From Austwickia chelonae NBRC 105200 (lineage in GTDB: Bacteria; Actinomycetota; Actinomycetes; Actinomycetales; Dermatophilaceae): a stretch of 64,000 bases of DNA. The notes below the pieces were generated by a model. That model had not been told where the DNA came from. It saw only the letters and a program-made list of their open reading frames with translations, and searched no databases. The stretch is from positions 372,001 to 436,000 of the forward strand of contig NZ_BAGZ01000005.1 of assembly GCF_000298175.1 (NCBI RefSeq). Reading direction: 5' to 3'. The position numbers and the translations under genes were made by a program. This document shows positions 1 through 64,000 of this stretch, one piece after another. Numbering within the stretch: position 1 is the stretch's first letter; each line of letters starts with the position of its first letter.

Positions 1-347
1 TGACGGACGGACCGATCTGGGCCTTCGCCGTGAGCATCGCCACCGTCGGGCTGGCCATGGGGATCGGAGTCACCGCCACCTCCGTGCTCGCTCTGGAGCT
101 GGCACCTCGAGGAGGACACTCCGCAGCCAGCTCTTCCCTGCAGATCGCCGATGTACTCGGCAGCGTCCTGGGCATCGCGGCCAGCAGCGGTGTCTACGCC
201 GTCACCACCTCGGCAGGTATGGCGGTGGCCGATGTCTTCCCCCTGGTCTGGGTCGTCAACGCCGTGATCGCGCTCCCGGCCCTGATCTGCGCCCAACGTC
301 TGGCACCTCGAGGACTGTCCGAGACCGTCCGGATCTCACGCTGTTGA
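1..347 (+). CDS. MFS-type permease, C-terminal end only
   Basis: The reading frame is open to the left edge of the window, so the gene starts outside it; the GTG at 30 is internal. About 115 residues are visible. They form hydrophobic helices around GLAMGIGVTATSVLAL and VWVVNAVIALPALICA, separated by a small-residue stretch (SSSLQIADVLGSVLGIA) typical of the last helices of a major facilitator superfamily drug or solute exporter. The stop overlaps a TTG that could start the next gene. The substrate cannot be told from this fragment, and the family call rests only on helix pattern and composition. Confidence 0.55.
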   Translation, partial: TDGPIWAFAVSIATVGLAMGIGVTATSVLALELAPRGGHSAASSSLQIADVLGSVLGIAASSGVYAVTTSAGMAVADVFPLVWVVNAVIALPALICAQRLAPRGLSETVRISRC

Positions 348-409
348 CCGGTCCCCCGCGAGACCCCGTCTCTTCTGCAGGTCACAGCTTCCTTCCGTAT
401 CGTTGCGTC

Positions 410-1375
410 GTGACGATCCATGAGCAGTACCTGACTCCCCGCGATCCCGGGTACGACCCCCTAGCAGACCTGCTCCGTGTACTCGACCTGGTCCCGGCTT
501 CCCAGGTCGCACCGGAACATGCCGGTGCCGCTGCTGGCTCGGCCTCTTTGCCCACCGATCCCGCAGACGTCTTCCTCGGCGCCAGCCAACCGATGCCCCA
601 CGGAAGAGTCTTCGGCGGCCAAGTCGTAGCTCAATCCCTGATCGCTGCAGGCCGTACCGTCCAGGACCTCGAAGGGCCACTCCGCAAAGTCCACTCCTTG
701 CACGGCTATTTCCTCCGGGCCGGGGACGCCAACGAACCGATCCGTTTCGAGGTAGAACGGCTTCGCGACGGACATTCCTTCTCCGCCCGACGGGTGCACG
801 CCGTACAGTACGGCCGTCCCATCCTGTCGATGATCTTCTCCTTCCAGACCCCCGCCGGAGGTCTGGACCATCAGGCGGAAATGCCTCCTGTCCCCATGCC
901 GGAGGACATCGCCACCATCAGCGAACGATTGGCCCATGTGCCCGATGGTCTCGACAAGGACTGGGCGGTACGCCGTCCGATCGACATGAGGCACTGCGAA
1001 GGACCGATCTACGTCGCCCCGGCACCTCACCAGATCGCCGCACAACACGTCTGGATCAGAACCCCGGGCCCGCTGCCGGACGATCCGCTGATCCATGCCG
1101 CCGTTCTCGCCTATGCCTCCGACTACACGATCCTGGAGTCCGCACTGCGCAAACACGGCCTCGCCTGGACCGACAGCAGGCTGCGTGGCGCGAGCCTCGA
1201 CCACTCGATGTGGTTCCACCGCGACTTCCGCGTCGACGAATGGCTGCTCTACGCCGAGGCAGCGCCCTCCGCTTCCGGCGGCCGAGGACTGGGCATCGGG
1301 AATCTCTTCACGACAGAAGGAACGCTGGTCGCCTCGGTCGCACAGGAAGGGATGCTACGACTGAAGGAAAACTGA
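410..1375 (+). CDS. tesB: acyl-CoA thioesterase II (double hotdog fold)
   Basis: Hydrolyses acyl-CoA to free fatty acid and CoA in the cytoplasm. The protein has two hotdog domains. The N-terminal one carries GRVFGGQVVAQSL and the LHGYFLRAGD strand; the C-terminal one carries YASDYTIL, SLDHSMWFHR and VASVAQEGML, which supply the Asp, Ser/Thr and Gln positions of the TesB active site. From the GTG at 410 the length is 321 residues, close to the usual 285-300. A TTG at 344, overlapping the upstream stop, would add 22 unconserved residues. Neither start has a clear ribosome binding site, so the start is uncertain. The gene converges on ettA, with a strong palindrome between them. Confidence 0.88.
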   Translation: MTIHEQYLTPRDPGYDPLADLLRVLDLVPASQVAPEHAGAAAGSASLPTDPADVFLGASQPMPHGRVFGGQVVAQSLIAAGRTVQDLEGPLRKVHSLHGYFLRAGDANEPIRFEVERLRDGHSFSARRVHAVQYGRPILSMIFSFQTPAGGLDHQAEMPPVPMPEDIATISERLAHVPDGLDKDWAVRRPIDMRHCEGPIYVAPAPHQIAAQHVWIRTPGPLPDDPLIHAAVLAYASDYTILESALRKHGLAWTDSRLRGASLDHSMWFHRDFRVDEWLLYAEAAPSASGGRGLGIGNLFTTEGTLVASVAQEGMLRLKEN

Positions 1376-1390
1376 TCAGACAGCGACAGA

Positions 1391-1430
1391 CCGGGAGGTG
1401 GCTCACCGCATGCGGTGAGCCACCTCCCGG
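1391..1430. terminator. perfect 40-bp palindrome, bidirectional terminator candidate
   Basis: Two 20-bp arms, starting CCGGGAGGTGGCTC, match perfectly with no spacer; in RNA about four central bases would form the loop. It lies 15 bp after the tesB stop and 16 bp before the ettA stop on the other strand, so it can serve both convergent genes. No long T-run follows, as is common for actinobacterial hairpins. Confidence 0.75.
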
Positions 1431-1446
1431 TTGTAGACGTACCTGA

Positions 1447-3129
<1,683 letters not shown>

Positions 3130-3174
3130 GCTGCTCAGGCTATCGTTCGACCGGCCCCGACCCCGAATCGGATC

Positions 3175-3702
3175 TCAGGCCCTGGCCTCCGCCGGATCGC
3201 TCTCCTCGCCCAGGGAACCGGCAAGGAAATCCGGCTCGGACCCCGGCACGGACTCCACCATCTCGCCCTCCACCTGCCAGGGGTCAGCTTCCACATCGTT
3301 CTCCCTGCCCACGCTCCTCGTGACCGGGCTGTCCTCTCCGTCCGGACGCACCCGGACGAACTGAGAGACACCACGAGAGAGATCGTGTCCGACACCGGTC
3401 GCATCGATCTCGACCCGAACGCCGCTCTTCTCCTCGGTACGCCACTGGTTGACCCGCAAACGACCGGTGACGATCAACGGCTGCCCCTTGCGGACCGACT
3501 CGGCCACGTTCAACGCCAACTGACGGAATGCCATCACGGTGACGAAATTCGTCTCGGCATCGACGTACCGTCCGCTGGCCTGATCACGTCGACGCACGGT
3601 CGAGGCCAGACGCAAGGTGACATAGGCGTCCCCGTTACGGGTGACCCGGCGAACCGGGTCCTCCACGGCATTACCCGACATGGTGATCATCGTCTCGTTC
3701 AC
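3175..3702 (-). CDS. ssb: single-stranded DNA-binding protein, tail-less SsbB type
   Basis: The N-terminal 110 residues form an OB fold of the SSB family (MSGNAVEDPVRR, NFVTVMAFRQLALNVAESVRKGQPLIV, TGRLRVNQW). The C-terminal 65 residues are acidic and proline-poor but lack the DDDIPF-like tip that recruits partner proteins in the housekeeping SSB. This therefore looks like the second actinobacterial SSB. The start was placed at the GTG at 3702 because a GGAGGAAG sequence lies 7-8 bases upstream; the longer frame to 3771 has no homology-like sequence. The product is 175 residues. It follows two dynamin-like GTPase genes, an arrangement I recall from Streptomyces (ssbB with dynB/dynA); that comparison is from memory. 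Confidence 0.85.
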   Translation of the reverse strand: MNETMITMSGNAVEDPVRRVTRNGDAYVTLRLASTVRRRDQASGRYVDAETNFVTVMAFRQLALNVAESVRKGQPLIVTGRLRVNQWRTEEKSGVRVEIDATGVGHDLSRGVSQFVRVRPDGEDSPVTRSVGRENDVEADPWQVEGEMVESVPGSEPDFLAGSLGEESDPAEARA

Positions 3703-3858
3703 AGCAGGACCTTCCTCCCGACAGCCAGGAGGAAGACCCGCCCGGCAGCGCATCAGCGTGATGCACCGCACTCAGCTTCCTGCGCCGGTGCCGACGAGAC
3801 CGGCGCCCCCGGCGGATCTGTGGACAGGCCCCGGCCAGGGACACCGGTTGTGCACGAC

Positions 3859-5532
3859 CTACGCCGAACGCACCCGACCCAGATGCTCCCTGGTCCGACG
3901 ATGCTGCTCGAGGATCTCCTGCACCGGCGACAGCAAATGATTCACCGCGACGACCCCGATCTCGTCCGACAGACGCATCTCCATGTCCGCCCGGCGACGA
4001 GCCGCACCCATGTTCACGAACGGGCGGGAACCCAACGCCAGGAGCACGCCACCAGCGAAGGACAGGACGATCAGCACCGTCGGTAACGGAATCCCGGCCA
4101 CCTGCGGGACGACGTCGGAGACATCCGACAGGAAGGACCATCCGGTCAACGCCAGCAACCACAGGGTGGCGCCCACCATGGTCACCATCAACACCCACTG
4201 CAGGATCGAGACCACGTACCACCACATCGGCGCCCGGTCCCGCAACGGCGTGGTGAGCACCGCCGAGTCCAAGGACTCCAACAGCTCCCGGTTGTCCAAG
4301 GACGACGCGTCCTGGACGGCCCGCGCCCATCGAGGCGGCAGCCCGCGACTCGCCTGGCTACCCACCGAACGCATGATGCGTTCCACCTCGGCGCGGGCAG
4401 CAGGCGTCGGTTCCGGCAAGGACGTCCGCCCCAAGAGGTCCGCGACATCCGCGCTCGCGCCTTCCCGCTCGCCTGCAGGCACCATGCGGATCGCGTCCGG
4501 GCGCACCTTACGTACCCACCGCCACAGCGGCCAGGACACCATCCGGTAAGCCTGGTTGCGATAGTCGACCGCCACCGAGTCCAGGACAGTGGGGATCCCC
4601 GCGGCCTGGGAGAGTGAGGTGACGACCTCGTCGTCCTGGGAGACCTCCACGGAGGCCTCGGCGGTACCGACGTGCGGGACGAGCGTTTCCGCTTCACGTT
4701 TGACATCGGCCAGCAACCGGGAACGAGCGGCAGTAGCCGCTTTCGTCGCACCGGACAAGGCGTCGCGCAGCTCCCCGACGCCTTCCCCGGTCCGAGCCGA
4801 GAGCAGAAGGACCTCGGCTGCGGTGAGTCCGTCGTCGGCCAGCAGTTTCCGCAGATCCTCCCGGCAGGACTCGGCCTGATCGGTGGCCATCCGATCGGCC
4901 TGGTTCAGCACGACGAGGGTCACCGTCTGGTGCTGGGACGCCTTGCGCAGGTATTCGTCGTGGAGAACCGCGTCGGCGTACTTCTGGGGGTCGGTGATCC
5001 ACACGAAGACGTCGACCAGGTCGAGCACCCGGTCGGCCTCGGCTCGATGTTCCGGCCTCAGGGAGTCGATATCCGGCAGGTCCAGAAGTACGAGACCGTC
5101 AGGTACCTCACCGCCCATATGGGCGGACCATCCGCTGCGGGAGTTGTCCTCCGCGCTGACCCGATGGCGTACGTCGGCACCGATCCAGTCGAGCAGGGCC
5201 TTGGGACTCTCCTCACCCCAGATCGCGGCGCTGACTCTGCTCGTGGTCGGACGCAAGGCGCCCACCCGGGAGACTTCCCGACCCACCATCGCGTTGAACA
5301 GCGAGGATTTTCCGGTACCGGTCGCCCCGGTGAAAGCCACCACCGTATGTTTGCCCGACAACGCCAGGCGTTCGGAGGCCTTCTTCAGGACGGCCTCGGC
5401 GCTGGACACCTCCTGCGGAGGTAGGTATTTGCCGCCGGCGTCGATGGCCCCCGTCAGGCCTTCGACAGCGGATTTCAGACCGACCGCCGGGTCAGAGGAC
5501 GACGGGGTGGCGTGACGTTGCCGCCGCCTCAT
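3859..5532 (-). CDS. dynamin-like GTPase with two membrane segments (DynB-like)
   Basis: GTPase of the YfjP/dynamin-like superfamily. G1 is GATGTGKSS (residues 69-77), G3 is DLPDIDS and G4 is NQAD. A long helical region follows, then two hydrophobic segments near residues 438-466 and 480-500, and a C-terminal helix rich in Arg and Glu. The 557 residues fit a membrane-bound bacterial dynamin. Its start overlaps the stop of the upstream GTPase by ATGA, so the two are translationally coupled and probably work as a pair. In Streptomyces such a pair stabilises FtsZ rings at sporulation septa (established for DynA/DynB). A comparable division or membrane-remodelling role here is inference. Confidence 0.8.
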   Translation of the reverse strand: MRRRQRHATPSSSDPAVGLKSAVEGLTGAIDAGGKYLPPQEVSSAEAVLKKASERLALSGKHTVVAFTGATGTGKSSLFNAMVGREVSRVGALRPTTSRVSAAIWGEESPKALLDWIGADVRHRVSAEDNSRSGWSAHMGGEVPDGLVLLDLPDIDSLRPEHRAEADRVLDLVDVFVWITDPQKYADAVLHDEYLRKASQHQTVTLVVLNQADRMATDQAESCREDLRKLLADDGLTAAEVLLLSARTGEGVGELRDALSGATKAATAARSRLLADVKREAETLVPHVGTAEASVEVSQDDEVVTSLSQAAGIPTVLDSVAVDYRNQAYRMVSWPLWRWVRKVRPDAIRMVPAGEREGASADVADLLGRTSLPEPTPAARAEVERIMRSVGSQASRGLPPRWARAVQDASSLDNRELLESLDSAVLTTPLRDRAPMWWYVVSILQWVLMVTMVGATLWLLALTGWSFLSDVSDVVPQVAGIPLPTVLIVLSFAGGVLLALGSRPFVNMGAARRRADMEMRLSDEIGVVAVNHLLSPVQEILEQHRRTREHLGRVRSA

Positions 5533-7241
5533 CGGTTCGCCTTCACCGCAGCGACGGCCCGCAGCACCCGTTCCGGCTGTCCTGTATCCAGCTGCAAATC
5601 AGCGAGCGCGCTCAGAACTCGTTCCTCCTCGAGGGCGTAGAGCGCGTCCACGCGCTCCGCCAGGCTCTCTCGAGCCTGCATGACCAGATGTTCGACCGCT
5701 TGTTCTCCGTAGAGCGTGGCGATCAGTTTCCGGGCGAGCGCGGCGGAGCGGTCAGCCATAGCGCTGTCCTCGCTGGGGAGCTCCGCCTTGTCGTCCACAG
5801 GGCTGAACGCAGCCACCATCAAGACAGTGCCCACGGCATCGACGCCGAAGGAGAGCAGTTTCGCCGTGGTGCGTCGGTCCTTGCCCTCGGAGCGGGCGAA
5901 GTGCAGGATCTCCTCCTGCCAGTCGGTGACGGCTGCTTCGACTCGGGTCTGGAGGTCTGTCGGGAGCACCTCGAGCTCCGGGAATCCTTCGACGACCTGG
6001 GTCCCTCCGGGGATCAGCGACCAGCGGCGTGAGATCGCCTGGGCTGCTTTCTCGGCTTGGGAGAGGATCAGCTCGCGGACACCGATGCGGAGTGCGTCGT
6101 TCAGATCGGAGGTCGGTGCCGGGCGGTTTCCCAGCGCCGAGCTGACCCTGGTGCGGAAACGACCGACGGCGGCTTCGAAGGAGCGGTTCAGTTCTCCGCT
6201 GTGGATGTAATCCTGCCAGTGGGCCAGGACGGCTCCGCCCAGCAGGGAACCGTCGGCGAGGCCGGCGTCGACTGCTCGACAGGCTTCACCGTAGCTGGAG
6301 TGGGCGACTGCTTCGAGCTGCTGCACTGTCTGGATCTGGGCGGAGCTGGCTTCGGCGATCTCCGCGGCCTGTCCGCCCAGTGCGTCCAGCGCCGAGTTGA
6401 GGCTCCGCCGGATGACCACTCCCCTGGCTTTGCTGTTGCCTCCGATCCGACTGATCCATTCCCGCAGGGGGGTCAGTTGTTTCTCCGGGATCATCCCTTC
6501 TTCGTCGAGGCAGGACTCGGTCAGGGTGAACACGGGCGCGGACCGTAGCCCTTCGCGCGCGAGAAGCCCGCTGAGGTGGTCTCCTACGGACACGGCGGAC
6601 TCGGGCGGTACCCGGTTGAGCACGATCGCTACGGAGGGTCCGTGGTCGGCTGCCTGCCGGAGCAGTTCCCAGGGCACGGCGTCGGCGTACCGGGTAGCGG
6701 TGGTGACGAAGATCCACAGGTCTGCTGCGGCCAGCATCTGTCGGGAGAGATCTCGGTTGGCTTCCACCACGGAGTCGATGTCCGGAGCGTCCAGCAGGGC
6801 GACCCCCTGGGGTAGGCCTGGTGCCTGGGCCAGCCGGAGCGTCCTGGGGTCGTGGTGGTCCTCGGTTCCTTCCACCCGTTCTAGGCCGGGGAGGACCCGG
6901 GGGCCCTCGAACCAGGATCCGTCGTCGACGTGATGTGCCAGGACACAGGCCCGCGTGGTCGGGCGCAGCACACCGGTTCGGGTGACCGGTTTACGGGAGA
7001 GACTGTTGACCAGTGTGGATTTTCCTGCGCCGGTGGATCCACCGACGACGGCCAGCATGGGGGCTTCCAGGTCGGCCAGTCGGGGAAGGATGTAGTCGTC
7101 GAGTTGATCGACCAGTTCGGATCGGTCCTTCCGCGCCCGGGACACACCGTCGATGTCCAGAGGCAGGGCGACGGAACCCAGCTCCTTGCGCAGGGTCCGC
7201 ATCGCCCGGGACAGGCCCTCCGATGACACCGTTTTCGCCAC
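5529..7241 (-). CDS. dynamin-like GTPase, soluble partner (DynA-like)
   Basis: GTP-binding protein with G1 GGSTGAGKST (about residues 67-75), G3 DAPDIDS and G4-like LNRV. Long helices follow without a strong membrane segment; only one weak hydrophobic patch is seen near AVGTVLMVAAFSP. The start is placed at the GTG at 7241 (AKTVSSEGLSRAM), giving about 570 residues, because the 47 upstream codons are Pro/Arg-rich and unlike a folded protein. No strong ribosome binding site supports this, so the start is uncertain. It is first in the operon with the membrane GTPase and ssb, and likely forms a hetero-oligomer with the membrane partner. Confidence 0.75.
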   Translation of the reverse strand: MAKTVSSEGLSRAMRTLRKELGSVALPLDIDGVSRARKDRSELVDQLDDYILPRLADLEAPMLAVVGGSTGAGKSTLVNSLSRKPVTRTGVLRPTTRACVLAHHVDDGSWFEGPRVLPGLERVEGTEDHHDPRTLRLAQAPGLPQGVALLDAPDIDSVVEANRDLSRQMLAAADLWIFVTTATRYADAVPWELLRQAADHGPSVAIVLNRVPPESAVSVGDHLSGLLAREGLRSAPVFTLTESCLDEEGMIPEKQLTPLREWISRIGGNSKARGVVIRRSLNSALDALGGQAAEIAEASSAQIQTVQQLEAVAHSSYGEACRAVDAGLADGSLLGGAVLAHWQDYIHSGELNRSFEAAVGRFRTRVSSALGNRPAPTSDLNDALRIGVRELILSQAEKAAQAISRRWSLIPGGTQVVEGFPELEVLPTDLQTRVEAAVTDWQEEILHFARSEGKDRRTTAKLLSFGVDAVGTVLMVAAFSPVDDKAELPSEDSAMADRSAALARKLIATLYGEQAVEHLVMQARESLAERVDALYALEEERVLSALADLQLDTGQPERVLRAVAAVKANR

Positions 7242-7460
7242 GGGCTCATCGTGTCTCGAGCCTTCATGGATTCCAAAGTGCCGCGCCGGTGCGGGGCGTT
7301 GCGGCAGACGGGTCGGGGTAGGGACGGTCGCAGCCGACTGAGGCCGACGTGACCACCATGCGGGACGTACCGGAAGCCTCACGATGTCACCCCCCGTGCC
7401 GATGCGTCAGAGGTCAGAACTTCCCCCAAGGACGGGGACGATACGGACACGGAGGTCCAC

Positions 7461-7715
7461 ATGACCACGCGAGGACTGGTCGACCCGAGTATGGCGAGCG
7501 ACACCCACACCCCCTTCTCCACCACCGCCGAGGCGGATGAGCGCATGTTCCAGATAGTGGAGCAGCAGTCGGCCTGGGCCGCTGCTGCCGTTGCACGGAG
7601 CGATCCGCAACAATGGCTGTTCGCAGAACGTGCCCGTTATGTGCGTGAAGGCTCCTGCGACCCTTGGGCGGAGCAGATGCTCTACCGGGCGGGTCTTCTA
7701 CCACTCGCGAACTGA
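7461..7715 (+). CDS. small uncharacterised protein, 84 residues
   Basis: I do not recognise this protein. It has a good start: ATG at 7461 with GGAGG about seven bases upstream. Composition is that of a soluble mostly helical protein (ADERMFQIVEQQSAWAAAAV, QWLFAERARYV) with no signal peptide or membrane segment and one Cys (GSCDPW). It stands alone between the divergent dynamin-like operon and tRNA-Arg. Coding is supported by the ribosome binding site and sensible amino-acid composition, but no function can be inferred. Confidence 0.55.
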   Translation: MTTRGLVDPSMASDTHTPFSTTAEADERMFQIVEQQSAWAAAAVARSDPQQWLFAERARYVREGSCDPWAEQMLYRAGLLPLAN

Positions 7716-7744
7716 GCCGGTTCCAGGCCGACTTCCCCGTCGAC

Positions 7745-7760
7745 CTGTCGCCGGCGACAG
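7745..7760. terminator. 16-bp perfect palindrome beside tRNA-Arg
   Basis: CTGTCGCC/GGCGACAG, seven bases beyond the tRNA-Arg 3' end and 30 bases after the small ORF. It could end either transcript. There is no T-run. Confidence 0.4.
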
Positions 7761-7767
7761 TTCATCG

Positions 7768-7841
7768 CGCCCCCGGTAGGACTCGAACCTACGACCTAGA
7801 GATTAGAAGGCTCTTGCTCTATCCAGCTGAGCTACGAGGGC
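7768..7841 (-). tRNA. tRNA-Arg (anticodon TCT)
   Basis: Cloverleaf read on the minus strand. The acceptor GCCCTCG pairs with CGGGGGC with one G-T, the D arm is GCTC/GAGC, the anticodon loop is CTTCTAA, and the T arm is GTAGG/CCTAC with loop TTCGAAT. The discriminator is G and CCA is not encoded. The anticodon stem AGAGC/TCTCT closes with a C-T mismatch at 31/39. It decodes AGA, rare in such a GC-rich genome. Confidence 0.93.
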
Positions 7842-8008
7842 AAGCACCGAAGGATACTCCGAGTGCGCGTCGAGTCTACTGGGACAAGAAGCCCCAGACT
7901 GACACCGACGCACGACACGATGCCATACGGTTCCTCCGTGTTTTACAACGGTTTGCCGGGAAAATCCTGGATCTCCGAGGAGTTGCGCAGGACCCCGGCT
8001 GAGGGTTT

Positions 8009-9253
8009 TCAGAAGTACAGCCGCTCTCTTAAACGTGAGATCTCTTGCAGGAGTGCCCTTTCCTGACGCTGGGAGTTGGCCGACGCTGTGCCATGTCGAA
8101 CCCGATGCCGGAGGAAGGCCAGTTCGGTGGCGTCGTCCTGGAAATGTTGCATGTCCGCCACTGCAGCGGCTCCCCCACGGTTCCGAGCCCATTCCCTGGC
8201 CCGGCGACGAGCCGGCAGGCTGCTGAGCATCGTGACCTCCGGCGGTTGGAAAAGCCCTGCCGAGATGAAACCGGAGAGTTCCTCGGCGATGATGCGCCCT
8301 TCTCTTCGTCTCGCCCACGCCGCGAATCCGGAGATCACCAGGAAGATCGGAACCTGGAGGAGCACATACACCGTGAGACTGACCGCTGCTCCCAGGAGTG
8401 CAGTCAGATTCCATGCCGAGTGGAGGACGACGGCTGCTGCCAGACCCCACAGCGGCGCCCGAAAGCGACTGCCCTTTCCTGGCGGGTACCCTGCAGCGAT
8501 CCCCAGCCCGATGCCGGTGCAGACCGTGAACATCGGATGCGCGAAGGGACCGAAGACCCCCCGGCTGAGCAGGACGACGACCAGGCCGGTCGCACCGGAG
8601 CTGTCGAATCCCCGCCCGAAGTAGAGGATGTTCTCCGCGAAGGCGAAACCTGCGGCGCAGATGGCCGCGTAGACGATCCCGTCCACGATCCCGTCGAACT
8701 CGTCACGACGCAGCAACATGATGAGCAGGACACCGAGGCCCTTGAGGACTTCCTCGACGACGGGCGCCACCATCACCGCGGCGATCTCGTGGACACCGTC
8801 GAGCTCGGCGACATGGGTGAGGAAGACCATGGACGAGGTGTTGAGCACCAAAGCTCCTGCCGTGGCCACGCAGGCACCCCACAGGAAGGCTGTCACCAGA
8901 TACCGGGTCGGCTCTGCTTCGAAACGGTCGAGCCAGAGCACGGCCGGGACCACGATTGCCAGGGGAACGAGTGCTGCGACCAGACCGATCAGTGAGCCGG
9001 CCATCCCTACTTGCATGTCCAGCCCGGCGACGAAGACCAGTGACCCCACGAGGAAGAGAGAGCAGAGCGCCCCGAACCAGAGCCAACGCCGAAGTGCAGG
9101 ACGGGCGCTCATGGCTCGCGCGGCCTCGGCCCGCCACCGCAGCAGCGGCCGACGTGTCCGTACTCGGTGTCCGGCTCGAGGCCTCGGGGGTGGCACCGCA
9201 TCGAAGCGGACGGTCATTTCCGGGTGGCTCCGGTCCTCCGAGGTCGGGGACAT
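8009..9253 (-). CDS. PrsW-family intramembrane metalloprotease
   Basis: Polytopic membrane protein of about 414 residues. After a basic cytoplasmic N-terminus come about eight hydrophobic helices carrying the PrsW motifs: VVEEVLKG (Glu-Glu), FAFAENILYF, the FAHPMFT His and HSAWN. These acidic and His residues are the proposed zinc/catalytic ligands of this CAAX-protease superfamily; in Bacillus PrsW cleaves an anti-sigma factor. The C-terminal tail is charged and cytoplasmic. The start is set at the ATG at 9253, preceded by AGGAGG; the longer frame runs antisense into orn and is not real. It is divergent from orn. No anti-sigma factor is adjacent, so the substrate is unknown. Confidence 0.83.
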   Translation of the reverse strand: MSPTSEDRSHPEMTVRFDAVPPPRPRAGHRVRTRRPLLRWRAEAARAMSARPALRRWLWFGALCSLFLVGSLVFVAGLDMQVGMAGSLIGLVAALVPLAIVVPAVLWLDRFEAEPTRYLVTAFLWGACVATAGALVLNTSSMVFLTHVAELDGVHEIAAVMVAPVVEEVLKGLGVLLIMLLRRDEFDGIVDGIVYAAICAAGFAFAENILYFGRGFDSSGATGLVVVLLSRGVFGPFAHPMFTVCTGIGLGIAAGYPPGKGSRFRAPLWGLAAAVVLHSAWNLTALLGAAVSLTVYVLLQVPIFLVISGFAAWARRREGRIIAEELSGFISAGLFQPPEVTMLSSLPARRRAREWARNRGGAAAVADMQHFQDDATELAFLRHRVRHGTASANSQRQERALLQEISRLRERLYF

Positions 9254-9352
9254 GGATGTCGTCCCTCCTGTCCGTCGGCGCTGGTCGTCATCCACGGTAC
9301 CGACAGCCCGGACGCTGGGGGTACCGGTCGGCCGGACGCCTAAGGTGAGGGG

Positions 9353-10003
9353 GTGAGCAGTTCTCCCCAAGACAAGTCCCGTGTCGATCGCATCGTCTGG
9401 ATCGACTGTGAGATGACCGGTCTGTCCTTGACCGACGACGCCCTGATCGAGGTGGCGGCCCTGGTCACCGATTTCGACCTCAATCAGTTGGGCGAAGGGG
9501 TCGACGTGGTCATCCGCCCAGAGGAAGCCGCGCTGGCCCAGATGAACGATTTCGTCCGCAATATGCATACGTCCAGCGGGCTCCTGGACGAGCTCGCCGC
9601 CGGGGTCAGCCTGCCAGAGGCCCAGGAGCGAGTGCTGGACTACGTACGCCGGTGGGCCCCTGAGGCCGGGAGGTCCCCGCTCGGTGGCAACACGGTGGCC
9701 ACCGATCGTGGTTTCCTCGCTCGGGACATGCCCGAGTTGGAGCAGTGGTTGCACTACCGGATCATCGATGTCTCCTCGATCAAGGAGTTGTCGCGCAGGT
9801 GGTACCCGCGGGCGTACTTCAACGCGCCGACGAAGCACGGTGGGCATCGAGCGCTGGCGGATATTCGGGAGAGCATCGCCGAGTTGCGTTACTACCGGGA
9901 GGCGGTCTTCGTGTCCCAGCCTGGCCCGGACAGCGAGCGCTGTCGTGAGCTGGGGGCCCGTTTCGAGATCATGCCCGCCCCGGCGGCAGAGAATCCTGCT
10001 TGA
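9353..10003 (+). CDS. orn: oligoribonuclease (DEDDh 3'-5' exonuclease)
   Basis: Degrades 2-5 nt RNA fragments, including pGpG, to mononucleotides in the cytoplasm. The DEDDh residues are visible: Asp18 and Glu20 in WIDCEMTGL, Asp in the TVATDRGFLARDMPEL region, and His/Asp in GGHRALADI. NAPTKHGGHRA and IKELSRRWYP are typical Orn sequence. The length of 216 residues is slightly longer than E. coli Orn (181) because of an N-terminal extension and a C-terminal Pro/Ala tail. The start is a GTG at 9353, preceded by a purine-rich GGTGAGGG. It is followed by tRNA-His. Confidence 0.94.
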   Translation: MSSSPQDKSRVDRIVWIDCEMTGLSLTDDALIEVAALVTDFDLNQLGEGVDVVIRPEEAALAQMNDFVRNMHTSSGLLDELAAGVSLPEAQERVLDYVRRWAPEAGRSPLGGNTVATDRGFLARDMPELEQWLHYRIIDVSSIKELSRRWYPRAYFNAPTKHGGHRALADIRESIAELRYYREAVFVSQPGPDSERCRELGARFEIMPAPAAENPA

Positions 10004-10137
10004 TCAGGGAGTTCATCGGGGCGGAGTGGCGCTCGTAGCTGCTCTTCGCGCTCACCGGGCGGAAGATGGTCATGAGCACCCTTCAACTCGGGGTACGATA
10101 GTCGCCGCTGCTGTGAACAACGCAGGCAGCGGGACAT

Positions 10138-10214
10138 GGTGGGTGTAGCTCAGCTGGTAGAGCACCTGGTTGTGGTCCAGGTGGTCGCGGGTTCAAGTCC
10201 CGTCACTCACCCCA
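10138..10214 (+). tRNA. tRNA-His (anticodon GTG)
   Basis: The acceptor GTGGGTG pairs with CACTCAC, with the extra 5' G at 10138 opposite discriminator C, the hallmark of tRNA-His. The anticodon arm is CCTGG-TTGTGGT-CCAGG and the T arm is GCGGG/CCCGT with loop TTCAAGT. CCA is encoded at 10212-10214. Confidence 0.95.
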
Positions 10215-10221
10215 TGTGGAC

Positions 10222-10261
10222 GAGGTCCGGTCCGGTCAAATCTTTGACTGGACCGGACCTC
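10222..10261 (+). terminator. rho-independent terminator after tRNA-His
   Basis: 19-bp stem (GAGGTCCGGTCC... with one mismatch) around a two-base spacer, followed by CGTTTCGTTTCC. It begins eight bases after the tRNA CCA and also faces the ABC permease stop on the other strand. Confidence 0.8.
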
Positions 10262-10319
10262 GTTTCGTTTCCTCCGCACACTGCCGGTCAGGGCGAAGCC
10301 GCTAGGCAGAGCGAAGCTG

Positions 10320-11246
10320 TCACTTCACCGCACCTGCCGTCATTCCCGACACCAGGTGCCTTTCGATCACAGCGAAAAGCACGATCACCGGTACGACGGC
10401 GATCACAGCCGCTGCGAAGAACTGGTCCCAGTGCTGCACATAACCCGTCACATAGGAGCGCATTCCAACGGTCAGGGGCTTCCTGGTGTCATCTACCATC
10501 AAGGTCAGAGCCACGACGTACTCGTTCCACGCTGCAATGAATGTGAAGATCGTAGCGGTGACCACCCCGGGCAAGGTGATCGGAAGCATGATCCGCCCCA
10601 GGACCGCTAATTCTCCGCACCCGTCGAGTCGAGCAGCCTCGGCCACCTCGTCGGGGACCGCACTGAAGAATCCGTGCAGGATCCATATCGCGAAAGCCAA
10701 ATTGAAAGCAGCATTCGTGAAAATCAACGCTGCATAAGTATTGATCAGGTTCAGTTCAAAGAACTGACGGTATATCCCGACCACGAGTGCCGTCGGGGAG
10801 AACATCTGGGTCATCAACACCAACATGAGGAAAGCTCCTCGACCTGCAAAACGAAACCGTGCCGTGTAATACGCCGCAGGCACGGAAACCACCACCACCA
10901 GTACTGTCGAAAGCAAGGAGACGACCAGGCTCGTCACCAACCAGCTGAGAAAGCGACCGTCGCCGAGCACCTGCAGGTAGGTATCCCACTGCCATTGCTG
11001 TGGAAACAGACTCGGCGGAGTGCGCTTGACGTCGGTACTACTGCGGAAGGTGTTCAGGAACATGACTACATAGGGTGAGAGAAAGGCAGCTGCGACCAAT
11101 CCGCCGACAGCAGTCAACAGATAAGGGCGAGCTGCAGAATAACCCCTACGGGGGCGAGAACTGAGCGGAGGCAGACTTTCCTGCCTGTTCCTGCGTTGTC
11201 GATCAGCCCCGGGTGCCTGGTCGGTGACTAGCGACATGACACTCAT
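10320..11246 (-). CDS. sugar ABC transporter permease, MalG type
   Basis: Inner-membrane permease of a CUT1 carbohydrate importer. About six membrane helices are seen, with the cytoplasmic EAA loop EAARLDGCGELAVLGRI followed by PITLPG, which docks the ATPase. The 308 residues include a 40-residue basic N-terminal cytoplasmic tail. It is last of three coupled genes: its start overlaps the upstream permease stop by ATGA. Its sequence is less GC-rich than its neighbours by eye. No ATPase gene follows, so a shared MsiK/MalK-like ATPase encoded elsewhere is expected. Confidence 0.9.
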   Translation of the reverse strand: MSVMSLVTDQAPGADRQRRNRQESLPPLSSRPRRGYSAARPYLLTAVGGLVAAAFLSPYVVMFLNTFRSSTDVKRTPPSLFPQQWQWDTYLQVLGDGRFLSWLVTSLVVSLLSTVLVVVVSVPAAYYTARFRFAGRGAFLMLVLMTQMFSPTALVVGIYRQFFELNLINTYAALIFTNAAFNLAFAIWILHGFFSAVPDEVAEAARLDGCGELAVLGRIMLPITLPGVVTATIFTFIAAWNEYVVALTLMVDDTRKPLTVGMRSYVTGYVQHWDQFFAAAVIAVVPVIVLFAVIERHLVSGMTAGAVK

Positions 11247-12163
11247 GACTGTATGGCCTTTCTCCAGTCGACGACTTTCAGATATGCGACCACAACGAGC
11301 AGGATCAACAACATATTTACGATGCCTGCAGCCGCAGACATCCCGACGTCTTTCTCCTGCGATTTGAAAGCCAATTTGTACATAAAGGTGATGGTCGTGT
11401 CGTGCAGATATCCCGGATTGCGGTCATTGAGCGTGTAGACGATCGGGAAGCTGTTGAAGACATAGATGACATTCAGGACGCAAGCGATCATGAGCGACGG
11501 ACGCAGCAGAGGAAGAGTGACCCGCCGCCAGGTCTGCCACGGAGAGGCGCCGTCCAATCGGGCAGCTTCGAAGACGTCCGCGGGAATGGCGTCGAGACCG
11601 GCGATGAAGGTGTACGTCGTGAACGGGATCGACACGAAAATGCCGACCGCCACCATGGACGCCATCGTGAACCGGTCGTCGCCGAGGAAATCGATCGGCG
11701 CCTCCACAAGGTGGAGAGCCGTCAGGAGATGATTGATCATCCCGTGGTGGTAGTCGTAGAGCAGCACGAAGAGCTGTGAGGTGACCACCAAGGAAGCCGC
11801 CCAAGGGACGATCAGCGCCCAACGCACCAAGGAATGTCCCCGAAAGTCCTTGACGAGGAACTGGGCCAGCCCCAACGAGATCACGACGGTGATGGCGACG
11901 ACGGAGACCACCCACACCACGGTGTTGGTCAGGACCGTGGATAGATCCGGGTGTCGGAACACATTCGTGTAGTTGGCGCCCCCTGCACCACCGAGCCGCA
12001 ACCCGGTGATCGAATAACGGCCCAGCGAGGCCTCGACAAGTTTGACGACCGGGAAGAGCACCACGCCCAGGATCAAGGCAAGCGCAGGCCCCAGCCAAAG
12101 CAAGGTGGCATGCCACCGCCGCCGGTTCGTCACCCCGCTCGCGCTCTGCCGAGAGAGTGTCAT
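11243..12163 (-). CDS. sugar ABC transporter permease, MalF type
   Basis: First permease of the CUT1 importer, 306 residues with six predicted helices. The EAA loop is EAARLDGASPWQTWRRVTLP. The N-terminus is basic, then enters the membrane at WLGPALALILGVVLFPVVKL. Both ends overlap neighbouring genes by four bases (12160-12163 and 11243-11246), so the two permeases and the binding protein are made in step. Substrate specificity cannot be read from the permease. Confidence 0.9.
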   Translation of the reverse strand: MTLSRQSASGVTNRRRWHATLLWLGPALALILGVVLFPVVKLVEASLGRYSITGLRLGGAGGANYTNVFRHPDLSTVLTNTVVWVVSVVAITVVISLGLAQFLVKDFRGHSLVRWALIVPWAASLVVTSQLFVLLYDYHHGMINHLLTALHLVEAPIDFLGDDRFTMASMVAVGIFVSIPFTTYTFIAGLDAIPADVFEAARLDGASPWQTWRRVTLPLLRPSLMIACVLNVIYVFNSFPIVYTLNDRNPGYLHDTTITFMYKLAFKSQEKDVGMSAAAGIVNMLLILLVVVAYLKVVDWRKAIQS

Positions 12164-13416
12164 TTGGCGGCCTCGGCCTGTCCTTGCAGTCTGTCGAGCA
12201 CGGCTTTGGGGTCGCCGTTCTCTGCGGAAGCACGACCGAGGTTCTGCTGGACTGCCAACTTGACCTTGTCCCAGGTCGGGTCGTCGGTCGGGGTCAAGCG
12301 AGCCTGGGGAAGGGTGTCCAGGTAGACCGTGAGTTTCGGGTCACCTTTGAATTCTTCAATACCTGATTTCGTCACCGGAAGAAAACCTTCCTTCTTGATG
12401 AAGGTGTTGACCTGCTCCTTGGCGTAGTAGAGCTCGTAGAACTTCTTGACGGCGTCCTGGTTTCCGTTCTTCTTGAACGCCATCAGATAGTCGGTGACGC
12501 CGAAGGTTCGCGCGGGTCCTGCCCCATTGGTCGGCATCGGGGCGATGCCGTACTGCACCTGGGCATCCTTGTCGAGTGCTGCCGCAAGCGGGCTGAAGCC
12601 GACGACCATTCCGGCTCTGCCGGACTTGAACAGGTCGAAGGCATCGGCCCGGTTGGTCTTTCCGGGATTGTTCTGGGTGACCTTCTCGACGACGGCCAGG
12701 TTCTTGAGGAAGGTCAGCGTCTCGACGTTCTTGTCGGAGTTGATCGTCCAGGTGCCGCCGGATTTCCAGTCGCCGCCGTTGTTGAACATCCAGATGGACA
12801 TCTCGGCTTGGGACTCCTCCGGGCCCAAGGGCATGGCGTAGCCGACCTGCCCGTTACCCAGTGCAGTGATCTTCTTGGCGGCGGCAACGAAGTCGTCCCA
12901 ACTCTTCGGGGGGTCGATGATCCCGGCCTGGGCGAAGAGAGTCTTGTTGTAGAAGAGCGCCCGGGTGCTGGACAGGTCAGGGAAGCCGTACAGCTTTCCC
13001 TGATAAGTGCCCGAGGTGACAAAAGTGTCGATCAGGTCGGATCGCGCAGCAGGTGGGAGAACTTCTTCACCGTGGTAGAGGAGCCCATCCTTGGCGTAAC
13101 CGGCATAGGCGTTGAGATTGAGGATGTCCGGCATCTGCTGGTTCTGGATCATCGTCGAGGATTGCTGATCGATGTCCTCCCAAGGCACGACCTGGACCTC
13201 GAGTTCGTAGCCGTACTTGTTCTTGTACGTCGTGGCGAAAGAATCCCAAAAGGCTTTGGTGTTGTCCTTGCTGTACTCGGCGGCGACGAGTTTTATTTTG
13301 GTGGTTCTCTCTCCCGCCCCTGAGCCAGACGCTGTGCCGGCGCCGGTTCCGCCGCCGCAGGCGCTGAGTGTCAGGACAAGGGATCCAACAGTGAGGAGCA
13401 GGAGCCGCTGCTTCAC
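12160..13416 (-). CDS. sugar ABC transporter substrate-binding lipoprotein
   Basis: Extracellular solute-binding protein of family 1. A lipoprotein signal peptide ends in the lipobox LSAC followed by a Gly/Ser linker. The mature part shows typical MalE-like segments (FWDSFATTYKNKYG, YAKDGLLYHGEEVLPP, LYGFPDLSSTRALFYNK, FDLFKSGRAGMVVGFSPLA). The start is the GTG at 13416 with AGGAGG just upstream; the frame extends 33 codons further but lacks a signal there. The length is 418 residues. As first gene of the operon it is expected to be the most abundant product. No glycosidase is adjacent, so the sugar is unknown. Confidence 0.9.
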   Translation of the reverse strand: MKQRLLLLTVGSLVLTLSACGGGTGAGTASGSGAGERTTKIKLVAAEYSKDNTKAFWDSFATTYKNKYGYELEVQVVPWEDIDQQSSTMIQNQQMPDILNLNAYAGYAKDGLLYHGEEVLPPAARSDLIDTFVTSGTYQGKLYGFPDLSSTRALFYNKTLFAQAGIIDPPKSWDDFVAAAKKITALGNGQVGYAMPLGPEESQAEMSIWMFNNGGDWKSGGTWTINSDKNVETLTFLKNLAVVEKVTQNNPGKTNRADAFDLFKSGRAGMVVGFSPLAAALDKDAQVQYGIAPMPTNGAGPARTFGVTDYLMAFKKNGNQDAVKKFYELYYAKEQVNTFIKKEGFLPVTKSGIEEFKGDPKLTVYLDTLPQARLTPTDDPTWDKVKLAVQQNLGRASAENGDPKAVLDRLQGQAEAAK

Positions 13417-13719
13417 GATGCCTCCTGGGCAGATCGCCTGCGACTGGATCCCCAATGACCCAGCCGCCAGAACGTGACGCACGTCCGAGTCTGCCTTCTG
13501 CAACCGAGTCCTCAAGGGAAATAAGCAATGTCGTCCCTGTTCGGAGGCCCGGAGAGCATTAATTTAACAGTTACTCACTGAGATTTGCGCCCTTCACGAA
13601 ATATGCGTCGACCTCGCAGATCCACCGCTTGGGCAAACAAGCCGTCCGGAGGCTCGGAATCGACCGGGGAGAAGGCCCCTCAGAACGGATGGCGCGCGAA
13701 GGATAAACACTTCCAGCAC
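13417..13719 (-). promoter_or_regulatory. leader/promoter region of the sugar importer operon
   Basis: This 303-bp stretch has no convincing gene. Near 13558-13575 it holds an AT-rich patch (TTAATTTAACAG on the plus strand) that is the best candidate for the operon's -10 region. I see no clear LacI-type operator. Confidence 0.3.
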
Positions 13720-13767
13720 ACGACTGAGGGCCGATCACTCACTGAAAAGTGATCGGCCCTCAGTCGT
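13720..13767 (-). terminator. terminator hairpin after tRNA-Leu
   Basis: Perfect 20-bp arms (ACGACTGAGGGCC...) around an 8-base loop CACTGAAA, lying six bases after the CCA end of tRNA-Leu. No T-run. It insulates the tRNA from the sugar operon. Confidence 0.75.
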
Positions 13768-13773
13768 CATGAT

Positions 13774-13861
13774 TGGTGTCCGGAGGGGGACTTGAACCCC
13801 CACGCCCGATAAAGGGCACTAGCACCTCAAGCTAGCGCGTCTGCCATTCCGCCACCCGGAC
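13774..13861 (-). tRNA. tRNA-Leu (anticodon GAG)
   Basis: Class II tRNA read on the minus strand. The acceptor GTCCGGG pairs with TCCGGAC, the anticodon arm is CTAGC-TTGAGGT-GCTAG, a long variable arm TGCCCTTTATCGGGCG follows, and the T arm is GGGGG/CCCCC with loop TTCAAGT. CCA is encoded at 13776-13774. Confidence 0.95.
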
Positions 13862-13930
13862 AGGTTTTCGTGCTTCGCCGCGAGTAAGTCGCTCACACTC
13901 GCTGCAACAGCACGAAACATTAGCATGTGA

Positions 13931-13966
13931 GCTCGCCTGACCGAAATCGCTTCCGGCCAGGCGAGC
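13931..13966 (-). terminator. hairpin after the 76-residue ORF
   Basis: Arms GCTCGCCTG/CAGGCGAGC with an inner CCG/CGG pairing, five bases beyond the stop of the small minus-strand gene. It would separate that gene from tRNA-Leu. Confidence 0.55.
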
Positions 13967-13971
13967 ACCAG

Positions 13972-14202
13972 CTAGGCCACGACTGTTTCCACCCACAACG
14001 CGACGATGTGATCACGAGTGAAACTCACTGTTGCCGGTTCGGCGAAGGTACGTGTCGTCGTCCCCGTGACGACGATTTCGTGACTGTCGATGTGTTCGTC
14101 ATGGATCAGGCGCTGCAGATGGTCGTTCGGATCTCCGTCGAAGGCTCGGGTCAGCCATTCCGTACCGTCGATGGTGATGAGCCGGACCTGCATCATGGTC
14201 AT
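13972..14202 (-). CDS. small uncharacterised protein, 76 residues
   Basis: I do not recognise this protein. The ATG at 14202 follows CAGGAGAACACC, a good ribosome binding site, and a hairpin follows the stop. The sequence alternates hydrophobic and charged residues (QVRLITIDGTEWLTRAF, HEIVVTGTTTRTF, HIVALWVETVV), as in a small beta-rich soluble domain. It has many acidic and His residues and no Cys, signal peptide or membrane helix. It lies 86 bp downstream of the DUF3263 gene on the same strand and may be co-transcribed. Confidence 0.6.
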   Translation of the reverse strand: MTMMQVRLITIDGTEWLTRAFDGDPNDHLQRLIHDEHIDSHEIVVTGTTTRTFAEPATVSFTRDHIVALWVETVVA

Positions 14203-14288
14203 GGTGTTCTCCTGGTGGCCGAGGCGATGAGACAGAAGCGGCCGTCCGGCCGCACGAACAGAGGTGCCGACAGCGCGGCACCGGAGAA

Positions 14289-14540
14289 TCAGAAATCAGG
14301 GCGACGCATCTGCCGCACCTGCCGGAGACGGTTGATCGTCTCCGGGTCGTACTCCAAAGCAGCCGGATCGTCGATGAGCGCACTCAACACCAATGCATAA
14401 CCGGACGGCGACAGACCCAACGTCCGCTGGGCGGCCTCGCTCTTGTAGTCCTGCACCTGTGGGGCCTGACCCCACTCCCGCTCCAGGTCGAGCACGGCCC
14501 GATCGCGGTTGGACAGGCCGCTCGCGCGGCGTCTACTCAT
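14289..14540 (-). CDS. DUF3263 family protein
   Basis: 83-residue protein matching the small actinobacterial DUF3263 family. Features are LSNRDRAVLDLEREWGQ, a helix-turn-helix-like middle (RTLGLSPSGYALVLSALID) and a DPETINRLRQVR tail. The helical pattern resembles a short DNA-binding domain, but no function is established that I know of. The ATG at 14540 is preceded by GAGGAGGTGGGCAT. It is divergent from the DUF6767-like gene, sharing a 167-bp promoter region. Confidence 0.78.
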   Translation of the reverse strand: MSRRRASGLSNRDRAVLDLEREWGQAPQVQDYKSEAAQRTLGLSPSGYALVLSALIDDPAALEYDPETINRLRQVRQMRRPDF

Positions 14541-14707
14541 ATGCCCACCTCCTCGGCAGCCCTCATCGGCAGCAATCGCCTGCGGTTGAGCGCAGTTCCC
14601 CGCCCCGATCGTGGTCGGCCACCCGGATCTCCCGCCCGCCCACAGCATCCACGAAGACCATGCGGATAATGGGCGCAGAGAGGACAGGGCGACGGAAAGG
14701 AAGAACC

Positions 14708-14914
14708 ATGGGACCGGAACCGACCGAACCGGTCCGCCGCCATGTCCCCGTCCCACGATGCCCGGTACGCCCCGCTGACCCGTGCAGCCTGTGCCAGCAG
14801 AGCGTCAAAGGGCCCGCCGACTGCGGCCTGGTCTACCTGGTGATGAGCGACCCAGATCTGCGCGAAGCTGCCCGTCTGGCCAGAGAACAGGCCCGTCGGC
14901 AGAGACGGCCCTGA
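14708..14914 (+). CDS. small Cys-containing protein (DUF6767-like)
   Basis: 68-residue protein with four Cys: one in RCPVRP, a CSLC pair and one in DCGLVYLVMSDPDL. This arrangement could bind a metal ion. A basic helix (REAARLAREQARRQRR) ends the protein. I associate the CGLVYLVM signature with an actinobacterial DUF (6767) from memory only. The start at 14708 has GGAAAGGAAG upstream. The longer frame to the left is antisense to DUF3263 and not real. It converges on feoC with a 30-bp gap. Confidence 0.65.
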   Translation: MGPEPTEPVRRHVPVPRCPVRPADPCSLCQQSVKGPADCGLVYLVMSDPDLREAARLAREQARRQRRP

Positions 14915-14944
14915 CCTCTGCGCTCACAGAAGCAGAGACGGCCC

Positions 14945-15259
14945 CTACCGGCCGTCTGCGTCTCCCGCCGGGCTCGACGTCCGAGAGAAGATCCCCAGGA
15001 AAACCGGTTTCCGAGCAGACCCACCGGAATCGATCCCACAGCCGGACCCCTCGGCGCCACCGCTCCTCGAACACCCCCCGCATCCGGCGTCGGAACAACC
15101 CGAGGAGAACGTCCGGGAATCCACCCGACCGATCCTGGCCAGATGAGCCACGGACGCCGCCACCACGTCCCGGTCCAGCCCGGTACGCAAGGTGATCTCC
15201 CCCACAGACACCGCGCCGTCCTCGACCGCCTCCAACACCTGCCGCAGGGGGCCGCTCAC
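14945..15259 (-). CDS. feoC: FeoC-like winged-helix protein with Cys cluster
   Basis: 104-residue protein starting at a GTG that overlaps the feoB stop (GTGA). The N-terminal part is a winged-helix-like segment (LRQVLEAVEDGAVSVGEITL, VVAASVAHLARIGRVD). Next comes a Cys cluster SGCSDAGCGGCSRSGG...C with spacing C-x4-C-x2-C-x10-C, close to the iron-sulfur motif of FeoC proteins. The rest is Gly/Ser-rich and looks disordered. FeoC in enterobacteria binds an Fe-S cluster and modulates FeoB stability or feo expression; the same role here is inference from position and motif. Confidence 0.72.
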   Translation of the reverse strand: MSGPLRQVLEAVEDGAVSVGEITLRTGLDRDVVAASVAHLARIGRVDSRTFSSGCSDAGCGGCSRSGGAEGSGCGIDSGGSARKPVFLGIFSRTSSPAGDADGR

Positions 15260-17241
15260 AGCCAGATCCTGCCGATCTGGAAGACCGCCACCGCCAAGGT
15301 CCACGCCAACACCAGTTGCAACGCCAACCCGAAGAGCGTCCACCGGAGGCCCACCTCCCGCCGCTGCGCAGCCAAGGTCGCCACACACGGCGTGTAGGAG
15401 AGCAGGAAGACCAGGAAGGCCAGCACCGCAGGCAGCGGATGCCCACCCGATGACTTATCGAAAGCCTCCCTGACGTGACCGGCCAGACTTTCCGCACCGG
15501 TGTCCTCCGGATCCTCCACCGCGTAGGTCTGCGCCCACGAGGAGATCACCGCTTCCTTCGCGACAAAACCGACGACCAGAGCGCTCGCCGTCTGCCACTG
15601 GCCGAAACCGGCGGGAGCGAAAGCCGGAGCGATCGTCTGAGCCGCCACCCCGTAAGCGCTGTCCTCAACCTCGACCGCTCCGAAGCTGCCCGCTCCCCGC
15701 ACCGGCGTGGACTGCAGAGCCCAGACCACGATCACCGTGGCCACGATCACCCCACCAGCCGTCCGCAGGAAACCCTGGACCCTGGTCCAGGTCACCGCCA
15801 ACGACAGACGGGCCGTCGGCCGCTGGTAAGGCGGCAGATCGAGGATCAACGGCTCCGACCCCATCGTGCGCCACAGCGTGCGGCGCAAGGCCAGTCCCAC
15901 CAGGAGCACCAGGACGATCGAGAGCACGTACATCGCGAAGACCACGTTGCCGGCCTGATCCGGGAAGAAGATCCCGGCCAACATGACGTACACGGTCAAC
16001 CGGGCGCTGCATGAGGTGAAAGGCACCAACAAGGTCACCAGGACCCGTTGACGCGCCTGGCCCAGGATCCTCGTCGCGCTGATCGCCGGCACATTGCACC
16101 CGAAACCCACGATCAACGGGAGGAAAGCCCTTCCCGGCAACCCCAGCCTGCGCATCATCCGGTCGGTGACGACCGCGGCCCGGGCCATGTATCCCGAGTC
16201 CTCCAGGATCGCCAGGAGAAGGAACATCAGCGCCATCAACGGGACGAAGGTCAACAGCATCCCCACACCGGCGATGAGCCCCTCCACTACCAGACCACGA
16301 AGCACGCCTTCGGGGATCATCGAGCGCGCCGCCGTCGACACCGGACCGGAGAAGAACCCATCCAAAGCGTCCTGCAGCGGCTTCGCGACGGTGGTCGTGA
16401 CCTGGAAGACCCCCCACATCGCAGCGAGGAAGATCAACGGCCCCGACACCGGGTGGGTCACCACGGCATCGACCCGGTCCGAACGGGTGAGCCGGTCCTC
16501 ACCGCTACGCCGGGTCGCAGAAGTCACTGCGGCTTCGATCCACGCGAAGCGTTCGTCCTCCAAGGCGAAGGCATCGTCGCTGTCGACCTTGGAGGATTCT
16601 CTCGGAGCGGGGACCTCCCGCTGAAGTTCCGCGTCGACCGCGGATGCCAGGGCATCGTGCCCCTGACGGCGGCGCGGATCCACCGGAACGACCGGGCAGC
16701 CCAGGGAAGCGGTGAGCGCACCGTGATCGATCTCGATACCACGACGGGCAGCCACATCCCCCATGGTCAGGGCGACCACGATCCGATAGGGATGTTCACG
16801 TAGTTGGACGACCATGTGCAGGCTCCGGGCGAGGTGCGCCGCATCGACGATGACGACCACCAGGTCAGGGCGTTCGGAGGCCGGACTGTCGATCAGAAGG
16901 GCCCGGGTGAGCGCCTCGTCCGGCGAGAGCGGATCGAGGCTGTAGGCGCCGGGCAGGTCCAGGACGGTGGCGTCATGTCGCAGCCCGGCCCGGGAGCGCC
17001 AGACCCCACTTCCGACCTCGACCGTGGTGCCGGGCCAGTTGCCCACCGTGCGGCGGGCACCGGTCAGGGCGTTGAACAAGGTCGACTTGCCGACATTGGG
17101 CGATCCGACCAGGGCGACAACCGGGCTGTCAGGTGCGGCTGTGGTTCCGGCCCCGTCCGCGCAGCATGCTGGTCCGGCGAGACGCCGTTCCGGAACGATC
17201 GTGTTCTGCGCCGGTTCGGGCGCGGGCTGTTTCGAGATCAT
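15256..17241 (-). CDS. feoB: ferrous iron transporter FeoB
   Basis: Fe2+ uptake permease in the inner membrane. The N-terminal G domain has G1 GSPNVGKST (residues 46-53), G3 DLPGAYSL and G4-like TMGD; the membrane part carries the Gate motifs (FVPLMALMFLLLAILEDSGYMARAA, GFGCNVPAI, PFTSCSARLTVY). The length of 661 residues fits the shorter actinobacterial form. It overlaps feoA by ATGA upstream and feoC by GTGA downstream, so the three are one tightly coupled operon. The N-terminal extension before the G domain contains a Cys pair (PACCADG). Confidence 0.95.
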   Translation of the reverse strand: MISKQPAPEPAQNTIVPERRLAGPACCADGAGTTAAPDSPVVALVGSPNVGKSTLFNALTGARRTVGNWPGTTVEVGSGVWRSRAGLRHDATVLDLPGAYSLDPLSPDEALTRALLIDSPASERPDLVVVIVDAAHLARSLHMVVQLREHPYRIVVALTMGDVAARRGIEIDHGALTASLGCPVVPVDPRRRQGHDALASAVDAELQREVPAPRESSKVDSDDAFALEDERFAWIEAAVTSATRRSGEDRLTRSDRVDAVVTHPVSGPLIFLAAMWGVFQVTTTVAKPLQDALDGFFSGPVSTAARSMIPEGVLRGLVVEGLIAGVGMLLTFVPLMALMFLLLAILEDSGYMARAAVVTDRMMRRLGLPGRAFLPLIVGFGCNVPAISATRILGQARQRVLVTLLVPFTSCSARLTVYVMLAGIFFPDQAGNVVFAMYVLSIVLVLLVGLALRRTLWRTMGSEPLILDLPPYQRPTARLSLAVTWTRVQGFLRTAGGVIVATVIVVWALQSTPVRGAGSFGAVEVEDSAYGVAAQTIAPAFAPAGFGQWQTASALVVGFVAKEAVISSWAQTYAVEDPEDTGAESLAGHVREAFDKSSGGHPLPAVLAFLVFLLSYTPCVATLAAQRREVGLRWTLFGLALQLVLAWTLAVAVFQIGRIWL

Positions 17242-17492
17242 GCCGTGGCCTCCCGGGCGTATCCGGTGAGCTGGTGGGTGATCTGCGCATCGAGGGCTAT
17301 CCGGGATCCGTCGACGGAGACGATACGTCCACCGCCGGCGGTGCGGCGGAGCACGGTGAGGCGCGCACCAGGGCGCAGGCCCAGTTCCGACAGTCGTCGG
17401 CGGGGCCCGTCGACGACGGTGACGGAGTCGAGTGTGTGGCTGACGCCGAGAGGCATCTCGGCGAGAGGGAGCGGGGTCTTACTGCAGGGCAT
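17238..17492 (-). CDS. feoA: FeoA, SH3-like partner of FeoB
   Basis: Small cytoplasmic SH3-fold protein needed for Fe2+ uptake through FeoB. LGVSHTLDSV..., RRLSELGLRPGARLTVLRR and GSRIALDAQITHQL are typical FeoA. I choose the ATG at 17492 (84 residues) over the one at 17522 because the latter lies inside the predicted iron box and would add ten residues without family similarity. The 17492 start has only a weak ribosome binding site. The stop overlaps the feoB start by ATGA. Confidence 0.88.
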   Translation of the reverse strand: MPCSKTPLPLAEMPLGVSHTLDSVTVVDGPRRRLSELGLRPGARLTVLRRTAGGGRIVSVDGSRIALDAQITHQLTGYAREATA

Positions 17493-17509
17493 AAGGCGAT
17501 GGTAAGTCC

Positions 17510-17528
17510 GTAGGTAAGCCACACCTAA
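17510..17528 (-). promoter_or_regulatory. DtxR/IdeR iron box upstream of feoABC
   Basis: The plus strand reads GTAGGTAAGCCACACCTAA, which matches 15 of 19 positions of the DtxR/IdeR consensus TTAGGTTAGSCTAACCTAA. On the minus strand a possible -35 TTGGCT (17550-17545) lies 17 bp before TAGGTG within the box. Bound Fe2+-repressor would thus cover the -10 region and shut off feoABC when iron is sufficient. Confidence 0.75.
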
Positions 17529-17576
17529 GCACTTTTTGGCGCACAGCCAATATTCAGGACAAAAGGCCCGTTCTGG

Positions 17577-19682
17577 CTATCCGACCGGCCTCCGATGTAC
17601 GACTAACGGAAGTACCGCCGAAGCGCCCTGCCTCCGAAGGAAACTCCCGGCAACGGTGACTGACCAGCCGGTGGCCGAGGCATCGACGACCAAGAGAACC
17701 ACTCGGCCCCGGACCGGAGGCGGGGGCGACATCCCACAGATCTCCTGCCAAGCCGAGGCGATGACAGCCGACGTCGACGTCTCCACGGGAGGACCCCCGG
17801 CCAACTCCCAGGGCACCACCGGGATCCGTCCCACCTCCCCCAGATACCCGGCGACCCCGGAGGCGACCTCAGGAAGCCCCGCAGCCGCAAAAGAGACGAT
17901 CAACTCGGGCCGAGCAGCCCACGAACCCCGCCACCCACTCAAGGCCGCCACCGCAGCCGTCAACACCTCAGGTTCCACCGGCCCCCGCCCGGCCAGACTC
18001 CCCACCAAAGCCTGCGACCACTCCGGAGCGGACATATGCACCAAGACCCGCCCAGGGTCGACCGCCTCGTCCGACGGGATCCGCCCCGACCTGCCGAAGA
18101 CACCACCGGGCCACATCCTGCGCGGCTCCCACAACTGGGACTGCCCCTGCAGATCCCGTCGCAGCGCCTCGACCGTCTCCGGACGAGGACGCGACGACCA
18201 TCCCGCCGGAAGCCGCCCGGTGCAGGTCGAGCACCGACCGCACGGCCGAGCCGAAGGATCGTCCAACACCTCCTGCAACAAAGCCATCAGACAGGTCTCC
18301 CCAGCCACGAAGGACCGCATGATGTCCGCCTCGCGTCGACGCACTTCCAGGATCCCGGCCCGTCGCTGCGGATCGTCCCGCCAGACACGCCCCGTCGCAC
18401 GCCAGCCACCCGACGTCCGCTCGGTGACCTCACCCACCGCCAACTGCTTCAGCAACAGCTCCACCTTGGAACGTCGCAGACCCGACTCCGCCTCCAGAAC
18501 CGGCACGCTGACCGGTTCGTCCTCACCGGAGGGCAGAACCGCCAACAACCGCTCCACTTCCGGCGGGGACGGCAGACTCGCCGAAGCGAAATAGTCCCAG
18601 ACATGCTGGTCCTGCGGCGACGGCAAACAGACCACCGTCGCACGTTCGATCGCCCGCCCGGCACGCCCGACCTGTTGGTAATAGCTCACCGGAGAAGGCG
18701 GCGCCCCCACATGGACCACGAAACCCAGATCCGGCTTGTCGTACCCCATTCCCAGCGCAGAAGTGGCCACCAGAGCCTTCACCCGGTTCTCCCGCAGCGC
18801 ATCCTCCAGGTCCGCCCGCTCCTGCGCCGGCAGCTGGCCGGTGTACGCCGACACCGGGAACTGCTCCCCATACCTCCGAGAGAGCACCCCGGCGAGGCTG
18901 TGCGCATCAGCGACCGTCAGGGCGTACACGATCCCCGAACCGGGCAACAACGGCAGGTGATCCACCAGCCAGGCATAACGATCCAACGGGCTCAGACCGT
19001 CGATGACATTCAGGTCCAAGCTATTCCGCGCCAGCGGGCCTCGCTGCACCAGAGTCGATTCCCCCAGCTGTTCCGCCACATCGGCCGTGACCCGCTCGTT
19101 GGCCGTCGCCGTGGTCGCCAACACCGGCGCCCGCGGATTCATCCGCTGCAACAGGTCAGCCACCCGTCGGTAGTCCGGACGGAAATCATGTCCCCAGTCG
19201 GACACCGAATGAGCCTCGTCGATGACAAGGAGACCCAGCCGGTCGCCCAACCGGTCCACCACTCGAGCCCCGAAGGCCGGATTGGCCAGACGCTCCGGCG
19301 ACACCAGGAGCACATCGATCCGGTCGGACAGAAGATCCTCCTCGATCCGAGACCACTCCGACTGGTTGGAAGAATTCACCGTCGCCGCCCGCAGACCAGC
19401 ACGGCCGGCCGCAACAACCTGATCGCGCATCAAGGACAACAACGGCGAGACCACCAGAGTCGGACCGGCCCCCCGCGCCCGCAGGACGGCCGAAGCAGCC
19501 CAGTACACGGCGGACTTCCCCCACCCGGTGGCCTGCACCACCAACACCCGGGCCGAAGGACGCAACAATCCGGCCACGGCCGCCCGTTGATCATCCCGCA
19601 GACGTGCCTGCGGACCGGCCAACGCAGTCAACACCCGCGCCGTGATCCGCTCGACGTCCTCGTCCCACCCGGAACCGGTCAT
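17577..19682 (-). CDS. recQ: RecQ-family DNA helicase with C-terminal PRTase-like domain
   Basis: ATP-dependent 3'-5' helicase of the RecQ family. Motifs in order: LRDDQRAAVAGLL, Walker A ATGWGKSA (Lys56), TLVVSPLLSLMRDQV, DEAHSVSDWGHDFRP, LATTATAN and QQVGRAGRA. A zinc cluster follows (a Cys in GETCLMALL, then CGRCSTC). The last 200 residues form a separate domain ending in RVVLLVVDASATGWSVTVAG, resembling the PRPP loop of phosphoribosyltransferases but lacking the usual acidic pair. The start is ATG 19682, ten bases after the acyltransferase stop. The length is 701 residues. Its exact DNA substrate is unknown. Confidence 0.87.
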   Translation of the reverse strand: MTGSGWDEDVERITARVLTALAGPQARLRDDQRAAVAGLLRPSARVLVVQATGWGKSAVYWAASAVLRARGAGPTLVVSPLLSLMRDQVVAAGRAGLRAATVNSSNQSEWSRIEEDLLSDRIDVLLVSPERLANPAFGARVVDRLGDRLGLLVIDEAHSVSDWGHDFRPDYRRVADLLQRMNPRAPVLATTATANERVTADVAEQLGESTLVQRGPLARNSLDLNVIDGLSPLDRYAWLVDHLPLLPGSGIVYALTVADAHSLAGVLSRRYGEQFPVSAYTGQLPAQERADLEDALRENRVKALVATSALGMGYDKPDLGFVVHVGAPPSPVSYYQQVGRAGRAIERATVVCLPSPQDQHVWDYFASASLPSPPEVERLLAVLPSGEDEPVSVPVLEAESGLRRSKVELLLKQLAVGEVTERTSGGWRATGRVWRDDPQRRAGILEVRRREADIMRSFVAGETCLMALLQEVLDDPSARPCGRCSTCTGRLPAGWSSRPRPETVEALRRDLQGQSQLWEPRRMWPGGVFGRSGRIPSDEAVDPGRVLVHMSAPEWSQALVGSLAGRGPVEPEVLTAAVAALSGWRGSWAARPELIVSFAAAGLPEVASGVAGYLGEVGRIPVVPWELAGGPPVETSTSAVIASAWQEICGMSPPPPVRGRVVLLVVDASATGWSVTVAGSFLRRQGASAVLPLVVHRRPVG

Positions 19683-19692
19683 CGTCGCCGGA

Positions 19693-20451
19693 TCAGTCCC
19701 GGCTGGCCCGCGCAGCGCGGCGCGCTGCGATCTCCGCGTCGTCCAGGGCCGTCGCCTCGGCCAAGCTCGGCGCCGTACCGCCAAGCCGCTGCGGAACGAA
19801 CTGGAGATCCTCCCCGGTGAGCACGGGATACTCCCGTTGCTCCACATCCAGCAAGGCCTGCATCCGCCGCTTCAGGTCCGCAGTGACCGTAGCGGCGTCC
19901 TCGGCCTTGGCCACGGCAAAAGGCTCCCCGACCCGGACCGCGATCGGCGTACGGGTGCGTCCCATCCGCTTAGGTTTCCCCTTCGTCCAGACCCGCTGGC
20001 TCCCCCACAGGACCACCGGCAGGATCGGGGCCCCCGACGCCTGAGCCATCCGCACCGCGCCGCTCTTGAACTCCTTCAGTTCGAAACTCCGACTGATCGT
20101 CGCCTCCGGGAAGACCCCCACGATGTCACCCTGTTTCAAAACCTGAAGAGCCCGCTTGAAGGAAGCCGCGCCGGCCTCGCGGTCGACCGGGATATGTTTC
20201 ATCCCCCGCATCAACGGCCCCGCCACCGGGCTGTGGAAGATCGAATCCTTACACATGAAACGCACGACCCGCCCAGCCTCGTAAGCAGCCAGACCGGCAT
20301 AGGTGAAGTCCATGTACCCGGTGTGATTGATGACCATGACGGCAGGCCCGTCCTGCGGCACATTCTCCGCCCCGGTGATCCGGAAACGCAGCCCCTGGGC
20401 GGCGAAGACAGCACGGGTGAGCGCGATGACAGGCGTATAGACCGGTTCCAT
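19693..20451 (-). CDS. plsC: 1-acyl-glycerol-3-phosphate acyltransferase family protein
   Basis: Membrane-associated acyltransferase that transfers an acyl chain to lysophosphatidic acid or a related acceptor. The HX4D motif is in NHTGYMDF, the acceptor-binding FPEATIS replaces the common FPEGTRS, and KSGAVRMAQASGAPILPV is typical of the PlsC family. The start MEPVYTPVIALTRAVF (20451) gives 252 residues; the longer frame enters the divergent gene. It is upstream of and likely co-transcribed with the RecQ gene. Substrate specificity within the family is not readable. Confidence 0.85.
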   Translation of the reverse strand: MEPVYTPVIALTRAVFAAQGLRFRITGAENVPQDGPAVMVINHTGYMDFTYAGLAAYEAGRVVRFMCKDSIFHSPVAGPLMRGMKHIPVDREAGAASFKRALQVLKQGDIVGVFPEATISRSFELKEFKSGAVRMAQASGAPILPVVLWGSQRVWTKGKPKRMGRTRTPIAVRVGEPFAVAKAEDAATVTADLKRRMQALLDVEQREYPVLTGEDLQFVPQRLGGTAPSLAEATALDDAEIAARRAARASRD

Positions 20452-20510
20452 GCGGACAACGTAGCCGAGGACGGGCCGCACCCGCGCACGGCGGCCGCTA
20501 ACCTGGACCG

Positions 20511-21281
20511 GTGCTTCCCACGGTGACCGCAGTCCGCTACGTCCTGCCCTTCCGTGAAGGTGGATCACTGCCAGGATTGGTCGAGGCGGACGACCTGGGC
20601 ATGTACGTCGTCAAATTCAGAGGGGCAGGCCAAGGGCTGAAGGTTCTGGTCGCCGAGGTGATCTGCGCAGGCCTGGCCCGACTGCTCGACATCCCTACCC
20701 CCGATCTGGTGTCGATCACCCTGCCCGCGCCCATCATCCGCTACGAGGCCGACGAAGAAGTCCAGGACCTGCTGAACGCCTCCCCCGGTACGAACCTGGG
20801 AGTCGACTACCTCCCCGGAGCCTTCGGCTACGACGGATCCCGCCCGCCCTCACCACGAGAAGCCTCGGCCATCATGTGGCTGGACGCACTGACTGCCAAT
20901 ATCGACCGCACCTGGTCCAATCCGAACCTGCTCGTCTGGGGAGGACGGACCTGGGCCATCGACCACGGCGCGGCCCTCTACTTCCACCACTCCTGGCCGC
21001 GACGCCCGGCCGACCCGGCTCGTTTCGCAGCCCAGTCCTTCGACGCCACTTCCCATGTCCTCGCCGATATCGCCGAGGACCCCCGTGGACATCACGAAGA
21101 ATTCGCCGACCGCCTGTCACCGGCTGCTCTCGCTACTGTTTTGGACGAGATACCCGAGGAATGGCTCGAACCCACGACGGACCTTCCCGACCCGGCGGCG
21201 CTACGACAGACCTACCTCGACCATCTGGCCGCTCGCCTGTCGTCCCCCGACGTCTGGATCCCCGGAGGCGCTTCCCGATGA
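20511..21281 (+). CDS. HipA-like kinase family protein
   Basis: 256-residue protein resembling the stand-alone HipA-like kinases (HipA_2 type). The N-terminal part has YVVKFRGAG with the nucleotide-binding Lys. The catalytic region reads LTANIDRTWSNPNLL (the Asp and Asn of a DRxxxN-like loop), then WAIDHGAALYFHH, where Asp takes the metal-binding position. The GTG at 20511 starts it, 59 bp from the divergent acyltransferase. No HipB-like antitoxin is present; instead a DUF3037 gene overlaps its end by ATGA. Kinase activity and targets are inference. Confidence 0.75.
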   Translation: MLPTVTAVRYVLPFREGGSLPGLVEADDLGMYVVKFRGAGQGLKVLVAEVICAGLARLLDIPTPDLVSITLPAPIIRYEADEEVQDLLNASPGTNLGVDYLPGAFGYDGSRPPSPREASAIMWLDALTANIDRTWSNPNLLVWGGRTWAIDHGAALYFHHSWPRRPADPARFAAQSFDATSHVLADIAEDPRGHHEEFADRLSPAALATVLDEIPEEWLEPTTDLPDPAALRQTYLDHLAARLSSPDVWIPGGASR

Positions 21282-21688
21282 ATACGACTCCCTCCCTGCA
21301 AGAAACCACACGACCGGTGCCCTACCAGTACATCGTCCTGCGCTGCCTGCCCCGGGTCGAACGCGAGGAATTCGTCAACGTCGCGGTGGTGCTCTTCTGC
21401 CAGGAGACCGATTTCCTCGACTGCGCCTGGACGGTGGACGACACCCGAACGCTCGCCCTCTGCCCCGGTCTCGACGTGGCGGCCCTGCGTTCCTCCTTAG
21501 AGGTCGTCCGGGACATCTGCGCCGGACACACCGGCCGCGGACGGCCCGACCTGGGCCGGCTCGGGGCCAGGTTCGGCTGGTTACGTGCGCCACGCAGCAC
21601 CGTTCTGCAACCCGGGCCGGTCCACGGAGGGATATGCGTCGATCCCCGCCAGGAACTCGACCGACTCGTCGACCTGCTGGTTCGTTGA
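21278..21688 (+). CDS. DUF3037 family protein
   Basis: 136-residue protein with the family's conserved opening PYQYIVLRCLPRVEREEFVNVAVVLFC, then a helical part and a TVLQPGPVHGGICVDPRQELDRL tail. Its start overlaps the HipA-like kinase stop (ATGA), so both are made together. DUF3037 often sits beside HipA-like kinases, and it may be a partner or substrate; no biochemical role is established that I know of. Confidence 0.8.
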   Translation: MNTTPSLQETTRPVPYQYIVLRCLPRVEREEFVNVAVVLFCQETDFLDCAWTVDDTRTLALCPGLDVAALRSSLEVVRDICAGHTGRGRPDLGRLGARFGWLRAPRSTVLQPGPVHGGICVDPRQELDRLVDLLVR

Positions 21689-21752
21689 GAGTGGGCGCGC
21701 CGCACCAGAACTGAGCTGGGCCCGATCCTGTGCTCTCATTAGGCTCAGTGCT

Positions 21753-22280
21753 ATGAACCTCGACCGACCTACGTCCCCGGACCCGTACACACTTCTGCCC
21801 CAGGTCCCCTCGTTCACCCTGGAATCCGATTTCACGGACGGCGGCGATCTCCCCCAGGACCAGGCCTATGCCTTCGGTAACACCTCGCCTCGTCTGGTCT
21901 GGTCAGGCGCGCCCGAGGGCACCAAGAGCTACGCCGTGACCTGTTTCGACCCCGATGCCCCTACTCCGTCAGGATTCTGGCACTGGTTCGTCGTCAACGT
22001 GCCCGGCGAGACTCAAGAACTCGCGGTAGGTGCCGGAGAGGAAAACTGCGGCCGGCTCCCCTCCGGGGCCATCCATCTCCGGAACGACTACGGCACCCGC
22101 GACTTCGGCGGCGCTGCACCGCCGGCAGGCGACCGGGCGCACCGTTATGTCTTCGCGGTGAACGCCCTCGACGTGGACCGTCTGGGCATCGAAGCCGATG
22201 ACTCACCGGCCAAGGCCAGCTTCATGATGTTGCAGCATGTGATCGGACGGGCCGTCCTGACCGGGATGTACACGGCCTGA
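21753..22280 (+). CDS. YbhB/YbcL (PEBP) family protein
   Basis: 175-residue cytoplasmic protein of the phosphatidylethanolamine-binding/Raf-kinase-inhibitor fold. FTDGGDLPQDQAYAF, the anion-pocket motif DPDAPTPSGFWHW and GTRDFGGAAPPAGDRAHRYVF are all diagnostic. No signal peptide is seen. The ATG at 21753 was chosen because upstream codons run into the intergenic region after DUF3037. Bacterial members have no settled function. A hairpin follows and is shared with the convergent methyltransferase gene. Confidence 0.9.
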   Translation: MNLDRPTSPDPYTLLPQVPSFTLESDFTDGGDLPQDQAYAFGNTSPRLVWSGAPEGTKSYAVTCFDPDAPTPSGFWHWFVVNVPGETQELAVGAGEENCGRLPSGAIHLRNDYGTRDFGGAAPPAGDRAHRYVFAVNALDVDRLGIEADDSPAKASFMMLQHVIGRAVLTGMYTA

Positions 22281-22308
22281 TCCTGGCTGTCGAAGACAGG
22301 CGGCAAGC

Positions 22309-22362
22309 CCTGAATCCGCTTGCGGCCAGGACTGCTCAGACCAGCCCGCAAGCGGATTCAGG
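22309..22362. terminator. bidirectional hairpin between PEBP and SpoU genes
   Basis: 17-bp perfect arms (CCTGAATCCGCTTGCGG and its complement) around a 20-base loop. The right arm lies inside the last codons of the SpoU gene. Confidence 0.7.
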
Positions 22363-23178
22363 CCGCGTCGACGGTGCCCGTAATGCCCACATCGCGACCG
22401 CTGCAGCCGCCGCCACGTTCAACGAATCGACCTGCCCCGCCATCGGGATCCGCACGGTCAGATCACAGGACGCGATCGTGCGGGCACGCAACCCGTCCCC
22501 CTCGGTGCCCAAGACCACAGCCAGACGCTCCGGTGGATCCGCCGCGATCTCGTCCAAAGTGACCCCGCCAGGTTCCAAGGCGAAAGCCGCGACGGTGAAA
22601 CCCAGCTCGCGCAACAGATCGATTCCCCCGGGCCACGGATCGATCCGCGCCCACGGCACCTGGAACACCGTGCCCATCGACACCCGGATGCTCCGGCGGT
22701 ACAACGGATCAGCACACCGCGGCGTCACCAGGACGGCGTCAACCCCCAATGCCGCAGCACTGCGGAAAACAGCCCCGACATTCGTATGGTCGACGACGTC
22801 CTCCAGGACCACCACCCGCCGAGCCTGAGCCAGGATCTTCTCCACCGGCATCGGCTCAGGCCGGTGCATCGACGCGATCGCCCCCCGATGCAGATGAAAA
22901 CCGGTCATCGCCGTGATGACCTCGTCCGAACCGACGTAGACCGGGATCCCCTCCTCCTCGGCCTGGGCCACCAGGTCGGCCAGCTCCTGCGCCCACCGGA
23001 ACCCCATCAGGTAGGAACGTGGCCGATGCCCCGCGGCGAGCGCCCGCCGGATGACCTTGTCGCTCTCCGCGAGGTACAGCCCACGCTCGGTGTCGAGCTT
23101 GCGACGCAGAGCGACATCGGTCAGCCGGAAATAGTCGGCGAGCCGGTCGTCTGCGGAATCGGTCACCTCGATGGTCAC
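22336..23178 (-). CDS. SpoU/TrmH-family RNA 2'-O-methyltransferase
   Basis: SAM-dependent ribose methyltransferase of the SPOUT class, acting on rRNA or tRNA. The N-terminal substrate-binding part (ERGLYLAESDKVIRRALAAG) is followed by the knotted catalytic domain: motif 1 HTNVGAVFRSAAALG, motif 2 VVLGTEGDGL and motif 3 IPMAGQVDSLNVAAAAA. The length of 280 residues is typical. It is monocistronic by position, with convergent neighbours downstream and the SPFH gene 135 bp upstream. The exact nucleotide target cannot be deduced. Confidence 0.9.
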   Translation of the reverse strand: MTIEVTDSADDRLADYFRLTDVALRRKLDTERGLYLAESDKVIRRALAAGHRPRSYLMGFRWAQELADLVAQAEEEGIPVYVGSDEVITAMTGFHLHRGAIASMHRPEPMPVEKILAQARRVVVLEDVVDHTNVGAVFRSAAALGVDAVLVTPRCADPLYRRSIRVSMGTVFQVPWARIDPWPGGIDLLRELGFTVAAFALEPGGVTLDEIAADPPERLAVVLGTEGDGLRARTIASCDLTVRIPMAGQVDSLNVAAAAAVAMWALRAPSTRPESACGLV

Positions 23179-23313
23179 GGTGTCCTCCCGGGAAGCAGCC
23201 GGCCGGGCAGATCCGACGACGGCGAGAACGGCGATGGTACCGAAGGCACCCGCAACACCCTAACGGCGCTGGCTCCGTCCCCGACACGCTCTCCAGGAGG
23301 ACACCGACGACGA

Positions 23314-24387
23314 TCAGGCCTGAGACGCAGCCGGGGGCTCCCCGCCCGCGGGGTGGGCCGGCCGGGTCACCTCGTGAGCCTCGGAGACAGAACGCTCCGC
23401 CTCTTTCTTCGCCTCGTCGAGGGCTTCCTTCGGGTCCTGCAAGGACGCCTCCGGGAAGGACACGGCGTCGACCAGGTCGGCCGGGGTCCACGGAGCCGAG
23501 TCGTCGGCCGGAGCTCCTCGTTCACCGCCCAGAGCCGAGCTGATGCCGCGCAGGGCGTCGGTCAACTCGCTGGGAACGATCCACATCTTGTTGGCGTCCC
23601 CCTGTGCGAGCTGCGGGAGCACCTGGAGGTACTGGTACGCGAGAAGCTTCTGGTCGGGTTTCCCCCGGTGGATGGCGTCGAACACCTGGGTGATCGCCCG
23701 TGCCTGACCTTGAGCTTCCAGGATCTTGGCCTGGGCGGCGCCCTCGGCCTTCAGGATCGCGGACTGCTTCTCACCTTCGGCGGTGAGAATCGCGGACTGC
23801 TTGACGCCTTCGGCGGTGAGGATCGTGGCGCGGCGGTCACGCTCGGCCCGCATCTGCTTCTCCATGGAGTCCTGGACGCTGTGTGGCGGGTCGATGGCCT
23901 TCAGCTCGACCCGGGACACGCGGATGCCCCAACGGCCGGTCGCCTCGTCCAGCACTCCACGCAACTGCCCGTTGATCTGGTCACGGCTGGTGAGCGTCTG
24001 CTCGAGGTCCATCGAACCGATGACATTCCGCAGAGTAGTCACCGTCAACTGCTCGATGCCCTGGATGAAGTTGGCGATCTCGTAGACCGCGGACTTGGCG
24101 TCGGTGACCCCGTAGTAGATGACGGTGTCGATGTTGACCACCAGGTTGTCCGAGGTGATCACCGGCTGCGGGGGGAAGCTGACCACCTGCTCACGCAGGT
24201 CGATATTGGCCCGGACCCGGTCGACGAAAGGCACCAACAGGTGGATGCCCGCATTGAGGGTTCCGTGATAACTGCCCAGCCGTTCGATGATCAGCGCCGT
24301 CTGCTGGGGGACGATACGCACCGCACGACTGATCAGGATCACGATGAACATGACGAGAACAGCGAGGAGAACCAAAGTTACGGGCAT
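23314..24387 (-). CDS. SPFH/band 7 (stomatin-like) membrane protein
   Basis: One N-terminal membrane segment (VTLVLLAVLVMFIVILI) anchors an SPFH domain (VRIVPQQTALIIERLGSYHGTL, DLREQVVSFPPQPVITSDN, YYGVTDAKSAVYEIANF). A coiled coil with repeated ILTAEGxKQSA units follows, then a Pro-rich cytoplasmic tail. This matches QmcA/stomatin-type proteins that form oligomeric membrane scaffolds and often pair with NfeD. The nfeD-like gene lies just upstream, nine bases away on the same strand, supporting a functional pair. The length is 357 residues. Confidence 0.92.
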   Translation of the reverse strand: MPVTLVLLAVLVMFIVILISRAVRIVPQQTALIIERLGSYHGTLNAGIHLLVPFVDRVRANIDLREQVVSFPPQPVITSDNLVVNIDTVIYYGVTDAKSAVYEIANFIQGIEQLTVTTLRNVIGSMDLEQTLTSRDQINGQLRGVLDEATGRWGIRVSRVELKAIDPPHSVQDSMEKQMRAERDRRATILTAEGVKQSAILTAEGEKQSAILKAEGAAQAKILEAQGQARAITQVFDAIHRGKPDQKLLAYQYLQVLPQLAQGDANKMWIVPSELTDALRGISSALGGERGAPADDSAPWTPADLVDAVSFPEASLQDPKEALDEAKKEAERSVSEAHEVTRPAHPAGGEPPAASQA

Positions 24388-24396
24388 ACGTGGACC

Positions 24397-24879
24397 TCAT
24401 TCACGAGTAATCAGAGGAGACGAAGGGGGTGAGTCGTCCGGTGCCACCACGGCGACGGCACCGTCGATGGCCACAACGTTGACACGAGAACCCACGGGAA
24501 CAGACGGGACATCCTGTTCCAGCCGCGCCGACCATTCCTCACCGGCCAGCAGGATCCGCCCGCCAGCGGCCGTGATCTCCTGAGTGACCTCGGCCTGACG
24601 ACCGACGTAGGCTGCGACCCCGAGAACCACCGGGGCCCCACTGGAGAACAAACGCTTCTTGACCTCAGGTCGGACCAGGATCAGCAAGGTGCAGGCCACC
24701 ACAACGGAACTCAGCACCTGGACAGGGAAAGACGCGCCCGCCAAGGCAGCGATCCCGCCAGCTCCCGCGCCCCCGGCCAACATGATGAACACGAAGTCGA
24801 CGGTGGCCGCCTCGATCGCGCCCAACACCAGCGCCAGCGCCAGCCAGGCTGCCCAGGCGTTCTGATCCAACCAGTCCAT
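24397..24879 (-). CDS. NfeD-like membrane protein
   Basis: 160-residue protein with three membrane helices (WLALALVLGAIEAATVDFVFIML, the Gly/Ala-rich second helix, and LSSVVVACTLLILV). A C-terminal OB-like beta domain follows (VTQEITAAGGRILLAGEEWSA, VPVGSRVNVVAIDGAVAVV), characteristic of short NfeD proteins. These act with SPFH partners in membrane microdomains. It is first in the two-gene operon with the SPFH protein. Confidence 0.92.
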   Translation of the reverse strand: MDWLDQNAWAAWLALALVLGAIEAATVDFVFIMLAGGAGAGGIAALAGASFPVQVLSSVVVACTLLILVRPEVKKRLFSSGAPVVLGVAAYVGRQAEVTQEITAAGGRILLAGEEWSARLEQDVPSVPVGSRVNVVAIDGAVAVVAPDDSPPSSPLITRE

Positions 24880-25011
24880 ACCGTGTCCGTTCCTTCCTCA
24901 GGACCGATGACCGACGCAGGATCAGAAGATCTCCCGGTCTCGGACGACTCACCCGGTCAGACGCGAAATAGAACAGGTCGGTTCCCTCGGGAGAAAGACA
25001 TTTTCAGAAGT

Positions 25012-25857
25012 TCACCCCTGCTGCAGGTTCTCCTCCTCGACCCGGTTCCAGACGCCTTCCTCCCCCGGCTCCGGCACCCGCGCACGAGCCGCCCACCGTT
25101 CCCCGTGTTTCTCCAGGGTCAGCGGGATCCGGAAAGTCTCCTCCAGGTTCTCCCGGGTCAAGGTGCTCCCCACCGGGCCTGCAGCGACGACTTTGCCCCC
25201 TCTGAGCAACAGGACGTCGGTCATTCCCGGCGGGATCTCCTCCACATGGTGGGTGACCAGCACGAGCGTAGGAGACTCGGTGTCCGACGCGATCTCACCG
25301 AGACGCTGCACCAGATCCTCCCGCCCGGCCAGATCGAGCCCCGCCGCTGGCTCGTCGAGAAGCATGAGCTCCGGATCCGCCATCAACGCGCGGGCGATCA
25401 GCACACGCTTCCGCTCACCCTCGGACAGAGTCCCGTACGTCCGCTCGCCCAGGTGCTCAGCGCCCAGAGCCTGCAACAGTCGGCGAGCCCGGGAGACGTC
25501 CATCCGTTCGTACTCCTCCCGCCACCGGCCGACCACGCCGTAGGAAGCGGTCAGCACGACGTCACGGACGAGCTCGTTCCCGGGGATCCGCTCGGCCAGA
25601 GAACTGCTGGCCAACCCGATCCGCGGACGCAGTTCGAAGACGTCGACCCGGCCGAGAGTCTCCGAAAGCACCGAGGCAGAACCCCTCGTCGGGTGCATCC
25701 GAGCCGCAGCCAACTGCAACAGAGTGGTCTTGCCCGCCCCGTTGGGGCCCAAGACGACCCAGCGTTCGCCTTCCTCGATCTCCCAGTCGATGCCGTCGAG
25801 CAGAGTAGCGCCTCCACGCACCACACCCACCCCGGCGAAATCCAAGACGTCACTCAT
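25012..25857 (-). CDS. ABC transporter ATP-binding protein (ModF/ZnuC-like)
   Basis: Single ABC domain: Walker A GPNGAGKTT, signature LSEGERKR (Glu in place of the common Gly), Walker B LMLLDEPAAGLD and H-loop VTHHVEEIP. A Glu-rich tail of about 60 residues follows. The start ATG is at 25857 (MSDVLDF); the longer frame upstream enters intergenic DNA. The length is 281 residues. No permease is adjacent, so it may serve an unlinked transporter or act as a soluble ATPase of the ModF group. Confidence 0.85.
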   Translation of the reverse strand: MSDVLDFAGVGVVRGGATLLDGIDWEIEEGERWVVLGPNGAGKTTLLQLAAARMHPTRGSASVLSETLGRVDVFELRPRIGLASSSLAERIPGNELVRDVVLTASYGVVGRWREEYERMDVSRARRLLQALGAEHLGERTYGTLSEGERKRVLIARALMADPELMLLDEPAAGLDLAGREDLVQRLGEIASDTESPTLVLVTHHVEEIPPGMTDVLLLRGGKVVAAGPVGSTLTRENLEETFRIPLTLEKHGERWAARARVPEPGEEGVWNRVEEENLQQG

Positions 25858-25988
25858 GCCCACGACCCTAGGGCACAGCCGAGGCGCGCGGTGGGATGGG
25901 CTCGTCATGCGCTCAACCGACTGCGGGTGGGCCGACCGTCCGGGGCAGGACGAAAGACACCGATCGGAGAAGAGCCGCCTCGGTCGGA

Positions 25989-27191
25989 TCAACGCGACAG
26001 GATCTCCTCGTACACCGCCGACGTCTTCTCACCGATCGACTCCCAGGAGAAATGCTCCACCGCACGAACCCGGCCGGCCTGTCCCAGTGCGCGGGCCCGA
26101 TCCGGATCCGACACCGCCTCGACCAGGGCCGCAGCCAGATCGTCGACCCACCGCTGCTCGTCCAAAGGCGTCCCGGTACCGTCCCCGACCTGTTCGATGT
26201 CGACCAGCCAACCGGTCTCCCCCGGCACCACGACCTCGGGGATTCCACCGGTCCTCGTGGCCACCACAGCGGCACCGCATGCCATCGCTTCCAGGTTCAC
26301 GATGCCCAACGGTTCGTAGACCGAAGGACACACGAAGACCGTGGCATGGGACAACAACGCGATCACCTTCGCCCGCGGAAGCATCTGAGCGATCCACACC
26401 ACCCCGGTACGAGTCGTGCCGAGCTCCTCGATCAGGCCCTCTACCTCAGCCTTGATCTCAGGGGTGTCCGGAGCCCCCGCGCACAACACGACCTGAACCT
26501 CCGGCGGAAGCTCGGCCACCGCCCGCAACAGATAGGGAAGACCCTTCTGCCGGGTGATCCGGCCCACGAAGAGCACCGCAGGCCGATCCGGGTCCACCCC
26601 GAGCTCCGTACAGACGCGACGGGCCGACTCGCTGTGATCGGCCTGCCAGAGCGCGGAGTCGATCCCGTTGTGAACGACCTTGACCTTCTCCGGGTCGACG
26701 GAGGGATAACACGCCAGCACATCGGCCCGCATCCCGTGGCTGACCGCGATGACCCCCGCCGCCGCCTCGTACGCCGTACGTTCCACCCAGCTGCTCACCC
26801 GGTACCCGCCGCCGAGCTGCTCGGCCTTCCACGGACGGAGCGGTTCCAGACTGTGCGCAGAGATGACATGCGGCACGTCGTGCAACAGACCCGCCAGATG
26901 GCCTGCCATATTCGCGTACCAGGTGTGGGAATGCACCAGATCCGCTCCCCCGCACCCGTCCGCGATCGTCAGATCGACCCCGAGAGTACGCAATGCCGCA
27001 TTCGCCGAGGCCAGTTCCCCCAGGTCCGGGTGACCGCAGGTGCCCTCCTCCGCGACAGGCTCGCCGAAGGCCCGCACCCGGACGTCGAGACCTTCCCGCG
27101 CACGCAGAGCCTTGACCAGCTCTGCCACGTGCACACCGGCGCCACCGTACACGTGGGGGGGATATTCCTTGCTGAGGATGTCGACTCGCAC
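25989..27191 (-). CDS. glgM: glycogen synthase-type glycosyltransferase (GT4), GlgM/GlgA
   Basis: GT4-fold transferase of the corynebacterial glycogen synthase group. The N-terminus is [19 protein letters not shown] and the donor site includes [14 protein letters not shown] and [19 protein letters not shown] (the ExxGxxxLE-like motif). In mycobacteria the orthologous protein joins ADP-glucose to glucose-1-phosphate, making maltose-1-phosphate for the GlgE pathway; which product forms here cannot be read. The length is 400 residues. It is divergent from glgC, which makes the ADP-glucose donor, sharing a 147-bp promoter region. Confidence 0.9.
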
Positions 27192-27338
27192 GAGCCGAAT
27201 CTATCGGGTGCCGGGCCTCCACGGCAGCCTTCCCCGAGGGCCCGTCCGCTCTGCCCGAGGAGGGACAAGAGTCCCGACTCTCGATCTCGCCACCCCCCAC
27301 GGGTGTCGCTGGGCACGTCACCCAGGTACCTTGCGCTT

Positions 27339-28598
27339 ATGCCGCGTTTTCCTCGCTCCTCCAAGGTCCTTGCGATTGTCCTCGCGGGGGGTGAAGGCAA
27401 AAGACTGATGCCGTTGACGGCTGACCGCGCCAAACCGGCGGTACCCTTCGGGGGCACCTACCGGTTGGTCGACTTCGCACTGAGCAATGTCGTCAACTCC
27501 GGCTACCTCAAGGTCATCGTCCTCACCCAGTACAAGTCGCACAGCCTCGACCGGCACATCTCCCGGACCTGGCGGATGTCGACCCTCCTGGGCAACTACG
27601 TCGCGCCCGTCCCTGCCCAACAACGACGCGGCAAACAGTGGTATCAGGGCAGCGCGGACGCCATCTACCAGAGCCTCAACGCGATGGAGGACGAACGGCC
27701 CGACTACGTGGTCGTCGTCGGAGCCGACCACGTGTACCGGATGGACTTCTCCCAGATGGTCCACCAGCACGTCGAGACCGGCGCCGGGATCACCGTCGCC
27801 GCCATCCGTCAACCCATCGAACTGGCTGACCAGTTCGGAGTGATCGAGGTCGACAGCGACGACGTCCGCAAGATCGACCGTTGGCGGGAGAAACCCACCG
27901 ACGCCGTCGGACTCCCCGACTCCCCCGACGAAGTGCTCGCCTCCATGGGGAACTACGTCTTCGACGCCGACGTCCTGCGTGAAGTCGTCACCGCCGACGC
28001 CGACGACGAGAACAGCGAGCACGACATGGGCGGCGACATCGTGCCCTGGTTCGTGAACCGTGGCGAAGGTTACGTCTACGACTTCAGCAACAACGAGATC
28101 CCCGGCGCCACCGAACGTGACCGCGCCTACTGGCGGGACGTCGGCACCATCGACGCCTACTACGAGGCGCACATGGACCTCGTGGCCATCCACCCCGTCT
28201 TCAACCTGTACAACGAGGACTGGCCCATCTACATCAGCTCCGAAGGCGCCCAGCCGCCGGCCAAATTCGTCCACAACGAGACCGGCCGTCTCGGCACCGC
28301 GGTGAACTCGATGGTCTCCGCGGGCACCGTCGTCTCCGGAGCCCAGGTCGAAGGATCCGTGGTCTCCCCGCGATGCTTCATCCACAGTTACGCACAGGTC
28401 ACCGACTCCGTCCTCCTCGGACATGTTCGGGTCGGCCGCAAAGCCGTCGTCCACCGGGCCATTCTCGACAAACACGTCGTCGTCGGTGACGGTGTGGAGA
28501 TCGGGGTCGACCATGACGCCGACCGGGCTCGTGGCCTCTACGTCAGCGACAGCGGCATCGTGGTGGTCCCGAAGGGTATGCATCTGACGGCGGACTGA
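27339..28598 (+). CDS. glgC: glucose-1-phosphate adenylyltransferase
   Basis: Makes ADP-glucose from ATP and glucose-1-phosphate, the committed step of glycogen synthesis. It has the nucleotidyltransferase signature [20 protein letters not shown], the substrate motifs [12 protein letters not shown] and [12 protein letters not shown], then a left-handed beta-helix C-terminus ([21 protein letters not shown]). The start ATG at 27339 gives 419 residues, near the usual 405-430; the frame is open far upstream but runs antisense to glgM. serB follows after 13 bp and may be co-transcribed. Confidence 0.95.
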
Positions 28599-28611
28599 AC
28601 GGACAGGCGAG

Positions 28612-29550
28612 ATGGGCGATATCGGTACGACGGTGCTCCGGGTCGCCGGCTGCGCCGACGCCCACGACGTGCTGAAGGAGATCCACCGGGCAGCCGCGGG
28701 CGCCGGGGCACGGCTGACCTCCGAACAGCCTCTGGCCAGGGACGACCTGGTCGCCGACGAGTGGGTTTTCGATCGGATCGCACCGGAGGACCTTCGGCGC
28801 GCGGTCAGGCCGGTGCTGCTCGAGGCCGAGATCGACTTCTGTTTCTGCGCGCCGCGAGAACCGGGCGCGCGCATGCTGGTGCTCTTCGACGTGGATTCCA
28901 CGTTGATCCACCAGGAGGTGATCGAACTGATCGCCGACCGTGCCGGAAGTCGTGACGAAGTCGCCGCCGTCACCGCCGCCGCCATGCGTGGCGAACTCGA
29001 TTTCGCCGAGAGTCTGCATCAGAGGGTCGCCACCCTGCGCGGTGTCGACGTCGCCGCGTTGACGGACGTCTTCCGGCAGGTGACGTTGACCGCCGGTGCC
29101 CGGACCACGGTCGACGTCCTCCGTTCTCGAGGCCATCGGGTCGGTGTGGTCAGTGGAGGATTCATCGAGGTCGTCGCGCCCTTGGCCCGGGCATTGGGCG
29201 TCGATCACGCCCGGGCGAATGCGTTGGAGGTCGCCGACGGACGACTGACCGGGCGGGTCAAGGGCGCGGTCGTCGACCGGGCTGCGAAAGCGGCCGCCCT
29301 GCGGGAGTGGTCGGCCCGGGAGCAGGTCGAGCCGTCCTGCACGGTGGCGGTAGGTGACGGAGCCAACGATCTGGACATGGTGGCGACTGCCGGGGTGGGG
29401 GTCGCCTTCTGCGCCAAACCTGCGCTGCGCGCCGTCGCCGATGCGACCATCTCCGTCCCGCGGCTGGACATGCTCCTGCCCTTTCTGGGGTTCAGCGAGG
29501 AGGATGTGTCCGCTTCACTGTTCGGAAGGGACCCTCTGCCCGGGCTGTGA
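28612..29550 (+). CDS. serB: phosphoserine phosphatase
   Basis: HAD-superfamily enzyme for the last step of serine synthesis. The N-terminal 85 residues form a degenerate ACT-like domain. The catalytic core starts with DVDSTLI (nucleophile Asp), then VVSGGFIEVV (motif II) and GDGANDLDMVATAGVG (motif III). Residues EVIELIADRAG and AMRGELDFAESL, which shape the cap domain, match SerB. The length of 312 residues is slightly short of typical actinobacterial SerB (about 400) because only one ACT-like domain is present. Confidence 0.92.
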   Translation: MGDIGTTVLRVAGCADAHDVLKEIHRAAAGAGARLTSEQPLARDDLVADEWVFDRIAPEDLRRAVRPVLLEAEIDFCFCAPREPGARMLVLFDVDSTLIHQEVIELIADRAGSRDEVAAVTAAAMRGELDFAESLHQRVATLRGVDVAALTDVFRQVTLTAGARTTVDVLRSRGHRVGVVSGGFIEVVAPLARALGVDHARANALEVADGRLTGRVKGAVVDRAAKAAALREWSAREQVEPSCTVAVGDGANDLDMVATAGVGVAFCAKPALRAVADATISVPRLDMLLPFLGFSEEDVSASLFGRDPLPGL

Positions 29551-29579
29551 ACAGCGGTTGTACCTGCCCGGCACCGGAA

Positions 29580-30269
29580 TCACAGTTTGTGTTCGGGCCG
29601 GGTGCTGAACAGTTGGACGCCTCCGATCGGTGTCATCCCGCCTTCGACCGCAGCCGAGATGCGAGGTGCGTCATAGGTGGAGATGCATCGGAGGACCACC
29701 TCGTTCTCCGGGACACATCCCAAGGCGGCCTGGACGAGTTGGGCGCCCCCGGGAGCGTACGGGTGCGGTCGGTGGACAGCGATCTCACGCACACCGGCAA
29801 CCCCCCGCCCCAGGATCACGACATCGGGGTCGGCCGGATCGCCTGCCCCGAGGACCTGCACGTCCTGCAGGGTTCGGCGAGCCAGCTCGACGGCAGGATG
29901 TTTCGACAGGTCGCTCCGGGCGACCAATGATCCCCCTTGTCCTGCCCCGGTGCCCAAGGAGCAGAACAGGATCTGCGGGACGCCCACCCATCCGGTCGGT
30001 CCGGCCAGCGCGGTCACCGTACGAGCGGTGAACGCCTGGCCGTGCCCGTCGACCCCGAGGTCGACGAGCGTCTCGTCCGAGATGTCGTAGGAAACCGCCA
30101 TGATGGTGTGCTCGGGGAAGACGACCATTGCTTGGATGGTCGGGATCCACGGGGACACCCTGGCCCACTGCCCATTGGGCTCAGGCTTCTGACCAGCAGC
30201 AATAGATCTGAGTAAGCGTGCCAACGGGTGTCGTGCCGTGGTCCAGGCCTCGGCAGGGGTGGCGGACAT
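29580..30269 (-). CDS. uncharacterised protein, 229 residues
   Basis: I do not recognise this protein. It has no signal peptide or membrane helix. Features are an N-terminal helix (PLARLLRSIAAG), beta-rich segments (QAMVVFPEHTIMAVSYD, FTARTVTALAGPTGWVGVPQILFCSLGTG) and a Gly-rich QGGSLVARSDLSKHP. Further segments are DPDVVILGRGVAGVREIAV and GCVPENEVVLRC. The codon pattern and ATG start look genuine. It has its own upstream intergenic region with a small palindrome and converges on serB with a 29-bp gap. Confidence 0.65.
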   Translation of the reverse strand: MSATPAEAWTTARHPLARLLRSIAAGQKPEPNGQWARVSPWIPTIQAMVVFPEHTIMAVSYDISDETLVDLGVDGHGQAFTARTVTALAGPTGWVGVPQILFCSLGTGAGQGGSLVARSDLSKHPAVELARRTLQDVQVLGAGDPADPDVVILGRGVAGVREIAVHRPHPYAPGGAQLVQAALGCVPENEVVLRCISTYDAPRISAAVEGGMTPIGGVQLFSTRPEHKL

Positions 30270-30379
30270 AGGGCTCCTCGCGGATGCGCCGGTCAGGTCA
30301 GTGGTCGAGTGGATGCAGGTCCCCTGAACTCGGAGTCGACTCGCATCGACTTCCTCATCGGCGACACGCCCTGTCCTTA

Positions 30380-30394
30380 TAGCTAATTCAGCTA
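30380..30394 (-). promoter_or_regulatory. small palindrome in promoter region of the 229-residue gene
   Basis: TAGCT-AATTC-AGCTA, perfect 5-bp arms in an AT-rich patch between fabI and the unknown gene. On the minus strand it overlaps a TATAAG that could be the -10 element, so it may be an operator. Evidence is weak. Confidence 0.35.
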
Positions 30395-30457
30395 AAGAGC
30401 GCGGCTTAGCCCTTGTACGCCGTCTCGTCCCGACCAGGCCGGGGACCGATCCCGACC

Positions 30458-31216
30458 TCAGTCACCGGTCGCGTGATACCCGCCGTCGACATGCACGATC
30501 TCACCTGTGGTCGCCGGGAACCAGTCGGACAGCAAAGCCACGCAGCTCCTCGCCGTCGGCGTGGGATCGGTCATATCCCATCCCAGCGGGGCATGCTCGC
30601 CCCACTCCGCGAAACGCGCGAACGCCGGGATCGACTTCGCTGCCGTCGTCCGGATCGGCCCCGCGGCCACCAGGTTGCAACGGATTCCCTGCGGCCCGTA
30701 CGAAGAAGCGCAATAACGGTTCGTCGCCTCGAAAGCAGCCTTGGCGACCCCCATCCAGTCGTACCCCGGCCAGGCGACCTTGGCATCCAAGGTCAACCCC
30801 ACCACAGCACCACCGGCGGGCATCATCGGGGAGCAGGCCGCCACCAAGGACTTCAACGAGAAAGCCGAGATCTGCAGCGCCGGAGCCACGTCCTCCCAGG
30901 AGGCCGCCGCGAAATCGAAAGCTGCCTGGGGCGCGAAACCGATGGAATGGAGCACCCCGTCCAACCCTGCGACATGGGCGCCGAGCCGATCGACCAGCGA
31001 ATCGAAATGGGACTGTTCCGAGACGTCCAGCTCGACGACCGGAGCCGGATTCGGAAGCCGTCGGGCGATGGCCGTGGTGATCTTCATCGCCCGACCGAAA
31101 GAGGTCAACACCACCTCGGCCCCCTCCTGCTGAGCCAACCGGGCGACGTGGAAAGCGATCGACGACTCGGTGAGTACGCCGGTGACGAGGATCTTCTTGC
31201 CCTCGAGCAGAGCCAT
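30458..31216 (-). CDS. fabI: enoyl-[acyl-carrier-protein] reductase (NADH), InhA type
   Basis: Last reductive step of the type II fatty-acid elongation cycle. Rossmann start KKILVTGVLTESSIAFHVA, the adenine-binding ELDVSEQ and the catalytic YDWMGVAKAA (Tyr-x6-Lys) identify FabI/InhA; LVAAGPIRTTAA is the substrate-loop motif. The ATG at 31216 has GAAGGGAAG upstream and gives 252 residues. It lies 34 bp downstream of fabG on the same strand, the same order as mabA-inhA. Confidence 0.93.
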   Translation of the reverse strand: MALLEGKKILVTGVLTESSIAFHVARLAQQEGAEVVLTSFGRAMKITTAIARRLPNPAPVVELDVSEQSHFDSLVDRLGAHVAGLDGVLHSIGFAPQAAFDFAAASWEDVAPALQISAFSLKSLVAACSPMMPAGGAVVGLTLDAKVAWPGYDWMGVAKAAFEATNRYCASSYGPQGIRCNLVAAGPIRTTAAKSIPAFARFAEWGEHAPLGWDMTDPTPTARSCVALLSDWFPATTGEIVHVDGGYHATGD

Positions 31217-31250
31217 GGTTCTTCCCTTCCTCAGATGACGTCGACCGGGA

Positions 31251-31979
31251 TCAGTGGCCCATGCCCAGGCCGCCGTCGACCGGGAGCACCGCACCGGAGA
31301 CATAAGCCGCCGCATCGGAGGCCAGGAAGACACAGGCAGCAGCGACATCGTCCACCGTCCCCATCCGTCCGGCCGGCACGGACGCGGTGTACGCCACCCG
31401 CAGGTCCTCGGAAAGCACCGCAGTCATATCGGTGTCGATGAACCCCGGGGAGACGACATTCGCGGTGATCCCCCGACCACCCAGCTCCCGGGTGATCGAC
31501 CGGGCCACCCCGACCAGCCCGGCTTTCGACCCGGCGTAATTCACCTGACCCGGGGAACCGTTCAGCCCGACCACACTGGAGACGAAGATCATCCGGCCCC
31601 GCTTCATCCGGATCATTCCCCTGCTGGCACGACGAGCGCACCGCATCGCCCCCACCAGATTCGTCTGGATCACGTCCTCGATCTCCTCGTCGCTCAACCG
31701 CAGGAGCAACTGGTCTCGGGTGATCCCCGCATTGGCCACCAGGATCTCCACCGGTGCCCCCAGGATCTCCTCGGCCGCGGAGAAGGCTCCGTCCACCGAG
31801 GCGCTGTCCGTCACATCCATCCGGACGGCCTCGAGACCGTCGGGGGCCTCTCCCGACCGTGAGCCCACGACGACGTGCACACCGTCGGCCGCCAAGGCCC
31901 GCGCCACGCCGAGGCCGATGCCCCGGTTCCCCCCGGTGACCAGCGCAGTCCGTGCCCTGGTGGGTGTGCTGTTCATCAT
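31251..31979 (-). CDS. fabG: 3-oxoacyl-[acyl-carrier-protein] reductase
   Basis: NADPH-dependent short-chain dehydrogenase of fatty-acid synthesis. TALVTGGNRGIGLGVA binds the cofactor, NAGITRDQLLLRLSDEE is typical FabG, and the catalytic Ser and Tyr-x3-Lys are in FVSSVVG and NYAGSKAG. PGFIDTDMT follows. The length is 242 residues. It is first of the fabG-fabI pair and may reduce substrates for both elongation steps. Confidence 0.93.
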   Translation of the reverse strand: MMNSTPTRARTALVTGGNRGIGLGVARALAADGVHVVVGSRSGEAPDGLEAVRMDVTDSASVDGAFSAAEEILGAPVEILVANAGITRDQLLLRLSDEEIEDVIQTNLVGAMRCARRASRGMIRMKRGRMIFVSSVVGLNGSPGQVNYAGSKAGLVGVARSITRELGGRGITANVVSPGFIDTDMTAVLSEDLRVAYTASVPAGRMGTVDDVAAACVFLASDAAAYVSGAVLPVDGGLGMGH

Positions 31980-32084
31980 TCTCCGTCCGTCATGGCCGGG
32001 CTGTCCCCGGCTGCCAGGCGAACCTAGCGAACTACCCGGTGGTAGCCCAGCCGACGCACCCCCGTCTCGTCCTACGCTGGTGAC

Positions 32085-32444
32085 GTGATGCGTCGTACTC
32101 GGTCAGATGCAGCTCCCGTGCACTCCATCTCGGCGGTGCCCACCTCCGCGGCGGACGACCAGCGTGCCCGGATGCGCACCTACGTGACCTGCATGGTGAT
32201 CCGGACGATCTCCTTCGTCCTCGCCGTCGTGGTCTACGCCGTGACCGGTTCGGTGATCGCAGCGATCCTGTTGTCGATCGCCGCGGTGATCCTCCCCTAC
32301 CCGGCAGTCGTCCTGGCGAACAACACCGCGACCCGCCAGACACATGCCGTCCGGACGATGACACCGACCCGGCAGCTCGGCGGCCGCGCCGATCAGGACA
32401 CCGCTTCGGCGAAGGACGAGGACCGGGCCGGCGGGGTCGGCTGA
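32085..32444 (+). CDS. DUF3099 membrane protein
   Basis: 119-residue protein with two adjacent membrane helices (MVIRTISFVLAVVVYAVTG and VIAAILLSIAAVILPYPAVVLAN). A hydrophilic N-terminus (HSISAVPTSAADDQRARMRTY) and a charged disordered tail flank them. This is the layout of DUF3099, a small actinobacterial family without known function. The start may be GTG 32085 or the ATG directly after it. It converges on moaA. Confidence 0.85.
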   Translation: MMRRTRSDAAPVHSISAVPTSAADDQRARMRTYVTCMVIRTISFVLAVVVYAVTGSVIAAILLSIAAVILPYPAVVLANNTATRQTHAVRTMTPTRQLGGRADQDTASAKDEDRAGGVG

Positions 32445-32472
32445 CCCCGCGAGTCGACGGCGGCTCTTCCCG

Positions 32473-33540
32473 TCAACCGCCGATGGCCGACATCGGACGA
32501 GCCGGCTGGGTGAAGTCGGACGCACCGATCCCGTGCCCTCTGGCCTTCCGCCACATCTCCCCACGGATCAACCGACGCAGTTCTTGGTCATCGGCGCCCT
32601 CACGCATCGGCCCACGCAGGTCGACCTCGCCCCGGGCGAACAGACAGTTGCGGACCATGCCGTCTGCGGTCAATCTGACCCGGTCGCACGCCCCGCAGAA
32701 CGGAGCGGTCACCGATGCGATGATCCCCACAGTGGCCGGCCCGCCGTCGACCAGGAAAAGTTCCGCCGGCGCCGATCCGCGCGTCTCGTCGGGCAGCGCG
32801 GTCAGCTCGTGTCGCGTGCTCAAGGAAGCCCGCAGTTCCTCAGCCGAGATCATCTCCCCCCGCTGCCAGCTGTGCTGGGCGTCCAGAGGCATCTGCTCGA
32901 TGAACCGCAGCTCGTATCCCCGTTCCAGGCACCAGTCGAGCAGATCCGCGACCCCGGCGTCGTTGACCCCCCGCATAGCCACCGCGTTGACCTTCACCGG
33001 GGTCAGCCCGGCCTCCTGCGCCGCAGCGAGTCCGCTCATGACGGCGGGCAGTCGATCCCGTCTGGTCAACTTACGGAAGGTCTCCGGGTCCACGGTGTCC
33101 AGGCTCACATTCACCCGGTTCAGACCTGCTGCGGCCAGGCCGTCGGCCACGGTGGACAATCCCACCCCGTTCGTGGTCATCGCCAGCATCGGACGAGGCT
33201 CCAGCTCCGCCAACCGGGAGACCAGATCGACCAGCCCCCGACGCAGCAGGGGCTCGCCACCGGTCAGACGCACCTTCGTGACTCCCGATTCCACGAAGAT
33301 CCTCACCAGCCGGACGACCTCGTCATCGGTCAACATCTGCGGCCGGGCCATCCAGGGCAGCCCTTCGGCAGGCATGCAGTAGGTGCATCGCAGGTTGCAG
33401 TGGTCTGTCAGTGAGACCCGCAGGTCGGTAGCGACACGCCCGAACGAATCTTCAAGACGGGCAGCGTTTTCGGTTGGCCGGGAATGTTCACCCGGCGTGA
33501 GCGGGCTATTTTTCGGGGCTCCGGCAGGGGCTCCAGGCAT
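32473..33540 (-). CDS. moaA: GTP 3',8-cyclase (molybdenum cofactor biosynthesis)
   Basis: Radical-SAM enzyme starting molybdopterin synthesis from GTP. The SAM cluster Cys48/Cys52/Cys55 lie in DHCNLRCTYCMP; GGEPLLRRG and TTNGVG follow; the C-terminal cluster has CGACDRVRLTADGMVRNCLF. The protein ends in GG, needed for catalysis in MoaA. The length of 355 residues includes a Pro-rich 30-residue leader. No other moa gene is in the window. It is divergent from the SURF1 gene with a 32-bp gap. Confidence 0.95.
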   Translation of the reverse strand: MPGAPAGAPKNSPLTPGEHSRPTENAARLEDSFGRVATDLRVSLTDHCNLRCTYCMPAEGLPWMARPQMLTDDEVVRLVRIFVESGVTKVRLTGGEPLLRRGLVDLVSRLAELEPRPMLAMTTNGVGLSTVADGLAAAGLNRVNVSLDTVDPETFRKLTRRDRLPAVMSGLAAAQEAGLTPVKVNAVAMRGVNDAGVADLLDWCLERGYELRFIEQMPLDAQHSWQRGEMISAEELRASLSTRHELTALPDETRGSAPAELFLVDGGPATVGIIASVTAPFCGACDRVRLTADGMVRNCLFARGEVDLRGPMREGADDQELRRLIRGEMWRKARGHGIGASDFTQPARPMSAIGG

Positions 33541-33572
33541 AAAACAAGGGTAAGCCGGGTAGCGTCGAGCCC

Positions 33573-34376
33573 GTGATGCGGACGGTGCTGACCCGGCGAT
33601 GGCTGACAGCTATCGCCGTGGCTACGGCCTTCTTCGTCGTGTGCCTCCTCCTGGGCCGTTGGCAATGGGGGCGACACATCCAACGGTCCGCGATCGCCGA
33701 CGCCGTGGAACGCAACTACGCGGCCGCGGCCGTCCCCCTCGACGAGGTCATCCCCCGCGGAGCCACACTGCCCCCGGAACGGCTGTGGACGAGAGTGCAC
33801 GTGCAAGGAACCTACGACCGGGACGGTCAGCTGTTCGTCCGCAACCGCCCGCAGAAGGTCACTTACGGGTACGAGATCCTCGTCCCGCTGACCTTGCAGG
33901 ACGGCACCGCGCTCCTCGTCGACCGAGGATGGGTGAAGAATGCCGAACGGGCGGACGTGCTTCCCCATGTTCCGCCACCGCCCGCAGGTCAGGTCACGGT
34001 GACCGGGTGGCTCCGCCACGGCGAGGAGAGCCTGGACCGGAATCTTCCCGCCGGGCAGCTGGCCTCGGTCAACCTGGCAGAAGCCGGCGAACGGTCGCGG
34101 AGTCCGCTGCGCAATGCCTACCTGGTCCTGGACAACGAGGACGACGGCAGCGGGAAGAACCCTGCCCGTCCTAGCCCTCTCCTGCCGCCGGACACCGGGA
34201 TCGGACCCCATTTCGCGTACTCGTTGCAGTGGTGGGGCGGCTCGATCGTGGGCTTCGTGATCGTGGCGGTCTACATCCGCAGAGAACACCACGACCGGCT
34301 CGTGGCCGAAGGCAAGCACGTCCCGAAGACACCGACACCTCGGAAGAAACGGATCTGGGACGAGGAGGACGAATGA
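33573..34376 (+). CDS. SURF1 family protein
   Basis: 267-residue membrane protein with one helix at each end (WLTAIAVATAFFVVCLLLG and WWGGSIVGFVIVAVYI) and an external loop. SURF1 signatures are LGRWQWGRH, RVHVQGTYDRDGQLFVRNRP, ILVPLTLQDGTALLVDRGWV and PHFAYSLQWW. SURF1 assists assembly of heme-copper oxidases such as cytochrome aa3. A charged tail ends in the cytoplasm. The start is GTG 33573 or the ATG directly after it. Confidence 0.92.
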   Translation: MMRTVLTRRWLTAIAVATAFFVVCLLLGRWQWGRHIQRSAIADAVERNYAAAAVPLDEVIPRGATLPPERLWTRVHVQGTYDRDGQLFVRNRPQKVTYGYEILVPLTLQDGTALLVDRGWVKNAERADVLPHVPPPPAGQVTVTGWLRHGEESLDRNLPAGQLASVNLAEAGERSRSPLRNAYLVLDNEDDGSGKNPARPSPLLPPDTGIGPHFAYSLQWWGGSIVGFVIVAVYIRREHHDRLVAEGKHVPKTPTPRKKRIWDEEDE

Positions 34377-34387
34377 CTTCCCGGAGG

Positions 34388-34423
34388 GTGGTCGTCGACC
34401 AGGAGAACCTGGCCGACGACCAC
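34388..34423. terminator. hairpin between convergent SURF1 and mutase genes
   Basis: Outer arms GTGGTCGTCG/CGACGACCAC are perfect (10 bp), inner arms CCAGG/CCTGG are perfect, and the loop is AGAA. It lies 12 bp after the SURF1 stop and 23 bp before the mutase stop. No T-run. Confidence 0.7.
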
Positions 34424-34445
34424 TGCCGCTGAGCCGGCGATCAGC

Positions 34446-36134
34446 TCACAGACCGATGGCCGAACGCAGATCCGCCTTCACCGAGTCCAGGCGTCGCGCC
34501 GCAGCCTCGTACGGAACCGGTTCACCCTCGACACAGGGCAACACCACCTCGAGGTAGCACTTCAGCTTCGGCTCCGTCCCGGAGGGACGGACGATCACCC
34601 GATCGTTCGCCTCCGTCAGGAAGAGCAGCCCATCGGTCGGCGGAAGGCCGTCATATCCTTCGGCCAGATCCGCCACCCGCACGACCGGGGACCCGGCCAA
34701 CTCGTTCGGTGGGCTCTGCCGGAAACGCCGCATCGCGTCGGCGATCAACGACAGGTCCGCCACCCGGAAGGACAGCGGAGCCGTGGCGTGCAGGCCGTGC
34801 GCCCGGGCGAGGTCGTCCAGCGCCGAGCCCAGGTCACGTCCACTTTCTTTCAGATCAGCCACCATGCAGGCCATGCGGACTGCTGCAGTGATGCCGTCCT
34901 TGTCCCGAACCCCGGCCGGGTCGGTGCAATAACCGATGGCCTCCTCGTAGCCGAAACGCAGATCAGGTGTGCGGGCGATCCACTTGAAACCGGTCAGGGT
35001 GACGGCATGACGTAGACCGTGGGCGCGAGCGATCTCGCCGAGCAGTCGTCCGGAGACGACCGAACAGGCCAATGAGCCTCCCGTCCTGGTCTCGTCGGCT
35101 GCGGCCTGCTCACCGAGCAGCGCGCCGATCTCGTCGCCGGTCAGCTGACGCCACCCCGCCGGACCTCGGGTACCGACCGAGCAACGGTCGGCGTCAGGGT
35201 CCAGAGCGATCACGACATCGGCGTCGACCTTGTCGGCCAATGCCAACGCCAGGTCGATCGCGCCGGGCTCCTCAGGGTTGGGGAAGGAGACGGTCGGGAA
35301 GTCCGGATCGGGGTCCATCTGCTCGGCGACGACGTGGACGTCGGAGAAGCCGGCCCGTCGCAGAGCTTCGACCGCAGTGACCCCCCCGACGCCGTGCATC
35401 GGGGTGAGCACGATCCGCAGGTCGCGGTCACCGCGGCCACCGGCCAGCGAAGCAGCCCTGGCCAGGTACGACTCCAACAGGTCCGGACCAACCTGTTGGA
35501 TGCCCGCCGAGCTGCGGGCGATCTCGTCGGCCGGCGGCGCGGCGACGATCTGGGCGGCGATACCGGCATCCGCCGGAGGCACGATCTGCACCCCGCAGCC
35601 TTCTTCGGTCGCCGCCCGACCACCGAGATATACCTTGTAACCGTTGTCGGCCGGAGGATTGTGCGACGCCGTCACCATGACGCCGGCGTCGGCGTTCAGG
35701 GAACGTACCGCGAAAGCGGTGACCGGAGTCGGCAGCTGGGCAGGAAGCACCAAGGGGATGCCTCCGGCGGCGGCGACCACCTCGGCGGCGTCCCTGGAGA
35801 AGTCCGCCGAACCGTGTCTGGCATCGCACCCGATCACGATCCGCGGCGCTTCGCCGAGCGTCTCCTGGAGGTATTTCACCAGGCCGTAGGTCGCGCGGAT
35901 CACCACGGAACGGTTCATCCGGGTCTCCCCCGCACCGACCTCGCCGCGCAATCCGGCGGTGCCGAAGGTCAACGGACCGGAGAACCGTGAGGCCAGGTCG
36001 GCGGCCGCTGAGGCGTCGCCGTCCTGCGCAGCGGCCAGCAGTGTGTTCAGCTCTGCTCGGCACCGCTCGTCGACATCGTGGGCGATCCACTCCTGGGCGG
36101 TGCGGATCACGCCTGCGAGATCGGAGTCAGTCAT
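34446..36134 (-). CDS. phosphohexomutase (phosphoglucomutase/phosphomannomutase family)
   Basis: Alpha-D-phosphohexomutase of 562 residues. The phosphoserine loop is VTASHNPP (Ser157), the metal loop ALDPDADRCSV, the sugar loop GYEEAIGYC and the phosphate-binding loop RPSGTEPK. The start ATG 36134 has GAGGAACTCCC upstream. It is third in the deoA-deoC operon, 16 bp after deoC. By context it could interconvert (deoxy)ribose-1- and 5-phosphate, linking DeoA to DeoC in place of a separate deoB, or act on hexose phosphates; this is inference. Confidence 0.9.
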   Translation of the reverse strand: MTDSDLAGVIRTAQEWIAHDVDERCRAELNTLLAAAQDGDASAAADLASRFSGPLTFGTAGLRGEVGAGETRMNRSVVIRATYGLVKYLQETLGEAPRIVIGCDARHGSADFSRDAAEVVAAAGGIPLVLPAQLPTPVTAFAVRSLNADAGVMVTASHNPPADNGYKVYLGGRAATEEGCGVQIVPPADAGIAAQIVAAPPADEIARSSAGIQQVGPDLLESYLARAASLAGGRGDRDLRIVLTPMHGVGGVTAVEALRRAGFSDVHVVAEQMDPDPDFPTVSFPNPEEPGAIDLALALADKVDADVVIALDPDADRCSVGTRGPAGWRQLTGDEIGALLGEQAAADETRTGGSLACSVVSGRLLGEIARAHGLRHAVTLTGFKWIARTPDLRFGYEEAIGYCTDPAGVRDKDGITAAVRMACMVADLKESGRDLGSALDDLARAHGLHATAPLSFRVADLSLIADAMRRFRQSPPNELAGSPVVRVADLAEGYDGLPPTDGLLFLTEANDRVIVRPSGTEPKLKCYLEVVLPCVEGEPVPYEAAARRLDSVKADLRSAIGL

Positions 36135-36150
36135 CGGGAGTTCCTCTCCT

Positions 36151-36807
36151 TCAGGAGTCGAGTCCTTCGAGGATGGCACGAGACCCGGAGAGCCCCAGAC
36201 GGGTGGCTCCGGCCTCGATCATGGCCAGCGCAGCCTCGGTCGTACGGATACCGCCGGAGGCCTTGACCCCGAGCCGTCCGCCGACCGTCTTCGCCATCAG
36301 TTCCACGGCGTGGACGGAAGCTCCACCTGCAGGGTGGAAACCGGTGGACGTCTTCACGAAGTCGGCGCCGGCCCGCTCTGAGGCTTCGCAGCAGGCCACG
36401 ATCTCCTCGTCGGTGAGCGCAGCGGACTCGATGATGACCTTGAGGAGAACCGGGGCGGGGCAGGCCTCGCGGACAGCGCGGATCTCCGCCTCGGTCTCCT
36501 CGAAACGACCTTCCTTGACCAGCGAGAGGTTGACCACCATGTCGACCTCGTCGACGCCGTCGACGACGCTACGAGCGGCTTCGGCAGCTTTGACCTCGGC
36601 CTTGTGCGCGCCCGAAGGGAAACCACAGACGGTGGCGACCTTCACCTCACCGGGGACCTCGACCGGAAGCATGTTCGGCGAGACGCAGATGGAGAAGGTG
36701 CCCAGCTCTCCGGCCTCCGCGGCGAGGGCGGCGACCTGCTCGGGCGTGGCTTCGGGCTTGAGCAGGGTGTGGTCGATCATGCGGGCGACGTCGGTACGGG
36801 TAGGCAC
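36151..36807 (-). CDS. deoC: deoxyribose-phosphate aldolase
   Basis: Cleaves deoxyribose-5-phosphate to acetaldehyde and glyceraldehyde-3-phosphate through a Lys Schiff base. [44 protein letters not shown] and the Schiff-base segment [14 protein letters not shown] are diagnostic, with KASGGIRT following. The start is the GTG at 36807, preceded by GAGGAGC; the longer frame has no similarity to the family. The length is 218 residues. It is middle gene of the nucleoside-catabolism operon. Confidence 0.94.
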
Positions 36808-36850
36808 GATGGGCTCCTCGGATGGTCTGGTGCGGTCGACGGTCTTCTGG

Positions 36851-38146
36851 TCAGCTGATGCGCTCGAGCACGATGTTCGCCCGGCGGAAGTCCTCCGGTG
36901 TCGCGTCGGCATCGATGGTGATCCCGTCGACGAGGAGTTCCTCGGCACGGGGGAAACGTTCGGGGGTGTCGGTGTGCAGGGTGAGCAGTTTCTGCCCGGC
37001 GGTGACCCGGTCTCCGGGCTCGACGTGGATCTCGATACCGGCGCCGAATTGCACCGGGTCCTCCTTGCGGGCGCGACCGGCGCCCAGGCGCCAGGATGCG
37101 ACGCCGAGGGCGAGGGCGTCCAGTTCGGTGAGCACTCCGGCGCGGTCGGCGACGAAGTCCTGGGTGTGGGTGGCTCGGGGCAGCGTCGCGTCGGGGTCGC
37201 CGCCCTGGGCGCGGATCATCGTCTTCCAGGCGTCCATGGCACGGCCGTCGTTCAGTCGTTCTTCGACGTCGTCGGCGTCCACACCGGCGAGGGAGAGCAT
37301 CTCCCGGGCCAGTGCACAGGTCAGGTCGATGATGTCCCGGGGCCCGCCGCCGGCGAGGACCTCGACGGATTCTTCGACCTCGAGGGAGTTACCGATCTTG
37401 CGGCCGAGCGGGCGGGACATGTCGGTCAGCAGAGCGGTGGTGGCGACGCCGGCGTCGGTGCCCAGGTCGACCATGGTGCGGGCCAGCTCACGCGCCGCGC
37501 CGATCTCTTTCATGAAAGCCCCGGAGCCGACCTTCACGTCGAGGACGAGCGCGCCGGTACCTTCGGCGATCTTCTTGCTCATGATGGAGCTGGCGATCAG
37601 CGGGATGCAATCGACGGTGCTGGTGATGTCGCGCAGGGCGTAGAGCTTCTTGTCGGCCGGGGCGAGCCCGGATCCGGCAGCACAGATGACCGCGCCGCTG
37701 TCTTCGAGGATCTCCATCATCCGCTCGTTGCTGAGCGCGGCCTGCCAGCCGGGGATGGCTTCCAGCTTGTCGAGGGTCCCTCCGGTGTGGCCCAGACCGC
37801 GTCCGGACAACTGTGGGACGGCGACTCCGTAGGAGGCCACCAGCGGAGCCAACGGCAGGGTGATCTTGTCACCGACACCGCCGGTGGAGTGCTTGTCGGT
37901 GGTCTTCTTCGACAGGGAGGAGAAACTCATCCGTTCGCCGGAGGCGATCATGGCCTGGGTCCACCGGGCGATCTCGTCGCGTTCCATCCCGTTGAGGAAG
38001 ATCGCCATGGCGAGGGCGGACATCTGCTCGTCGGCGACGACGCCGCGGGTGTAGGCGTCGATCACCCAGTCGATCTGTTCGTCGGTGAGTCGCCTGCGGT
38101 CACGCTTGGCCCGGATGATGTCGATGGCGTCGAACCTTTCGGCCAT
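36851..38146 (-). CDS. deoA: thymidine/pyrimidine-nucleoside phosphorylase
   Basis: Phosphorolysis of (deoxy)pyrimidine nucleosides to base and sugar-1-phosphate. The hallmark [23 protein letters not shown], then [29 protein letters not shown] and [11 protein letters not shown] are all seen. The length is 431 residues from ATG 38146 with AAAGGAG upstream. It is the first gene of the deoA-deoC-mutase operon; two operator-like repeats lie 85-120 bp upstream. Confidence 0.95.
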
Positions 38147-38230
38147 GATGGCCGCTCCTTTCGTTGTGCCGTCCTGGGTGTGGGCGGCGCACGGCTGTCG
38201 GTCCGGGTGGTCGGTCTCCACCCACCTGGG

Positions 38231-38264
38231 GAACAGATGTTCCATTGCAACTGAACCAATGTTC
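38231..38264 (-). promoter_or_regulatory. tandem operator-like repeats upstream of deoA
   Basis: Two copies of GAACNNATGTTC (GAACAGATGTTC at 38231-38242 and GAACCAATGTTC at 38253-38264) are spaced 22 bp centre to centre, two helical turns, on one face of the DNA. The first extends to GGAAC/GTTCC. They lie in the promoter region of the deo operon and are likely sites for a dimeric repressor. Partial likeness to actinobacterial LexA boxes is noted. Confidence 0.55.
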
Positions 38265-38359
38265 GCATTGTACGGCTCGGGTCCACGCATCAGGCAACAG
38301 GGTCGAGCCCATCGGTACCCGGCCAGGAGCAGGGAAACACCCCTCCCTGCCCCTCGCTC

Positions 38360-39097
38360 CTAGGCGACCGGCCATTCCCTCGAAACGTCGTCCACCTTGC
38401 CCTTCGAAACCAGCCAGCGTCCGAAATCCTCGGCCTGCGCCCGTTTCCATCCCACCTGGCGATCGTGCAATTCCTGAGGGTCGGCCACCAACAACTCAGG
38501 ACGACGCCCGGCCAGGACCCGGGCCAACCCGCCCGCCGCCTGTGCATCGGCAGCCGCGCCATGCGCATCCTCCGCCGAGAGCTCCACCCCCCAGACCCGA
38601 CAGGTGTCCACCAAGGTCCTCGACCCACAGCGCGCCGGATCGGCACGCCGAGCGGTCGGATTCTTCGGCCGGTACGGATCGACCACCCGATCGAGCACGA
38701 TCGTGTCGATCACCGGACGCACCGCTGCCACCGCCCCGGCTCGTTCCACCAGACCGTGACGGACACATTCCGCACGCAACATCGTCAGGTCGTAGACGAC
38801 ATTGTGCCCGACCACTGGCACCCCTGAACCCACCGCCGCCAACAGGGCATCCGCGATCTGGGCCACCCCCACCGCAGCAGAGATCCCCTCCGCCCTGGCC
38901 TGTTCAGTGGTCACCCCGTGGATCAGACTGGCCCCCTCCGGGATCTCCACCCCAGGATCCACCAACCAGTCATGGATCTGCGGCAGACAACCCGGTTCAT
39001 CCATGACCACGGCAGCCGTGACGATCCGATCGCTCTGCGGGTCGGTACCGGTCGTCTCCAGGTCGAACAAGGCCAGCGGTCCTTCGCTCCAATGCAT
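38360..39097 (-). CDS. DEDDh-type 3'-5' exonuclease (DnaQ-like)
   Basis: Stand-alone proofreading-type exonuclease of 245 residues. Exo I is FDLETTGTDP, Exo II is GHNVVYDLTML and Exo III is HGAAADAQAAG (His-x4-Asp), so all four acidic residues and the His are present. A C-terminal segment (KRAQAEDFGRWLVSKGK) is shared by actinobacterial homologues. The start ATG is at 39097 (MHWSEGPLALF); a TTG at 39127 is possible. The substrate (DNA or RNA ends) is not readable. Confidence 0.87.
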   Translation of the reverse strand: MHWSEGPLALFDLETTGTDPQSDRIVTAAVVMDEPGCLPQIHDWLVDPGVEIPEGASLIHGVTTEQARAEGISAAVGVAQIADALLAAVGSGVPVVGHNVVYDLTMLRAECVRHGLVERAGAVAAVRPVIDTIVLDRVVDPYRPKNPTARRADPARCGSRTLVDTCRVWGVELSAEDAHGAAADAQAAGGLARVLAGRRPELLVADPQELHDRQVGWKRAQAEDFGRWLVSKGKVDDVSREWPVA

Positions 39098-39149
39098 GCG
39101 GGCAAGGCTACGTGCACCGACGGACAACGCCCCACGGGCCGGGAAACCC

Positions 39150-41003
39150 TCACCCGGAGAACTGGATCTCGTGCAGGTGCGCGTACAGGCCGCCTTCCGC
39201 GAGCAGCTCCTCGTGAGTTCCCCGTTGCACGACTCGTCCGCCGTCGACCACCAGGATCAGATCCGCATGACGCACCGTGGAGAGCCGGTGCGCGATGACC
39301 AGGGCCGAGCGTCCGACGAGCGCGGCCTCCAACGCCCGCTGGGTCGCCGCCTCCGAACCGCTGTCCAGATGAGCCGTCGCCTCGTCCAGGACGAGCAGAC
39401 CCGGCTCCTTCAAGAGCAACCGGGCAATCGCCAGTCGTTGTTTCTCCCCACCGGAAAGGCGATGTCCCCGGTCACCGACCACGGTGTCCAATCCCGCAGG
39501 CAGTTGCTCCACCAGATCCCAGATCTGCGCGGAACGCAACACCCGTTCCAGGTCCTGCGAGGTCGCCCCCGGCCGCGCATAGGTCAGATTCGACCGGATC
39601 GTGTCGTGGAACAGATGTGCGTCCTGAGTGACCACACCGACGACATCGCGCAGGCTCGCGGTGGAGACCTCCCTCAGATCGACCCCGTTCAACCGGACCG
39701 TCCCGCTGGTCGGGTCGTACAACCGGGACACCAATGAGGTGATGGTCGTCTTCCCTGCACCGCTGGGCCCGACCAAGGCGACGAGACTGCCCGGCGCCAT
39801 CCGGAAGTCGATCCCCTCGAGCACCGGCCCGGTCCCCCTGCGGTCGGCGTCCTCCCCGCCTTCCAACGACGGAAGGGAGACCTCACCGGCCGACGGATAA
39901 CGGAAACAGACCTTCTCGAAGACCAACTCGGGCGCTCCTGCGGGCAGGACGACCGGATCGGCGGACTCCTGTACCGCAGGGACCAGGTCGAGCACCTCGA
40001 AGACCCGTTCGAAGGAAACCAGTGCGGTCAACACGTCCACCCGGACGTTCGACAGCGCAATGAGCGGCGTGTAGAGCCTGGCCAGCAGCGCGGTCAACGC
40101 CAGCAGGGTGCCCACTGTCAGGTGCCCGCGCGCGGCGAGCAGCCCGCCGGAACCATAGACCACGGCCGTGGCCACCGCCGCGACGAAAGTCAGGGAGGCC
40201 ATGAAGACCGAACGGTTCACCGCGATCCGTACCCCGATGTCCCGGACCGCTGCCGCCCTGGCCGCGTACTCCCCAGACTCCTGGGACGGCCGGCCGAAGA
40301 GCTTCACCAGCAGGGCCCCGGCGACGTCGAAACGTTCTGTCATCCGCGTGGCCATGTCCGCATTCAGGTTCATCGACTCCCGGGTCAGCGCGGACAACCG
40401 GCCGCCCATCCTGCGGGCAGGAAGGAGGAAGAGCGGGAAGAGCGCCAGCGAGGCCAAGGTCAACGGCCAGGAGAGCACCGCCATGGTCCCCACGATCACC
40501 ATGAGGGTCACGACATTGCTCACCACGGCCGACAGTGTCGAGGTGAAGGCCTGCTGCGCGCCGATCACATCGCTGTTGAGCCGGGAGACCAAGGCTCCGG
40601 TACGGGTACGGGTGAAGAAGGCCAGAGGTTGAGCGCACACATGGTTGAAGACTTCCGTCCGCAACCGGAAGATCAGCCCTTCCCCGATCAGTGCGGACTG
40701 CCAGCGTTGAGCCACAGTCAGCCCTGCTTCGACCAGCGCGACCAGGGCCACTGCGACCGACAGGAGGATCACCAGCCGCTCGTCCCCCTGCAGGACGCCT
40801 CGGTCGACAACGGCCCGTAGGAGCAGCGGAGGCACCGCTACCAGGGCCGAGGCGACCACGACGGTGACCAGGAAGACGACGATCCGTCGTCGGAAGATCA
40901 GTGCATAGGAGAACACCCTGCGAGCGGTGCCGGGGAGCAGGGACCGTCCGCTCAAACGGTCCTGGGACATCGACCGCATGGTGGCGAACGGATTGACCGT
41001 CAC
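39150..41003 (-). CDS. ABC exporter, fused membrane and ATPase domains
   Basis: Half-transporter of 617 residues. Six membrane helices (residues 30-330) are followed by an ATPase domain: Walker A GPSGAGKTT, Q-loop VTQDAHLFHDTI, signature LSGGEKQRLAIARLLL, Walker B LLVLDEATAHLD and H-loop IAHRLSTV. This is the MsbA/LmrA-type multidrug or lipid exporter form and works as a dimer. It overlaps the upstream crotonase gene by four bases. Substrate is unknown. Confidence 0.9.
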   Translation of the reverse strand: MTVNPFATMRSMSQDRLSGRSLLPGTARRVFSYALIFRRRIVVFLVTVVVASALVAVPPLLLRAVVDRGVLQGDERLVILLSVAVALVALVEAGLTVAQRWQSALIGEGLIFRLRTEVFNHVCAQPLAFFTRTRTGALVSRLNSDVIGAQQAFTSTLSAVVSNVVTLMVIVGTMAVLSWPLTLASLALFPLFLLPARRMGGRLSALTRESMNLNADMATRMTERFDVAGALLVKLFGRPSQESGEYAARAAAVRDIGVRIAVNRSVFMASLTFVAAVATAVVYGSGGLLAARGHLTVGTLLALTALLARLYTPLIALSNVRVDVLTALVSFERVFEVLDLVPAVQESADPVVLPAGAPELVFEKVCFRYPSAGEVSLPSLEGGEDADRRGTGPVLEGIDFRMAPGSLVALVGPSGAGKTTITSLVSRLYDPTSGTVRLNGVDLREVSTASLRDVVGVVTQDAHLFHDTIRSNLTYARPGATSQDLERVLRSAQIWDLVEQLPAGLDTVVGDRGHRLSGGEKQRLAIARLLLKEPGLLVLDEATAHLDSGSEAATQRALEAALVGRSALVIAHRLSTVRHADLILVVDGGRVVQRGTHEELLAEGGLYAHLHEIQFSG

Positions 41004-41797
41004 CGTCCTTGTCCGCCGAAGAGCCTGGCCAGATCCGCGATGAGCTCCACCTGGGTCTGCCGTTCGGTGGCGAACTGAGTCTCCCTCGGGGAGCGCACGG
41101 CCTGCGCCAGGAGCCGTTTGGTGGCTTTCGCCGAGGTCGCGGGCGCCGAGGTCAAGGCTGCGACGAGGTCGTCGGTCGCGGCGGCGAGCTCGTCGACGGG
41201 TACGGACATCGTCGCGATCCCTACCTCGACAGCCTCCTGCGCGCCCATCACCCGCCCGGTCAGGCAGAGTTCGAGAGCTCGGGGATAACCGAGGAGTTCC
41301 ACCAGGACCGCGGTGCCCCCCAGGTCGGGGACGAGCCCCAGGGAGGTCTCGGCCATCCTGAACTGTACGTCCTCGGCAACGATCCGCAGGTCGGCGCCGA
41401 GAGCCAACTGGAATCCCGCTCCGACGGCGTGGCCTTGCACTGCGGCGACCACGACGGCGTCCACCCCGCGCCAGGTGGTGAAGGCCTCCTGGAAACGGGC
41501 GATGTCCCGGTCGGCCTGGTCAGGCCGTTCCAGACAGGCGGAGACCATGTCCGGTTCGCCGTCCATGCCTGCCGGGCTCAGCATCCCGCGGTCCATGCCT
41601 GCGGAGAAGGACGGCCCGGTGGCCTGGAGGACGACGACCCGGACGTCCTCGGGAAGGGTGCGGGCGAGTTCGGCCAGAGCCGTCCACAACGTGGGGGTCT
41701 GGGCATTGCGTCGTCGCGGGTCGTCGAGGGTGAGGTACATCACCGCGCCGGTGCGACGCACATCCAGATGCGGGTGAGGGCGGTCGTCGTCGGTCAC
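41000..41797 (-). CDS. enoyl-CoA hydratase/isomerase family protein
   Basis: Crotonase-fold protein of 265 residues. Oxyanion-hole segments are FSAGMDRGML and AVQGHAVGAGFQLALGADLRI; FRMAETSLGLVPDLGG and ALELCLTGRVMGAQEA follow the usual order. A C-terminal helix (ATERQTQVELIADLARLFGG) completes the trimer interface. It likely acts on an acyl-CoA in fatty-acid oxidation, but the reaction cannot be fixed from sequence. It is translationally coupled to the ABC exporter, an odd pairing that may be only operon economy. Confidence 0.85.
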   Translation of the reverse strand: MTDDDRPHPHLDVRRTGAVMYLTLDDPRRRNAQTPTLWTALAELARTLPEDVRVVVLQATGPSFSAGMDRGMLSPAGMDGEPDMVSACLERPDQADRDIARFQEAFTTWRGVDAVVVAAVQGHAVGAGFQLALGADLRIVAEDVQFRMAETSLGLVPDLGGTAVLVELLGYPRALELCLTGRVMGAQEAVEVGIATMSVPVDELAAATDDLVAALTSAPATSAKATKRLLAQAVRSPRETQFATERQTQVELIADLARLFGGQGR

Positions 41798-41863
41798 CTC
41801 TCCGACTGTAGGGCAGCCTGGGGAGCGCGGCCCGGCGAGCAGAGCAGCGTCTGCGAACTTTTC

Positions 41864-43462
41864 TCAGGCCAAGGAGATCAGGTCGAGATAGTCCTCGCTC
41901 CAGAGGTCCTCGGCGCCATCGGGCAGGAGGAGGACCCGTTCGGGTTCCAACGCGGCGACTGCTCCTTCGTCGTGACTGACCAGGACGACGGCTCCGGCGA
42001 AGGTGCGCAGCGCCGCGAGGATCTCCTCGCGGCTGGCCGGGTCGAGGTTGTTGGTGGGTTCGTCGAGCAGGAGGACGTTGGCGCTGCTGACCAACAGGGT
42101 CGCCAGGGAAAGGCGGGTCTTCTCCCCGCCGGAGAGCACCCCTGCGGGTTTGTCGACGTCGTCCCCCGAGAAGAGGAAACTGCCGAGGATCTTGCGGACC
42201 TCGGTCTCGCCGAGATCCGGGGCCGCGGTCTTCATGTTCTCCAGGACGGTCCGGGACACGTCGAGGTTCTCGTGTTCCTGGGCGTAGTAGCCGATCTTCA
42301 GGCCGTGGCCCGGTTCGACCTGGCCGGTGTCGGGAGCGTCCAGCCCGGCGAGGATCCGCAACAGGGTGGTCTTACCGGCGCCGTTCAACCCCAGGACGAC
42401 GACCTTGCTGCCCCGGTCGATGGCCAGGTCGACATCGGTGAACACTTCCAGGGATCCGTAACTGCGGGAGAGCCCGGAGGCGCGCAGCGGGGTCTTCCCG
42501 CAGGATGCCGGGTCGGGGAAGCGCAGCTTGGCGACCTTGTCCTGTTGGCGTTCGCCTTCGATCCCGGCGAGCATCTTCTCGGCCCGACGTGCCATGTTCT
42601 GGGCTGCGGTGGCCTTCGTGGCCTTGGCCCGCATCTTGTCGGCCTGGGCCAGTAGTGCGGAGGCCTTCTTCTCGGCGTTGAGTCGTTCGCGTTTGCGTCT
42701 CTTCTCGTCGGTCTCCCGTTGCTGCAGGTAAGCCTTCCATCCGACGTTGTACTGGTCCATCTCCATCCGGTTGGCGTCCAGGTGGTAGACCTTGTTGACC
42801 ACTTCGTCCAGCAGGGCGACGTCGTGGCTGATGACGAGCAGACCGCCCTTGTAGACCTTCAGGTGGTCGCGCAGCCAGGCGATGGAGTCGGCGTCGAGGT
42901 GGTTGGTCGGTTCGTCCAGCAGCAGGGTGTCCGCCCCGGAGAACAGGATGCGGGCCAGTTCAACGCGACGACGTTGACCTCCGGAGAGGGTCTCGAGTTT
43001 CTGGGCCAGCACCCGGTCCTCCAGCCCGAGGGCTGCCGCGATGGTCGCGGCCTCGGACTCGGCGGCGTACCCTCCTGCGGCGTCGAACTGGGCCTGGAGC
43101 CGGGGGTAGCGGGCCATGGCCCGTTCGTGGGTCTCGGCGTCTGCGCTGGCCATGGCGCCTTCGGTCTCCCGCATCCGTCGGACGATGTCGTCGAGTTGGC
43201 GGGCGGAGAGGATCCGGTGCATGGCCACCATGTTGAGGTCGCCGTCGCGGGGGTCCTGCGGGAGGTAGCCGACCTCACCGCTGCGGGTGACGGTGCCCGA
43301 GGCCGGTTGGTTCCATCCGGCGAGCACCTTCGTCAGGGTCGTCTTGCCGGCACCGTTACGTCCGACCAGGCCTACACGGTCGCCCTGGCCGACCCGGAAA
43401 CTGACGTCACCCAGCAGGAGCCGACTGCCTGCGCGCAGCTCGATACCGGTGGCTGTGATCAC
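41864..43462 (-). CDS. ABC-F family ATPase
   Basis: Soluble twin-ABC ATPase of 532 residues. Domain 1 has GRNGAGKTT, LSGGQRRRVELAR and LLLDEPTNHLD; domain 2 has GLNGAGKTT, LSGGEKTRLSLA and LLLDEPTNNLD. A Lys/Arg-rich linker (TDEKRRKRERLNAEKKASAL) lies between. It acts on ribosomes by family. Distinct from EttA at the start of the window; a housekeeping ribosome-rescue factor or an antibiotic-protection factor are both possible. The start is the GTG at 43462 with AAGGGGAC upstream. Confidence 0.9.
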   Translation of the reverse strand: MITATGIELRAGSRLLLGDVSFRVGQGDRVGLVGRNGAGKTTLTKVLAGWNQPASGTVTRSGEVGYLPQDPRDGDLNMVAMHRILSARQLDDIVRRMRETEGAMASADAETHERAMARYPRLQAQFDAAGGYAAESEAATIAAALGLEDRVLAQKLETLSGGQRRRVELARILFSGADTLLLDEPTNHLDADSIAWLRDHLKVYKGGLLVISHDVALLDEVVNKVYHLDANRMEMDQYNVGWKAYLQQRETDEKRRKRERLNAEKKASALLAQADKMRAKATKATAAQNMARRAEKMLAGIEGERQQDKVAKLRFPDPASCGKTPLRASGLSRSYGSLEVFTDVDLAIDRGSKVVVLGLNGAGKTTLLRILAGLDAPDTGQVEPGHGLKIGYYAQEHENLDVSRTVLENMKTAAPDLGETEVRKILGSFLFSGDDVDKPAGVLSGGEKTRLSLATLLVSSANVLLLDEPTNNLDPASREEILAALRTFAGAVVLVSHDEGAVAALEPERVLLLPDGAEDLWSEDYLDLISLA

Positions 43463-43633
43463 AGCTGTCCCCTTCGTCTCCGGTCGGTGTGGATCGCCCC
43501 AGCATGACATCTCACGGGATGGGCCGCGTACGCCCTGGCAGTGCCGGTGCGCGGTGCATCACACAGCTGGACTCATTACTCTACTGGTCAGGCCCTTGTG
43601 ACCGGCACGGGGTGGCCAGGAGAGGACGCAAGG

Positions 43634-44560
43634 ATGACGTTCAACGACGACGCAGAGCTGGACACGTCGGATATCACCGGTGGCGGGGAGGGCACCTTCG
43701 GTCACACCGGCGCGATCATCGGCGGCGGGGGCGGCATCCTCGGCCTGATCGCCCTGGTCGTCTACACCTTGATGGGCGGTAGTGGATCACAGGTCCTGGG
43801 CTCGGGCGGGAACGGCATGGACCTGTCCCAGCTGGGCGCCGGTGGCCAGTACAGCCAGAAGATCTACGACCACTGCAAGACGGGTGCCGACGCCAACAAG
43901 GACGACGTCTGTCTGGTGGTAGGCACGGTGAACAGCGTCCAGGGCTACTGGAAGAAGAAGTTCCCCGAGTCCACGAAGAACAACACCGAGTGGCGGCTGA
44001 CCAAGACGAACCTGTACTCCGGTCAGACCCAGTCCAAGTGCGGCATGGCCTCCAACCAGGTAGGCCCCTTCTACTGCCCGGCCGACCGTCAGGTGTACAT
44101 CGACGCGAGCTTCTTCAAACTGTTGAGCCAACGTTTCGGCAGCGACAAGGGCAATTTCGCAAAGATGTACGTCGTCGCCCATGAGTACGGGCATGCCGCC
44201 CAGGATCAGCTGGGCGTGCTCGGCGAAGCCCAGAAGGATCCGAAAGGCCCGGCCAGTGGCGGGGTGAAGGTCGAGTTGATGGCCGACTGCTTCGCCGGGA
44301 TGTGGGCGAAGGATGCCTCTACCACGAAGGACAAGAACGGCAAGACCCTGTTGAAACCCTTGACCCAGCAAGACATCCAGAGCGCACTCTCTGCGGCCAG
44401 CGCCGTCGGTGACGACACCATCCAACAGCGCACCCAGGGCCGGGTCTCTCCGGAGAACTTCACCCACGGCAGCGCAGAACAGCGCATGCGCTGGTTCATG
44501 GCCGGTTACAACAGCCAGAATGTCGCCACCTGCAACACCTTGAAGGCCTCCACCTTGTGA
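43634..44560 (+). CDS. ypfJ: neutral zinc metallopeptidase (YpfJ family)
   Basis: 308-residue protein. After an acidic N-terminus, a Gly-rich turn and one membrane helix (GILGLIALVVYTLMGG) place the catalytic domain outside. The zinc motif HEYGH (HExxH) is in MYVVAHEYGHAAQDQ, and the third ligand Glu is in VELMADCFAGMWA. Cys pairs (KCGMASNQ/YCPADRQ and CNTL) may form disulfides. The family has no known substrate. The ATG at 43634 follows AGAGGACGCAAGG. It is divergent from the ABC-F gene. Confidence 0.9.
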   Translation: MTFNDDAELDTSDITGGGEGTFGHTGAIIGGGGGILGLIALVVYTLMGGSGSQVLGSGGNGMDLSQLGAGGQYSQKIYDHCKTGADANKDDVCLVVGTVNSVQGYWKKKFPESTKNNTEWRLTKTNLYSGQTQSKCGMASNQVGPFYCPADRQVYIDASFFKLLSQRFGSDKGNFAKMYVVAHEYGHAAQDQLGVLGEAQKDPKGPASGGVKVELMADCFAGMWAKDASTTKDKNGKTLLKPLTQQDIQSALSAASAVGDDTIQQRTQGRVSPENFTHGSAEQRMRWFMAGYNSQNVATCNTLKASTL

Positions 44561-44765
44561 CCCGCCACCGGTAGATACCCGCAGATCCGAGGTCGGCCGG
44601 ACGAAGGCCACGAACGGCTGGCGCGCCTCCCTGAAGCTGCCCGGGCCGTCTCCTACAGTCACTGCATAACTCTTCCGGACAGAACGGACGGAGACAGGCC
44701 CCGTCCTCATCTCCCGGCGCCGCCCGGGATCTCCTGCAGCGCCACGCCGGCCAAGGAGCAGCCCG

Positions 44766-46658
44766 ATGAGCGTCGCCAAGGTCAGGATCATCGCCGCCGT
44801 CCTCGCGTGTGCCCTCGTACTCGCCGGAGTGATCGGCTACCGGGCGTCGGTCGCTCGCCAACAGAAGGACGACCTCTCAGCGGCCGCCGCAGCGCTGGCC
44901 GAGGGGCTTCGCACCGGGAAGCTTCCCCCCGGTCACGTAGAAGGTGCCCCGGATGTGGCCGCGCTCCTCGAGGAGACCACTGCCAGCACCCACGACGTCG
45001 ATGTCACCGATGTCCAGGTCGACGGCGAGCGGGGGCGGGTCACCCTGCGCCACCGGTGGACGCCCCGACCGGGTGGGGACCCCTACACCTACCCGGTGGA
45101 GGCCGAGTTCTCCAGGGCGGACGGGCGATGGATCACCCGCTGGTCCCCGCCGCTCCTGGCACCCGGCCTGAAGGATGACGAACGTCTGCGGGTCACGCGC
45201 CGTTCGGGAGCCCGCGGTGACATCCTGGACCACACCGGCGCTCCGCTGGTCACCCTCCGGAAGGTCGTACGCATCGGCATCGACCGGAGCGCCGTCACCA
45301 AGGAGATCGCCGTGGCCTCGGCCGGTGTCCTGGCCCGCGCCCTCGACCTGGGCGTCGCCTACCCGGAGAGTGTCGGCAGCGCCGGGGAGAAAGCCTTCGT
45401 CCCGGCGCTGACCGTGCGCGATCCCAGCCCCGAACTGACCGCGGTCTCCCAGTTGAGCGTCCCGGGTCTGCTCATGCAGGAGGACGAACTACCGCTGCCA
45501 CCCACCTCTTCCTTCGCCAAAGCCCTACTCGGCGGAGTGGGCGAAGCCACCGCCGAGATCGTGGAGAGATCCCAGGGGAAGATCTCCCCCGGGGAGATGG
45601 TCGGTATCGGCGGGCTGCAAGCCGCCCAGGAGCAGGTCCTGGCCGGCACGCCGCGCACCACTTGGCAAGCCGTCTCTGCTCGAGGGGAGAGCCGCGTCCT
45701 CCACGTCACGAAGGAACGTCCGGGCCGGGCGGTGGGCACGACCCTCGACCAGAACGTCCAGACAGCCGCAGAGGACGCGCTCTCGACCGTGTCCACCACA
45801 TCGGCCCTGGTGGCGATCCGACCTTCGGACGGCGCGGTCCTGGCCGCGGCGAGCGGGCCCGGCGGCAAAGGAGATCCCACCGCGACCTTATCCATGTATC
45901 CGCCCGGTTCCACCTTCAAAGCGGTGACCGCGCTGGCCGCTCTCCGCTCCGGTCTGTCACCGTCGTCCTCGGTGAGCTGCCCGGCCACCCTCGTCGTGGA
46001 CGGACGGACCTTCAAGAACTACGACGGATACCCGAACTCGAAACTCGGCACGCAAACACTGCGTTCGGTCTTTGCCCAGTCGTGCAACACCGCGTTCATC
46101 GGCCTGCGCGACCGAATCGGAGAGAAAGCCCTGACCGAAGCTGCAGCCAGCCTGGGATTGACCGGCGAGCCCACCTTGGGGGTTCCCGCCGAGACGGGCA
46201 AGGTACCGGCCCCGTCCGGAGAAACCGAACGAGCGGCGAGCCTGATCGGCCAGGGGCGAGTCGAAAGCACTCCGCTGGGAATGGCGGCCGTCGCCGCGTC
46301 CATCGCCGACGGACGCACCGTGTCCCCGATGCTCGTACGCGATCCGGCCCCGCAGCAGAAACCTTCCTCGGGCACACCGCTGAGCCCTGAAGAAGCAACT
46401 TCTTTAAGGGACTTGATGCGTGCGGTGGTTACCGAAGGCAATGCGCCGCTGCTCGCCGACGCTCCCGGTGGAGCCGTCGCCGCCAAATCGGGCACCGCGG
46501 AGTACGGCACCGGGACGCCTCCGCGCACTCACGCCTGGATGATCGCCGCCCAAGGGGATCTCGCTCTCGCTATCTTCGTCGCCGATGCCGGCGGTGGAGC
46601 GAGCGATGCCGGCCCGGTGGTGAAGAAATTCCTGACCGCGCTGGCCTCCTCACGGTGA
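44766..46658 (+). CDS. penicillin-binding protein (class B transpeptidase with MecA_N domain)
   Basis: 630-residue D,D-transpeptidase. An N-terminal membrane anchor (VRIIAAVLACALVLAGVIG) precedes an NTF2-like MecA_N domain (residues 30-135), the dimerisation region opened by RRSGARGDILDHTGAPL, and the transpeptidase domain with STFK (Ser382), SCN and KSGTAEY. It cross-links peptidoglycan outside the membrane. MecA_N domains are shared with low-affinity PBPs such as PBP2a and with actinobacterial PbpA-like enzymes; beta-lactam affinity cannot be predicted. Single gene with a 205-bp upstream region that shows nothing else. Confidence 0.92.
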   Translation: MSVAKVRIIAAVLACALVLAGVIGYRASVARQQKDDLSAAAAALAEGLRTGKLPPGHVEGAPDVAALLEETTASTHDVDVTDVQVDGERGRVTLRHRWTPRPGGDPYTYPVEAEFSRADGRWITRWSPPLLAPGLKDDERLRVTRRSGARGDILDHTGAPLVTLRKVVRIGIDRSAVTKEIAVASAGVLARALDLGVAYPESVGSAGEKAFVPALTVRDPSPELTAVSQLSVPGLLMQEDELPLPPTSSFAKALLGGVGEATAEIVERSQGKISPGEMVGIGGLQAAQEQVLAGTPRTTWQAVSARGESRVLHVTKERPGRAVGTTLDQNVQTAAEDALSTVSTTSALVAIRPSDGAVLAAASGPGGKGDPTATLSMYPPGSTFKAVTALAALRSGLSPSSSVSCPATLVVDGRTFKNYDGYPNSKLGTQTLRSVFAQSCNTAFIGLRDRIGEKALTEAAASLGLTGEPTLGVPAETGKVPAPSGETERAASLIGQGRVESTPLGMAAVAASIADGRTVSPMLVRDPAPQQKPSSGTPLSPEEATSLRDLMRAVVTEGNAPLLADAPGGAVAAKSGTAEYGTGTPPRTHAWMIAAQGDLALAIFVADAGGGASDAGPVVKKFLTALASSR

Positions 46659-46761
46659 TGAGCGCGGAACCGGCGGCGCAGCGGACCCTTCCGCTCCTGC
46701 TCGACCCGCGCCACGGTGGGTTACCGTGGACCGTCCTCGACCGAGAACGACAGGAAACCGG

Positions 46762-47547
46762 ATGAGCCCGGTGGGTTATGCACTCACTCTGTCCCTCTTC
46801 GCCGGGCTGTCCACCGGCATCGGCAGCCTTCTGGGTGTCGCGGCCAGGCAGACCTCGCCGAAGCTCCTGGCGAGCAGTCTGGGGCTGTCAGCAGGGGTCA
46901 TGTTGTACATCTCCCTGGTGGAGCTCGTCCCTGGAGCACAGGAGTCATTGCGCACGGCCCTGGGTGAGCACGGTGGGTGGGTGGCAGTCACGGCCTTCTT
47001 CTGCGGGGTCGCTCTCATCGGTGTCATCGACGCCCTGGTCCCCTCGGAGGTCAATCCGCACGAGACGCACACCGACCCGGAGTCGGTCCATCAGGCCCAG
47101 TTGATGCGGATGGGGCTGCTCACCGCGGCGGCGCTGGCGATCCACAACTTTCCTGAGGGGTTCGCCACTTTCATGACGGCGATCTCCTCCCCCGATCTGG
47201 GCCTGCCGGTAGCGGTCGCGGTGGCCGTGCACAATGTTCCCGAAGGTATCGCGGTGGCCGTGCCGGTCTATTTCGCTACCGGCTCCCGTGCGAAGGCCTT
47301 CGGCTATTCGTTCGCGTCGGGCCTGGCCGAACCGGCAGGTGCGCTCCTGGCTTATCTGGTGTTAGCGCCCTATCTCACCCCGGCGGTGACCGGGGTCGTC
47401 CTGGCTGGGGTCGCCGGGATCATGGTGTACATCTGCTTGGACGAACTGCTACCGAGCGCTCATGCCTACGGCGAGCATCATGTGGCTCTCGCCGGGGTGA
47501 TGTCCGGGATGTTCGTGATGGCGGTCAGTCTTCAGCTGCTCGGTTGA
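46762..47547 (+). CDS. zupT: ZIP-family divalent metal transporter (ZupT-like)
   Basis: Inner-membrane importer of Zn2+ or other divalent metals, 261 residues with about eight helices. The transport-site motifs AIHNFPEGFATF (helix IV) and AVHNVPEGIAVAVP (helix V) are both present, and a His-containing loop (NPHETHTDPESVHQ) lies between helices III and IV. The ATG at 46762 follows GACAGGAAACCGG. No Zur-box is obvious in the short upstream gap. Confidence 0.92.
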   Translation: MSPVGYALTLSLFAGLSTGIGSLLGVAARQTSPKLLASSLGLSAGVMLYISLVELVPGAQESLRTALGEHGGWVAVTAFFCGVALIGVIDALVPSEVNPHETHTDPESVHQAQLMRMGLLTAAALAIHNFPEGFATFMTAISSPDLGLPVAVAVAVHNVPEGIAVAVPVYFATGSRAKAFGYSFASGLAEPAGALLAYLVLAPYLTPAVTGVVLAGVAGIMVYICLDELLPSAHAYGEHHVALAGVMSGMFVMAVSLQLLG

Positions 47548-47836
47548 GTCGTCGCCGTCGGTGGAGACGGTCGAGCGGGCCGTGCACGCCATCGACACCG
47601 TCGGGATGGACATCGTCCGATGCCACCTTCGACGGGTCGTCCCTGGCGCAAGCCCTGCACGGCCGACCCGACCATGATCCGAGGCATCGAGGACGCGCCA
47701 GATCGTTTTCCCTCAAGGGCGACCTGGCCTGTGGAGAGGACCCGGCCGCACTGTCGACCCTAGTGGACAAAAGCCTCATAAAGGCTTCGACGCGCACCCC
47801 CGTCGAACTTCGGGATTCGTCAGTCCCAGAAAGGGA
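47548..47836. other. gene-poor gap with a small hairpin
   Basis: Between two convergent genes, no reading frame looks coding. A hairpin AAGCCT-CATAA-AGGCTT (47771-47787) with an adjacent A-run could terminate the minus-strand-facing or plus-strand transcript. A short coding-like stretch near 47560-47620 (VETVERAVHAIDTVGMDIV) may be a gene remnant. Confidence 0.35.
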
Positions 47837-48331
47837 TCAGCCTGCGATGCTCGAGGAGACCGGATTCTCGGCGGGCGGGGTCGGGCAGGCCACCTGCCCA
47901 CGCAGGCGCACCACAAGTGCCCAGGACAGAAGCATCATCCCAGCGACGGCCAGGAAGGGCTGGACGGGTGCGAACCATTGCATCGCACCGGTCGACCCCA
48001 GGGCGAGCAGGACCACCTTGTTGCAGACCGGGCAACCCACGGCGAAGAAGGCCAGCAGGCCCCCGACGGTGCCACGCCTGCTCAACGGGTCCGGCTCGGC
48101 CGAGGTGTCATGATCACGGACGTAGGTGGCGACGATCAGGCCGCTGAGCAGGCCGGTAACGGCCAGCACCGGCCAGGACCATGGCGTGACGGGAACGGAA
48201 CGACCGAAGAGGGGCGTCGGGATCATCGCCGAGGGAATCCCGACGACCAGGACGGTCACCAGCGCGGCCAGAGCAGCAGTGACCCAGTGCCGACGACTCC
48301 AGCCGGCCATCGCGATCAGGGGACGAGGCAT
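47837..48331 (-). CDS. four-helix membrane protein with CPVCNK motif
   Basis: 164-residue protein with four membrane helices (VTAALAALVTVLVVGIPSAM, WPVLAVTGLLSGLIVATYV, GGLLAFFAVGCPVCNKVVLL, FLAVAGMMLLSWALVV). The CPVCNK motif sits inside the third helix, giving a Cys-x2-Cys pair in or near the membrane that could be redox-active or bind metal. I know this motif in actinobacterial membrane proteins of unknown function only. The start is ATG 48331; earlier codons overlap the divergent gene. No operon partners. Confidence 0.7.
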   Translation of the reverse strand: MPRPLIAMAGWSRRHWVTAALAALVTVLVVGIPSAMIPTPLFGRSVPVTPWSWPVLAVTGLLSGLIVATYVRDHDTSAEPDPLSRRGTVGGLLAFFAVGCPVCNKVVLLALGSTGAMQWFAPVQPFLAVAGMMLLSWALVVRLRGQVACPTPPAENPVSSSIAG

Positions 48332-48446
48332 CGGGCCACCGTATCCGTCGAGCGGTCCGCCCGGGTAGTTCTGTTCGCCGTCCGCACCGGGAAGAGTCAG
48401 ACGATCTGCGGCGAATGCCCGGACTGGGTTGTTACCATCCGGCGCC

Positions 48447-49409
48447 ATGACGAAACCCACGCCTGCCGACCCCTCGGCCGCTGTCTCTCTCGCTCCGGAG
48501 GTCGACGAGGTCGCGCCGGGGGTCTACGCCTATGTCCAACCCGATGGTTCCTGGTGGGTGAACAACTGTGCCTTCGTCGTCGGTGACGATTCCACGCTTC
48601 TGGTCGACACCTGCGCGACGGCCGAACGCACCCGGGCCCTGCTGGAGGAGGTAGCGGATGCCAGCGGCGGGCGTCCGCTGCGTTATGCAGTGAACACACA
48701 CCTGCACGGGGACCACACGTACGGCAATGTGTTGCTTCCTGAGCGGACCGTGCTCGTCGGTCACGAGCGGATGCGGGCGGGTCTTGCCGCGGATCCGTTC
48801 GTGTGTGGTTGTCCGCCGCTGTGGGAGCGTCCTTTGGACTGGGGTGTCGACGGGCAGCGCAGGTTGCCCGATCTGACCGTGTCCGGGGACGCAAGTGTGT
48901 ACGTCGGTGACCAGGAGGTTCGTGTGGCCCACCCCGGTCGGGTCGCTCATACGGATGGTGACCTGGTCGTTCATCTGCCTCAGCAGCGGGTGTTGGTCAC
49001 CGGTGACCTGGTCTTCAACCGGGTGACCCCGATGGTCGCGATGGGCTCGGTGACGGGCGCACTGGCGTCTCTCGACTGGCTGGCCGGATTCGAGGCCGAG
49101 GTGATGATTCCCGGGCACGGACCGGTGCTGCGCGGCACCGAGGACATCAAGGTCTGCCTGGAGGACATCCGCCGTTATCTCGAGTTCGTGCTGACGAGGG
49201 CGAAGGCCGGCCTGGCTGCGGGCGCGTCACCCTTGGAGACGGCGGCTGAGACCGAGTTGGGTGAGTATGCGGACCGCCCGGACGCCGAACGACTCGTCCT
49301 GAACCTGCACCGCGCCTATACCGATCTGTCCGGGGCGCCTTTCGACCTGCTCGGTGCTTTCAAGGACGCCTTGGCCTGGCACGGCGGGCCATTACCCACC
49401 CACGTGTGA
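48447..49409 (+). CDS. metallo-beta-lactamase-fold hydrolase
   Basis: 320-residue cytoplasmic protein. Metal ligands are HLHGDH (His85, His87, Asp89, His90), the VAHPGRVAHT region His, the GDLVF Asp and IPGHGPV His, the full dinuclear-zinc set. FVVGDDSTLLVDTCATAERT is the usual first beta strand. A C-terminal helical extension of about 90 residues follows. The start ATG 48447 is preferred to a TTG at 48429. Substrate unknown; glyoxalase-, lactonase- and arylsulfatase-like activities occur in this fold. Confidence 0.87.
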   Translation: MTKPTPADPSAAVSLAPEVDEVAPGVYAYVQPDGSWWVNNCAFVVGDDSTLLVDTCATAERTRALLEEVADASGGRPLRYAVNTHLHGDHTYGNVLLPERTVLVGHERMRAGLAADPFVCGCPPLWERPLDWGVDGQRRLPDLTVSGDASVYVGDQEVRVAHPGRVAHTDGDLVVHLPQQRVLVTGDLVFNRVTPMVAMGSVTGALASLDWLAGFEAEVMIPGHGPVLRGTEDIKVCLEDIRRYLEFVLTRAKAGLAAGASPLETAAETELGEYADRPDAERLVLNLHRAYTDLSGAPFDLLGAFKDALAWHGGPLPTHV

Positions 49410-49558
49410 ACCGTGTGACAGGCCGATCAACATGTCAGTCGGCAGGCAGCTTTCCTTCTGATCTCACGCCTTAAAGACGTAAGTTGCTCTCTCGTTTCTC
49501 CACAGCCTCAGGGTCAACGGAGTCGACAACGATCCCCGTCCGCCGTCCGACCAGAAGG

Positions 49559-52546
49559 TCAACGAAACAGCTGGCCGTACGAAAGTGCCGGGTTCGTCCG
49601 CTGCGATGGCCCACCGAGCACTCCGGACCCGATGAGGAGACTGACCCGGTCAGGGCCGACCCCTGCATCCTCGGACTCGATGACCACAGAGATCTCGTTC
49701 TCCCCAGCAGCGCGCAGGAAACCGCCAGGCACCACGAATTCCTGCTGAGGGCCTACATGATTGATGTAGTTACCGGTCAGCCAACCGTTGACGAAGATGA
49801 TCGCCCGGTAGCGATCCTGGCGGAAATGAACATCGTCGACACGCAGACTCACCGGGGTATCTTGTCCCCCAGGCAGATCGAGACGCACAGCAGTGCGGTA
49901 CCAGCGCACCCCTGGACGGTCGGCATTCAGTCCTGCCACCGGGACGAAACCGGCGGCAGGAGCCTGCGGCAGATGCCATCCCTGCCGTTCACCGAAGAGG
50001 CCACCGTTGTTGTAGGCCCCACGAGCGACATCCACTGGGCGGCGTCCACCGATCGCTCCTTGCATCTTCCATGAGATCCTGCCCGCGCCGGGGAAGGCTA
50101 CGTCCCACAGTCCCCTGCCGTGTTTGGACAGGCTCAAGGCAGCGCCGTCCACAGGATGACCGTTGTTGCGGACCAGGATCGCGACCTTCGCCGGTTCGCC
50201 ACGGCGCATAGCCTCCCGGGGGACCTGATGAATTCTGGGGCCGTCGCCCTGCGATCCGACGTAGATGCCGTTCACCCACACCATCGCCATGCCGTGTCGA
50301 CCGGTGCGCGCCGAGACCGTGACCGTACTTCCCGAAGTGTGCGGGGTGAAGGTTCCTCGGTACCAGAGGTCGCCGTGATCGAATCCGTAGTCCTCGCCGG
50401 TCATCACGATGCGTTGGGCCGGTCCCGGTCCGTGCAGGAGGTTCGCGGCCTTCTTCTTCGTCAGCGGGGTCCACGTCCGGTCGTCGAACTCGGGGAGACG
50501 TTCGGGGTCCGATTCTCGACCGACCCACGTGTCCAACGAGATATGCCGTCCCGTGGGTCGGGGACCAGGCAGGTCGGCGACCAGCGCGCCGAAGGCGTCA
50601 CGGATGGCCGGTACGGGGGTGCCGTTCCAGGTCAACGAGGTGACCCCGGCAGGAGCATCGACTTGCAGCCGACTGGCGGCAGCGGTGTCGCCACGCAAGA
50701 CGATCGTCGTGCCCTCCCGGATCGCCGAACGCACCAGGTCGACACCAGCGACCCGGATACTTCCGCCGACCGACAGGTCAGGGTGCCAGATCTGCCCGTA
50801 CGCGGCCCGGTCGGCGAAGATCAACGAGAGTTCCTCACCGACGGACCGTAAAGTCACCCGGCCGATCCCCTGGTGGACGGCGTTGATGCGTAGCTCATGG
50901 CGGGCTTGGTCCCAATGGGTCTCGATGCCCCGGTCTGCGATGACTTCCGGGCGGACGGCCAGACGTAGAACGGTCTCGCTCTCCTGGGAGAGCGGCGCGG
51001 TGAACGTCGCAGTGGCCCGCCCCGGCGACACCGTCGAGCCGGCGAGTTGTGCTGTGGTGTATTGGATCCGATGAGGTCCGACCTGATGGTCGACGACGAG
51101 CGCGAGCGCATCCCGTCCGTTCAGGACGACCGATGCCTCTTCCTTCTGCGGAACACGCCGGTAGGTGTGCCCATCGACAGTCAGTGGGAGGGAGAACCGG
51201 CTGATGCGTTCGTCGTTGGAGTGACGATGCCGGAGCGTCAGCAGCCGGGTCGGACCGTCCTCGGCCTGACGCCATTCGGCGAGCACCCGGCGACGGTCCG
51301 GCCCCTCGATCCCGTGAACCCGGCCGACCGCCCTGGTAGCTGCCAAAGCAGGCACGGCACGCTGAAGTTGGGCGAATTCCTTCTGAACGACAGCTTTTCC
51401 GCGCAGTGTCCGGTTCTCCGCGATCGGGGCGCCGTAGTCGTACGAGGTGAATCCCGTGGACGGATCCCCGGTCCATCCCCAGTTCGTCCCGCCGTACTGC
51501 ATATAGGTGTTGTGCATGGTCACCCCGTTGGCGAGATTGTTCACCGTGAACTGCCGGGTGAACCGGTCGTCGACGAACCGGGCGCAGTCATCTGCCTGAT
51601 GGCTGGCGCCCCAAGGGGTGAAGGCTCCGCCCTGTCCTTCAGCGATGAATACCGGAGTACTCGGTGAGTAACGGCGGACCCGCCGTTCGAAATGGGTGTC
51701 GAGTCGGGCCCGAGCACCTGCGCAGGAGAACAACAACGGGTAGAAGTCGAATGCGTACAGTTGGAGAGACTCGCCTCCCGGTTTGCCCGGCGCGTACCAG
51801 CCGTGGCCGGGGCCGTAGTCATTGTGGAAGAGCGGAACAGTAATGCCATTGGCCCGAACTGCCTGCGCCAAGGTATTCAGGTAACGTCCGGTGAACGGGG
51901 TGAACATCTCGTTCTCGATCTGATGGGCGATGACGGTGCCACCGCCGTCGGTCAGTTGATGTCGCGCGATGATCCGATCGACAGCAGCCAACCACTCGAG
52001 CTCGGCGGCAAGGTTGTCCGCAGCACCCACTCGAGGCAACCCGGCGTAGGTACTCAGATACGGGGGGAAACCGCCCATACTCGTCTCCGCCTGAATATAC
52101 GGTCCTGGCCTGGCGATGACATACAGTCCCACCTCTTCCGCCATCTGCAGGAGGAGGTCGACGTCACGGACCCCCGAGAAGTCGAAAACCCCCCGCTCCT
52201 GGCTGTGGTACCCCCAATGGAAGTAGAGGCTGACCGTGTTGAACCCGGTGGCCTTCATCTTCTCCAACACGTCACGCCACAGATGCTGCGCTGGTAAACG
52301 CCAGTAATGGAATTCTCCGGAAATGATCGGCGTACGCCGACCGTCGACGACCAAGGAATGCTCGTCCCAAGTAAGGGCATGGCCCCGAACATCTCGAAGC
52401 GGAACAGTCGGGGCCGTGACCACAGGTGATGCCGCGACGGCCTCGGCCCGTAACGGGGCCGCCGCCACACGGAAGGGCATGGCTGCCACCCCAGACAGCA
52501 ACACCGCCCCCACGGCGGCACCGACCCTCAGCCGACTCCCGGACAT
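49559..52546 (-). CDS. secreted glycoside hydrolase family 35 beta-galactosidase
   Basis: 995-residue secreted enzyme. The start ATG 52546 has GGGGAGGGGAG upstream; a signal peptide (LRVGAAVGAVLLSGVAAMPF) follows. The TIM barrel holds GEFHYWRLP, GGFPPYLST and the acid/base Glu in QIENEM (about residue 213), with the nucleophile in FIAEGQGG (about residue 303). Jelly-roll domains make up the C-terminal half. It should release terminal beta-galactose from external glycans. No transporter or regulator is adjacent; codon use appears less GC-rich than the surrounding operons, a possible sign of acquisition. Confidence 0.9.
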   Translation of the reverse strand: MSGSRLRVGAAVGAVLLSGVAAMPFRVAAAPLRAEAVAASPVVTAPTVPLRDVRGHALTWDEHSLVVDGRRTPIISGEFHYWRLPAQHLWRDVLEKMKATGFNTVSLYFHWGYHSQERGVFDFSGVRDVDLLLQMAEEVGLYVIARPGPYIQAETSMGGFPPYLSTYAGLPRVGAADNLAAELEWLAAVDRIIARHQLTDGGGTVIAHQIENEMFTPFTGRYLNTLAQAVRANGITVPLFHNDYGPGHGWYAPGKPGGESLQLYAFDFYPLLFSCAGARARLDTHFERRVRRYSPSTPVFIAEGQGGAFTPWGASHQADDCARFVDDRFTRQFTVNNLANGVTMHNTYMQYGGTNWGWTGDPSTGFTSYDYGAPIAENRTLRGKAVVQKEFAQLQRAVPALAATRAVGRVHGIEGPDRRRVLAEWRQAEDGPTRLLTLRHRHSNDERISRFSLPLTVDGHTYRRVPQKEEASVVLNGRDALALVVDHQVGPHRIQYTTAQLAGSTVSPGRATATFTAPLSQESETVLRLAVRPEVIADRGIETHWDQARHELRINAVHQGIGRVTLRSVGEELSLIFADRAAYGQIWHPDLSVGGSIRVAGVDLVRSAIREGTTIVLRGDTAAASRLQVDAPAGVTSLTWNGTPVPAIRDAFGALVADLPGPRPTGRHISLDTWVGRESDPERLPEFDDRTWTPLTKKKAANLLHGPGPAQRIVMTGEDYGFDHGDLWYRGTFTPHTSGSTVTVSARTGRHGMAMVWVNGIYVGSQGDGPRIHQVPREAMRRGEPAKVAILVRNNGHPVDGAALSLSKHGRGLWDVAFPGAGRISWKMQGAIGGRRPVDVARGAYNNGGLFGERQGWHLPQAPAAGFVPVAGLNADRPGVRWYRTAVRLDLPGGQDTPVSLRVDDVHFRQDRYRAIIFVNGWLTGNYINHVGPQQEFVVPGGFLRAAGENEISVVIESEDAGVGPDRVSLLIGSGVLGGPSQRTNPALSYGQLFR

Positions 52547-52582
52547 CGACTCCCCTCCCCTGCGCTCACCACCCCGCATCGC

Positions 52583-53728
52583 TCACACCGTGCTCGTGAC
52601 CTCGGCATACTCGTGGAACCGGCTCACCCGTGCCGCGATCCGACAGGTCACCTCGTAAGGGATGGTGTCCAAAGCGGCGGCCAGGTCGGCCGCAGTGATC
52701 TGCTCCGCACCGTCCTCGCCCAGGAGAACCACCCGATCACCCACGGCGAGACCTCCGTCCGGGCCTGCGTCCACCATCAACTGGTCCATGCACACCCGGC
52801 CCACCACCGGCAGTCGACGCCCACCCACGAGCACCTCGCCCCGGTTCGACAAACGGCGGTCATAACCGTCGCCGTATCCGACCGGGACAGTCGCCACCTG
52901 CGTGGCCACCGGGGCCGTCCAGGTACGTCCGTAGCCGACCGTGCCCCCCTGAGGCACCTCCTTGACGAAGGACACCCGCGACTCCCAGGTCAACGCCGCG
53001 CGCAGAGGCACCGTACGCGGAACCCCTGGGTCGGGATAACTCCCGTAGAGCATCACCCCCGGACGGACCATGTCCATCCACGAATCCGGATGTGCCAGGA
53101 CGCCGCCCGAATTCGCGGCATGAGCGATGACCCTCCGCCCCAGATCTTCCTCCACCGCCCGATGGCAGTCGGCGAAAGTCCCGATCTGGGCCGCAGTGAA
53201 CTCGTCCTGAGCCGGCGTGTCACTCACCGGGAGATGGGTGAACATCCCCTCCAGGTACAGATGCGGACACTCCTCGGCGATCCTCCGAGCCAGGTCAGGA
53301 GCCGCTCCCGGCAGGCAACCGATCCGGCCCATCCCCGTATCGACCTTCAGATGAACCGCCGCAGACACCCCCAGATCGGCAGCCGCCCGCTCGACGACAT
53401 CGATCGTCTCCGCATCGCACACCGTCAAGGTCAGCCGGTGAGCCACCGCGGCCCGGGCCTCCTCCGGGAAGACCGGCGACAACTTCAGGACCGGCAAGGA
53501 CACCCCGGCCTCCCGGAGCGCCACCCCCTCCGGGACCGTCGCCACCCCGAAGAAGTCCGCAGCCCCCGCCTCCTGCACGGCTGTCGCGATCGGCACCGCC
53601 CCGTGCCCGTACCCCTCGGCCTTGATCGCCATGAGGATCTGCCGATCCGGGCCGACCCGATCACGGACCGCCGCCAGATTCGCGAGCACCGCATCCAAAT
53701 GCACCCGGGCACATGTCTGGTAAAGCAT
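52583..53728 (-). CDS. alr: alanine racemase (PLP), last gene of ornithine operon
   Basis: Fold-type III PLP enzyme interconverting L- and D-alanine. Lys36 in AIKAEGYGHG binds PLP (the common motif is KADAYGHG). HLKVDTGMGRIG, GYGDGYDRRLSN (catalytic Tyr region) and VGRVCMDQLMVD show a complete N-terminal barrel and C-terminal beta domain. The start ATG 53728 has AGGGTGG upstream; GTG 53737 is possible. It lies about 20 bp after orr and is probably co-transcribed. The known D-alanine product of the ornithine pathway thiolase gives it a catabolic role besides cell-wall supply (inference). Confidence 0.9.
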   Translation of the reverse strand: MLYQTCARVHLDAVLANLAAVRDRVGPDRQILMAIKAEGYGHGAVPIATAVQEAGAADFFGVATVPEGVALREAGVSLPVLKLSPVFPEEARAAVAHRLTLTVCDAETIDVVERAAADLGVSAAVHLKVDTGMGRIGCLPGAAPDLARRIAEECPHLYLEGMFTHLPVSDTPAQDEFTAAQIGTFADCHRAVEEDLGRRVIAHAANSGGVLAHPDSWMDMVRPGVMLYGSYPDPGVPRTVPLRAALTWESRVSFVKEVPQGGTVGYGRTWTAPVATQVATVPVGYGDGYDRRLSNRGEVLVGGRRLPVVGRVCMDQLMVDAGPDGGLAVGDRVVLLGEDGAEQITAADLAAALDTIPYEVTCRIAARVSRFHEYAEVTSTV

Positions 53729-53751
53729 GATGACCACCCTAGATCTCAGAT

Positions 53752-54831
53752 TCAGCCGCGTAAGGCCACCTTCTGGACGTAATGGGATGTCGACAGGGCC
53801 AACAGCGCCGCATAGGACGGCCAGAAACCGACGGGTCCGCCCAACCGGATATCACCGACAGCATCCTCGACATCGAGAATGAGATGGTCGCTGCTGGCCC
53901 CGACGATCAAGATGCCCTCGTCCTGAGGGGTCAACCCGTCGATCGCGGCATCCTGACGGCCGATGTTCACGATCGCCCTCAACCTGGTCCCCCGATCCGG
54001 GAACTCCGGGCACTCCCCGAAAGCATTCTGCCCACGGTCACCGATCGGAACACTCGGCTTACGTTCCAGCTCCACGACCTCCCCGACGAGACGCACCGTG
54101 TCCTGCCTGGTGGACGGCCACGGGCTGCGGTCGAGGACGTTCCGGCCCAGGACGATCGACTCCCCGATCCGGAAATGGTTGATCTCCTTGGGCATCTGCC
54201 CGCTCGCCAACAGCGGAAGACTCGAAGAGTTCCCTCCCGAGAGCAAGCCCAGTTCCAGGCCGGTCGCTGCGCGGCAGGCGTCCCGCACCGAGATCAGCCC
54301 CCGCATGTTCTCCACACTGGGAATGACACCGCCGTAACAGGCCAGGTTCGCGCCCAGGCCCAACAGGTCCAGATGCGGGAGCCGCGCCGCCTCCGTGACC
54401 AGCTCCACCGCACGGTCGGGCCACACCCCTTCCCGCAGGTCCCCGATGTCGACCATCACGACGACCCCGTGGCTGGTTCCGGCCTGCCCGGCCGCCTCCG
54501 AAAGGATCCGCAGGGTCGACAGGCTCGAGTTCAACGTGATGTCCGCACAACGCACCACGTCCGGCACCGACGACGGCGAAGGGATCCGCAGCAGCATCTG
54601 CGGCAATCCCGTGCCCAACCCGGCCAAGCCCATCAGGTTCAGGATCCGACTGTCCGCGAGCTCGTCCACGCCCCCGTCGACCAAGGCGCGCACCACCGCG
54701 GGATGCGCGCAGGTCACCTTCGCGACCCCGGCCACCCGGGCCCCGTGCGCACGACACAGACCCACCACGGCCCGGGCGTTCTCCGTGATGCGATCCGGAT
54801 GGATCTCCAGGCGGGGCGTACGCAGATACAC
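53752..54831 (-). CDS. orr: ornithine racemase
   Basis: PLP-dependent racemase of the alanine-racemase N-domain family, single-barrel type, making D-ornithine from L-ornithine. PLP Lys38 lies in AGVAKVTCAHP. Further family motifs are VVMVDIGDLREGVWP, GLGANLACYGGV, LSGGNSSSLPLL and INHFRIGESIVLGRN. The length of 359 residues matches the clostridial enzyme. It begins with GTG six bases after the reactivase stop. It supplies the substrate for the aminomutase encoded upstream. Confidence 0.9.
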   Translation of the reverse strand: MYLRTPRLEIHPDRITENARAVVGLCRAHGARVAGVAKVTCAHPAVVRALVDGGVDELADSRILNLMGLAGLGTGLPQMLLRIPSPSSVPDVVRCADITLNSSLSTLRILSEAAGQAGTSHGVVVMVDIGDLREGVWPDRAVELVTEAARLPHLDLLGLGANLACYGGVIPSVENMRGLISVRDACRAATGLELGLLSGGNSSSLPLLASGQMPKEINHFRIGESIVLGRNVLDRSPWPSTRQDTVRLVGEVVELERKPSVPIGDRGQNAFGECPEFPDRGTRLRAIVNIGRQDAAIDGLTPQDEGILIVGASSDHLILDVEDAVGDIRLGGPVGFWPSYAALLALSTSHYVQKVALRG

Positions 54832-54837
54832 GTGAGA

Positions 54838-56196
54838 TCACCGGCCTTCGTCGAAGGAATCCGCCCACCGGCGCAGCGTCCTGCTCACCTCGTCGGGATA
54901 GGTACGCGCCAAGGTGCCCAAAGCGGAGAAACGGTAACGGTCGTCGACCAACAGGTGGGCGTCCACCGGCGGCAACAGATGCCGTCCCGGACCGGCGCAC
55001 ACGGCTCGGAGGACATCAGCCGCACCAGGCACCTTCGTCAGGGCTCCGCCGGTGGCCACCACCCAACGCACCGCGGTCAGGTCCTTCCCTCTGACGACCT
55101 GACGTTTCCCGGTCGGCGTATAGATGTCGGCCAAGGTGCCGGCGTGTCTGCGGATCCCGGCCTCCACCGCGCGTTCGGCCAGCCAACGGGTCAGGGCCCG
55201 CTCCCGGTCGGTGCCCGGCATCGCGGTGAGCACCTCCAGCCGTTCGGCCCAGTCCGGTTCACCCGAAGCTTGGGCCACTGTGCGAGCGTTCACGTACACC
55301 CCGAGGTCACCTTCGACGGTACGTTTCGCCCGTGGTTCGGGTTCCACCACGGCAGCGGACAGTTCGAGCGATCCGTCGGTGACCGAGTGCACATCGGTGG
55401 TGGCCCCGCCGACGTCGACCACCAGGACGTCTCCGATGGCCTCGGCGAATCTCTCCGCGGCCATCAACACCGCACCTGGCGTGGGGAGGACCTCCGCCTC
55501 GGTGAGCTCGGCCAAGGCACCCATTCCTGGTGCGTGGACGATGTGTTCGCTGAAGACGTCATGGATCAGCACCCGGAGGGGATCCACATTCAACACGTCC
55601 ACATCCGGGAAGACGTTGTCCGCCACCAGGACCCGAACGCCATGCTCGGCGAAGGTCTCGGTCACCGCCGGGCGGGCCGCCACATTCCCGGCGTAGACCA
55701 CCGGCGGATGCTCGGGCGATTCACCCAGGGCGGCGGCCAGATCCCGGGCGTTGGCGATCACGATATCCCGCTCCCCGTAATCGACCCCACCGGCGAGCAG
55801 CACGATATTCGGCTTCAGGGAGTGCAGCTCGGCCAGGTCGTAACCGGTCAGTCGGCCGGCGGTGACCTGACCGACGATCGCCCCCGCACCCAAGGACGCC
55901 TCCCGGGCCGCGCGGGTGGTCATGCTCGCCGTCAGACCGTGCACACTCATCCGGAGACCACCCGCTGCGGAGGAGTTCACGTGGGTCTCCACCCCGGTGA
56001 CATCGATACCGAAGCGGCCACGCAGATCCTCCCGGGCGGCCGCCACGCCGACACCGACATCGCCCTCGGCCACACTTGTCGGGGCGAAACCCTGACCGAC
56101 CTGCTCCAAGGCCCCGTCGCGGTGGGCGAAGGCATTCACCTTCGTGATAGTGCTGCCCACCTCGACGGTGACCACATCGGCCCGGTCGGTACTCAT
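54838..56196 (-). CDS. GlmL/MutL-like reactivating ATPase for the B12 aminomutase
   Basis: 452-residue protein of the ASKHA (actin/Hsp70-like) superfamily, MutL/GlmL family. The phosphate-1 loop is VTVEVGSTITKVNAF, the adenosine/phosphate-2 region VVDVGGATTDVHS, and the C-terminal loop VVATGGALTKVPGA. Such proteins, encoded beside glutamate mutase (glmL) or ornithine aminomutase, are thought to reactivate or protect the cobalamin enzyme. It overlaps the oraE stop by ATGA and orr follows after six bases. It is assigned to OraE by position; this is inference, but well supported by clostridial synteny as I recall it. Confidence 0.85.
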   Translation of the reverse strand: MSTDRADVVTVEVGSTITKVNAFAHRDGALEQVGQGFAPTSVAEGDVGVGVAAAREDLRGRFGIDVTGVETHVNSSAAGGLRMSVHGLTASMTTRAAREASLGAGAIVGQVTAGRLTGYDLAELHSLKPNIVLLAGGVDYGERDIVIANARDLAAALGESPEHPPVVYAGNVAARPAVTETFAEHGVRVLVADNVFPDVDVLNVDPLRVLIHDVFSEHIVHAPGMGALAELTEAEVLPTPGAVLMAAERFAEAIGDVLVVDVGGATTDVHSVTDGSLELSAAVVEPEPRAKRTVEGDLGVYVNARTVAQASGEPDWAERLEVLTAMPGTDRERALTRWLAERAVEAGIRRHAGTLADIYTPTGKRQVVRGKDLTAVRWVVATGGALTKVPGAADVLRAVCAGPGRHLLPPVDAHLLVDDRYRFSALGTLARTYPDEVSRTLRRWADSFDEGR

Positions 56197-58487
56197 GCCG
56201 TTCCGTCAGCGTTCACAGGTGTTGACGAGGAGCCCTCGACGCTGCCCGCCTCACGCAGGCGGAGGGTCTTCACCATGGCGTCGACGACGTCGATCCCCTT
56301 GGTGCCCCGCCCGAAGGTGGCGTCGAGGCCGGTTTCGGCGGCCATCTCCCGGTTGACCTGAGTGCCGCCGGCGACCAGGACGAAACGGTCCCGGATACCT
56401 TTCTCGACACACAGTTCGGCCAGCTTGCGCATCATCTGCCGGTGGATGTCGTTGTGGCTGATGATCGTCGAGATGAGGATGGCGTCGGAACCGGTCTCGA
56501 TGGCGGCATCGACCAGTTTCGTCAAGGGCACCGACGTCCCCAGATAGTGGTAAGCCACCCCGTACTTCTCGATGCCGCCGTGCTTGATGTCGAGGATCTC
56601 CCGCAGACCGACGCTGTGTTCGTCCTCGCCGACGGTCGCCGCGACGACGGTCAGCTGCCGAGCGGAGACCTCGGCGCGCAGTTCGTCCTCGGGGAGACGG
56701 ATCTCCTTGACCGGAATGGTCAGGGAGTCCCTGCGGACATCGAAGGTGACCTTGCCCTTGACCTCGACGAAACAGCCTTCGGCGGCCTGCATGACCTGGA
56801 TGTTGACCACGACGGGGTCGTCGAGGCCCATCCGCTTGGCCATCTCGACGGCATACACCTCGGCGACGTCCTCGGGTTGGGCCACGAAGAACTGGACCAG
56901 CACTGTGCCGTCGCCCGACCATTCGGCCTCGGGCCGGATCAGCTCACCGGAACGGTACGCTTTCGTAGCCGCGAGCCTCGTGTCGGCATTGTCCTGCTCG
57001 TCGAGTTCATCGATGAAGACGATCTTGTCGGGCTCGCACAGGGTGCAGCCGCTGATGGCTGCACAGGGCGCGGTGTCCGCGCCGGTGGACACGCCCATCT
57101 CGACGAGCAGATCGAGCGGCGGACGGCTGTTGCCGAAATGGTCACAGACTGGCGCCCAGTAGTCGTCGTCCCGCTCGATGATGGACCCGGCGCCCACCCC
57201 GCCGTCGGCGGCCCGGGCGATGCCGTCACCGTTGCGTTCGGGGTATTTGGCGGAGTCGACGAAGAACCCTTTCTCGACAGCGGCGAAGTAGCCGCCGTCG
57301 GCGACGACCTCGGCAAGGAAGGCGAGTGCGCGTTCCTTGATGTCGCGCACCATTTCCGGGAGGGGCCCCTCGGTGCGGAGGGAGACGAGGTCGTTGATCC
57401 CGTCGAGGGCCGACCAGGTCTGTTTGACGGTTTGCAGACCGCGGATGTTGTTGTAGTGCCAGGGGACGTTACGTCCTTCGTCCGGTGTGATGGTGGATTG
57501 GATGTCGGCCCTGGTCAACATGGAGATCAAGGTGTCGACGGTGTGGGTGCGGACGGCTTCCTCGATGTCGGCTTCGATGTAGCGGGTGTTCTGCTGAGCC
57601 CGCATCTTGTACTCGGAGAAGAAGTCACGCAGGGCGATGGCATAGGGCAGGTCGAACCAAAGTTTCGGTGCCGGAGGTGAGTTCGGGGGGACGGTGGACA
57701 GGCCGATAAGTCCTTTGTCCATGCCGACGGCCACGGAGAACGCCGTGTTCAGGCCGTGTTGCACCATCAGTTCGGGCATGACGAGCCAGCCGGCTTTGGC
57801 GGTGGCATTGGCATTGTGTGCGCCGTCGATCTGCAGGATCCCTGCTCCGCACATCACCTTCTTGGCTTCGGCGGCGTCGACGAAGCTGCGGTACATGTTC
57901 ACGTTGCGGTAGAGCACGTTGTACTGCGGGTCCTGGTGTGCCCCGTTGACACCTTCCTCGGCGAAGAGCACGGCCACTTCGGGGCCGGCGACCCCGGAGA
58001 CGTAGGAGTGGAAGTTGATGGGGCGACCGACTTCGTCCTCGATGGCGTCACAGGCCTTGCGGGAGGCTCGGATCTGCTTACGGGTGATGGGGACTCCGCC
58101 GATGCCTTCCGGAGTTCCTTCCAGGAGTCCGTCGATATGGGACTGACCGGTGGTCCGGATGACCATGAGATGGTCGGCGCCGTGCCAGGCGGCCATCCTC
58201 ATCCGGCGGACGTCGTCCTCGAAACGCCCGGAGGCGATCTCGGTGGTGACGACACATTTGGGCTGGGGGTCGATGCCGTCGAAGTACTTGCTGGCCGGTA
58301 GCCCGAGAGAGTTCTTCAGCGGCTGGGCCGCGTCTCGGAAGTGGAAGGGTCCCATGGGGATCCCCTTGGCCGGCACCCGCCGCCAGGTCCATCCTTTCCT
58401 GCGGGGACGGTAACCGTCGAGATCTTCCATGAGGGTGTCGACATCGAGCTTGGTGTTGGGCTCCAAGGGTCCGAAGGTGGTGCTCAT
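56193..58487 (-). CDS. oraE: D-ornithine 4,5-aminomutase large subunit (B12 and PLP)
   Basis: Adenosylcobalamin- and PLP-dependent mutase converting D-ornithine to 2,4-diaminopentanoate by moving the 5-amino group to C4. A TIM-barrel part (residues 1-550) is followed by a Rossmann B12 domain with DEHSVG (DxHxxG; His624 as lower cobalt ligand) and Lys635, eleven residues after it. That spacing equals His618/Lys629 of the Clostridium sticklandii enzyme, where the Lys forms the resting imine with PLP. The length is 764 residues. It overlaps oraS (58484-58487) and the reactivase gene (56193-56196). GTP or cobalamin riboswitches are not seen. Confidence 0.93.
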   Translation of the reverse strand: MSTTFGPLEPNTKLDVDTLMEDLDGYRPRRKGWTWRRVPAKGIPMGPFHFRDAAQPLKNSLGLPASKYFDGIDPQPKCVVTTEIASGRFEDDVRRMRMAAWHGADHLMVIRTTGQSHIDGLLEGTPEGIGGVPITRKQIRASRKACDAIEDEVGRPINFHSYVSGVAGPEVAVLFAEEGVNGAHQDPQYNVLYRNVNMYRSFVDAAEAKKVMCGAGILQIDGAHNANATAKAGWLVMPELMVQHGLNTAFSVAVGMDKGLIGLSTVPPNSPPAPKLWFDLPYAIALRDFFSEYKMRAQQNTRYIEADIEEAVRTHTVDTLISMLTRADIQSTITPDEGRNVPWHYNNIRGLQTVKQTWSALDGINDLVSLRTEGPLPEMVRDIKERALAFLAEVVADGGYFAAVEKGFFVDSAKYPERNGDGIARAADGGVGAGSIIERDDDYWAPVCDHFGNSRPPLDLLVEMGVSTGADTAPCAAISGCTLCEPDKIVFIDELDEQDNADTRLAATKAYRSGELIRPEAEWSGDGTVLVQFFVAQPEDVAEVYAVEMAKRMGLDDPVVVNIQVMQAAEGCFVEVKGKVTFDVRRDSLTIPVKEIRLPEDELRAEVSARQLTVVAATVGEDEHSVGLREILDIKHGGIEKYGVAYHYLGTSVPLTKLVDAAIETGSDAILISTIISHNDIHRQMMRKLAELCVEKGIRDRFVLVAGGTQVNREMAAETGLDATFGRGTKGIDVVDAMVKTLRLREAGSVEGSSSTPVNADGTA

Positions 58488-58861
58488 CGGACGCCCCCTG
58501 CCGTGGGGAACAGACCGTTCAGACAGTTCCCGTCCTCGGCGACGAGCCGGGCTGCGGTGCGCAGGTCGACACCTTCACGGTGCGCGAGACGTACCAGCAC
58601 GTGGCCGGCCCCCTTGCCGAGAAGTCCGGCGTCGGCGATCCGATCGATGACGGCGTGGCTGCTGACGCTGTCGATCCCCATCCTCAGGAGCACCGAGCGC
58701 TCGATCGACGGGCTGGTGTGGGTCCGGGCCAGTTCGACCATGGGCGTGACGAGCTCACCGGCAAGTTGCCAGAAACGTTCTTTGAGTTCGTCGTCGCTCA
58801 GGCCGGAGAACTCGGCACGACGTGCCTCGTAGGCGGCCATCCGGGCAGTCATGTCGGTCAC
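58484..58861 (-). CDS. oraS: D-ornithine 4,5-aminomutase small subunit
   Basis: 125-residue helical protein matching OraS (about 121 residues in clostridia). FSGLSDDELKERFWQLAGELVTPMVELARTHTSPSIERSVLLRMG and SSHAVIDRIADAGLLGKGAGHVLVRLA are characteristic. The small subunit completes the PLP site with OraE. The start is GTG 58861 with GAAGAGGTG upstream; the oraE start overlaps its stop by ATGA, so the subunits are made in a fixed ratio. Ord lies 53 bp upstream. Confidence 0.93.
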   Translation of the reverse strand: MTDMTARMAAYEARRAEFSGLSDDELKERFWQLAGELVTPMVELARTHTSPSIERSVLLRMGIDSVSSHAVIDRIADAGLLGKGAGHVLVRLAHREGVDLRTAARLVAEDGNCLNGLFPTAGGVR

Positions 58862-58914
58862 AGGGACACCTCTTCTCGGGAGGGGTTGGCGGTCTGGTGT
58901 CGTGGGGGCGGGGT

Positions 58915-59955
58915 TCAGACGCGTCGGCGGTAGGCGGCGGCTCCCATGAGCGCGGCGGGAACCGGTAGGTCGAGCATGTTCTTCAGGCCGGGGGTTGCCT
59001 CGACGACACGCGGGATGGAGTTGACGGCGATGCCCTTGGTCGCGGTTCCTCCGGCATATTCGGGGGTGATCTGCATGTTGATCTCGGGGACGCCCTTGAT
59101 GGTGATGTAGTCACCGGTGCCTTGCCCTTCGAGTTCGGGGAGCACCTGTTGGGGGTGGACCAGGGTGAGGACGACTTCGTCCCCGCGGTAACCCAGGAGG
59201 GTCTGTTTGCAGCCGGCGACCATGCCCGGTTCCACGACGACGTGCGGTGTTTCGCGACGCACCGTGGAGACGATGGCTTCTCGGCGTTGTTCGATCCGGT
59301 CGATGTCCAGGCCGAGGGCGTCGGAGATCATCCGGGCCGATTCGGGGAAACCGATGTGGCCGTCGACGCTGCCGTCCTCGACGCCGGCAGCGAATTCCTC
59401 CGGGGTGAGGCCGACGCCCTGGGTGCGCATCACGGTGGGACCGTACGGGGAGAGGTCGTTGACCCGTCGGGCTTCGACGGAAGTGACCTGGTGGCATCCT
59501 GCGGTCAGCGCGACGACGAGCAGGTCCATGGACAGGCCGGGGTTCACTCCGGTGCCGAGCAGGGTGACCCCGTTGGCTTTGGCGAGCTCGTCGAGTTCGG
59601 CGGCGAGTTCGGGGTTCTGCGCTTCGGGCGAGGCCATCTCCTCGGCGATGGAGACGCAGTTGATCCCGGCGTTCAGGACGGTACGCAGGTCGGCCATCTG
59701 CTCGGAGACCCAGGAGGTGGTGGCGATGACGACGCAGTCGACCTCGTCTCGGCGCAGGATACTGCCGGGGTCGTCGGTGACGGTGACGCCGAGGGATCGT
59801 CCGATGTCGAGGACGTCACCGAGGTCACGTCCGACGTATTCGGGCCGGGTGTCGATCCCACCGACGAGTTCGAGCCCTTCCTTGTCGAGGACCAGACGGG
59901 CCATCCCGCTGCCCATGGCGCCCAGTCCCCATTGCACGACGCGAATGGTTGACAT
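58915..59955 (-). CDS. ord: 2,4-diaminopentanoate dehydrogenase
   Basis: 346-residue NAD(P)-dependent dehydrogenase; it oxidises 2,4-diaminopentanoate to 2-amino-4-oxopentanoate and ammonia. A Rossmann fold opens with VQWGLGAMGSGMARLVL; IATTSWVSEQMADLR and LLGTGVNPGLSMDLLV place it in the dihydrodipicolinate reductase-like family to which Ord belongs. ITIKGVPEINMQI near the end matches. First gene of the operon, with a leader of about 150 bp carrying a stable hairpin. Confidence 0.9.
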   Translation of the reverse strand: MSTIRVVQWGLGAMGSGMARLVLDKEGLELVGGIDTRPEYVGRDLGDVLDIGRSLGVTVTDDPGSILRRDEVDCVVIATTSWVSEQMADLRTVLNAGINCVSIAEEMASPEAQNPELAAELDELAKANGVTLLGTGVNPGLSMDLLVVALTAGCHQVTSVEARRVNDLSPYGPTVMRTQGVGLTPEEFAAGVEDGSVDGHIGFPESARMISDALGLDIDRIEQRREAIVSTVRRETPHVVVEPGMVAGCKQTLLGYRGDEVVLTLVHPQQVLPELEGQGTGDYITIKGVPEINMQITPEYAGGTATKGIAVNSIPRVVEATPGLKNMLDLPVPAALMGAAAYRRRV

Positions 59956-60029
59956 CGTGTATCGCTCCTTCTCTGGTGCGCGGCGGACGCGGTGGCGCCC
60001 GCTCCGGTAGTGCGACGGCGCACGCGAAA

Positions 60030-60056
60030 CCGCCGCATCCGGTGATGATGCGGCGG
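60030..60056 (-). promoter_or_regulatory. leader hairpin upstream of ord
   Basis: Perfect 10-bp stem (CCGCCGCATC/GATGCGGCGG) with loop CGGTGAT, 75-101 bp upstream of the ord start. It lies in the likely 5' untranslated region of the ornithine operon. It could be a protein- or transcription-control element; it does not look like a cobalamin riboswitch. Confidence 0.4.
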
Positions 60057-60236
60057 GCTGTGAGAAGAGCCCTCCCTCTTATGGATCACACGGTAGCTAT
60101 TTCAGGAGCACGGGGTGAGGAATCGGCGAAATCTGTACCAGTAATTCATTCGTGTCGCCGTCATATCGGCCTGATGGGTGGCTAGCGTCTGCAGTGTCCG
60201 CGGTGTCAGGGCCGTGGCCTCATCGAGGAGGGGACG

Positions 60237-61010
60237 ATGATCGACGGTCGGGTGCAGGCTGCAGTCAATCTTCATGCGGTTCTCAGATCCTTGGAAGATC
60301 TGGTGTCCTTGGATCCTCGTGCTGCGGAGATGGTGCAAGGCGCACATACGAGGGTGACTTTCCGGGTTCCGGGGATTGCTCCGTTGTCGTTGACCTTCAC
60401 CGACGGACGGGCGTCGTCCGGGCCGCGGAGCGGTCGCGCACCGGCCGGCCATGACGATGTCACCTTGGCGTTCGCCTCGGCGCGTCATTTCAATCGGGTG
60501 ATCTCCGGTGAAGGTTTTCCACTACCGGTGCGAGGGTTTTCCAGGATGGCTTTCCTCCGGAAGGATCTTCCCTTGTTGTCCGGCCGTTTAGAGGCATTGT
60601 TGCGGCCTCTCGACCGAGAGATGCTCTCGCCTGAGGAACGGCGTATCTCATGGATCATGACGGCCTATATCGCTTTCTTCTCCATCGCTCCGGTGGCCAA
60701 TCTCGACGAGCGTGGGCGGGCCAATGCTGCGCGGATGGCCGACGGCGATATCTCGGTCGAGGTGGTGGACGGCCCCGGGCTCACCGTCCGTTCTCGCTCG
60801 GCCAGGGTGGAGGTCGTCCGAGGGGCTCCGGCGGATCCGCGGGCGCGGATGGTCTTCGATTCGGTGTCCACGGTCGGTGCGATCCTCGAAGGTTCGTTGG
60901 ACACCTATGCCGCGATCGGTGACGGACGTCTTGCCGTGTCCGGTTATATTCCGTCGCTGGACAATATGAACAAGTTGTTGTCGGGGGTCTCCTACTATCT
61001 CGCGGCGTGA
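60237..61010 (+). CDS. SCP2-like (sterol carrier-type) protein
   Basis: 257-residue protein. The first half (FRVPGIAPLSLTFTDGRAS, HDDVTLAFASARHFNRVISGEGFPLPV) and last part (PADPRARMVFDSVSTVGAILEGSLDTYAAIGDGRLAVSGYIPSLDNMNKLL) resemble SCP2 lipid-binding domains. A long helical middle (LSPEERRISWIMTAYIAFFSIAPVA) could contact lipid or membrane. The ATG at 60237 has GAGGAGGGGAC just upstream. It is divergent from ord across 281 bp. Role in the ornithine pathway is not apparent; the family call is from pattern only. Confidence 0.6.
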   Translation: MIDGRVQAAVNLHAVLRSLEDLVSLDPRAAEMVQGAHTRVTFRVPGIAPLSLTFTDGRASSGPRSGRAPAGHDDVTLAFASARHFNRVISGEGFPLPVRGFSRMAFLRKDLPLLSGRLEALLRPLDREMLSPEERRISWIMTAYIAFFSIAPVANLDERGRANAARMADGDISVEVVDGPGLTVRSRSARVEVVRGAPADPRARMVFDSVSTVGAILEGSLDTYAAIGDGRLAVSGYIPSLDNMNKLLSGVSYYLAA

Positions 61011-61124
61011 CCTGGCCGGTCGACGGGCCGTCGGGCGTCGTCGTTCCCGGGGGCGGCGGTCGTTCATAGGTAGGGCACAGGCGTCGGACATCATCCGGAC
61101 GGCTCGGCTGCCGATGGTGAGGTC

Positions 61125-61892
61125 ATGCCGAGGACCGCGCACGGGGAGACCACAGGGGCAGTTCTGGCGCGCAGGTTCGTCCTGGTCGGCGCTTGGGGGA
61201 GCTTGGCGGTGGTCACTGCGTTGTGCGTCGTCGACGGTTGGCTCACCTTGGTCGGTGATCTCGAGGATCTGTGGTTCACCGTCGGTGACCTGGCCAGTTT
61301 CTGGTCCACTGACCTGATGCTCCTCGAGATGATCTTCGCTGCGAAGATCCCTGCGGTGGAGCGTCTTTTCACGGAGGGCTCTGCTCGTACCCGGCGGTCC
61401 TTCGGAGCCGGTTCGCTGATCGCCCTGATGGTCTGTGTCCTGGCGACCGTCGCCGGTTATACGCAGGAAGAGCCCGAAACGCTGTGGTTGAACGTGGTGG
61501 ACACCGTGATGGGCCTGCCGTTGACCTTGGTCGTGATGGTGGTGGCCCTGGCTGTCGTGTCGACGATCGCGGTGATCACCACGGTTCGGCGACGCTCGGT
61601 TCAGGAGATCCAGGACCTGATCGGACGTTGGGTCTTCCCGGTGTGTCTCCTCATGGTTCCTTTCGATCTGTGGGTCGATGCTGATCTGCTGAGTTCGCCG
61701 TGGACGAATGCTTACTGGTGGACGTTATGGCTGGTGACGGTGGTCGTGTCCGTGGTCTTCCGAGGCGGGGTGTCGGAGGCGCCGGGAGCGGTGGCCGGGC
61801 CCGCGCGGGGCCGTGGTGCGCGCGCGGAGCGACCGGGCCCGCAGGAGATGTTCGCCCTCCGGCCGAGGCCGACGAATACGCCGTCCGGGTGA
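61125..61892 (+). CDS. uncharacterised four- to five-helix membrane protein
   Basis: I do not recognise this protein. 255 residues with hydrophobic segments VLVGAWGSLAVVTALCVVDG, SLIALMVCVLATVAGY, VMGLPLTLVVMVVALAVVSTIAVI, VFPVCLLMVPFDLWV and WWTLWLVTVVVSVVF. A basic Pro-rich cytoplasmic tail (ARGRGARAERPGPQEMF) ends it. ATG 61125 follows GGTGAGGTC. It lies 114 bp after the SCP2-like gene, possibly co-transcribed, and converges on norB. Confidence 0.7.
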   Translation: MPRTAHGETTGAVLARRFVLVGAWGSLAVVTALCVVDGWLTLVGDLEDLWFTVGDLASFWSTDLMLLEMIFAAKIPAVERLFTEGSARTRRSFGAGSLIALMVCVLATVAGYTQEEPETLWLNVVDTVMGLPLTLVVMVVALAVVSTIAVITTVRRRSVQEIQDLIGRWVFPVCLLMVPFDLWVDADLLSSPWTNAYWWTLWLVTVVVSVVFRGGVSEAPGAVAGPARGRGARAERPGPQEMFALRPRPTNTPSG

Positions 61893-62024
61893 GCTTCCGT
61901 CGAAGGTGGCGGTGGGGGCAGGGAGTCCGTCGGTTCCGTCAGTCCGGGTCGCCGGGTGCAGATCTCCAGATGCGGTCTGCGTCCGACGGCCCGGAACTGT
62001 GCAGGCTCGTTCCTCGAACGACGT

Positions 62025-64000
62025 CTACTCCTGACGTTCGGCAGCTCGTCGGTCCGGTTCCTCTCCGGTGCGAGCTGTGTCCGTGGCCACGCTGGTACCG
62101 GGGACGACGCGCTCCCGACCGTCCTTCAGGGAGTGCCCGGTGAGCAGCCCGACCATGAAGACGCCGATGGCGGCGGCACCGATCGAGAAGATGACGTCGC
62201 CGGGGACCCGCAGCCAGCGGATGAAGGTGAGTACGGGGGTGTAGAGGAAGGTGTCGCTGCGGGCGTACCAGAGGCCGTGTTCGACCGAGGCCCAGGCCTG
62301 GGCGAGGCCGAGCGGCAGCAGGGACACCAGCGCCATGGCGAGCAGGCCGCCGTTGAGGCACCAGAAACCGATCTTGATCCACCGGTCGTTCCATTCGCGT
62401 CCGGGCATGAGCGAACGGACGCAGAAGAGCATGAGCCCGATGCCGAGCATGCCGTAGACGCCGAAGAGCGCGGTGTGGCCGTGCAGCGGGGTCAGGTTGA
62501 GCCCTTGGACGTAGAACAGGGCGATCGGTGGGTTGATGAGGAAGCCGAAGACTCCGGCGCCGAGCATGTTCCAGAAGGACACTGAGACGAAGAAGTAGAT
62601 CGCCCACTTGTAGCCGGCCACCCAGTCGCGCACCTTCAGCAGGGCCAGATGTCGGAAGGCTTCGAAACCGATCAGCGCCAGCGGCACCACTTCTAGCGCG
62701 CTGAAGCAGGCGCCGAGGGCGAGGACGACGGTGGGGCTGCCGCTGAAGTACAGGTGGTGTGCGGTGCCGATGATGCCGCCGAACAGGAAGATCACGGTGG
62801 AGGCGAGCGTGGCGGTGGTGGCTGCGGCGGTACGGAGCAGTCCGAGCCGGACGAAGAGGAAGGCGATGACGGTGGTGGCGAAGACTTCGAAGAACCCTTC
62901 GACCCACAGGTGCACGACCCACCACCGCCAGTATTCGGCGATGGACAGGTGGCTGGAGCGCCGCATCCCGAAGGCCGCGCCGTAGAAACTGGCGATGGCG
63001 AAGCAGCTGACCAGGAGCATGATGACCAGGGAGCGCTGGCTGCCGCCGGCGAGGGGTGCCTCGGGGGTGGCGTGCAGGGTGCCTTCGGCGGAGCTGCGGC
63101 GCAGCGCCGGGTAGACGGCGCGGAACATGAGCGCGAACCAGAGGAAGAGCCCGATGAACAGCCCGATCTGGAAGGCCCGGCCCAGGTCGACGTACTCGTA
63201 GCCTTGGGTGCCGACCCAGAAGCTCAGCTCACTGCCGTACCCGAGTTTGCCCATGATGGAGAGCCATTCGCCGATCATGGAGCCGAAGGTGACCAGCAGC
63301 AGGGCTACGAAGAGGATGTCGACGCCGAGTTTCTGGTAGGCCGGTTCCTTGCCGCCGACGGCGGGCGCGATGTACAGGCCGGTGGCCAGCCATGCGGTGG
63401 CGATCCACAGGATGCCGAGTTGGGTGTGCCAGGTGCGGACGACGGCGTACGGCAGCACTTTGTCGATGGGGATCCCGAAGAGGGCGCCGCCTTCGACGCC
63501 GTAGTGGGCGCTGATGATGCCGCAGCCGATCTGCAGCATGAAGAGCAGTCCGACGGCGAAGAAGTATTTGAGGGTGGCGCGTTGGGACGGGGTGGGCTGG
63601 TAGCCGAGCAGGGGGTCGTGGTCGGGGACGCGGTCGTGGACTTCTTCCTCGTCCTCGTGGAAGTGTGCGCCGTGGTAGTAGACCATCCCGGAGATGCCGA
63701 GCAGCAGGAGCACGATGGAGAGCAGGCTCCACATGATGTTGTCGGTGGGCGGCACGTTGTCGATGAGGGGTTCGTGCGGCCAGTTCTGGGTGTAGGTGGC
63801 GGTCTTGTCGGGGGCATTGGTGGAGGCCGCCCAGCTGGTCCACCAGAAGAAGGCGCTCATCTTGCGGGCGCTCTCCGGGTCGGGGAGGGTGCCGCGGGGG
63901 ATGGCGTACGGCTCGTGGCCGTCGGCGAAGATCGCCGAGTAGTGCCGGGTGTTGGCTTCGAGTGCGGCGATGCGTTCGGGTGACAGGGTGATGGTGCCGG
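62025..64000 (-). CDS. norB: quinol-dependent nitric oxide reductase (qNOR), N-terminus cut by window edge
   Basis: Reduces 2 NO to N2O with electrons from quinol, in the membrane. The frame continues past 64000, where IAALEANTRHYSAIFADGHEP is N-terminal periplasmic sequence; the ATG at 63860 is internal. Visible qNOR features are FFWWTSWAAST, YTQNWPHEPL, WHTQLGILWIATAW (His ligand), EGFFEVFATTVIAFL (Glu), GTAHHLYFSGSP (His pair for the non-heme iron) and GHTALFGVYGML (His). About 12 of 14 helices lie in the window. At least 658 residues are visible of an expected 750-790. It helps detoxify or respire NO. Confidence 0.93.
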   Translation of the reverse strand, partial: GTITLSPERIAALEANTRHYSAIFADGHEPYAIPRGTLPDPESARKMSAFFWWTSWAASTNAPDKTATYTQNWPHEPLIDNVPPTDNIMWSLLSIVLLLLGISGMVYYHGAHFHEDEEEVHDRVPDHDPLLGYQPTPSQRATLKYFFAVGLLFMLQIGCGIISAHYGVEGGALFGIPIDKVLPYAVVRTWHTQLGILWIATAWLATGLYIAPAVGGKEPAYQKLGVDILFVALLLVTFGSMIGEWLSIMGKLGYGSELSFWVGTQGYEYVDLGRAFQIGLFIGLFLWFALMFRAVYPALRRSSAEGTLHATPEAPLAGGSQRSLVIMLLVSCFAIASFYGAAFGMRRSSHLSIAEYWRWWVVHLWVEGFFEVFATTVIAFLFVRLGLLRTAAATTATLASTVIFLFGGIIGTAHHLYFSGSPTVVLALGACFSALEVVPLALIGFEAFRHLALLKVRDWVAGYKWAIYFFVSVSFWNMLGAGVFGFLINPPIALFYVQGLNLTPLHGHTALFGVYGMLGIGLMLFCVRSLMPGREWNDRWIKIGFWCLNGGLLAMALVSLLPLGLAQAWASVEHGLWYARSDTFLYTPVLTFIRWLRVPGDVIFSIGAAAIGVFMVGLLTGHSLKDGRERVVPGTSVATDTARTGEEPDRRAAERQE

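Follow-up and report, generated by a model that had tools for sequence, protein, structure and literature searches.

The window, that is, the whole stretch of 64,000 nucleotides of Austwickia chelonae DNA that was analyzed, contains a compact group of genes for oxidative ornithine breakdown in the order ord-oraS-oraE-mutL-orr-alr, all on the minus strand (table 1). OraE, OraS and Ord are encoded together and each scores above the cut-off of its family (NF040743, PF16552 and NF040740, respectively). The Orr-like protein, although full length, remains with 392.5 bits below the strict 'exception' cut-off of 480 bits in NF040742, and the GlmL/MutL-like protein with 499.9 bits below the NF040744 cut-off of 600. 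The junctions from ord to orr are 4-nt overlaps or gaps of no more than 53 nt, and alr starts 23 nt past the stop of the Orr-like gene (position 53752) on the same strand; from this spacing and common strand we infer that alr is co-transcribed with the ora genes. The operon in the window lacks ortAB. An Rfam scan of the window returned three tRNAs only and no riboswitch, and scans of it with promoter and terminator consensus sequences gave no more matches than shuffled sequences did.

Table 1. Genes of the ornithine locus and its neighbors in the window
Feature	Coordinates	Strand	Basis
GH35 beta-galactosidase	49559..52579	(-)	
alr, alanine racemase, 381 aa	52583..53728	(-)	TIGR00492 317.5 bits, PF01168 + PF00842; terminal conserved operon gene
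orr, ornithine racemase-like PLP enzyme	53752..54831	(-)	NF040742 392.5 bits over 350/351 positions; same place in relatives
GlmL/MutL-like, probable B12-mutase reactivation factor	54838..56196	(-)	NF040744 499.9 bits, PF13941 453 bits, TIGR01319 above cut-off
oraE, D-ornithine 4,5-aminomutase large subunit	56193..58487	(-)	NF040743 1284 bits (cut-off 800)
oraS, D-ornithine 4,5-aminomutase small subunit	58484..58861	(-)	PF16552 OAM_alpha 130 bits (cut-off 29.7)
ord, 2,4-diaminopentanoate dehydrogenase	58915..59955	(-)	NF040740 522.6 bits (cut-off 400)
Divergent 257-aa protein	60237..61010	(+)	no NCBIfam or Pfam match

An earlier, sequence-only reading of this DNA had placed alr at the end of the operon. 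This holds for the conserved genes, of which alr is the last, but in the window a secreted-looking GH35 beta-galactosidase gene follows it after 3-40 nt in the same orientation. The latter was considered as an additional operon member and rejected, for it does not adjoin alr in the two nearest species; in the genomes labeled G001 and G002, no GH35 gene lies between alr and a metallo-beta-lactamase-like gene, and its presence in the window suggests that it was recently inserted into the operon end. The divergent 257-aa protein is likewise a neighbor of the ornithine locus in G001, G002 and G003, including where this locus is reduced to orr-alr.

The reading frame of alr is complete: it starts with an ATG at 53728 and stops at 52583. 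Use of the in-frame GTG at 53737 would lengthen the product by 3 aa, but relatives likewise start with MLYQT. Over its whole length the product scores 317.5 bits with TIGR00492, the equivalog model of alanine racemase (cut-off 168), and both Pfam Ala_racemase domains are found in it. It is not a member of the catabolic DadX model NF002970 (158.8 bits, cut-off 600), and it also scores below the cut-offs of the broad-specificity racemase model NF009879, or PRK13340 type (143.2 against 434 bits), and of the serine racemase VanT catalytic subunit (282.6 against 460 bits). The closest solved structures are alanine racemases (4y2w, 260 bits), lysine and broad-specificity racemases reaching 124-130 bits. 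All nine active-site positions that were checked, among them the PLP lysine and the catalytic tyrosine, are kept in the window Alr, and eight of the nine are invariant across 44 operon-type and 26 other alr sequences; we take these positions to be K39, Y43, K129, R136, R219, Y265, M312, D313 and Y354 in Geobacillus numbering. Judged by these matches, the gene is that of a genuine PLP-dependent alanine racemase, with predicted activity on alanine.

The linkage of alr to ornithine genes was surveyed in 80 OraE loci from a species-level collection of genomes. A close set was defined by OraE at least 69% identical to that of the window, presence of orr and at least 1.2 kb of sequence after it (n = 32). 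In 26 of these 32 clusters alr lies no more than 76 nt after orr, and the linked clusters come from Chloroflexota, Actinomycetota, Acidobacteriota, Riflebacteria, Myxococcota and Spirochaetota, with taxa as named in the records and many of the genomes being MAGs. Two Cutibacterium species have alr 3.6-3.7 kb further along. The adjacency of alr and orr is no coincidence, because the genomes mostly hold only one or two alr genes. Among the more distant OraE clusters, mostly of Bacillota, alr was linked to orr in none of 24; since the Bacillota clusters that mostly lack a linked alr include those resembling the characterized clostridial ones, the alr step is not indispensable to the pathway. The Halanaerobiales present another arrangement, in which alr is located 44-74 nt after oraE in all five clusters and no orr is linked. 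By its recurrent place, alr can be regarded as integral to one operon version, ord-ortA-ortB-oraS-oraE-mutL-orr-alr, in which it comes last. As a separate observation, the Spirochaetes genome G159 has two diverged alr-like genes adjoining each other (L210 2305-4577), away from its ora cluster, which is without alr.

Phylogenetic analysis of alr (74 rows, a quick method with SH-aLRT supports and no bootstrap, Halanaerobiales being counted apart) places all 34 operon-type sequences, along with five alr sequences from relatives that do not adjoin ora genes, in a single clade (SH-aLRT 100), and the actinobacterial housekeeping alr sequences in a separate clade (SH-aLRT 99). Over 31 loci, moreover, the distances of Alr track those of OraE (Spearman 0.67) as tightly as the distances of Orr do (0.65; permutation p = 0.0005 in each case), which argues that alr has travelled with the operon.

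The sequence-only reading had also proposed a check for a second alr in the genome and predicted that ortAB would be present there, and both have been found. The second alr, 37% identical to the operon copy, lies at C26:318691 within the block nnrD-alr-abhydrolase-tsaE-tsaB-rimI-tsaD, which houses the alr of relatives too, and by this context it is of the housekeeping type. The ortA and ortB genes are located at G000:C18 (G000 being the window genome; L007 9005-9322 and 9319-10773), unlinked to the ora operon, and their products score 124.6 bits with NF040739 (cut-off 70) and 822 bits with NF040741 (cut-off 550), respectively. In G001 and G002 ortAB are unlinked as well, and the OrtB of all three genomes groups with Bacillota sequences (starred set, 21 rows) and not with the operon OrtB of Dermatophilaceae. 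Apparently, the operon's own ortAB were lost and then replaced by Bacillota-type ortAB in the genus of the window; that they were replaced rather than simply lost argues that the whole pathway is in use, or under selection. Downstream of ortAB (L007 10783-14335) follow genes for a protein without Pfam match, a PIG-L-like deacetylase, a PatB/MalY-type PLP enzyme and an ArsR-type regulator, a gene order that G002 (L205) keeps. Also encoded in the window genome are an arginine deiminase-like protein of full length, which scores 462.6 bits against a cut-off of 489, and an alanine dehydrogenase with 535.6 bits against a cut-off of 392, the latter being an enzyme that had been named beforehand as a possible user of L-alanine.

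These genes can be combined in the following scheme. Orr would convert L-ornithine into D-ornithine, from which OraSE, with B12 and PLP, would form 2,4-diaminopentanoate; Ord would then produce 2-amino-4-oxopentanoate together with NH3 and NAD(P)H, and OrtAB, encoded elsewhere in the genome, would yield acetyl-CoA and D-alanine. The C2 configuration of D-ornithine is kept through OraSE and Ord, so that thiolysis gives D-alanine. That oxidative ornithine breakdown yields D-alanine, the premise of the sequence-only reading, is stated in the genome paper of Clostridium sticklandii (PMC3091704). The operon Alr would turn this D-alanine into L-alanine, and alanine dehydrogenase would convert the latter into pyruvate, NH3 and NADH. 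We consider it probable (about 0.72) that the operon alr is a genuine alanine racemase gene, integral to the ornithine operon, which serves catabolism by converting D-alanine to L-alanine; its flux direction, induction and substrate preference are inferred. Both alr copies are kept in the window genome, and thus the operon copy is there probably mainly catabolic. The catabolic reason previously proposed for alr gains support from a link that recurs over six phyla plus the Halanaerobiales, but it would not be the only one, given that many relatives have no other alr.

Indeed, the operon-linked copy is the only alr found in 29 of the 36 genomes with an operon-linked alr, a count subject to the incompleteness of MAGs, less so for the isolates of Mobilicoccus, a relative within the same family as the window genome that is represented by G063 and G015, and Cutibacterium, and for the single-contig G043. 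The slot of the housekeeping gene between nnrD and the abhydrolase gene is filled in G000, G002, G003, G037 and G152 and empty in G001, G043, G063, G156, G015 and G075, where nnrD adjoins the abhydrolase gene with no room for alr; within the family of the window, the empty slots coincide exactly with single-alr genomes. In G075, which is devoid of oraE, an intact alr comes after an orr remnant of 49 aa. G016 and G064, in which the flanking abhydrolase gene of the slot had no match and the synteny of the operon flanks was read instead, are also without oraE and keep nlpC-alr-paaD (L228 9340-11545 and L229 9185-11390), nlpC and paaD being the genes at either end of the complete operon in G043 and in Mobilicoccus. 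In G003, orr-alr occupies the ancestral place by itself, next to the customary flanking genes (L202 5756-8022, G003:C38), and ord-ortAB-oraSE-mutL a second locus (L041). The sequences of this second locus are more distant, the pathway being split and apparently partly replaced. The simplest reading of such presence, absence and synteny is that, on several occasions, cell-wall D-alanine came to be supplied by the operon alr, which from then on could no longer disappear along with the rest of the operon. As the racemization of alanine is freely reversible, the reverse reaction of Alr would furnish the wall with D-alanine in genomes that have no other alr. The operon Alr would not be restricted to catabolism, and its status as sole alr in relatives is indirect support for alanine racemization by this enzyme. 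We give an even chance to the wider proposition that the operon alr, spread between phyla with the ornithine operon, has repeatedly displaced the essential housekeeping alr, the cell-wall enzyme being now found at the operon end or as a relic. If true, ornithine oxidation would feed D-alanine straight into the cell-wall pool in such hosts, with the expression of alr coupled to the catabolism of amino acids.

The same data could be taken to mean that the operon alr is kept mainly for cell-wall D-alanine, with a minor role in ornithine catabolism. The frequency of single-alr genomes, the six relatives with an empty slot and operon-type alr alone, and the survival of this alr after the loss of ora genes all fit such a role; however, the window genome retains its housekeeping alr in the usual place, so that a second copy for the wall only would be redundant, and wall supply predicts neither that the alr clade and its distances follow OraE across phyla nor that the link reappears in another order in all five clusters of Halanaerobiales. 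We regard this explanation as unlikely. Since the clusters of Halanaerobiales include a gene of the alr family but lack a linked orr, and since lysine and broad-specificity racemases occur among the enzymes with Alr fold, the operon Alr might alternatively assist Orr in making D-ornithine, as an additional racemase of ornithine or, with broad specificity, of basic amino acids. Alr as a stand-in ornithine racemase was rejected because all five Halanaerobiales genomes possess a full-length Orr elsewhere (417-441 bits, hence also under the strict cut-off of 480). In the window, orr lies directly upstream of alr, whose product attains 143 of 434 bits with the broad-spectrum model and is matched best by alanine racemase structures, and a clade providing the sole alr of many genomes must be able to racemize alanine, unless D-alanine has another route; an ornithine-directed function is, consequently, most improbable.

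Very improbable, too, is that D-alanine is excreted or oxidized directly and that the linkage of alr reflects passive hitchhiking with no role in ornithine breakdown. C. sticklandii does excrete alanine and is without alanine dehydrogenase (PMC3091704), and the window genome encodes a DadA-like (D-amino-acid dehydrogenase-like) protein that might use D-alanine directly, as an alternative to Alr. Yet this protein scores well under the cut-off (182 against 383 bits) and 4 of 12 operon-bearing genomes have no DadA-like match at E <= 1e-15, whereas alanine dehydrogenase is over its cut-off in 11 of the 12 checked; adjacency conserved over deep divergence further argues against accident.

With the conversion of D- to L-alanine as the preferred reading, alr would add a conserved step at the point where the oxidative ornithine pathway has been left open, the fate of D-alanine, and the alr-bearing operons of Anaerolineae and other phyla suggest that this step is widespread. 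We found no description of it in a search of open-access literature, which did not cover Fonknechten 2009 (J Bacteriol 191:3162). The displacement proposed above would also clearly exemplify how an essential housekeeping gene is replaced by a copy from a mobile catabolic operon, with traces of replacement in the form of vacant slots, operon remnants reduced to alr and a swapped thiolase.

The same pathway is encoded by the oxidative L-ornithine cluster of C. sticklandii and Clostridioides difficile (orr, ord, ortA, ortB, oraS, oraE; PMC8803604, PMC3091704). Like the clostridial cluster, the window genome has OraE, OraS, Ord, OrtA and OrtB above cut-offs, plus Orr-like and GlmL-like proteins; unlike it, its version of the operon ends in a linked alr, which the Bacillota clusters examined mostly lack, and its ortAB are unlinked and of another lineage. 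The actinobacterial housekeeping Alr of the nnrD-alr-tsaE cluster is of the same family and predicted active site as the window Alr, but differs in belonging to a separate clade, in sequence (37% identity) and in genome location. Alike in principle is DadX of the dad operon in enterobacteria and Pseudomonas, which is a second alanine racemase encoded in a catabolic operon beside a housekeeping alr. DadX turns L-alanine into D-alanine for DadA, whereas the window Alr, having ora genes as neighbors, is expected to work in the net direction from D- to L-alanine.
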